Source of the DNA: a virus | IMG/VR virus record: IMGVR_UViG_3300027985_001911 | Span: 1-25,993 of that record | DNA: 25,993 bases | Reading direction: 5' to 3' (one strand) | Part shown: piece after piece, positions 1 through 25,993 of the stretch | Position numbering within the stretch: the first letter of the stretch is position 1 | Layout of the letters: each line of letters begins with the position of its first letter | Program-made: the position numbers and the translations under genes | Notes under the pieces: model-generated | Databases searched by the model: none | The model's input: only the letters and a program-made list of their open reading frames with translations | Told to the model about the DNA's origin: nothing

Positions 1-132
1 AAGGGCGTGACAATAACTATAAAAGATAATAATGAAGATGGTAGTCAAGTCAGCTTTTCATTATGTCGCATGGAAATGATTGAGGCTTTAGAATATATAC
101 TTCAAAAAATCAAAGCACGTCCGCTTCCGTAA
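1..132 (+). CDS. 3' end of an unidentified gene
   Basis: An open frame runs in from the left edge and stops with TAA at 130-132, giving 43 residues that end in KARPLP. It contains SLCRMEMIEALEYILQKI, which looks like an amphipathic helix near the C terminus. A strong hairpin at 141-188 follows at once, which supports this being a real gene end. I do not recognise the family. In a Mu-like phage this position would hold early or middle genes, but nothing in the fragment shows a function. Confidence 0.5.
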   Translation, partial: KGVTITIKDNNEDGSQVSFSLCRMEMIEALEYILQKIKARPLP

Positions 133-140
133 GGTTGCCG

Positions 141-188
141 ATAACGCAATTATACAAGCCGTTTCAATGGCTTGTATAATTGTGTTAT
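141..188. terminator. Strong hairpin after the first gene fragment
   Basis: Arms 141-160 and 169-188 pair over 20 bp with a single G-U wobble around an 8-base loop (GTTTCAAT). No long T-run follows on the plus strand, so it may be a terminator or a processing/stability hairpin. It separates the upstream gene end at 132 from the small gene starting at 226. Confidence 0.5.
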
Positions 189-225
189 AGAATTGGATTG
201 ATTAACAAATTAATAATAATAGCAA

Positions 226-348
226 ATGAGAAAAATAGAAATTACGCTTCTTACACTTTTTTATGTGTTTGTGGGAGCATGGTTATTGGCTATGTTTATC
301 GACTGGCGCTTACGCCGAAAGTATAACAAACAGAACCCCAAACACTAG
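226..348 (+). CDS. Small single-pass membrane peptide (40 aa)
   Basis: ATG at 226 opens a 40-residue frame ending at TAG 346-348. It begins MRKIEITLLTLFYVFVGAWL, one hydrophobic segment of about 20 residues (5-25), followed by a strongly basic tail (DWRLRRKYNKQ). This positive-inside layout predicts a type of small inner-membrane protein. The start lies in an A-rich context (AATAATAGCAA) like other starts in the window. Its stop overlaps the stop of the convergent gene at 345-803 by a few bases. Small membrane peptides of this kind are common as phage accessory genes. No function can be assigned, and it could be a chance frame. Confidence 0.5.
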   Translation: MRKIEITLLTLFYVFVGAWLLAMFIDWRLRRKYNKQNPKH

Positions 349-803
349 AGTGTACGTATAGTGGCAGTAGGTACAGCCGTGTTGATATTACGCTTGCCAA
401 GCATAGTATTTATAGCATTGTTCGTAGTAGGTTTTTTATTGTGCCATGGCTCAATGTACTTTTGGTGCAGGCTTATCACACTGCTATTGTCTACCTCTTT
501 GCATATAGCATACAGCGGGCGCAGCTTGTGGTAGCGTACCAGCATAAACTTACGCTGGTCGGCAATAATACTAACCAAAGTTTTAGGCTTGTATTGTCGC
601 TTACCGCACAACCACCATAGCCTAATAAGCAGGTAAACAATATTAGGGGATACTGTAAGTAGCAACAATAACCATATTGGTATAGTTACTTTTATATAAA
701 GTACTCCAAAATACTCTAGTGCAAAACCCGATACAAAGCTAATAGCTATAGCAACGGCATTAAATACCGATATGCTTTTTAGAAATGATGACAGTTTTTT
801 CAT
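345..803 (-). CDS. Putative two-helix membrane protein
   Basis: I place the start at the Met of MKKLSSFLKS (803). An upstream in-frame Met at 818 exists, but it would add MYFWF only. The 152-residue product has two hydrophobic segments (about residues 14-35 and 38-60) followed by a basic, hydrophilic C-terminal portion of about 90 residues (WWLCGKRQYKPKT onward) that would be cytoplasmic. The gene points opposite to its neighbours: convergent with the 226-348 peptide and divergent from the KilA-N gene. That arrangement is typical of accessory cargo rather than a structural operon. I do not recognise a family. A role in superinfection exclusion or host defence is possible but unsupported by any motif. 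Confidence 0.55.
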   Translation of the reverse strand: MKKLSSFLKSISVFNAVAIAISFVSGFALEYFGVLYIKVTIPIWLLLLLTVSPNIVYLLIRLWWLCGKRQYKPKTLVSIIADQRKFMLVRYHKLRPLYAICKEVDNSSVISLHQKYIEPWHNKKPTTNNAINTMLGKRNINTAVPTATIRTL

Positions 804-934
804 AAACCAAAAATACAAAAAATGACAACAAGACGGAGAGGAAACTACCCGTCTGGTTCATCGCTCCGCGTTAGAATTGCAAGTCACCCCTACGTAGGCA
901 GTGTTTTTTGTTTAATCCATAAAAATGACTTACA

Positions 935-1573
935 ATGGAATTAAGAAAGAATGAAAAGCAGGCTACTAACCTGCAAGTAGTAATGGTAAACGATGAACGT
1001 TTTGCCATTGAAGAAAGAAATGGTAACATTAGTTTTAACCTTACCATGATGTCAAAGAAGTATGGTAGACCTAAAAGTCCGGGTAACTGGTTAAGGACAG
1101 ACGAGGCTCAACGCTACTTAAAAGCATTAACCGTGATGCAAAAATGCGACACGGTTGATTTGGTGGATGTTAGACAAGGCGGAACACCCGAGAAGCAAGG
1201 AACATGGACAACAGACTATAGAATAGCCATGCGCTTTGCACAGTGGCTTGATATGGACTTTGCTATTGCTGTAGATGAATTAATACACAAAGTACTAACC
1301 GGTCAGGCTGTAGTGTTAGAACCCAAACGTGGCGTAATGCCTGTTTACTTCAACAACAAAAAGCTTTTTCCATACCGCGACACACTTGAAGCTTTTGGCC
1401 GTAAACGTAATGGGAATGTGAGCCGCAGAAAAGCAAGGTATCCACAACACTTTGTTAATATTTTCGGGCGTAACTTTATTACAGAACAGCTATTCGACCA
1501 TTTAGCAGGTTATTACGACTATGTTAATTACAAACAGTTAACAATTGATTTTGGAGGGCAAGACAATGGATAA
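935..1573 (+). CDS. KilA-N domain DNA-binding protein
   Basis: The 212-residue product carries a recognisable KilA-N domain in about residues 20-125. Markers are the early strand NGNISFNLTMMSKKYGR, then NWLRTDEAQRYLKAL, and the signature GTWTTDYRIAMRFAQWLDMDFAIAVDELI. KilA-N domains occur in phage and large DNA virus proteins and bind nucleic acid. In Bacteroidota prophages they are often antirepressor-like or regulatory proteins. The C-terminal part (residues 130-212) is basic and unassigned. The start ATG at 935 follows TTTAATCCATAAAAATGACTTACA. The stop overlaps the start of the next gene by 8 bases (ATGGATAA), indicating translational coupling. The domain call is firm; the regulatory role is inferred. 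Confidence 0.85.
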   Translation: MELRKNEKQATNLQVVMVNDERFAIEERNGNISFNLTMMSKKYGRPKSPGNWLRTDEAQRYLKALTVMQKCDTVDLVDVRQGGTPEKQGTWTTDYRIAMRFAQWLDMDFAIAVDELIHKVLTGQAVVLEPKRGVMPVYFNNKKLFPYRDTLEAFGRKRNGNVSRRKARYPQHFVNIFGRNFITEQLFDHLAGYYDYVNYKQLTIDFGGQDNG

Positions 1574-1805
1574 AACAGATAAAAACATAATAGCAGGCTT
1601 AATTGACCTAATAACCAAAGAAGCCGAGGCTGAGTTTATAGCGGAAGTGCTTGATGATATATACTTTATATTAGCTCAAAATGTAGCTGCCGACCCCGAC
1701 CGTGCTTTACCTGGTAAGCATGAAATTGATAAAAGTATGTACTACCTACACTATTTGCGCGATATGTTTGCAGGAAAATTTGAACCCGATTTACAAGTGG
1801 TTTAA
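1566..1805 (+). CDS. Small acidic protein coupled to the KilA-N gene
   Basis: I choose ATG 1566 (MDKTDKNIIAGL) because it overlaps the upstream stop as ATGGATAA and has a GGAGG motif at 1553-1557, one of the few clear Shine-Dalgarno sequences here. An earlier in-frame start at 1545 lies upstream of that motif. The 79-residue product is acidic and helical (LIDLITKEAEAEFIAEVLDDIYFILAQN), with HEIDKSMYYLHYLRDMFAG near the end. It has no signal peptide or membrane segment. Coupling to the KilA-N gene suggests a partner or co-regulated role. I do not recognise a family. Confidence 0.65.
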   Translation: MDKTDKNIIAGLIDLITKEAEAEFIAEVLDDIYFILAQNVAADPDRALPGKHEIDKSMYYLHYLRDMFAGKFEPDLQVV

Positions 1806-1825
1806 ATCAAATAATAACAGCGTTT

Positions 1826-1862
1826 AAAACGAGGGTTTCGCTTTGAGCGAAGCCCTCGTTTT
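1826..1862. terminator. Bidirectional terminator between convergent genes
   Basis: A 17-bp stem (1826-1842 with 1846-1862; one G-U wobble) closes on a TTG loop. Its outer bases are A-tract on the left and T-tract on the right, so it can act in both directions. It sits between the plus-strand gene ending at 1805 and the minus-strand gene ending at 1865, as expected for a shared terminator. The core GGGTTTCGCT/AGCGAAGCCC recurs at 5494-5528. Confidence 0.85.
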
Positions 1863-1864
1863 TG

Positions 1865-2380
1865 TTATACGTTATTCAAGTCGAAAGTATAAGCTATTAC
1901 ATACTCCTGAATACCATCGTCGCGCATTTGTCGTTGCATAGAGTGTCGCAGCAGCATAGTAGCCTGTTGGATAATGTTAATTCCGTGCAGGGTATTGTGT
2001 ATAAGTTGAGCCAGCTCCTTTATGTTGGAGGCAGCTGTTTGTTGTGTTACCGGTGTAAGGGTGCTGCTGTTGGTGAGTTTTATGTCGGCAAGGCGTACGG
2101 TAAGCATACATTTGGCTTCCTGCCTTAGCTGCGGTATATGTGCAGGGTTGCGTACCATATTGTTATATGCGGCATTGCTTACGTCAATTAAAGCACACGG
2201 CCATTTTACAGGTGGGTTCTGACTGTAGTAGTCGAGTTGACCCCAGTCTTCATCTACATAGTTAATACCCGGTACCTGAGTAAGCAGTTGTTTTACATTG
2301 TTTTCAACAATTACCAACGGCGAAGTGTCGGTTTGTGGTTCTATGGGCGTTAAGCCCGAAGCGTTGTAGTTTTGTTCCAT
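1865..2380 (-). CDS. Probable tail-completion/terminator-like protein
   Basis: The product has 171 residues. It is the last gene of the minus-strand packaging and head block, after the gpG-like gene. The N terminus (MEQNYNASGLTPIEPQTDTS) is disordered. The body reads like a small alpha/beta virion protein: VENNVKQLLTQVPGINYVDEDWGQLDYYSQNPPVKWPCALID, then a strand CMLTVRLADIKL and a closing strand EYVIAYTFDL. Mu-like phages encode gp37-type (DUF1834-like) tail-terminator proteins near this point, and the 'ligand-wedge-strand' layout fits that class. The assignment rests mainly on gene order and length. It could instead be another head-tail joining protein. Confidence 0.5.
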   Translation of the reverse strand: MEQNYNASGLTPIEPQTDTSPLVIVENNVKQLLTQVPGINYVDEDWGQLDYYSQNPPVKWPCALIDVSNAAYNNMVRNPAHIPQLRQEAKCMLTVRLADIKLTNSSTLTPVTQQTAASNIKELAQLIHNTLHGINIIQQATMLLRHSMQRQMRDDGIQEYVIAYTFDLNNV

Positions 2381-2403
2381 TGTTATTATTATTATATTGT
2401 TAG

Positions 2404-2451
2404 AGACGCAAGATATTGCGTCTTTACCATCAGACGCAATATCTTGCGTCT
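2404..2451. repeat. Inverted pair of the palindromic AGACGCAA repeat
   Basis: Two copies of a 20-base near-palindrome lie head to head: AGACGCAAGATATTGCGTCT at 2404-2423 and its reverse complement AGACGCAATATCTTGCGTCT at 2432-2451, separated by 8 bases. Either unit can form an 8-bp stem, and the pair can form one long stem. It fills the gap between two minus-strand genes and ends next to the stop codon of the gpG-like gene at 2452. Further copies lie at 6760-6833 and 14662-14709. Repeats of this kind are widespread in Bacteroidota intergenic DNA. Confidence 0.85.
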
Positions 2452-3000
2452 TTACCTTTTTATTAGTTGGTTGGCAAGTTCTTTAAAGTTGCGGTCGGCA
2501 ATTTGCTCCACTAATGTATCGACAGTATGGTGGTGTCCTATAAATTGTCGCTGCTCTATTTTCATTTTATGGCCAACAGGTAGTAGTGCCAGGGCTTTCC
2601 ATTTTTCGGCCTCCTCGCTTAGTTTTCGGGTACGCTGTGTGTTAACCTTTTTTTTGCTTTTTACATTGTACACATTGGCAGCTCCTGAACACTTGTAATA
2701 CATAGCCCAAAAGAACCGTTTCATTTTGGCTGTTACGGTAATAGTTCCGCCACTGTTGTGAATATTGGCGTATGACATATTGCTGCTAAACACCACTTCG
2801 GTACCCGATATTTTAGCCTTAACACTGTTGCGTAATCGGCCTGAGCGTTGCATAAGTGAACCTTTGCTGTTTGGGTATCGTTCGGCAGGCCACTTTTTAT
2901 TGAAAAAGGCTTTACGCTCAAAGTTCTTATCAAACTCATCGGCGAGCTTAACCTTAATGTCGGCAAGTATTTGTTTTGTAAAGTTGTTCATATTGTCCAC
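2452..3000 (-). CDS. Mu gpG-like phage virion morphogenesis protein
   Basis: The 182-residue product matches the phage virion morphogenesis / tail completion family (Mu gpG, P2 gpS-like). Visible hallmarks are an N-terminal helix (QILADIKVKLADEFDKNFERKAF), the segment SLMQRSGRLRNSVKAKISG, the strand VVFSSNMSYANIHNSGGTI, and the late IEQRQFIGHHH motif that corresponds to the family's 'PxRxFxG' segment. A Lys/Arg-rich insertion (KSKKKVNTQRTRK) lies between them. The family acts in head completion and tail joining. It sits directly downstream of the MuF-like gene, as in Mu (gp30-gp31). An alternative start three residues in (MNNF) is possible. Confidence 0.85.
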   Translation of the reverse strand: MDNMNNFTKQILADIKVKLADEFDKNFERKAFFNKKWPAERYPNSKGSLMQRSGRLRNSVKAKISGTEVVFSSNMSYANIHNSGGTITVTAKMKRFFWAMYYKCSGAANVYNVKSKKKVNTQRTRKLSEEAEKWKALALLPVGHKMKIEQRQFIGHHHTVDTLVEQIADRNFKELANQLIKR

Positions 3001-3106
3001 TAATTACACTAATTATCACTAATGGTATTAAAATATTTTGTAATTTTGTATATATAAAGCGATTAACATTGCGACATGCGGACTGTATCCGCTGATGCGA
3101 CGGGTG

Positions 3107-4153
3107 TTAGTCGTTTTGTTTTTTTAGCCTATCTACAATTGAATAAATAAGCCTTTTTCCATCTTTAAACTCTTTAACCAATATCCACGAAGGCTCATTA
3201 TTAATGTCAATTTTATAAGCATCTACATGTTTTATAAAATCATCATTGTGTGATGATGGCATTGAATTAGTTTTCTTTGCTGACTTACAAATATTTTCAA
3301 AATCATAAAGCACCGCATTCTTTTCTTCATAATGCTTATGAGGTTGATTAATAATTTCTTTAATACCAACACCGTTTAGTTCAGCTTTCTCGCCATTAAT
3401 ATCAAAAGTTTTGCCCTGAAGGTTTTCTTTTGCCCAGGCTTTTATTTTTTTGCGTTGAACTTTACGAGCCTCCTGTTTTATAAGCTGATAAGCCTTACAC
3501 CGTTCGCCTTCGTTTTGCAGTACAATATCGGCATAGCCTATAAGGTGGCTAAGGTTAGTTTTACTACCGTCGCAATTTTTAGGCACATAACCGTTTTTAG
3601 GTGGGAACAGCTTTTTATCCTGCCCCGGATTGAAACGAAACATAGCATCAGGTTCTTTACCGTTCTTTGTTTTTCGGCCGGTTGCGTTACGTCCTTTTTC
3701 AATAGCATCGTTTGAGCTGCTTGTTTTGTAGTCGGCAGCCAATACTTCTATGGCTTTACAACGGCAATTATGAGCTATGCCAAGTTGAGTAATATAACTT
3801 TCGTCATCAACTACCGATAAGTTATATACTTTTCCGTTATATTTTTCAGTATTTTTATGACTAACAATAATATAGCGGTTATGGAAAAAAGTTTGAGTCC
3901 AAAAGTGATAAGCAGAATTGAACTTATTGAGGGTACTAATATTAGCGATGCCATTGAATTGCGGTACTTTGCTCAAAAACTTAGTTACCGAAAACTCAGT
4001 AAACTTTGGGGAATAAATAACCGTACCATAGCAAAAGTAATATCTTATTGTGGTAAAGAGCCTCGCAGGGGCAGTGAGGCAATAAGAACACAATGGATTA
4101 ATACCCCTGAACGACGAAAACAGGCGGGTGAAAATTTGGCTAACATAAATCAT
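3107..4153 (-). CDS. MuF-like head protein, C half: split-intein C part plus C-extein with nuclease-like tail
   Basis: Same reading frame as the N half (4490-5443) but separated from it by stops. Residues 97-129 form an intein C-terminal splicing segment: GKVYNLSVVDDESYI (block F) and GIAHN (block G). The next residue, Cys130, begins CRCKAIEVLAADY, the second half of the MuF-family CRC motif. The remaining extein (219 residues) has a basic linker and a terminal domain (about 250-348: INQPHKHYEEKNAVLYDFENICKSAK … WILVKEFKDGKRLIYSIVDRL). This resembles the barnase/EndoU/colicin-like nuclease domains (PBECR) fused to phage MuF proteins; that call is by eye and tentative. The only Met upstream of the splice domain is at 4153, so either about 96 antisense-derived residues precede it or an unusual internal start is used. 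Confidence 0.7.
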   Translation of the reverse strand: MIYVSQIFTRLFSSFRGINPLCSYCLTAPARLFTTIRYYFCYGTVIYSPKFTEFSVTKFLSKVPQFNGIANISTLNKFNSAYHFWTQTFFHNRYIIVSHKNTEKYNGKVYNLSVVDDESYITQLGIAHNCRCKAIEVLAADYKTSSSNDAIEKGRNATGRKTKNGKEPDAMFRFNPGQDKKLFPPKNGYVPKNCDGSKTNLSHLIGYADIVLQNEGERCKAYQLIKQEARKVQRKKIKAWAKENLQGKTFDINGEKAELNGVGIKEIINQPHKHYEEKNAVLYDFENICKSAKKTNSMPSSHNDDFIKHVDAYKIDINNEPSWILVKEFKDGKRLIYSIVDRLKKQND

Positions 4154-4846
4154 AATCTTGCATTAAAAGGGTTACATATCAGACAAGGAAAAACAAAAGA
4201 GAATAGCGAACTTATAAGGCGTGTAGCAGAGAAACTAAAAATGTCTTCATCGTTTAATAATCCGCAAATAAGAGCTAAGGCTATAGCCAATGCAGAAATA
4301 ACAAGAAAAAAATACCCTGAGCGTAATCCGTATTTAATGTCGCCTAAAACATTATGCGAACAGATTATGTATAAGTTTTTAACCGATAATAATATTGAGT
4401 TTAAATTTAGATTCATCATTGAAGGTTATTTTGTTAATTTTTATTTGCCTATTCATAATATATGTATTGATATTGTAGGTAAAAACAGGTTACCTCTTTC
4501 TTACAAACGACATAATACCATACTTGAGCAGGATTATGGTATTGTGTATTGCATTACTGACTTTGTTAAAAAATCCAACTTTAGCGACTTGTATAATTAT
4601 ATCACCTCGCTTAATATTATTGGCAGTGTTCCATCCTTTGAAAGTAAAGAATCGGTGATTTGGGGTACAAGAAACTCTAAACCCTTTGGAAAAGAGAGTA
4701 ATCAGGTTACCGTTAAATGTGTTTATGTGGATTCCTTCTACAAGCTTTACATTTCCGCTCCCACCAATTAAATAGTTTAATTGTTTAATTTCTTCTATGT
4801 TTTCCCAACCTTTTGCAGTTAATATTTTAGTTCCGGGGGCAAAGCA
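3767..4846 (-). other. Intein inserted at the MuF CRC motif, split by stop codons
   Basis: Boundaries are defined by splice chemistry. The first residue is Cys (codon 4844-4846) after extein PPLGWN, and the last residues are His-Asn (3767-3772) before extein Cys (3764-3766). Joining the flanks recreates GWN-CRCKAIEV, a typical MuF motif. Block A is CFAPGTKILTAKGWENIEEI and block B is GFRVSCTPNHRFFTFKGW, with the conserved Thr and His of TxxH. A GD motif follows (NNIKRGDIII). Blocks F/G are near the C end. The insert is 1080 bases (360 codons, in frame with both exteins). Eight in-frame stops at 4163-4492 prevent one continuous chain, so splicing in cis is impossible. A split intein working in trans is the favoured reading; a decayed intein is the alternative. 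Confidence 0.85.
3857..4771 (+). CDS. Homing-endonuclease-like gene nested antisense inside the intein
   Basis: 304 residues (an alternative start MEKSLSP lies at 3881), lying completely within the intein but on the other strand. Residues 40-90 hold a helix-turn-helix (LSYRKLSKLWGINNRTIAKVI) followed by the basic segment EPRRGSEAIRTQWINTPERR, common in DNA-binding parts of homing endonucleases. Residues 161-250 look like a Vsr/DUF559-type nuclease fold: SPKTLCEQIMYKFLTDNNIE, IIEGYFVNFYLPIHNICIDIVG, then a strand-helix ending CITDFVKKSNFSDLYNYI. The usual VDF Asp is Asn194 here and the usual Glu/Asp-Gly segment is IDIVG, so activity may be reduced. Residues 251-304 are opposite intein blocks A/B. 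Free-standing nucleases of the EDxHD/Vsr type are known beside split inteins in 'fractured' genes. A weak promoter-like TAATTTTG at 3041 points this way. Confidence 0.7.
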   Translation: MTNNNIAVMEKSLSPKVISRIELIEGTNISDAIELRYFAQKLSYRKLSKLWGINNRTIAKVISYCGKEPRRGSEAIRTQWINTPERRKQAGENLANINHNLALKGLHIRQGKTKENSELIRRVAEKLKMSSSFNNPQIRAKAIANAEITRKKYPERNPYLMSPKTLCEQIMYKFLTDNNIEFKFRFIIEGYFVNFYLPIHNICIDIVGKNRLPLSYKRHNTILEQDYGIVYCITDFVKKSNFSDLYNYITSLNIIGSVPSFESKESVIWGTRNSKPFGKESNQVTVKCVYVDSFYKLYISAPTN

Positions 4847-5443
4847 ATTCCACCCCAAAGGCGGCATATATTCTTTCCAAAACGGGTCGGTTTTTGGTAG
4901 TGTAGTTCCGTTAATATCGGCATGGCTGTCACGTACCTTTTCATCGCCTGCAGTACGGTATTGCAAATGGTAACGGTCGGTATTATCGCTATACTCTTGC
5001 CATTGTTCAGCAGCTTGTGCGCTATGTATTGCAAAGTTGTATTCAGTTTCCAGGTATCGCGCATTATATTGCACGTTCATTTTCTTAACCTTTTGCTCAA
5101 AGCTTTGGAATGAACGTATCTGACCACTTTCATCAACCAAATAAGAACGAGCTTCACGCAGTTGTTTATCGGTTTTTAATGCTGAGAAAATAAAAGCATC
5201 GTGGCTCAGGTACTCACGCATGGCTCCCGATACTTCGGTACTAATTACACTATCAAAAGTTTGGTAAGTTTGCTCAAATAGTTCACGGTACTCGGGAGTA
5301 TCGAACAGTTGCTCTACATTATAGCCTTTAGCCTTATACACTTTACTGTATGCTGCGGCAGCCTTTTGCATAGCTTTTTTAATATCAATAGTTACCGAAG
5401 TGCTGAGCATAGCACTTTGCTCCAACTGATACTGTTGGCTCAT
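4490..5443 (-). CDS. MuF-like (Mu gp30/F, SPP1 gp7-type) head morphogenesis protein, N half plus split-intein N part
   Basis: Residues 1-199 are the N-extein of a MuF-family minor head protein. The family signatures are KVYKAKGYNVEQLFDTPEYRELFEQTYQTF, the long helical middle, YNFAIHSAQAAEQWQEY, and YHLQYRTAGDEKVRDSHADINGTTLP…DPFWKEYMPPLGWN. Cys200 starts the intein, and 118 intein residues follow to the stop at 4490-4492. MuF proteins sit inside or at the portal of the head, and some carry ejected effector domains. The gene follows the portal gene across a 122-base gap containing a hairpin. Without splicing this chain lacks the second half of the CRC motif and the whole C-terminal domain. Trans-splicing with the 3107-4153 product would give a protein of about 418 residues. 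Confidence 0.85.
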   Translation of the reverse strand: MSQQYQLEQSAMLSTSVTIDIKKAMQKAAAAYSKVYKAKGYNVEQLFDTPEYRELFEQTYQTFDSVISTEVSGAMREYLSHDAFIFSALKTDKQLREARSYLVDESGQIRSFQSFEQKVKKMNVQYNARYLETEYNFAIHSAQAAEQWQEYSDNTDRYHLQYRTAGDEKVRDSHADINGTTLPKTDPFWKEYMPPLGWNCFAPGTKILTAKGWENIEEIKQLNYLIGGSGNVKLVEGIHINTFNGNLITLFSKGFRVSCTPNHRFFTFKGWNTANNIKRGDIIIQVAKVGFFNKVSNAIHNTIILLKYGIMSFVRKR

Positions 5444-5493
5444 GAGTGTGTGAAAAGCATTGTAATAAGCCCTGTTACTACGGTAGGTTTTAC

Positions 5494-5528
5494 TATTCAG
5501 GGTTTCGCTTTGAGCGAAGCCCTGAATA
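5494..5528. terminator. Hairpin between portal and MuF genes
   Basis: Arms 5494-5509 and 5513-5528 pair over 16 bp with one G-U wobble and a TTG loop. The inner core is identical to the terminator at 1826-1862, while the outer bases differ on both arms and still pair. It is followed leftward by the MuF gene on the same strand, so it may attenuate rather than end transcription. Adjacent bases 5529-5554 hold a TTGAAC-type microsatellite. Confidence 0.6.
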
Positions 5529-5565
5529 TTTGAACGTTGAACTTTTGAACCTTTACCGTCAGGGC

Positions 5566-6855
5566 TTATACGAAAAAATCGGGAGCGTACTGTAAGTTAT
5601 TACCGCTGTTTTGTTGGCTTTGCTTAGTACCTGTTACCTTAATTCCAAACTTTTCGTTAATCCAATTGTCGTCAACTTCTTTATAAGGAAGTACTTCTTT
5701 GGTTCTGCTCCAAAGGGTATTGAGGTCTTCAGCTTTGTCGAACTCAAACCAATAATCGCCTTTTGGCAAATACCCAATTTGTGTGAGTGCCGGAAATACA
5801 ATATCGTTAATAAGTATTTCCACCATGCGCTTATCGGCATTAACAATATCTTCAAGAACCTCTTGTGAGCTTTGTTCTTTGCCTTTGCTTCCAAACTTGC
5901 TGTCCTGCCCTATAATAGCACCCGATATAAGTAACGATATTTCGTTGTTACACAGGTTTATAAGGTTTTCGTACACTTCACCTTTGCTACTTGTACTTTC
6001 AGCCCATTCTATTTGTTCGGTGTCGTCAATAATAAACCAAGCTGCAGCACCCATATCTTTCATCATTCGCTCGGCACGGTTAAGTGCTTGCGGGTCGGCT
6101 GTGTTGGTTTTCATTACCCGGGGCGGTATGCCGCATATTTCGCACAGCTCACTCCAACAGCTTTGCGCAAAACGTTTGAATAGTACATGAGGTATAGCCT
6201 TATTAATTAGCCCAATTTTTCCACCTGCTTTAAATTCCAACAGCCAAGTGCCGTACTCGTTTACCTGTCGGTACTCAATACCTTTATCGTCGGTATAGTC
6301 TTTAACTATTATAGCCGGAGTAGGCAATACGTTTTGTCGGGGTATAAGGGTACAGGTGTATTTGTTGTCGATATAGTCTAATTCCAGTACAGTATTGCCA
6401 TCGGTAATTGTATCCCAACAGTGAGCCATAATATCGTTAAAGAAACCGCTGTTTTCCAGAGTTGCGGTAAGTTCAGTGTCGGCATCGGCACCTTTGCGTT
6501 TCACAACAAAGTCGGCACCGGTTGTTTTAAGTTTTCGGCGTTCTATTTGCGAAGTAAGCCTGGCATCGTCTTTAATATCGGCATATAGGTTATGCAGGGG
6601 GTATGTTTTTTGGTTGTCGACATTGCCATGCATAGCCAGTGCGCTTTTCCAAATAGCAATATCGGCTTTGAGGCGGCTGGTACTTTTGGGTACAATTGTG
6701 CGAGCTACCTGCAGGGCGTTTTTCTTGGTTATTTTGCCGTAAGATAGAGCGGCTTGCGGAGACGCAATATCTTGCGGAGACGCAATATCTTGCGTCTGTA
6801 CTGATGTCTGGTGAGACGCAATATCTTGCGTCTTTACATATCTATTATTGCTCAT
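5566..6855 (-). CDS. Portal protein, Mu gp29-like (DUF935 type)
   Basis: The 429-residue product resembles the Mu gp29 portal family. Visible segments are the early clip ILHxx-like region YPLHNLYADIKDDARLTSQIERRKLKTTGADFVV, the helical DIMAHCWDTITDGNTVLELDY, the stem-like RFAQSCWSELCEICGIPPRVMKTNT, AAAWFIIDDTEQIEWAES, and NEISLLISGAIIGQDSKFGSKGKEQSSQEVLEDIVNADKRMVEILINDIVFPAL. Portals form the dodecameric DNA channel at the head vertex and dock the terminase. The first 35 residues are unusual: they include four QDIAS repeats encoded by palindromic DNA repeats (see 6760-6833), and no alternative Met is available before the family region begins. It lies between gp36-like and MuF-like genes. Confidence 0.9.
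   Translation of the reverse strand: MSNNRYVKTQDIASHQTSVQTQDIASPQDIASPQAALSYGKITKKNALQVARTIVPKSTSRLKADIAIWKSALAMHGNVDNQKTYPLHNLYADIKDDARLTSQIERRKLKTTGADFVVKRKGADADTELTATLENSGFFNDIMAHCWDTITDGNTVLELDYIDNKYTCTLIPRQNVLPTPAIIVKDYTDDKGIEYRQVNEYGTWLLEFKAGGKIGLINKAIPHVLFKRFAQSCWSELCEICGIPPRVMKTNTADPQALNRAERMMKDMGAAAWFIIDDTEQIEWAESTSSKGEVYENLINLCNNEISLLISGAIIGQDSKFGSKGKEQSSQEVLEDIVNADKRMVEILINDIVFPALTQIGYLPKGDYWFEFDKAEDLNTLWSRTKEVLPYKEVDDNWINEKFGIKVTGTKQSQQNSGNNLQYAPDFFV
6760..6833. repeat. Three direct copies of the palindromic repeat inside the portal reading frame
   Basis: AGACGCAATATCTTGCG at 6760-6776 is a copy lacking the last three bases, and full 20-base copies lie at 6778-6797 and 6814-6833, all in one orientation. 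On the minus strand they encode the peptide unit TQDIAS/PQDIAS in the portal N terminus. The same element lies between genes at 2404-2451 and 14662-14709, so here a normally intergenic repeat has become coding. Confidence 0.85.
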
Positions 6856-6869
6856 AGTACTATTGGTAA

Positions 6870-7322
6870 TTAATAATCGTGTGAAAACTTAGTACGGCTA
6901 CCGTATCGTATTGGATTGAGTTCCCGGGCTGCTTCCTCGGCAAGCTGTGGTAACGATGAAAGGTTTACATCGCCTTTGGCTAACTTTTTCAGGTAGTCGG
7001 TAGCCCTGTCGTAACGTTCCTTTGCCGTTTCGTAAATAACATCGGCATTGCATATTTCAACCAGGTACCATTTTGCCACGGTAATACAATGCCTTATAAG
7101 TAATGCGTTACGGTCGGTTCCGGTGGCTGTAAATACGGCTTCAACATCGTAGCGTAAGCGACCGTCTAAATGTTCGGTTTTGTTGTTTTCTGTTAAGTAT
7201 CCCTTAACCTCATCAATAGCAGCAAGTATAGCTTGTGTTACTTTGCTGTCGTCGTTATCGGTAATTTGGTCTATTTGGTAGTTATATATAACCGAACCTA
7301 AATCTGATTTTTCAATAAACAT
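6870..7322 (-). CDS. Mu gp36-like head-tail connector (DUF1320 type)
   Basis: 150 residues, close to the usual length of the gp36/DUF1320 family. It starts with MFIEKSDLGSVIYNYQIDQITD, where the family has 'Yi...dL.....…qLtd'. It continues with the helical KVTQAILAAIDEVKGYLTENN, the Tyr-rich helix RHCITVAKWYLVEIC, and YETAKERYDRATDYLKKLAKGDVNLSSLP, the characteristic 'RYddAirwLkki..G...l' segment. These proteins resemble adaptor proteins that sit below the portal. In Mu the gene follows the capsid gene, but here it lies between terminase and portal, 14 bases upstream of the portal start. The family call is confident; the exact assembly step is inferred. Confidence 0.85.
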   Translation of the reverse strand: MFIEKSDLGSVIYNYQIDQITDNDDSKVTQAILAAIDEVKGYLTENNKTEHLDGRLRYDVEAVFTATGTDRNALLIRHCITVAKWYLVEICNADVIYETAKERYDRATDYLKKLAKGDVNLSSLPQLAEEAARELNPIRYGSRTKFSHDY

Positions 7323-7358
7323 ATTTAATACAGTTTTAAATTATACTTAAATCGCTTT

Positions 7359-8924
7359 TTAATAGCGGTGGTTAACCCTACGTCCAAAAGCGTACTTTGC
7401 TGTTTGGTTTCGGGTTCGTTTATTCAGATATGTTGTTGCACCGTGGCAAGCATCGGGACCATCGTCGTGAGCCTTGCTACCTTTTTCAAAAGCCATAAAC
7501 TGGTCGATAAGTACTTGCTGGTCGTTGCTTTTATCTGTACTGCTAAACTTCCACCATCCACGCTCCCAAACTCCGCTTAAGCTTTCTACACGGTCGTATT
7601 TATCGCTTTTGGAACGTTTGTCGGCTATTACCGGTATAAAGTAGCCACGGTTTGAGCCTTCGGTATCAAAATCGTTTACAAACTCATCCTGAGCAAAAAG
7701 CCCCTCAATCATGTATCGAATATTGAACCGCTGTAAGTTGTGAAGCTCGTACATATCGTACAGCCATTGGGCACAGCGGGTACGGCTTTTTTGTTGCAAA
7801 TAGGTAAGCAGCACATGAAACTCATTGCCTTTTTTGCCTATGAGTATCATAGCTTTGTAATCGGCATTTTCTTTGTAACTCAAATCGCCATAAAAGCAAA
7901 GTGCATCATATTGCTTTAGCGGTAGCGGGGTACAATAGTGAATATCTTCATGTTTGAATATTGCACCATCCTCAATATGTACGTGCATATATTCGCGCAT
8001 AAACGAACGGTAAGGCATTGAATTGAACTTTTTACGCCAGTAGTTACTGTCGGTTTTGGCAGGCCATGCGGGGGTAAACTCACGTATATTATTAACCGCT
8101 TTTACAGTCAATACCTTAAATACTGCTTTTTCATCGTCTGTATTTTTGGCTGCTTCGTTAAAGTATTGTTTCAGGCGGTTGGTAATACTATTTTTGTTAA
8201 AATTGTTATTGGCATAAACAAAGCGTTCGCGGCCTGTCATAGTAGCATCGAAACAGCCCCAAACATCTTCGGTAATAAAGTCGACCGATTCTCGCATAAG
8301 TCGGTCGTTGTTAACGTGTTTTTTACTGTCTACATCGTCAACAACAATATAGTCGGGGCGGTCGCCACCCTCACGAGCTCCGCGAGGGTTTTGTCCGAAA
8401 CCGAGGCTCATAAAACGTACACCGTCGGAGGTATAAAAGTCGCCGTCGCTCCAATCGCCTGTTCCTGCACGGTTGCCATAATCGTTAATAATACGGTTAT
8501 TGTGGGCCAGTTGAGCCTGAATATCCGACAGTAGTTTCTTGGCTTTGGGGTCGGTTTCGCCAATAAGCAACATAAACTTTAACTGCCCCATAACTAAATA
8601 TAAGTACATGGGTATACCCATATCGATATGAACACTTTTACCTGCCGAGCGAAACATTTCGGCAAGTAGCTTTATGTTTTGGTTTTCGATAATAAGTTTG
8701 GCAAGCTTTATATGAAAAGCAGCGCACTTAACTTTGGCATAGTTTGGAAAGTAATATTCAAACCAACCTGTATAAGTTTTTTCAAGCTCTTTGCGCCTTT
8801 TTAGCTTATTATGTACACTTTCGTTAATATCGACAGTGGTAGACATTGCAATAAGCCTGCAATGTTCGGTATATTGGCGCAATAGTTTTTCGCCCTCTTT
8901 CGATATTATGGCACTAACAGCCAT
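7359..8924 (-). CDS. Terminase large subunit (Mu gp28-like)
   Basis: The 521-residue product shows both terminase modules. The ATPase has a Walker A-like FRSAGKS (about residues 91-97), the coupling segment MLLIGETDPKAKKLLSDI, and Walker B with catalytic acids in DYIVVDDVDS (191-200), followed by GREREFVYANN-like motif III (residues 230-240). The C-terminal RNase H-like nuclease has acidic candidates in FYGDLSYKENADYKAM (Asp347), YMIEGLF (Glu407) and DDGPDACHGA (Asp491). The enzyme pumps DNA into the prohead and makes the cuts. Mu-type phages package headfully from integrated copies. The start at 8924 overlaps the small-subunit gene by 11 bases, and a Met at 27 is an alternative start. Confidence 0.93.
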   Translation of the reverse strand: MAVSAIISKEGEKLLRQYTEHCRLIAMSTTVDINESVHNKLKRRKELEKTYTGWFEYYFPNYAKVKCAAFHIKLAKLIIENQNIKLLAEMFRSAGKSVHIDMGIPMYLYLVMGQLKFMLLIGETDPKAKKLLSDIQAQLAHNNRIINDYGNRAGTGDWSDGDFYTSDGVRFMSLGFGQNPRGAREGGDRPDYIVVDDVDSKKHVNNDRLMRESVDFITEDVWGCFDATMTGRERFVYANNNFNKNSITNRLKQYFNEAAKNTDDEKAVFKVLTVKAVNNIREFTPAWPAKTDSNYWRKKFNSMPYRSFMREYMHVHIEDGAIFKHEDIHYCTPLPLKQYDALCFYGDLSYKENADYKAMILIGKKGNEFHVLLTYLQQKSRTRCAQWLYDMYELHNLQRFNIRYMIEGLFAQDEFVNDFDTEGSNRGYFIPVIADKRSKSDKYDRVESLSGVWERGWWKFSSTDKSNDQQVLIDQFMAFEKGSKAHDDGPDACHGATTYLNKRTRNQTAKYAFGRRVNHRY

Positions 8925-9369
8925 CGTTATGTAGTTTATGAATTAAATACTGCTTGTGATATTCGGTAAACCGGGTAGCCAGTTCGGGGTCGTGATTGGC
9001 CATATAATTATCGAACTCGCGAAATACCGATAATGCCACCTCGGCCGACACCCCTTTATTAAGAGCTGCTTGAGCTTTAATGGCTTCGTTTATTGCTTTC
9101 ATATCTAAAGTAGGTTCATGCCCCTGCACAAGGCGGCTTACTTCGTCGTCAACCAGTCGTTTAATATTACGGGGTTCGCGAAGGTATCGTTCGCGCTTGG
9201 TATCCCAGTCGGGTTCGTTGGTTGTAGCTTGTTTCCATCGGCCTATGGTTTGTGGCGATACGTTAACAGTATCAGCAACAGCCGTAGCCGACATACCCTC
9301 TTCTACATACATTTTTTCGGCCAAGGTTCGTAGTGCCGAATTATTCGCCGCTCGTTTGGTATTGTTCAT
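8914..9369 (-). CDS. Terminase small subunit, Mu gp27-like (DUF1804 type)
   Basis: The 151-residue product begins with a helix-turn-helix (about residues 15-47: LRTLAEKMYVEEGMSATAVADTVNVSPQTIGRWKQ). Then come WDTKRERYL and a helical oligomerisation region with DMKAINEAIKAQAALNKGVSAEVALSVFREFDNYM, ending in a short helix HKQYLIHKLHN. This is the layout of gp27/DUF1804 proteins that precede gp28 in Mu-like phages. The small subunit recognises DNA and regulates the large subunit, whose start overlaps its end by 11 bases. It is the first gene of the minus-strand block and faces the microsatellite-containing control region. Confidence 0.85.
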   Translation of the reverse strand: MNNTKRAANNSALRTLAEKMYVEEGMSATAVADTVNVSPQTIGRWKQATTNEPDWDTKRERYLREPRNIKRLVDDEVSRLVQGHEPTLDMKAINEAIKAQAALNKGVSAEVALSVFREFDNYMANHDPELATRFTEYHKQYLIHKLHNDGC

Positions 9370-9372
9370 TTT

Positions 9373-9566
9373 GGTATTGAGTATTGAGTAATGAGTATTG
9401 AGTATTGAGTAATGAGTAATGAGTAATGAGTAATGAGTAGTGAGTATTTAGTAATTAGCAACCTGCAACCCGTAACTTGCAACCCGTAACCTGCACCTGT
9501 AACCTGTAACCTGTATCAAGCCCATGGTTTTCACCTTTTACCTTTCACCTTTCACCTTTTACCTTA
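9373..9566. repeat. Microsatellite-rich divergent intergenic region
   Basis: Bases 9370-9707 carry no convincing gene. From 9373 to about 9452 there are irregular repeats of GAGTAATGAGTA/GAGTATT. From 9460 to 9512 come repeats of CAACCCGTAACCTG. After TATCAAGCCCATGG there are (TTTCACCTTTTACC)-type repeats to 9566. A shorter copy in inverted order and orientation occurs at 20826-20940. The rest (9567-9707) holds a promoter-like -7 box and a short open frame that I do not believe. Confidence 0.85.
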
Positions 9567-9678
9567 TTATTAAGTGCAAATGTGATTGAAAAAGGTGTGT
9601 ATGGCAATTAATGTTGAAACCTTTGCAGTATTGCTCGCATGGGTTGCGTACTTACTTTTTTTCGACACAAACGGGGGT

Positions 9679-9686
9679 TATGTTTG
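9679..9686 (+). promoter_or_regulatory. Bacteroidota-type -7 box for the capsid/tail operon
   Basis: TATGTTTG matches the Bacteroidota -7 consensus TAnnTTTG exactly and lies 21 bases before the protease start at 9708. This would give a short leader for the long plus-strand operon. No good -33 TTTG is seen at the expected spacing, so an activator (as in Mu late promoters) may be needed. That last point is inference. Confidence 0.45.
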
Positions 9687-9707
9687 CTATGAATTAAACA
9701 ACACACT

Positions 9708-10703
9708 ATGGCAGTATTTAATAAGAATAAAGATGCATTTATACTATCGGATGGCACTGTCCAAAACTCGTATGGTTTTTATATCGCAACCTCAGGTATT
9801 GACCTAAAGCGGTTTAGTGCCAACCCTGTAATGCTCGATTCGCATATAAACGGCAATAGCAATGTAATAGGTAACTGGTACGACCTAACGGTAGACGAAC
9901 AGCACGACCGGCTGATGGGTAAACCCAATTTTGACACCCAGGACCCCGATGCCGAGCGCATAGCCGGTAAGGTAAGGCGCGGCTTTATTAAAGGTGCAAG
10001 TATCGGTATCAGTTTTGAACGCAACGATTTGAAAAAAATTGACGGCAAACTGGTGCTTACCAAGTGTGAACTGATAGAAGTGTCGATAGTGGCAATACCA
10101 AGCAATGCCAATGCTTTGAAACTGTATTGCAACAACGAAGAACTTAACCGTGAAGCGGTAGCCGAACTATGCCTGAGTGTAAGCTCTGAGAGTAACAACG
10201 AAAATATTTCCGAAAACGAAAATAAAAACAATAACATGAGTAAACAAACAATTGTATTGGGGCTGTCAACTATGGCAGTATTGGGTTTTAAAGACCCGGG
10301 TCAGGATATTACCAATGAGCAGATTGAAAAAGCAGTTCTTGAATTGGGTAAACTGAATCTTGCATTAGAGAGTGAGCGTAACACTCTAAAAGAAAAGCTT
10401 GAAAGCTACGAGGCAAAAGAGAAAGCCGAAAAAACGGCACTGAGTACCAAACTGGTTGACGATGCTATAAGAGCGGGTAAAATTACAGCCGACAAGCGTG
10501 ATGCATTCTTAAATATGGCAGTAGCCGACTACGATTCGGCAAAAGAGATAATTGATGCCATACCGGGCAAAGATAGTTACCGCAAGGGGTTAAAAACCGA
10601 TGGCGGAACTATAACTATGGATGAGTTTCAGAAACTTGACCTTGCGGCGCAGTTGAAATTTAAAAGTGAGAACCCAGAGGGCTATAAAGCACTTGTAGGG
10701 TAG
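9708..10703 (+). CDS. Prohead serine protease fused to scaffold (Mu gpI-like)
   Basis: The 331-residue product has an N-terminal HK97-type protease domain (residues 1-140). The candidate catalytic His is in VMLDSHINGN (His46) and the Ser in KGASIGISF (Ser98), followed by ELIEVSIVAIPSNANA, the usual end of the fold. A charged linker rich in Asn and Glu (residues 158-176) leads to a scaffold-like coiled-coil region (EQIEKAVLELGKLNLALESERNTLKEKLESYEAKEKAEK) and a C-terminal tail ending EGYKALVG. The enzyme would cleave scaffold and itself during prohead maturation. It is the first gene after the divergent region and precedes the capsid gene by 32 bases. A strong internal start lies at 10236. Confidence 0.88.
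   Translation: MAVFNKNKDAFILSDGTVQNSYGFYIATSGIDLKRFSANPVMLDSHINGNSNVIGNWYDLTVDEQHDRLMGKPNFDTQDPDAERIAGKVRRGFIKGASIGISFERNDLKKIDGKLVLTKCELIEVSIVAIPSNANALKLYCNNEELNREAVAELCLSVSSESNNENISENENKNNNMSKQTIVLGLSTMAVLGFKDPGQDITNEQIEKAVLELGKLNLALESERNTLKEKLESYEAKEKAEKTALSTKLVDDAIRAGKITADKRDAFLNMAVADYDSAKEIIDAIPGKDSYRKGLKTDGGTITMDEFQKLDLAAQLKFKSENPEGYKALVG
10236..10703 (+). CDS. Nested scaffold protein from an internal start
   Basis: The in-frame ATG at residue 177 (MSKQTIVLGLSTMAVLGF) begins exactly where the protease linker ends. It is preceded by AATAAAAACAATAAC, the A-rich context seen at other true starts in this window, such as 19986. Starting here would yield a 155-residue scaffold without the protease. 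This is the nested-gene arrangement known for Mu I/Z and lambda C/Nu3. Known from families: protease and scaffold often share a C terminus. Inferred: that this start is used. Confidence 0.55.
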   Translation: MSKQTIVLGLSTMAVLGFKDPGQDITNEQIEKAVLELGKLNLALESERNTLKEKLESYEAKEKAEKTALSTKLVDDAIRAGKITADKRDAFLNMAVADYDSAKEIIDAIPGKDSYRKGLKTDGGTITMDEFQKLDLAAQLKFKSENPEGYKALVG

Positions 10704-10735
10704 TAAACGAGTATTAATATTTAAAAGTATAAAAT

Positions 10736-11626
10736 ATGCCTGCAAATTTTCCTGAAATATGGTTAAAAAGGGTAATACAAAACCTTGATAAAACCGATGT
10801 GGCTACTTTCTTAGACGGAATTAGCGAACTCGATGCCGATGTAACCCAAATAAATGAGGGTTCAATAAGTGAGCAAAATAAAATATATGTAGCCGAAACC
10901 GACTTTGAAGTAGAAGTGTTGATAAACAACACTACTTACCCTATACCGGTACAAGTATATGACGACGGTACTATTGAAATATCGTTAGATAAGTTTCAAA
11001 CCAAAACCACTACCCTGTCTGACGACCAAATAATTGGCGGCAGTTACGACAAAATAGATGTGGTAACCAAGGGGCATACCCGCAGTATAAAGGTGAATAA
11101 GTTTAAAAAAGCTATTCACGCCATAGCACCTGCAACCAATAGTGCTACCACACCGGTAATGACTATGGCAGGCGATTATCTATCCTACAACGATTTGGTA
11201 ACATTTAAACAGCGTTGTGTTGATGCCGGGTTTGGCGACGGTACACTACGCTTGGTTTTGTGTCCTACACACTGGAACGATTTACTTCGCGACCGTCAGA
11301 ACTTTGGCGACAAGCTGGTAAACTATATCAAAGGGACACCTGCACCCGAAATATTAGGTTTTGAATTGCACCAGTACGAAGGTATGCCTATGTACGATGA
11401 AACAGGCAATAAGAAGGCCTTTGGTTCGGCTGTATTACCAACTGATAAAAAATGCTCTGTGGCATTTATAAAGGAGGGTATAGCCAAGAAAACAGGGCTT
11501 ACCAAACAGTATTTTGCACCGGCAGCAACCGATGTTGATACTCAAAGTAACCGCCTAAACTATCGTCACTATTTTATAGCTATTCCGTTTCGGAATAGAA
11601 AAATAGCGGCAATACTTAGTAAGTAG
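10736..11626 (+). CDS. Major capsid protein
   Basis: The 296-residue product follows the protease/scaffold gene. It shows an HK97-fold-like pattern: a short N-arm (MPANFPEIWLKRVIQNLDK), an E-loop-like strand region (VLINNTTYPIPVQVYDDGTIEISLDKFQTKTTTLSDDQIIGG), a helix with KVNKFKKAIHAI, then the P-domain helix YNDLVTFKQRCVDAGFGDGTLRLVLCPTHWNDLLRD. The C-terminal A-domain contains NRLNYRHYFIAIPFRNRKIAAILSK, typical of capsid proteins that end with a membrane-like strand. Its length is on the short side for Mu gpT (about 300), and it has no separate decoration gene beside it. Sequence identity to a named family is not obvious by eye; position and length carry the call. Confidence 0.82.
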   Translation: MPANFPEIWLKRVIQNLDKTDVATFLDGISELDADVTQINEGSISEQNKIYVAETDFEVEVLINNTTYPIPVQVYDDGTIEISLDKFQTKTTTLSDDQIIGGSYDKIDVVTKGHTRSIKVNKFKKAIHAIAPATNSATTPVMTMAGDYLSYNDLVTFKQRCVDAGFGDGTLRLVLCPTHWNDLLRDRQNFGDKLVNYIKGTPAPEILGFELHQYEGMPMYDETGNKKAFGSAVLPTDKKCSVAFIKEGIAKKTGLTKQYFAPAATDVDTQSNRLNYRHYFIAIPFRNRKIAAILSK

Positions 11627-11660
11627 AGCTTTTGGTTTAATTATTCACAATAATTTGTTT

Positions 11661-11930
11661 ATGGGCGAAATTCAGGTATGGGTACTCACAGGCAGTACCG
11701 GATTAATGGTAAGTGTGTTGCTCATCCTGTTTCGCAACTGGACAGATAAGCAGAGTAAACTTGTAGATGCTATTCAGGAATTAAAACTACTAATAGCTAC
11801 TCAAAGTTTAGAGATGAAAACACTGCTTAATACTAACATTGACATAAGGCAGGATATTAAAGAGCTTAAAACCCGAATAAGTAAGGTTGAAGAGAAACAA
11901 ATATCGTGTGGTAAATGTATGGCACCATGA
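11661..11930 (+). CDS. Small membrane protein with coiled coil, lysis cassette
   Basis: I start at ATG 11661 (MGEIQVWVLTGSTGLMVSVL), since the upstream alternative is only TTG. The 89-residue product has one transmembrane segment (about residues 6-26) followed by a long heptad-like helix (DAIQELKLLIATQSLEMKTLLN … DIRQDIKELKTRISKVEEKQ) and a C-terminal CGKC pair. This resembles XhlA-type haemolysin/holin-associated proteins. The stop overlaps the amidase start as ATGA. Its membership of the lysis cassette (amidase, holin) is by position; it could serve as a holin accessory or spanin-like protein. Confidence 0.65.
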   Translation: MGEIQVWVLTGSTGLMVSVLLILFRNWTDKQSKLVDAIQELKLLIATQSLEMKTLLNTNIDIRQDIKELKTRISKVEEKQISCGKCMAP

Positions 11931-12325
11931 GAAAAATAGAACGAATAATAATACACTGTACCGCCACGCCACAGGGGCGTGATGTAACAGTAAGAGAAAT
12001 AGACCAATGGCATCGTGAACGTGGCATGAGTAAGATAGGCTATCACTATGTAATAGGGCTTAACGGAACTATATACCCCGGGCGCAAACCCCACGAGCAG
12101 GGGGCGCACTGTACGGGCTACAACGCTACAAGTATAGGAATATGTTATATCGGAGGTATCGACAATAACGGTATACCTTGCGATACCCGAACAGCAGAAC
12201 AGAAACAATCAATTAAAACACTTGTAGCTAGTTTATCGGCAATGTATACTAAGGCAACGGTTCACGGACATAACGAGTTTAGCGACAAAATGTGCCCATG
12301 CTTTAATGTAGCGGAGGAATTTTAA
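11927..12325 (+). CDS. Endolysin, N-acetylmuramoyl-L-alanine amidase (amidase_2/T7 lysozyme type)
   Basis: I place the start at ATG 11927 (MRKIERIIIHCTATPQGRDV), overlapping the previous stop, rather than the in-frame TTG/ATG upstream. The 132-residue enzyme has the family landmarks: zinc ligand His10 in IIIHCTAT, GYHYVIGLNGTIYPGRKPHEQGAHC, the core NATSIGICYIGGI, DTRTAEQKQ, and the C-terminal GHNEFSDKMCPCF, with His115 and Cys125 as the other zinc ligands. It hydrolyses the amide bond between muramic acid and the stem peptide. There is no signal peptide, so it needs the holin encoded next (12325). This compact form is very common in Bacteroidota prophages. Confidence 0.95.
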   Translation: MRKIERIIIHCTATPQGRDVTVREIDQWHRERGMSKIGYHYVIGLNGTIYPGRKPHEQGAHCTGYNATSIGICYIGGIDNNGIPCDTRTAEQKQSIKTLVASLSAMYTKATVHGHNEFSDKMCPCFNVAEEF

Positions 12326-12699
12326 TGAATATAGTAGGCAAATTACTAGGTAGCGATAAAGTAATAGATAAGGCTGCACAAGGTATTGACAAGGTGTTCT
12401 TTACCAATGAAGAGAAAGCCGAGAGTTGGCTTAATGTACTAAAAGCTTATGAACCGTTTAAACTGGCACAGCGTATTATAGCATTTGCAGTAACGGGGGT
12501 TTACTTGTGGTTTATAATTATAGCGGGGTTTATGTTAATGCTATCGTATTGGTATGCTCCCATGCGCGAACTGTCGGCCGAGTTGGCTTCAATTATTAAT
12601 AACAATCTGGAACTCCCTTTTGCCCTTATAATAGGTTTCTATTTTGCGGGTGGTATGGGCGAAGGATTAATAAGTAAATACAAAAACCAAAAAAAATGA
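12325..12699 (+). CDS. Holin (3-TM type)
   Basis: The 124-residue product has a short amphipathic N-terminal part (MNIVGKLLGSDKVIDKAAQGIDKVFFTNEEKAE), then hydrophobic segments at about residues 46-75 (RIIAFAVTGVYLWFIIIAGFMLMLSYWY) and 96-115 (LPFALIIGFYFAGGMGEGL), and a basic C terminus (KYKNQKK). The order 'FTxEEKAE … helix … membrane' is typical of the GTA-like 3-TM holin family. It shares one base with the amidase stop (TAATG), which couples their translation. It would form the lesion that releases the amidase. Confidence 0.85.
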   Translation: MNIVGKLLGSDKVIDKAAQGIDKVFFTNEEKAESWLNVLKAYEPFKLAQRIIAFAVTGVYLWFIIIAGFMLMLSYWYAPMRELSAELASIINNNLELPFALIIGFYFAGGMGEGLISKYKNQKK

Positions 12700-13070
12700 C
12701 ACTTACAAAGGAACAATTAAACAAGCTTCATACACAATATTTGGAGGCTTACCCCAAGTACAACACATTGTACTTTACTGCCGACGGCAACTGCTTTTTA
12801 ACCATAGATGCAGCAAAACACCATGCCGGAGTTGTAAAAACAGAGTGGTATGCCGTAAGCCGTACCAACAACGGGGAACAGGTAGAAAATAACGCCGATG
12901 AAGCTGAACAAAACAATTGGAACACTAAGCTGCTTAGCTTTGAGCTAAACGAAAAAAGCAACTGGGATACCATACAGGAACTGGGCAGGGCTTTTGGTAT
13001 TGATGCTAAAAGCAAACGCGAATATATTGATGCTTTAGCACCAATTAAGGAACAATTAATGAATAAGTAA
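12696..13070 (+). CDS. Hypothetical protein after the holin
   Basis: The 124-residue product overlaps the holin by 4 bases (ATGA). It contains a compact beta-rich motif (NTLYFTADGNCFLTIDAAKHHAGVV), then TEWYAVSR, an acidic linker with Glu/Asn (NNGEQVENNADEAEQNN), and a C-terminal helical part (IQELGRAFGIDAKSKREYIDALAPIKEQL). The first part recalls short N-terminal domains in Mu-like small head-tail proteins, but I cannot name a family. Its location between lysis and sheath genes suggests a structural or chaperone role. The gene is real by coding pattern and tight coupling. Confidence 0.6.
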   Translation: MTLTKEQLNKLHTQYLEAYPKYNTLYFTADGNCFLTIDAAKHHAGVVKTEWYAVSRTNNGEQVENNADEAEQNNWNTKLLSFELNEKSNWDTIQELGRAFGIDAKSKREYIDALAPIKEQLMNK

Positions 13071-13081
13071 ACAACAGAAAA

Positions 13082-14194
13082 ATGGCTTTACCAAGTGTAA
13101 AAATAGAATTACAAAACGGCGGGTTGGGCAAAGTATCTGACCTTGGCAACGGAACAGGAGCTTTGTTGGTGTTAATGCCAACAAGTCCTACCGGGCACGC
13201 CTTTGGCGATGTAAAGGAGTACGCCTCGTACAGTTCGCTCCCTGTTGAATTACAGGCAGTAGATGGGGTAAAACAATATTTCAACATAGCACAGGGGCGC
13301 ACTGTGGCAATAATGCCCATAGCCGATACGGTAAGTATAACCGATGCTGTAAACAGCGTACACGCTACTCCGTACATGAAACAACTGGTAGAAAGTAACC
13401 ACGATATACGCTTTGCCGGAGTGGTAGGCAATGGCCTTGCTGCAGCCGATATACTTACTGCCTGTACCAATGCACAAGTGTTGGCACAAAATGCCGCTGC
13501 GGTATTTGCCCCGGTAATAGTATTGCTCCCTTATGCTTACGCCAATGCCGACACAGTACCCGACCTTACCGAGGCTACATATAACCGGGTAGGGGTATGC
13601 GTAAGCCAAACAGGCAGCGAGATAGGGTTACTTATAGGGCGATTAGCTTCAATACCTGTACAGCGCAATATAGGCAGGGTAAAAGATGGTGCCATGCCTG
13701 TAACCAATGCTGCGCTCGACAATAGTACCGTACCGGCTACTATGGTTGAGAGTGGCACGGCTCAAATAAGCAGCCTGCACAATAAGGGGTATATAGCTTT
13801 GCGAACACATATAGGCAAAGCAGGATACTACTTTACCGACGACCCGCTGGCAACCGACCCCACCGACGATTACAGCACCATAGCCAACCGCAGAGTAATA
13901 GACAAAGCTATGGTTATAGCTTACAAAACATACCTAAACGAATTGCTCGATGAAGTAGAAATGACTAACGGAAAACTAAGTGCCGGAGTAATTAAATACT
14001 TACAGGCAATAGTAGAAACAGCTATAGGCAATATAATGCTTGTAGGTGGCGAAGTGTCAGACGTAGAAGCTTATATTGACGAAAACCAAAATGTGTTGTC
14101 AACAGGGATTATTAGGGTACAACTGAAAATAGTTCCGGTAGGATATGCCAAAACCATAGTAGTGGAGCTGGGCTTTGATAACCCGACAGCATAA
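13082..14194 (+). CDS. Tail sheath protein (DUF2586-like)
   Basis: The 370-residue product begins MALPSVKIELQNGGLGKVSDLGNGTGALLVLMPT, followed by SYSSLPVELQAVDGVKQYFNIA and a Rossmann-like insertion (FAGVVGNGLAAADILTACTNAQVLAQNAAAVFAPVIVLLPY). The C-terminal half has YNRVGVCVSQTGSEIGLLIGRLASIPVQRNIGRVKDGAM, HNKGYIALRTHIGKAGYYFTDD, YSTIANRRVIDKAMVIAYKTYLNELLDEV and a final strand TGIIRVQLKIVPVGYAKTIVVELGF. This is the architecture of contractile-tail sheaths of the DUF2586 type found in Bacteroidota. The tail tube gene follows 41 bases after the stop. Together they define a myovirus-type tail. Confidence 0.9.
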   Translation: MALPSVKIELQNGGLGKVSDLGNGTGALLVLMPTSPTGHAFGDVKEYASYSSLPVELQAVDGVKQYFNIAQGRTVAIMPIADTVSITDAVNSVHATPYMKQLVESNHDIRFAGVVGNGLAAADILTACTNAQVLAQNAAAVFAPVIVLLPYAYANADTVPDLTEATYNRVGVCVSQTGSEIGLLIGRLASIPVQRNIGRVKDGAMPVTNAALDNSTVPATMVESGTAQISSLHNKGYIALRTHIGKAGYYFTDDPLATDPTDDYSTIANRRVIDKAMVIAYKTYLNELLDEVEMTNGKLSAGVIKYLQAIVETAIGNIMLVGGEVSDVEAYIDENQNVLSTGIIRVQLKIVPVGYAKTIVVELGFDNPTA

Positions 14195-14235
14195 CTAATG
14201 AGTTAATGAGATTATAATTTGAATAAAAAAACAAT

Positions 14236-14658
14236 ATGGGTATAGCAGTAAATAATAAACAGTACGAGTGGGGACACATTAACGTAATAGTAATGGGTAA
14301 ACCCATATTTGGCTTACGCGGAATAGAGTACAAAAAAACACAGGAGAAAGAGCCTCTGTACGGTAGAGGCAATAAGCCGTATGCCATTCAGAGCGGCAAC
14401 GTAAAGGTAGAGGGTACACTCACACTATTGCAGGGTGAACTTGAAGCTATGTGCGATGCCGCCGGAGCTAGAAACGATGTAACCCAACTGCCACTTATTG
14501 ATATAGTGGTAACATACACCCCGCTCGATGGTGCACCCACTATCGACACCGTAAAGGGGGTAGCATTTACCGAAACACCAAAAGGGATGAAGCAGGGCGA
14601 TAAAAATTCCGAACACGCCTTACCGTTCATTGCCTTAGATGTAGAGTACGGTATATAG
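14236..14658 (+). CDS. Tail tube protein
   Basis: The 140-residue product lies directly after the sheath. It is beta-rich (YEWGHINVIVMGKPIFGLRGIEYKKTQEKEPLYGRGNKPYAIQSGNVKVEGTLTLLQGELEAMCDAAG … VDIVVTYTPL). The middle GRGxxPYxIQxGN segment with 'VKVEGTLTL' is typical of Mu gpM/P2 FII-like tube proteins. It forms the inner tube of the contractile tail. A degenerate and a full copy of the palindromic repeat follow the stop at 14662-14709. Confidence 0.82.
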   Translation: MGIAVNNKQYEWGHINVIVMGKPIFGLRGIEYKKTQEKEPLYGRGNKPYAIQSGNVKVEGTLTLLQGELEAMCDAAGARNDVTQLPLIDIVVTYTPLDGAPTIDTVKGVAFTETPKGMKQGDKNSEHALPFIALDVEYGI

Positions 14659-14661
14659 TAG

Positions 14662-14709
14662 AGACGCAAGATATTACGAATTAACGTAGAGACGCAAGAT
14701 ATTGCGTCT
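14662..14709. repeat. Degenerate plus full copy of the palindromic repeat
   Basis: AGACGCAAGATATTA at 14662-14676 is a damaged copy; the full AGACGCAAGATATTGCGTCT follows at 14690-14709. They lie in the gap between the tail tube and the tail chaperone genes, in a place where a partial terminator could balance expression of the abundant tube against later genes. That role is inference. Confidence 0.8.
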
Positions 14710-14730
14710 CTACAGTAAAAAAAATCAATC

Positions 14731-15203
14731 ATGGCAGAAAAAAAATTAATTGGGCAGGTAAGCCCCGAGCAAATAAACGAGTGGAAAGCGAAACACGGCA
14801 AAGTATACGAAATAGAAGCCGACGGGCACATAGGATATGTAAAACAACCCGGGCGAATGGAAATGAGCCATGCAGGAACTATTGGCGCAGGCGATAATAT
14901 ATTATTTAACGAAGTGTTGTTAAACGATTGTTGGCTGGGTGGTAGCGATGCATTGAAAAAAGAAGACCGCCTGTTTTTTGGTGTGAGCAATATTTTAGAT
15001 AAAATAATTGATGTAGCCAAGGCAACAGTAAAAAACTTATAGAGGCTGATCCGGGGCCTGAAAAAAACTGGATACGGCAAGCTGATATTATTATGAGGTA
15101 TCACTTAAAATGTGATACCTCACAAATGAGCGATGCCGAATGGGCACAAACACATAACGACCTGCAATGGCTACTAAAGGAGATGAATAAGGGTAATGAT
15201 TAA
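14731..15203 (+). CDS. Tail assembly chaperone, short form and -1 frameshift long form
   Basis: The zero-frame product ends at 15042 (103 residues: MAEKKLIGQVSPEQINEWKA … VAKATVKNL). At its end, codons AAA AAC preceded by A make the slippery heptamer A_AAA_AAC (15030-15036). A -1 shift there opens a frame to TAA 15201-15203, adding 55 residues that read like a genuine protein: LIEADPGPEKNWIRQADIIM, then KCDTSQMSDAEWAQTHNDLQ and WLLKEMNKGND. The fused product is 157 residues. Position between tube and tape measure, plus the two-length output, match gpG/gpGT-type chaperones that load the tape measure protein. The extension has no good start of its own. The chaperone call is strong on architecture and gene order, not on named-family similarity. 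Confidence 0.85.
15030..15036 (+). promoter_or_regulatory. A_AAA_AAC slippery site for -1 frameshifting
   Basis: The heptamer is in the correct phase for tandem slippage: zero-frame codons AAA (15031-33) and AAC (15034-36), followed by TTA and stop TAG (15040-42). The -1 frame is open for 56 codons from 15036. The stop codon two codons downstream would also slow the ribosome at the site. Confidence 0.85.
15095..15121 (+). other. Perfect 10-bp stem-loop in the frameshift extension
   Basis: GAGGTATCAC (15095-15104) pairs with GTGATACCTC (15112-15121) around the loop TTAAAAT. It starts 58 bases after the slippery heptamer, too far for the usual 5-9 base stimulator spacing. It may instead contribute through a larger fold or affect mRNA stability. 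It lies inside the coding extension. Confidence 0.5.
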
Positions 15204-15334
15204 ATAATAACAATGACAACCTAAAATTCGGTGTCAATATCATTGTCCTGATTTGATTCTTTGCAAGGTATCAGATTGCAAATGTTCCAAGTGTTGATAA
15301 TATTACAAAAACAGTGAAATGCATAGTTAATTCA

Positions 15335-15523
15335 TTAACAGCATTCTAAAACTAATTCAATAGCAATTGCTATTATGCTTGTTCCAATAGCTGAACCTAA
15401 TAAAGATATAAATACAATTGAAATACCTTCAAGTAAAGTGTAACTATTCATTGAGAAACTAAAAATTAAAGCCCCAATTAGAACAGTAATAAAAAGCACT
15501 GTATAGAAGTAAAATTTTTTCAT
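15335..15523 (-). CDS. Reverse-strand small membrane protein (moron-like)
   Basis: The 62-residue product starts MKKFYFYTVLFITVLIGALI and has two hydrophobic segments (about 5-25 and 36-58) joined by FSMNSYTLLEG, ending ELVLECC. It lies alone on the minus strand between the tail chaperone and the tape measure genes, interrupting a pair normally adjacent. On its own strand, a near-consensus -7 box (TATATTTA) lies just upstream of the start, so it may have its own promoter. Independent reverse-strand cargo in the tail operon is typical of 'moron' genes, which often alter the lysogen's surface or block superinfection. The function is unknown and the coding call moderate. Confidence 0.6.
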   Translation of the reverse strand: MKKFYFYTVLFITVLIGALIFSFSMNSYTLLEGISIVFISLLGSAIGTSIIAIAIELVLECC

Positions 15524-15541
15524 ACTGTAAATATAAAAAAA

Positions 15542-17809
15542 ATGAGCGGAACTACCTATACATACACATTTAATCTGAAAGACAATATTAGTGGAGTATT
15601 TAATAAAGTTAGCTCAACTATAAATGTCGGAACAGATAGTATACAAAAAAAAGTAAATGGTTTAGCGAATAGTTTTACTAAGCTTCAAGCCTGTATGGTA
15701 GGTTTTAATCAGGCTAGCGAAATGTTTGATAAAATGTCGTTAGCCATGGATAACTTAGTAGCCCCGGCTGCTGTATTTGAGCAAAACATGGCCGATTTAT
15801 CGGCTATAACAGGCATTGCAGGAAAAGAGCTTAGCATACTTGAAAAAACAGCCCGAAAAACAGGAAAAGAGAGTGGGCTTGGTGCATCGCAGGCTGCGGA
15901 GGCTTATAAAATACTGGCTTCGCAAATCGATGTATCGAAAATAGGATTAAATGGTTTACAAGACCTTCAGAAAAAGAGTATTACCCTTAGCCAGGCATCG
16001 GGTTTGGAAATGGGCGAAGCAGCTCAAGCTTTGTCCGGAACCATTAACCAATTTGGGTTACAAGCAAGCGAAGCAGGCAGGGTAATGAATGTATTGGCTG
16101 CAGGTTCAAAGTATGGAGCTGCCGAAATACCTGAACTGGCACAATCGTTTAAAGTAGTAGGTGCAGCCGCAGCATCGGCAGGTTTAAGTGTTGAAGATAC
16201 AGCAGGGGCTATTGAAGTATTGAGTAAAAACAACATGAAAGGAGCCGAGGCAGGTACTGCCTTGCGTAATATAATGTTGAAAATGCAAACAGGGCTTGGT
16301 GTTGATTTTAAAAACACCAATATAAGCAATGCCCTTAAAACACTTCAACCACAACTTAACGATGTAACATTCCTTACCAAAACCTTTGGTATGGAAAACG
16401 TAGTAGCGGCACAGTATTTAATTAAAAATGCCGATGCAGTACAGGAAATGACCAACAGGGTTACAGGTACAAGTGTGGCTACTGAACAGGCTGCAATACG
16501 TACAGATACATTCAGCCACAAGATGCAAGTATGGGCTGCTCGATGGGATGATGCGAAAATATCAATGTTCAAATATACTCAACATTTAGCTCCTACAATA
16601 AAAGGTATGTCAGAAGGGGCAAAAGGTATTGCTAGTTTAGGGGCAGGTATTTGTACTACAAAGACAGCCATTGATTGGCTACGCACATCTGAAATTCATA
16701 AAAACATAGCAACCAAAGCAGGTGCAATATGGACAGGTATAAGCACTGTGGCTACTAAAGTGTACAGCCTAACGGTAGGTAAAGCAGTAAAGCAATTGCG
16801 TAAACTTAGCTCAGGTATGGGTACACATACCGGAGCTGTAGGAATATTCTCAATAGGAATGGGTATAGCTGCCGGAGCAACTCGCTTATTTAGCAACTCG
16901 CTTAAAGTACTTGGCAGGGCTATATACAGTATACCTATTATAGGTTGGATAGCCGGGGGTATATCGCTTATTGTGGCAGGATTTACAATACTTTGGAACA
17001 AAAGCGAAAAGTTCAGAGGTATTGTTTATGGCATAGGAGCGGTATTTAAAACCCTGTTCGGGGTACTCAAAACAGCAGTTACGTTTATGTGGAATGGTAT
17101 TGTTAAACCAATATTTACCATGTACTATAAATTTTATAAAGCTATTGTAACCGGTATATGGAACGGGTTGAAATGGATTTGGGACAAGGCTCTTAAACCA
17201 CTTGGTTCGGCTCTGATAAAGTTTGCAGGTTGGATATATACAAAAGTAATAACACCTATAAAGGAAGGCTTTGCCAATATGGGGGGCTTCCTGGGCAAAG
17301 TATTTGAGAAAATTACAGGGGGGCTTGGACGTATATTTCAACCGTTTGTAAAGTTGTGGAATAAAGTATTTAAAAACAACAAAATAGTACTCGACATAAA
17401 AGAGAACCTTAGCAAAACTAAAGGGGCAATAGCTGACGCCGGCGGTAAAATACGCAACGACTTTAATGAAGGTTTTGCCAAAGGGGTTGACAATTTCAGA
17501 AACTCAAAACAAAAGAAACCGGGTGGTAAAATTATTGATATTGGCTCCGAATATGGTTCGGGTGGCATTAATGCATTGGCAGGAATGGCCAATGCCGAAA
17601 GTATGGATTTAGGTAATGCCCCTGTTAGCTCAGGCAGTGGCTCTTCTACTCCACAGACCGGCGTAACTAAAAACGTAACCATATCAATTAATAAAGTGGG
17701 AGTTGATACAGTTACCCTGCACAGCCAAACAGTTACCGAAGGCAGCGGACAAATAAGCGATATAATTATGAGCGACTTAGTAAGGGTAGTTAACAGTTTA
17801 AGTGCATAA
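15542..17809 (+). CDS. Tail tape measure protein (TP901 type)
   Basis: The 755-residue product has the TP901 core in about residues 70-270: PAAVFEQNMADLSAITGIAGK, ARKTGKESGLGASQAAEAYKILASQ, SQASGLEMGEAAQALSGTINQFG, YGAAEIPELAQSFKVVGAAAASAGLSVEDTAGAIEVLSKNNMKGAEAGTALRNIMLKM. A hydrophobic stretch at about 460-485 (YSIPIIGWIAGGISLIVAGFTILW) and amphipathic Trp-rich segments (FMWNGIVKPIFTMYYKFYKAI … WDKALKPLG) follow, usual for membrane-penetrating parts. The C-terminal region is Gly/Ser-rich, ending with a beta-like tail. It sets tail length. The hub and spike genes follow directly (2 bases to the next start). By length the tail would be relatively short, of the order of 100 nm (inference). Confidence 0.93.
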   Translation: MSGTTYTYTFNLKDNISGVFNKVSSTINVGTDSIQKKVNGLANSFTKLQACMVGFNQASEMFDKMSLAMDNLVAPAAVFEQNMADLSAITGIAGKELSILEKTARKTGKESGLGASQAAEAYKILASQIDVSKIGLNGLQDLQKKSITLSQASGLEMGEAAQALSGTINQFGLQASEAGRVMNVLAAGSKYGAAEIPELAQSFKVVGAAAASAGLSVEDTAGAIEVLSKNNMKGAEAGTALRNIMLKMQTGLGVDFKNTNISNALKTLQPQLNDVTFLTKTFGMENVVAAQYLIKNADAVQEMTNRVTGTSVATEQAAIRTDTFSHKMQVWAARWDDAKISMFKYTQHLAPTIKGMSEGAKGIASLGAGICTTKTAIDWLRTSEIHKNIATKAGAIWTGISTVATKVYSLTVGKAVKQLRKLSSGMGTHTGAVGIFSIGMGIAAGATRLFSNSLKVLGRAIYSIPIIGWIAGGISLIVAGFTILWNKSEKFRGIVYGIGAVFKTLFGVLKTAVTFMWNGIVKPIFTMYYKFYKAIVTGIWNGLKWIWDKALKPLGSALIKFAGWIYTKVITPIKEGFANMGGFLGKVFEKITGGLGRIFQPFVKLWNKVFKNNKIVLDIKENLSKTKGAIADAGGKIRNDFNEGFAKGVDNFRNSKQKKPGGKIIDIGSEYGSGGINALAGMANAESMDLGNAPVSSGSGSSTPQTGVTKNVTISINKVGVDTVTLHSQTVTEGSGQISDIIMSDLVRVVNSLSA

Positions 17810-17811
17810 CA

Positions 17812-18372
17812 ATGAAAACAGAGTTCGATGTAAAAGATATATACGCAGGTATATTTGGATATAAAGGGATACCGTTTCCGCTTGGCAAACTCAACGCCCG
17901 AATACCCGATAAAATATATACCGACGGTTTACTCCACCACGGATTGCACGGGGTAAGTTACTTTATGCCTGTATGGATTGAGGGGCTCGACCTTACATTT
18001 GGTCAACTGCCCAATGAACCCACCATTCAGGCAAACACAAAAAAAACCATAAAGGAAACCCCATTAGTGGGCGGAACCCGACGCGGTACGGTTAAGGAAC
18101 TTATTAGCTTAGACGACTATAACATAACAATAAACGGTATATGTATTGCCGACAACACCAATGAGTACCCGGCCGAACAGGTTAATGCTATTAACAAGTT
18201 ATTTGAATTAGACAGAGCGTTGTTCATTGAAAGCGAATTTACAACCCTGCTGGGTATCGATAAAATAGTACTTACCGGTCTCGACTGGCGCGAAATGAAA
18301 GGGGTGCAACACGTACAGGGTTACACCATTACAGCAGTAAGCGACATTGATTTTTTACTGGTGCAAAACTAA
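17812..18372 (+). CDS. Tail/baseplate protein following the tape measure (DUF6046-like)
   Basis: The 186-residue product starts 2 bases after the tape measure stop. It contains DIYAGIFGYKGIPFPLG, MPVWIEGLDLTFGQLPNEPTIQ, KTIKETPLVGGTRRGTVKELISLDDYNITINGICI, then EYPAEQVNAINKLFELDRALFIESEFTTLLGIDKIVLTGLDWREMKGVQHVQGYTITAVSDIDFLL. The pattern 'KTIxxTPLxGxxGTVKE.I..DDYxIxIxGi … YP..ev..l..lf' recurs in Bacteroidota contractile-tail prophages and is likely the counterpart of tube-initiator/LysM-region baseplate proteins. The gene order (tape measure, this protein, hub gpD, spike gpV) supports a role at the tail tube-baseplate junction. Confidence 0.7.
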   Translation: MKTEFDVKDIYAGIFGYKGIPFPLGKLNARIPDKIYTDGLLHHGLHGVSYFMPVWIEGLDLTFGQLPNEPTIQANTKKTIKETPLVGGTRRGTVKELISLDDYNITINGICIADNTNEYPAEQVNAINKLFELDRALFIESEFTTLLGIDKIVLTGLDWREMKGVQHVQGYTITAVSDIDFLLVQN

Positions 18373-18390
18373 ATTTTAATTGAATTTAAA

Positions 18391-19374
18391 ATGTTATTAA
18401 AGCCTCGTTTAAATATTACAATAGGTCAATATTCTTTCACCCGTGCACATAGTGTAGAGTGGAGCAGAAATATTCGTTCAATAAGCTCAGAGGCTAAAAT
18501 AAAAGTACCTGTATCGGCTACCATAGTCGACAAAGAGGGGGGTAAAACAACCACCGAAACACCCAAGGTAATAAAGCCCGGCGATAATGTTACTATTCAG
18601 GCATGGTACGAAGGCTACCAGGCTCACACTATGACATACGCAGGTAAGGTAAAGCGGATAAACCAAACCATACCTTGCGAAATAGAGTGCGACGATATGT
18701 ACACGCTGCAAAATGGGCGTTGTAACAGGAGTTGGGAAAAAACCACGGTACAAGAGGTAATAGGTGAAATACTATCGGATACCGGGTATACACCGCAATT
18801 GCTCAATGGTGAGGTTACTCTTGAACCATATATAATACCCGAATGCAGTAAGGCTTATGCATTACAACAACTGTGCGACGAAACCGGACTGGTAGCCTAT
18901 GCACTGCCGGGCAACAAACTGTATGTAGGGCTGGCTTATACACCAATGAACGGAAATGTAACATTTTCGCTCTCAGGCGATAATGTAAATGTTATTAACG
19001 CCGATGAACTTAAATACCGCCTTGCCGACGATGTAAAACTGAACATTAAGGCTATTAACATTAACGGCGACAATTCACGTATTGAAGCTCAGATAGGCGA
19101 CCCCGAAGGCGCTTCGCGTACATTGCATTTTTATAACCTGCCCGATAAAGCTGCCCTTGAAGCTAAGGCAAAAGAAGAGATACAAAAATATAAATACAAC
19201 GGGTACGAGGGTAAAATAAAATGCTTTGGAATACCACGGGTAGAACCCGGAATGACAGCCGTAATTAAAGACCCCCGATTTGCCCGCGAAGGAAACTATT
19301 TTATTGAGGGGGTAGAAACAAGTATAACCACCGAAGGTATTTGCAACACTGTACTAATAAGTATTAAAGTATAA
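18391..19374 (+). CDS. Baseplate hub protein (gpD / Mu gpP-like)
   Basis: The 327-residue product matches the late-control-D/VgrG N-terminal hub architecture. It opens with a beta barrel (RLNITIGQYSFTRAHSVEWSRN … TTTETPKVIKPGDNVTIQAWYEGYQAHTMTYAGKVKRI), then a WEKTTVQEVIGEILSDTGYTPQ helix. Next comes IIPECSKAYALQQLCDETGLVAYALPGNKLYVGLAYT, the hallmark 'a.alq.L....g..w...…' segment, and a C-terminal strand region VEPGMTAVIKDPRFAREGNYFIEGVETSI. It caps the tail tube and binds the spike, whose gene starts on the last base of this stop codon (TAATG). Confidence 0.88.
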   Translation: MLLKPRLNITIGQYSFTRAHSVEWSRNIRSISSEAKIKVPVSATIVDKEGGKTTTETPKVIKPGDNVTIQAWYEGYQAHTMTYAGKVKRINQTIPCEIECDDMYTLQNGRCNRSWEKTTVQEVIGEILSDTGYTPQLLNGEVTLEPYIIPECSKAYALQQLCDETGLVAYALPGNKLYVGLAYTPMNGNVTFSLSGDNVNVINADELKYRLADDVKLNIKAININGDNSRIEAQIGDPEGASRTLHFYNLPDKAALEAKAKEEIQKYKYNGYEGKIKCFGIPRVEPGMTAVIKDPRFAREGNYFIEGVETSITTEGICNTVLISIKV

Positions 19375-19937
19375 TGGATAATAAGGCCGAATTAAAAGAC
19401 GCTTTGAAGCGAGCTATTCAACAACAAGGGGTGGCCATACTTACAGGTAAGGTAACTAAGGTTAATACCCAAACGTATGTATGCACCGTAACCTGTGCCG
19501 CTACCGACACTATATATCACAATATACGCTGCAAAGCAGGTGCCGACAGTAAACCGGGTATAGTAATAACCCCCAAGGCGGGCAGCTATGTAACATTTGT
19601 ACTGTATGGACGAAACTCGGGAGGGGTAATTGTAAACTGGGGCGAAATAGATTCGGTACAATGGGATAACGGTACTTATTCATTATTGCTAGGCAAGGAT
19701 GGTATTATATTCAATGCCGCAAGCCTAAAAAGCTACCTTACTAACATAAATACACTGGTAGAACATATTAACACAATAGAACAGCAACTTAACGATTTGA
19801 AAGATGTATTTAAAAACTGGACTCCCGCTGCACAAGATGGCGGCGCACAACTAAAAAAAGGGATAATAACGTGGGCAGATGATAAAATAACCGAAACAAC
19901 CGTTGACGATATTAAAGACAAAACTATACAACACTAA
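19374..19937 (+). CDS. Baseplate spike protein (gpV / Mu gp45-like)
   Basis: The 187-residue product overlaps the hub gene by one base. It has an OB-fold-like N-terminal domain (VAILTGKVTKVNTQTYVCTVTCAATDTIYHNIRCKAG … GIVITPKAGSYVTFVLYG-like) followed by VNWGEIDSVQWDNGTYSLLLGKDGIIFNAASLKSYLTNINTLVEHINTIEQQLNDL, a helix that would trimerise, and a polar C-terminal segment. This is the gpV-type 'puncturing' spike. It has no C-terminal iron-binding HxH motif that I can see, so the tip may be formed by another protein. Position after gpD is classic. Confidence 0.82.
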   Translation: MDNKAELKDALKRAIQQQGVAILTGKVTKVNTQTYVCTVTCAATDTIYHNIRCKAGADSKPGIVITPKAGSYVTFVLYGRNSGGVIVNWGEIDSVQWDNGTYSLLLGKDGIIFNAASLKSYLTNINTLVEHINTIEQQLNDLKDVFKNWTPAAQDGGAQLKKGIITWADDKITETTVDDIKDKTIQH

Positions 19938-19985
19938 GTAAACAGGCATGGTTGTGCCTATTTATTAAGCATAATAATAAAAACA

Positions 19986-20219
19986 ATGGCTCTAAATAAA
20001 GCAACACTTAAAAGCGACATATACAACAAAGTAAAAGCTATTGACCTGCAAAAGTCCGATGTGGCCGATAAAATAGCAGAGGCTATTGCCGATGCGGTAG
20101 ATACATATATTAAAACAGCTACCATAACAGTAGCACCCGGTATACAGGTAGCCACCGCAGGCAGTGCCGCAGCACAAGTCGGCTCAACCACATCGACAGG
20201 CACTGCAACAATAAGCTAA
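19986..20219 (+). CDS. Small baseplate-region protein (77 aa)
   Basis: The 77-residue product has a helical first half (MALNKATLKSDIYNKVKAID … VADKIAEAIADAVDTYIKTA) and a low-complexity, Thr/Ala/Gly-rich beta tail (TITVAPGIQVATAGSAAAQV … TSTGTATIS). This two-part layout, with 'VxPGIxVxTAGSAAxQxGxTT', is widespread in phages at this locus and may correspond to a tip or hub accessory protein. I cannot assign a proven function. The start follows an A-rich leader (AATAATAAAAACA), and a short hairpin AGGCA/TGCCT lies in the gap upstream. Confidence 0.7.
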   Translation: MALNKATLKSDIYNKVKAIDLQKSDVADKIAEAIADAVDTYIKTATITVAPGIQVATAGSAAAQVGSTTSTGTATIS

Positions 20220-20241
20220 CAAACCAATTAACACAAACTAC

Positions 20242-20535
20242 ATGACTGTGCGTAAAGACATATTATTATCGGACAATGGAAACTTTGCCACCGCAAACGG
20301 CGATTTTACCACCGGCTTATCCGATGAGCAACACGTAGCCGCTATGCTTGGCATGAACAAAGGCGAACTGAAAGAACACCCTACCTTGGGCGTAGGGCTA
20401 AACAACTACATTAACGACGATACAAGCCTTATGCAGCTACGCTTTGCTATACGCGAAAATATGAAAGTCGATGGGTATAGCTTAAAAAATATGAGTATTA
20501 ACCAAGCCGGCAAACTGCTTATTGATTATGAATAA
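20242..20535 (+). CDS. Baseplate wedge protein, gpW/gp25-like
   Basis: The 97-residue product has the length and pattern of the gp25/gpW wedge family in Bacteroidota phages. It has a short strand MTVRKDILLSDNGNFATANGDFTTGLSDEQHVAAMLGMNKGELKEHPTLG-type N-terminal half, followed by GVGLNNYINDDTSLMQLRFAIRENMKVDGYSLKNMSINQAGKLLIDYE. The 'G.gl..yi.d......l...ir....dG....…i' core is typical. It would nucleate sheath assembly at the baseplate. It overlaps the next gene by 8 bases. Confidence 0.72.
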   Translation: MTVRKDILLSDNGNFATANGDFTTGLSDEQHVAAMLGMNKGELKEHPTLGVGLNNYINDDTSLMQLRFAIRENMKVDGYSLKNMSINQAGKLLIDYE

Positions 20536-20830
20536 TGTAACTGTAAAACCACAACAAAACCTGTTCGATATACTATTACAAGAGTACGGAACTGTTGATG
20601 CCTTGTTTGAGTTTACCGACCAAAACAATATATCGGCAACCCATACAGCTCAGGCAAATGAAGTGTTTACCCTTAATACCGAAAGTAATATAAGGCAAAA
20701 CAGCGTATTGCGACACTATACCGAGCGAAACACAATACCCGCCACAGGCAATACTCCAATCGATATAGTTGGCGAATTGCCGCAAGGTATAGGATATTGG
20801 AGCTTGGAATATGAATTTATAATAAGTTGA
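20528..20830 (+). CDS. Small LysM-like baseplate protein
   Basis: I choose ATG 20528 (MNNVTVKPQQNLFDILLQEY), which overlaps the upstream stop (ATGAATAA), over the upstream TTG. The 100-residue product starts with a LysM-type element (VTVKPQQNLFDILLQEYGTVDALFEFTDQNNIS), followed by TAQANEVFTLN and a short C-terminal strand region. Small LysM proteins (P2 gpX / T4 gp53-like) join tail tube, hub and baseplate. The stop at 20828-20830 abuts a microsatellite-rich gap. Confidence 0.7.
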   Translation: MNNVTVKPQQNLFDILLQEYGTVDALFEFTDQNNISATHTAQANEVFTLNTESNIRQNSVLRHYTERNTIPATGNTPIDIVGELPQGIGYWSLEYEFIIS

Positions 20831-20940
20831 AAATTGAAAAATGAAAGTTGAAAACCACTGGCTTGATACAGGTTGCAGGTTACGGGTTGCTGGTTGCTAG
20901 TTACTAGATACTCAATACTCACTACTCACTACTCACTACT
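20826..20940. repeat. Microsatellite segment, inverted counterpart of 9373-9566
   Basis: Reading on the minus strand gives repeats of AGTAGTGAGTATTGAG, then AGTAACTAGCAACCAGCAACC, then CGTAACCTGCAACCTGTATC, then AAGCCAGTGG and finally TTTTCAACTTTCATTTTTCA. This is the same order of unit types as 9373-9566. The pair thus brackets the operon 9708-20830 in inverted orientation. Confidence 0.8.
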
Positions 20941-20946
20941 AAAAAA

Positions 20947-21774
20947 ATGGCACGAACAATAACAGAAATAAGCAACAGTATGATAGACGATGTTCAGAAA
21001 AATGAGCATTTAAAAAACATACTAACATCGGACAGTAAAACAGCTGTGTGGCGCAATATAATATATATAGTTGCCGTAGCTGTATGGATGGTTGAAACCC
21101 TGTTCGATAAACATTCTACCGAGGTTAGCAATACATTGGCTACCATGCGTCCGCATAACAGGTATTGGTATTCGCAAAAAGCCAGGGCTTTTCAATATGG
21201 TTACAACTTGGTGCAAGATACCGATTATTACCAAGTAACAGATGAAGAGGCACAGATAATACAACAGGCGGCAGTAACCGAAGTAAACGGTACACTGTTT
21301 ATAAAAGTGGCCAAGCTCAACAACGGTATGCTCGACAAACTTGAACCTGAAGAGCTAACTCAGTTTACCCAATATATGGAGCTGATAAAAGATGCCGGGG
21401 TTAAGCTTATAATAATAAGTAACGATGGCGACAGTATGCGCCTTACCATTAACATATGGTACAACCCGCTTGTACTAGACAACAACGGAAAACTAATAAA
21501 CAATTCGAGCTGCGAGCCTGTCAAAGATACTATTATAAACTTTATTCAAAACCTGCCGTTCAATGGTGAGTTTATTCCCTCTCTTATGGTAGATGAGATA
21601 CAGAAAGCTCAGGGAGTTGATATAGCCGAAATACAATCGTGCGAAACCAAATACGGCACCAACAACTATACCATAGTACAAGGTAAAGTAATACCCAATG
21701 CCGGGTATCTGAATATTGCCCCCAACGATGAACAATCGCAAGGGTTAATCATAAATTATATAGCCAATGTTTAA
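20947..21774 (+). CDS. Baseplate J-like protein
   Basis: The 275-residue product follows the wedge genes and starts MARTITEISNSMIDDVQKNEHLKNI, with a helix then a Trp-rich segment (AVWRNIIYIVAVAVWMVETLFDKH … LATMRPHNRYWYSQKARAFQYGY). The middle has YYQVTDEEAQIIQQAAVTEVNGTLFIKVAKL and LTQFTQYMELIKDAGVKLIIISNDGD, followed by the strand TINIWYNPLVLDNNG and a C-terminal part with LPFNGEFIPSLMVDEIQKAQGVDIAEIQSCETKYG. This layout is the Bacteroidota counterpart of gpJ/Mu gp47 baseplate proteins. The name rests on position and overall pattern, with medium certainty. Confidence 0.72.
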   Translation: MARTITEISNSMIDDVQKNEHLKNILTSDSKTAVWRNIIYIVAVAVWMVETLFDKHSTEVSNTLATMRPHNRYWYSQKARAFQYGYNLVQDTDYYQVTDEEAQIIQQAAVTEVNGTLFIKVAKLNNGMLDKLEPEELTQFTQYMELIKDAGVKLIIISNDGDSMRLTINIWYNPLVLDNNGKLINNSSCEPVKDTIINFIQNLPFNGEFIPSLMVDEIQKAQGVDIAEIQSCETKYGTNNYTIVQGKVIPNAGYLNIAPNDEQSQGLIINYIANV

Positions 21775-22255
21775 TATAGACCTGTATAAAATAATACCGT
21801 GGCTGTTGCCATTCAGGTACAGGGTAGTATTCAATATTGAATATATACGAGTGCTGCTTACCCCATTGGTAACAATATACAACAACTTGCTTACTCTTAG
21901 TAACACCACTCGCTACAGGGTGCAACACACAGGGCAGGTGTGCTATATTACAGGTGCACTCAACGATGCATTTGACATTACAAACCGAGGTATTAAAGTA
22001 CGTAACTCCGGAGGCGATAATGTAATATTGCTTAATACCGATGCCGATGTGTTGCCGCTAATGGTTCACAACGATACCACCGAAGCAATAGCACTACATA
22101 ACGATAGCGCCTACACAGGTTCGCAATACGATTTTATAGTAGTACTGCCCCGTGAATTTGAACCTGCCGAACGGTACAGGCTCGAAGCTGTGATTGATTA
22201 TTACAAGCTGGCAGGTAAGCGACCCGATATAATAACTGAAACTAAAAAACAATAA
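21767..22255 (+). CDS. Tail protein, gpI-position baseplate component
   Basis: 162 residues, overlapping the upstream gene by 8 bases. It starts MFNIDLYKIIPWLLPFRYR, then IEYIRVLLTPLVTIYNNLL. A compact beta domain follows: YRVQHTGQVCYITGALNDAFDITNRGIKVRN … DFIVVLPREFEPAERYRLEAVIDYYKLAGKRPDI. In myoviruses the gene after the J-like gene is gpI, which connects the baseplate with tail fibres. The C-terminal 'Y.l.avIdyYKLAGkr' segment is a recurrent feature in Bacteroidota phages at this locus. The family name is not certain. Confidence 0.65.
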   Translation: MFNIDLYKIIPWLLPFRYRVVFNIEYIRVLLTPLVTIYNNLLTLSNTTRYRVQHTGQVCYITGALNDAFDITNRGIKVRNSGGDNVILLNTDADVLPLMVHNDTTEAIALHNDSAYTGSQYDFIVVLPREFEPAERYRLEAVIDYYKLAGKRPDIITETKKQ

Positions 22256-22259
22256 TAAT

Positions 22260-23156
22260 ATGGATACAATAGAATTTGCAGGCAAACGCGACTTTCCGTT
22301 CACTACCGATGTGCTGAATTTTATGCAAAATGCTTATAAAATATTCAATGCTTATTCAGCATTAGCTAGCCAGGGCAGCTGTATAATATCAGGTTGCACA
22401 GTTTACGGCAATTATGTAAGCTCAGGCTATGTACTCATAACGGGTAATTTATATTTCTTCAAAGGAGGCACTAAGCAAACCTATGTATCGCTATTTGTTA
22501 AGAACGAAGAAATAACAGTAGCCGAGGGGGTACGTAAGCAAACCACCGGATACGTAGATTTTGGGCTTGGTGGTGTATATAGTATTCTGTGGGATACATT
22601 AGATAAGGCACGGCTTAAAAACCTACATACCTTAACCAATGAAACGAAAACAGCGATAGCCGATATTGAAGCATTAGAGGTGCGTGTCAATAGTATCGAT
22701 AGCAGTATAGAAGCGTTAGGCGGCGACATCAATATATTGGCGCAGTCAATTCAAGGTAATACTAGCACGATTGATTCAATCAATAACGAATTGGGCAATG
22801 TTGATAATAAAATTAGTAATTGCAACAATGATATTGGAAATATCAATACAGCACTGGATGGCATTAAGTATAAGCACGATTATACATACTGGAATATGCA
22901 AGTTGAGTCAACCAAAAATATAGGGCACAATATTGATATTAGTACTATTGTTTCAGTTAGTGTTAATATTTTGAAAAATGGTGGAGTAAAAGAAATACAC
23001 CCAATTAATACTTCCATAAACGGTAATATTGGGGGATATTGGAAACTGACTGACGGTAATATACAGATTGTAAGAACAGCGAATGGAATATTCAACAATT
23101 CAGCTTATGCCGATTGTGCTGTTGATGTAGTAATAGGATATAAACCTAATTTGTAA
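22260..23156 (+). CDS. Tail fibre-like protein with central coiled coil
   Basis: 298 residues. The N-terminal part (MDTIEFAGKRDFPFTTDVLNFMQNAYKIFNAYSALAS) has a form seen in Bacteroidota baseplate-attached fibres. It continues as beta (CIISGCTVYGNYVSSGYVLITGNLYFF). Residues about 120-210 form a trimer-type coiled coil rich in Ile/Leu heptads with Asn/Asp/Ser (ALEVRVNSIDSSIEALGGDINILAQSIQ … NELGNVDNKISNCNNDIGNI). The C-terminal domain (about 215-298) is beta-rich and would be a tip or joint. It starts 4 bases after the preceding gene and likely forms the proximal part of the fibre. Confidence 0.72.
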   Translation: MDTIEFAGKRDFPFTTDVLNFMQNAYKIFNAYSALASQGSCIISGCTVYGNYVSSGYVLITGNLYFFKGGTKQTYVSLFVKNEEITVAEGVRKQTTGYVDFGLGGVYSILWDTLDKARLKNLHTLTNETKTAIADIEALEVRVNSIDSSIEALGGDINILAQSIQGNTSTIDSINNELGNVDNKISNCNNDIGNINTALDGIKYKHDYTYWNMQVESTKNIGHNIDISTIVSVSVNILKNGGVKEIHPINTSINGNIGGYWKLTDGNIQIVRTANGIFNNSAYADCAVDVVIGYKPNL

Positions 23157-23160
23157 TAAT

Positions 23161-24462
23161 ATGGCAAAGCAAAATATAAATACACTGAAGAATTGGTTTA
23201 AAACAGGGTTAAAACCAACACAGCAACATTTTTGGGACTGGATAGACAGTTATAGGCATAAAGACGACAAAGTGCCACACACCGATATTGACGGACTTAC
23301 TGAGTTGCTTGCCGGGAAGGTAGATAAAAAAGACGTAGTAACACCCGAAGTGTGGAACCCCGAAGAGCCTTATATATATAACGAAGAGGCACAGCAGTAT
23401 GTAAGTTACGTTAACCCCGAAAGTATTGAGCCAATATATCGGAACGAAGGGTTTTATCGCCTGTTGGAGCATACACTTGCAGACGAAAGCCCCGAAACAC
23501 ACCCCGCCAAATGGGCATATCAAGGCAATGTACTTGGCGAAATTACTACCGACGATGTACTGGGACTTACCGAAGCGCTTAACAGTAAGCTAAACGCAAC
23601 ACATACAAATGATGATGATGCTCACAGCTCCTTATTTAATAGCAAGGTTAACAATTCGGAAAAAGGTACTGCTAATGGTATTGCTACGCTTGATGAAGCA
23701 GGCCGGGTGTCTGCCGAACAACTGCCGGCTATGTTTAACGGCGATTACAACAACCTAAGCAACACGCCTACAACTATAACACAACAGCAAGCCTCCGATA
23801 TTGAAGCCAATAACGCAAAGCGCAGCTACCCGCAAGCCGATGAATATAAGCTTGCCGGTATTGAAGAAAATGCAACCGAAGGTGCCGACTGGAATACAAA
23901 CCTTGCCAACAAACCCGATGTTGTAGATATATACGGTACTGTTCCGCAGGCTACCATCGATATATTACTCGACGATTCAAACTGGAGCAACTACTCTAAT
24001 ACGTTTGAGTATGTGGCGCAAACACCGCAAGCATTAGGATTATACCCGGGGCTTGTATTACTGAATATAAGCCCCCGGTACAGGTACGAATGTGCCAATA
24101 CTGTAATTGTAAGAACAATAAAGGCTCAGGCTGTTAATGCTGCACCGGTACAGGTCAATGCATCGACAGGAGTTGGTGGTACTACTACTGTTAACCTGTC
24201 GCCCGATGTTGACAAATATTTGGTTGAGCTTAAAAATGCCAACACAGGTGAATCGAGCTGGGATACTGTTAACTTAAAGCTTGGGAGTAAGTATAAAATG
24301 TTGCATAAAATACTTGTAGTAGCACTCGATACAGTTAACAATAACACAACTACCGTTGTGCGTCTGGTAGATGCCGACAATAACCTGCTTCGTACTTTAT
24401 CGGCAGGCAATGTGGTTGATGTTATATATACCAATAATCAGATTAAAACCCGGGTATGGTAA
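23161..24462 (+). CDS. Tail fibre protein
   Basis: 433 residues. The N terminus (MAKQNINTLKNWFKTGLKPT, then FWDWIDSYRHKDDKVP) is a common tail-fibre attachment segment in Bacteroidota prophages. It leads to short repeat-like segments (ITTDDVLGLTEALNSKLNATH, GTANGIATLDEAGRVSAEQLPAM, YNNLSNTPTTITQQQASDIEANN, YKLAGIEENATEGADWN), which are typical collagen/fibre-shaft repeats. A beta-rich C-terminal region follows (QAVNAAPVQVNASTGVGGTTTVNLSPDVDKYLVELKN). The next gene overlaps its stop codon (ATGGTAA). It is the central shaft of the host-binding apparatus. Confidence 0.85.
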   Translation: MAKQNINTLKNWFKTGLKPTQQHFWDWIDSYRHKDDKVPHTDIDGLTELLAGKVDKKDVVTPEVWNPEEPYIYNEEAQQYVSYVNPESIEPIYRNEGFYRLLEHTLADESPETHPAKWAYQGNVLGEITTDDVLGLTEALNSKLNATHTNDDDAHSSLFNSKVNNSEKGTANGIATLDEAGRVSAEQLPAMFNGDYNNLSNTPTTITQQQASDIEANNAKRSYPQADEYKLAGIEENATEGADWNTNLANKPDVVDIYGTVPQATIDILLDDSNWSNYSNTFEYVAQTPQALGLYPGLVLLNISPRYRYECANTVIVRTIKAQAVNAAPVQVNASTGVGGTTTVNLSPDVDKYLVELKNANTGESSWDTVNLKLGSKYKMLHKILVVALDTVNNNTTTVVRLVDADNNLLRTLSAGNVVDVIYTNNQIKTRVW

Positions 24463-25619
24463 ATATATTATCTGTATCGGGCAAGCCGATACTTACGCAA
24501 TCAGGTATGCTTAAAATTGCAGGAGAGTTTAATTTTGTTACTAATGTACTGGTAGGCAAGGCAACAAAAACAGTAACTGCCACATTTTCGGCAACAACAA
24601 TCAACGGCGATGTATTGGTAATTCGTACCAATGGTAATACATATCAACAATCGGGCTCGGGTTCACTTATGTACATACCACTTACAATTGGCGAAACTGT
24701 ATCGGTAGCTCCTGCCAGCGGCAACTGGAATAACTGTACTATGCTTAGGATTGAGTATTTGGAAATTGACCTGTTGAAGGAGTCGGTAAAATTTACTACT
24801 ATTAAAGAGTATTGGTTTATAAGGCTTACTGTGAATAACGCTAATTTAGCCTATTTCGGCAATCGTGAAGGAAATTTATATATTCATTCAAGTTCACAGT
24901 ATCAGGGTAATTTGAGTGATGTAAGCAATTGTAAAGGGGTACTTAATTTTAACGGGCAAACACAAATTGCCGGTAATTTTACTTCGCTCTCAAAACAGTT
25001 GAAAGGGTTTGAATTTTATTCACCTTATATTGGAGGAGATTTGGCTTACTTTTCCGACATGAGCCTCACAATAATAAGGCTGGTTGGAGTTAATGCTTAT
25101 GGCTCTATTGCTAATTTAGCTAACTCGGTAGTGGTTGGTCTTGAATCAATGCCCAACATAACCGGCGACGTTAGTGAACTAACTTATACTTTAAGTTTAA
25201 CTACTGCATTAACAATAAGAGCCTGCGCAGCTTTAACATTGTCTACCACAACACTGGCAGGAACACCGAGAACTATTAACTTTTTCTTGCAACCTCTATT
25301 TATAGGTGAATATTCTGACTTTTATAACAGCAACAGTGTTTATTGCATAGGAACCGGAATAGCTACATATACAACAGTTCCAAATAATGTTGGATTTAAG
25401 GCACTGACAATAATATGGTATAATAATGGTGAACCGGTAATAACCCAACAGAATTTAATAAAACTAATAGCCGATAAACGCACTTATGCGGTTGCAAATA
25501 ACCAGCTTAACGGCACTATCAATATAGGTGGCGGTAACGCAGCAATAACAGATACTCAGGCACTAGCCGATATTGCAACATTAACCGGCATGGGATGGAC
25601 AATAACTTATAATTCGTAA
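24456..25619 (+). CDS. Putative receptor-binding tip with leucine-rich-like repeats
   Basis: 387 residues, overlapping the fibre stop by 7 bases. The N-terminal 100 residues are a beta domain (VLVGKATKTVTATFSATTINGDVLVIRTNGNTYQQSGSGSLMYIPLTIGETVSVAPASGNW). The centre repeats a leucine-rich-like pattern of about 22 residues: GNLSDVSNCKGVLNFNGQTQIAGNFTSLSKQLKGFEFYSPYIGGDLAYFSDMSLTIIRLVGVNAYGSIANLANSVV-type turns. The C terminus (about 320-387: NNVGFKALTIIWYNNGEPVITQQNLIKLIADKRTYAVANNQLNGTINIGGGNAAITDTQALADIATLTGMGWTI) matches the end module seen in Bacteroidota surface LRR proteins. It is the best candidate for receptor binding; specificity is unknown. Confidence 0.75.
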   Translation: MVNILSVSGKPILTQSGMLKIAGEFNFVTNVLVGKATKTVTATFSATTINGDVLVIRTNGNTYQQSGSGSLMYIPLTIGETVSVAPASGNWNNCTMLRIEYLEIDLLKESVKFTTIKEYWFIRLTVNNANLAYFGNREGNLYIHSSSQYQGNLSDVSNCKGVLNFNGQTQIAGNFTSLSKQLKGFEFYSPYIGGDLAYFSDMSLTIIRLVGVNAYGSIANLANSVVVGLESMPNITGDVSELTYTLSLTTALTIRACAALTLSTTTLAGTPRTINFFLQPLFIGEYSDFYNSNSVYCIGTGIATYTTVPNNVGFKALTIIWYNNGEPVITQQNLIKLIADKRTYAVANNQLNGTINIGGGNAAITDTQALADIATLTGMGWTITYNS

Positions 25620-25620
25620 T

Positions 25621-25794
25621 ATGGGAATAACAGAAAAATACATTGTTGTATATAGCCAAACAACACATGAGGTCATAATGTATGGTGTAGCAGGTAATAC
25701 CATTATTACACCACATACAGTAGAACAGTTCAATTCTGAAACCGAAATGAACAATTTTATAAAACAAAATGATTTAAAAGTGCCGGATGACTAA
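25621..25794 (+). CDS. Small protein after the receptor-binding gene
   Basis: ATG at 25621, one base after the previous stop, opens a 57-residue frame ending TAA 25792-25794. The product begins MGITEKYIVVYSQTTHEVIM and ends NNFIKQNDLKVPDD. It looks like a small soluble alpha/beta protein without a membrane segment. In this location, a fibre assembly chaperone or tip partner is plausible, as in other phages where a small gene follows the fibre gene; that is inference. It is the last gene of the tail operon, with a terminator 36 bases downstream. Confidence 0.7.
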   Translation: MGITEKYIVVYSQTTHEVIMYGVAGNTIITPHTVEQFNSETEMNNFIKQNDLKVPDD

Positions 25795-25830
25795 TACAAA
25801 CACAATACAATTCAAATATTGCTTAAAAGT

Positions 25831-25869
25831 ATTCGGACTAACTCAATTATGAATTAGTCCGAATTTTTA
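25831..25869 (+). terminator. Terminator of the tail operon
   Basis: A perfect 11-bp stem (25831-25841 with 25854-25864), a 12-base loop and a following TTTTT form a classical intrinsic terminator at the end of the long plus-strand operon. Confidence 0.88.
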
Positions 25870-25882
25870 AAAAAAATGTAGG

Positions 25883-25917
25883 TTTCGTTTTAGAAATGTG
25901 TATTTTTCGTTTTTTCA
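25883..25917. other. Putative Mu-like right end of the prophage
   Basis: Two TTTCGTTTT motifs start at 25883 and 25905, 22 bp apart. In Mu the right end holds adjacent 22-bp MuA sites whose consensus contains CGAAA (TTTCG on the other strand), and the end reads TTCA. Here the second motif runs straight into TTTTTTCA at 25910-25917. I therefore place the phage end at 25917, with host DNA from 25918. No recombinase gene or left end is in view, so this is inference from pattern. Confidence 0.5.
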
Positions 25918-25993
25918 ATTATACTATGAAAAATTTCATACCGGCTTAGGCATTAATTGCCGACAGTATTGTACGCTTGCAATCGCTCGAAGA

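Follow-up and report, generated by a model that had tools for sequence, protein, structure and literature searches.

The -1 frameshift in the dnaX gene of E. coli makes use of an upstream Shine-Dalgarno (SD) sequence and a downstream hairpin. Its slippery site is A_AAA_AAG (PMC5009743). In phage lambda, a gene lying between the tube and tape measure genes gives the short gpG and, through a -1 frameshift late in the gpG reading frame, the longer gpGT (PMC5009743). Two proteins of known structure, 3FGX and 2OB9, have both been called tail assembly chaperones (PMC9603447). Studies of slippery sequences in E. coli have reported A_AAA_AAC as a low-efficiency motif and A_AAG as the most shift-prone tetramer when a stimulator is given (PMC4066793). 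The insertion sequence IS1222 uses G_CGA_AAG (PMC5009743), and motifs in phage chaperones that do not follow XXXYYYZ have previously been noted by PRFect (PMC10885494). Ribosomes of Bacteroidia/Bacteroidota sequester their anti-SD (PMC9976891). The Bacteroidia prfB gene keeps an SD-like +1 site all the same, for which its authors offer only a hypothesis (PMC8710568).

The DNA analyzed here (the window) spans an IMG/VR virus record of 25,993 bases in full. In this record a tail assembly chaperone gene very probably yields two proteins via a -1 frameshift on A_AAA_AAC, a reading to which we assign a probability of about 0.93. The proposal of a programmed -1 frameshift in a tail chaperone came from a first-pass annotation of the same DNA, and it is supported by the position of the gene, the predicted fold of its product, the in-phase heptamer, a conserved and selected extension and a signal of RNA structure downstream of the site. 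The likeness to lambda gpG/gpGT lies in a short and a long chaperone from one gene, in the place of that gene between tube and tape measure and in a -1 shift late in the short form; the slippery sequence differs, and the extension here has 55 aa and two predicted helices. The coordinates of the features are collected in Table 1. The gene order is sheath-tube-chaperone-tape measure. The virus is a myophage with a DUF2586 sheath. Among isolates, the nearest relative found was Winogradskyella phage Peternella_1, a Mu-like myovirus of the Winoviridae. Frameshifting in tail chaperones is a known trick, and the present case is unannotated in Peternella_1, the one annotated relative inspected, whose record gives the short form as a hypothetical protein and the extension without any feature; the text of the Peternella_1 paper mentions neither a frameshift nor a chaperone. 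Scans of positions 14600-15700 gave no sigma-70-type promoter above shuffles and no terminator.

Table 1. Features of the predicted chaperone locus and its neighbours in the window
Feature	Position	Strand	Basis or remark
DUF2586 sheath, upstream	13082-14194		
Tail tube-like protein, upstream neighbour	14236..14658	+	phrog_9206 / phrog_4579
Predicted tail assembly chaperone, short form, 103 aa	14731..15042	+	phrog_19076, AlphaFold model, PDB matches
Weak Shine-Dalgarno-like AAGG	15019..15022	+	near the place of AAGGAGGC in many relatives
Slippery heptamer A_AAA_AAC	15030..15036	+	zero-frame phase
-1-frame extension, 55 codons + TAA	15036..15203	+	domain in -1 frame in 68/69 loci, dN<dS in relatives, two-helix model
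Zero-frame stop TAG	15040..15042	+	one codon 3' of heptamer
Candidate 3' stimulatory hairpin, 5 bp, weak	15043..15059	+	6-nt spacer from heptamer
Strong 11-bp hairpin inside extension	15094..15122	+	104-nt region z -5.65
Tape measure protein, downstream neighbour	15542..17809	+	PhageMin_Tail, tape_meas_TP901

The short form ends in the codons GCA ACA GTA AAA AAC TTA TAG, with the zero-frame GTA starting at 15028. The heptamer thus stands before the zero-frame stop in the phase that the first-pass annotation had read, with TTA as the single intervening codon. The -1 frame has no stop between 15012 and the TAA at 15201-15203, and the 55 open residues claimed for it are borne out by the 55 codons and TAA counted from the codon at 15036. 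If both tRNAs slip, the predicted long form has 102 + 55 = 157 aa, and the +1 frame at the shift site closes after 2 codons. Taken in the window alone, the heptamer and the open -1 frame are weak evidence and go little beyond chance, because AAAAAAC occurs near expectation (19 copies in the window vs 13.8 expected), because neighbouring genes also hold in-frame A_AAA_AAN heptamers and because an opening of 53 codons has a chance probability of about 0.025 from base composition. The strength is supplied by the relatives.

Profile searches matched the short form to phrog_19076 (E 8.7e-30, residues 8-103 of 103), a family of unknown function in PHROGs. Neither the short form nor the extension matched a family in Pfam or NCBIfam, and the extension gave only chance-level matches to PHROGs. 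The AlphaFold model of the short form has a pLDDT of 90. With this model, Foldseek placed 3FGX first (E 2.7e-3) and 2OB9, which is HK97 gp13, second among PDB chains, and VIA-align gave Z 7.7 for 3FGX and Z 4.6 for 2OB9, values above the unrelated rows and middling by the tool's own note. These matches suggest a tail assembly chaperone fold for the short form, as predicted by the model. The likeness to HK97 gp13 and Rbstp2171 (3FGX) is one of predicted fold; identity is 11-22%, and the phage described here is contractile-tailed. The extension was modelled as two helices (pLDDT 87), with no match in BFVD under E 0.001. The family phrog_19076 would thereby acquire a probable function and a C-terminal product that it had lacked.

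Phage records, IMG/VR and genomes from GTDB were searched and yielded 69 non-redundant loci, window included, from phages and prophages mostly of Bacteroidota. A -1 ORF follows the zero-frame stop across the 69 loci, most often of 50-83 codons, and the extension motif in relatives resembles LRYYMHI.DPDSLSDEEWA...ELEWIRKKEA. A profile of the extension trained on 28 loci placed the domain immediately behind the stop, in the -1 frame, in all 28 of these and in 40 of 41 held-out non-redundant loci, L072 being the sole held-out exception in this search; 5 of the 40 held-out matches score below 10 bits, and there position counts as much as sequence. Among 26 close pairs, dS could be estimated in 24, and dN was smaller than dS for the extension in every one of them (dN/dS about 0.03-0.50). 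Judged by these substitution rates, the extension is under purifying selection in relatives. The conserved -1 domain and the low dN/dS mean therefore that the extension is real coding sequence and that its separation from the short form goes far back.

The relatives also bear on two other explanations of the split, both of which were rejected on their evidence. One longer gene could have been broken by a sequencing error or an inactivating mutation, as a homopolymer at the junction might suggest, together with locus L079, which resembles a homopolymer indel at the end of the extension. The same split recurs in all 69 loci, which come from contigs and genomes independent of each other; this makes either cause vanishingly improbable, and no zero-frame fusion of the two ORFs was found among the non-redundant relatives, all of which are split in a -1 relation. 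In L079 itself (positions 4290-4480, a Tannerellaceae MAG contig) the -1 extension continues in frame into the tape measure via an A7 run; this read-through is probably a homopolymer indel and possibly a real fusion. The extension could also be a separate small gene with its own start, or be reached by reinitiation after the TAG stop. It holds an in-frame ATG at 15093, so that the first-pass claim of an extension with no start of its own stands as far as its beginning is concerned and does not hold for its interior. As a start, this ATG would yield a piece of just 36 aa with part of helix 1 missing, and for this reason 'no own start' is taken here to mean none near the beginning of the extension. 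The -1 frame has no ATG, GTG or TTG from 15036 to 15093, and conservation extends back to the shift site (in many of the held-out relatives the profile match begins some 10 nt upstream of the stop), which leaves a separate gene very improbable.

The shift sites of the relatives are varied. The first-pass annotation had named conservation of the heptamer in relatives as a check, and the exact heptamer is not conserved: A_AAA_AAC stands at this position in 8 of the 69 loci. The full heptamer is A_AAA_AAG in 21 loci and A_AAA_AAA in 3, giving A_AAA_AAN in 32/69; other motifs at the same position are G_GAA_AAG (13), N_GTA_AAG/C (6), G_GGG_GAG (3) and G_ACA_AAG (1). Other loci have the site nearby, and distant members carry T_TTT_TTN or A_AAT_TTT. 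Twenty of the 69 loci lack an XXXYYYZ heptamer there and have only an A_AAG/A_AAC core in common; A_AAG_GGC, T_TTG_GGG and T_TTA_AAT, listed as 'canonical' by a script, are by-products of its loose heptamer definition. In four loci (L014, L086, L029 and L030) a stop at -16 blocks the -1 frame and confines the shift to the last four codons, where the sole core that allows re-pairing is A_AAG. This resembles IS1222 and other A_AAG tetramer sites, in that most non-canonical relatives share A_AAG alone (PMC5009743, PMC4066793); those sites are in transposase genes and synthetic constructs, and the present ones are in tail chaperones. From the full heptamer down to the A_AAG core, the sites of the relatives make up a graded natural series. 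The same variety weighs on transcriptional slippage, by which RNA polymerase would add or skip a base on the A6 run at 15030-15035 and the long form would come from an altered mRNA. Such a run is present in the window, and A6 or longer stands at the site in many relatives. However, 20 loci have the same frame layout on A3-A4 only (G_GAA_AAG, N_GTA_AAG, G_ACA_AAG, G_GTA_AAC), others use G_GGG_GAG, and a structure signal is found 3' of the site; slippage by the polymerase is therefore distinctly unlikely.

We infer the following scheme for the preferred reading, a shift by the ribosome, from the slippage and its rate to the use of a stimulator and the binding roles. The majority of ribosomes would stop at the TAG and release the 103-aa short form, and a minority would slip back one base on A_AAA_AAC and produce the 157-aa long form, whose C-terminal domain has two predicted helices. 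On the model of lambda gpG/gpGT, the N-terminal part common to both forms would cover the tape measure protein, and the extension would bring in tube subunits.

The RNA 3' of the site shows a family-wide structure signal, with z falling to between -1.0 and -1.5 where a 60-nt window begins 0 to +30 nt after the stop and lying near -0.2 further upstream (dip tested by 12 clusters, p 0.016). Small lineages have stems of their own, several beginning 5-8 nt after the heptamer, in groups of few sequences and little covariation. RNAalifold gave no consensus structure for 15 well-aligned members of the largest group, and for this reason a single shared 3' stem was dropped in favour of lineage-specific stems. 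In the window, the weak hairpin after the stop is a candidate stimulator; the strong hairpin inside the extension begins 57 nt past the heptamer, which is far for a classic stimulator.

Upstream of the site, many relatives carry an SD-like element. Across the family, AAGGAG at -24..-19 pairs with the anti-SD above the synonymous-codon expectation (z about -8.7 in windows clear of the slip codons, further upstream within about 2.5 of zero), and GAG is found at codon -7 in 29 of 35 cases vs 13.6 expected. Tested by 12 clusters, one of which holds 33 loci, the SD-like signal has p 0.009; the GAG test by cluster was not significant (5 clusters, p 0.125), nor was the SD-like element in the window itself (p 0.30). 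Many relatives resemble dnaX, with AAGGAG 5', A_AAA_AAG and structured RNA 3', whereas the heptamer of the window is A_AAA_AAC, its SD-like element is weak and the anti-SD of Bacteroidota is sequestered (PMC9976891). Bacteroidia prfB likewise has an internal SD-like element beside its recoding site although the anti-SD is occluded (PMC8710568); it differs in shifting +1 at a stop codon in a host gene, whereas the shift here is -1 in a phage gene. The SD reading of the internal AAGGAG is a hypothesis, as is the explanation of prfB. It is possible, though we lean slightly against it, that pairing between the internal AAGGAG and the 16S anti-SD stimulates the -1 shift in these Bacteroidota phages despite the sequestered tail, with many members having only the A_AAG core. 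If this were true, the chaperone ratio would hinge on pausing, or else on ribosomes whose anti-SD has been freed, e.g., those lacking bS21. If the signal is real, these phages offer a second test bed besides prfB for SD-stimulated recoding with an occluded anti-SD.

Just before the chaperone gene sits one cluster of an interspersed inverted repeat, GTAGAGACGCAA (14658-14718 in the window, with others at 2400-2455 and 6790-6837). When up to 1 mismatch is allowed, the window holds 8 matches to the repeat vs 0.09 expected. No exact match to it was found in related loci, and a comparison of the repeat close to the chaperone start with plasmids found none.

The extension was claimed to fill a gap otherwise left blank. 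It does fill 161 nt, but the gap before the tape-measure gene is 499 nt, and the rest contains a minus-strand ORF. This small hydrophobic ORF, at 15335-15523 (-), is predicted to encode a small membrane protein. A like antisense ORF was seen in L004, L006, L008, L011, L012, L014, L015, L020 and L023, and also in L028, L031, L072, L073, L075, L081, L084 and L094. It was present in 18 of the 21 loci examined with gaps of >100 nt, and in most of these it is longer and more hydrophobic than shuffles; many other loci have almost no gap between extension and tape measure. The antisense proteins of L073 and L075 share 42% identity, and those of L072 and L094 are similar to them. The ORF may be a moron, e.g., a superinfection-exclusion gene. 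In four loci a CATG combines the start of the tape measure gene with that of a possible antisense ORF (L004:3447-3450, L006:5737-5740, L014:4664-4667 and L084:4711-4714), a head-to-head overlap that may be due to chance.
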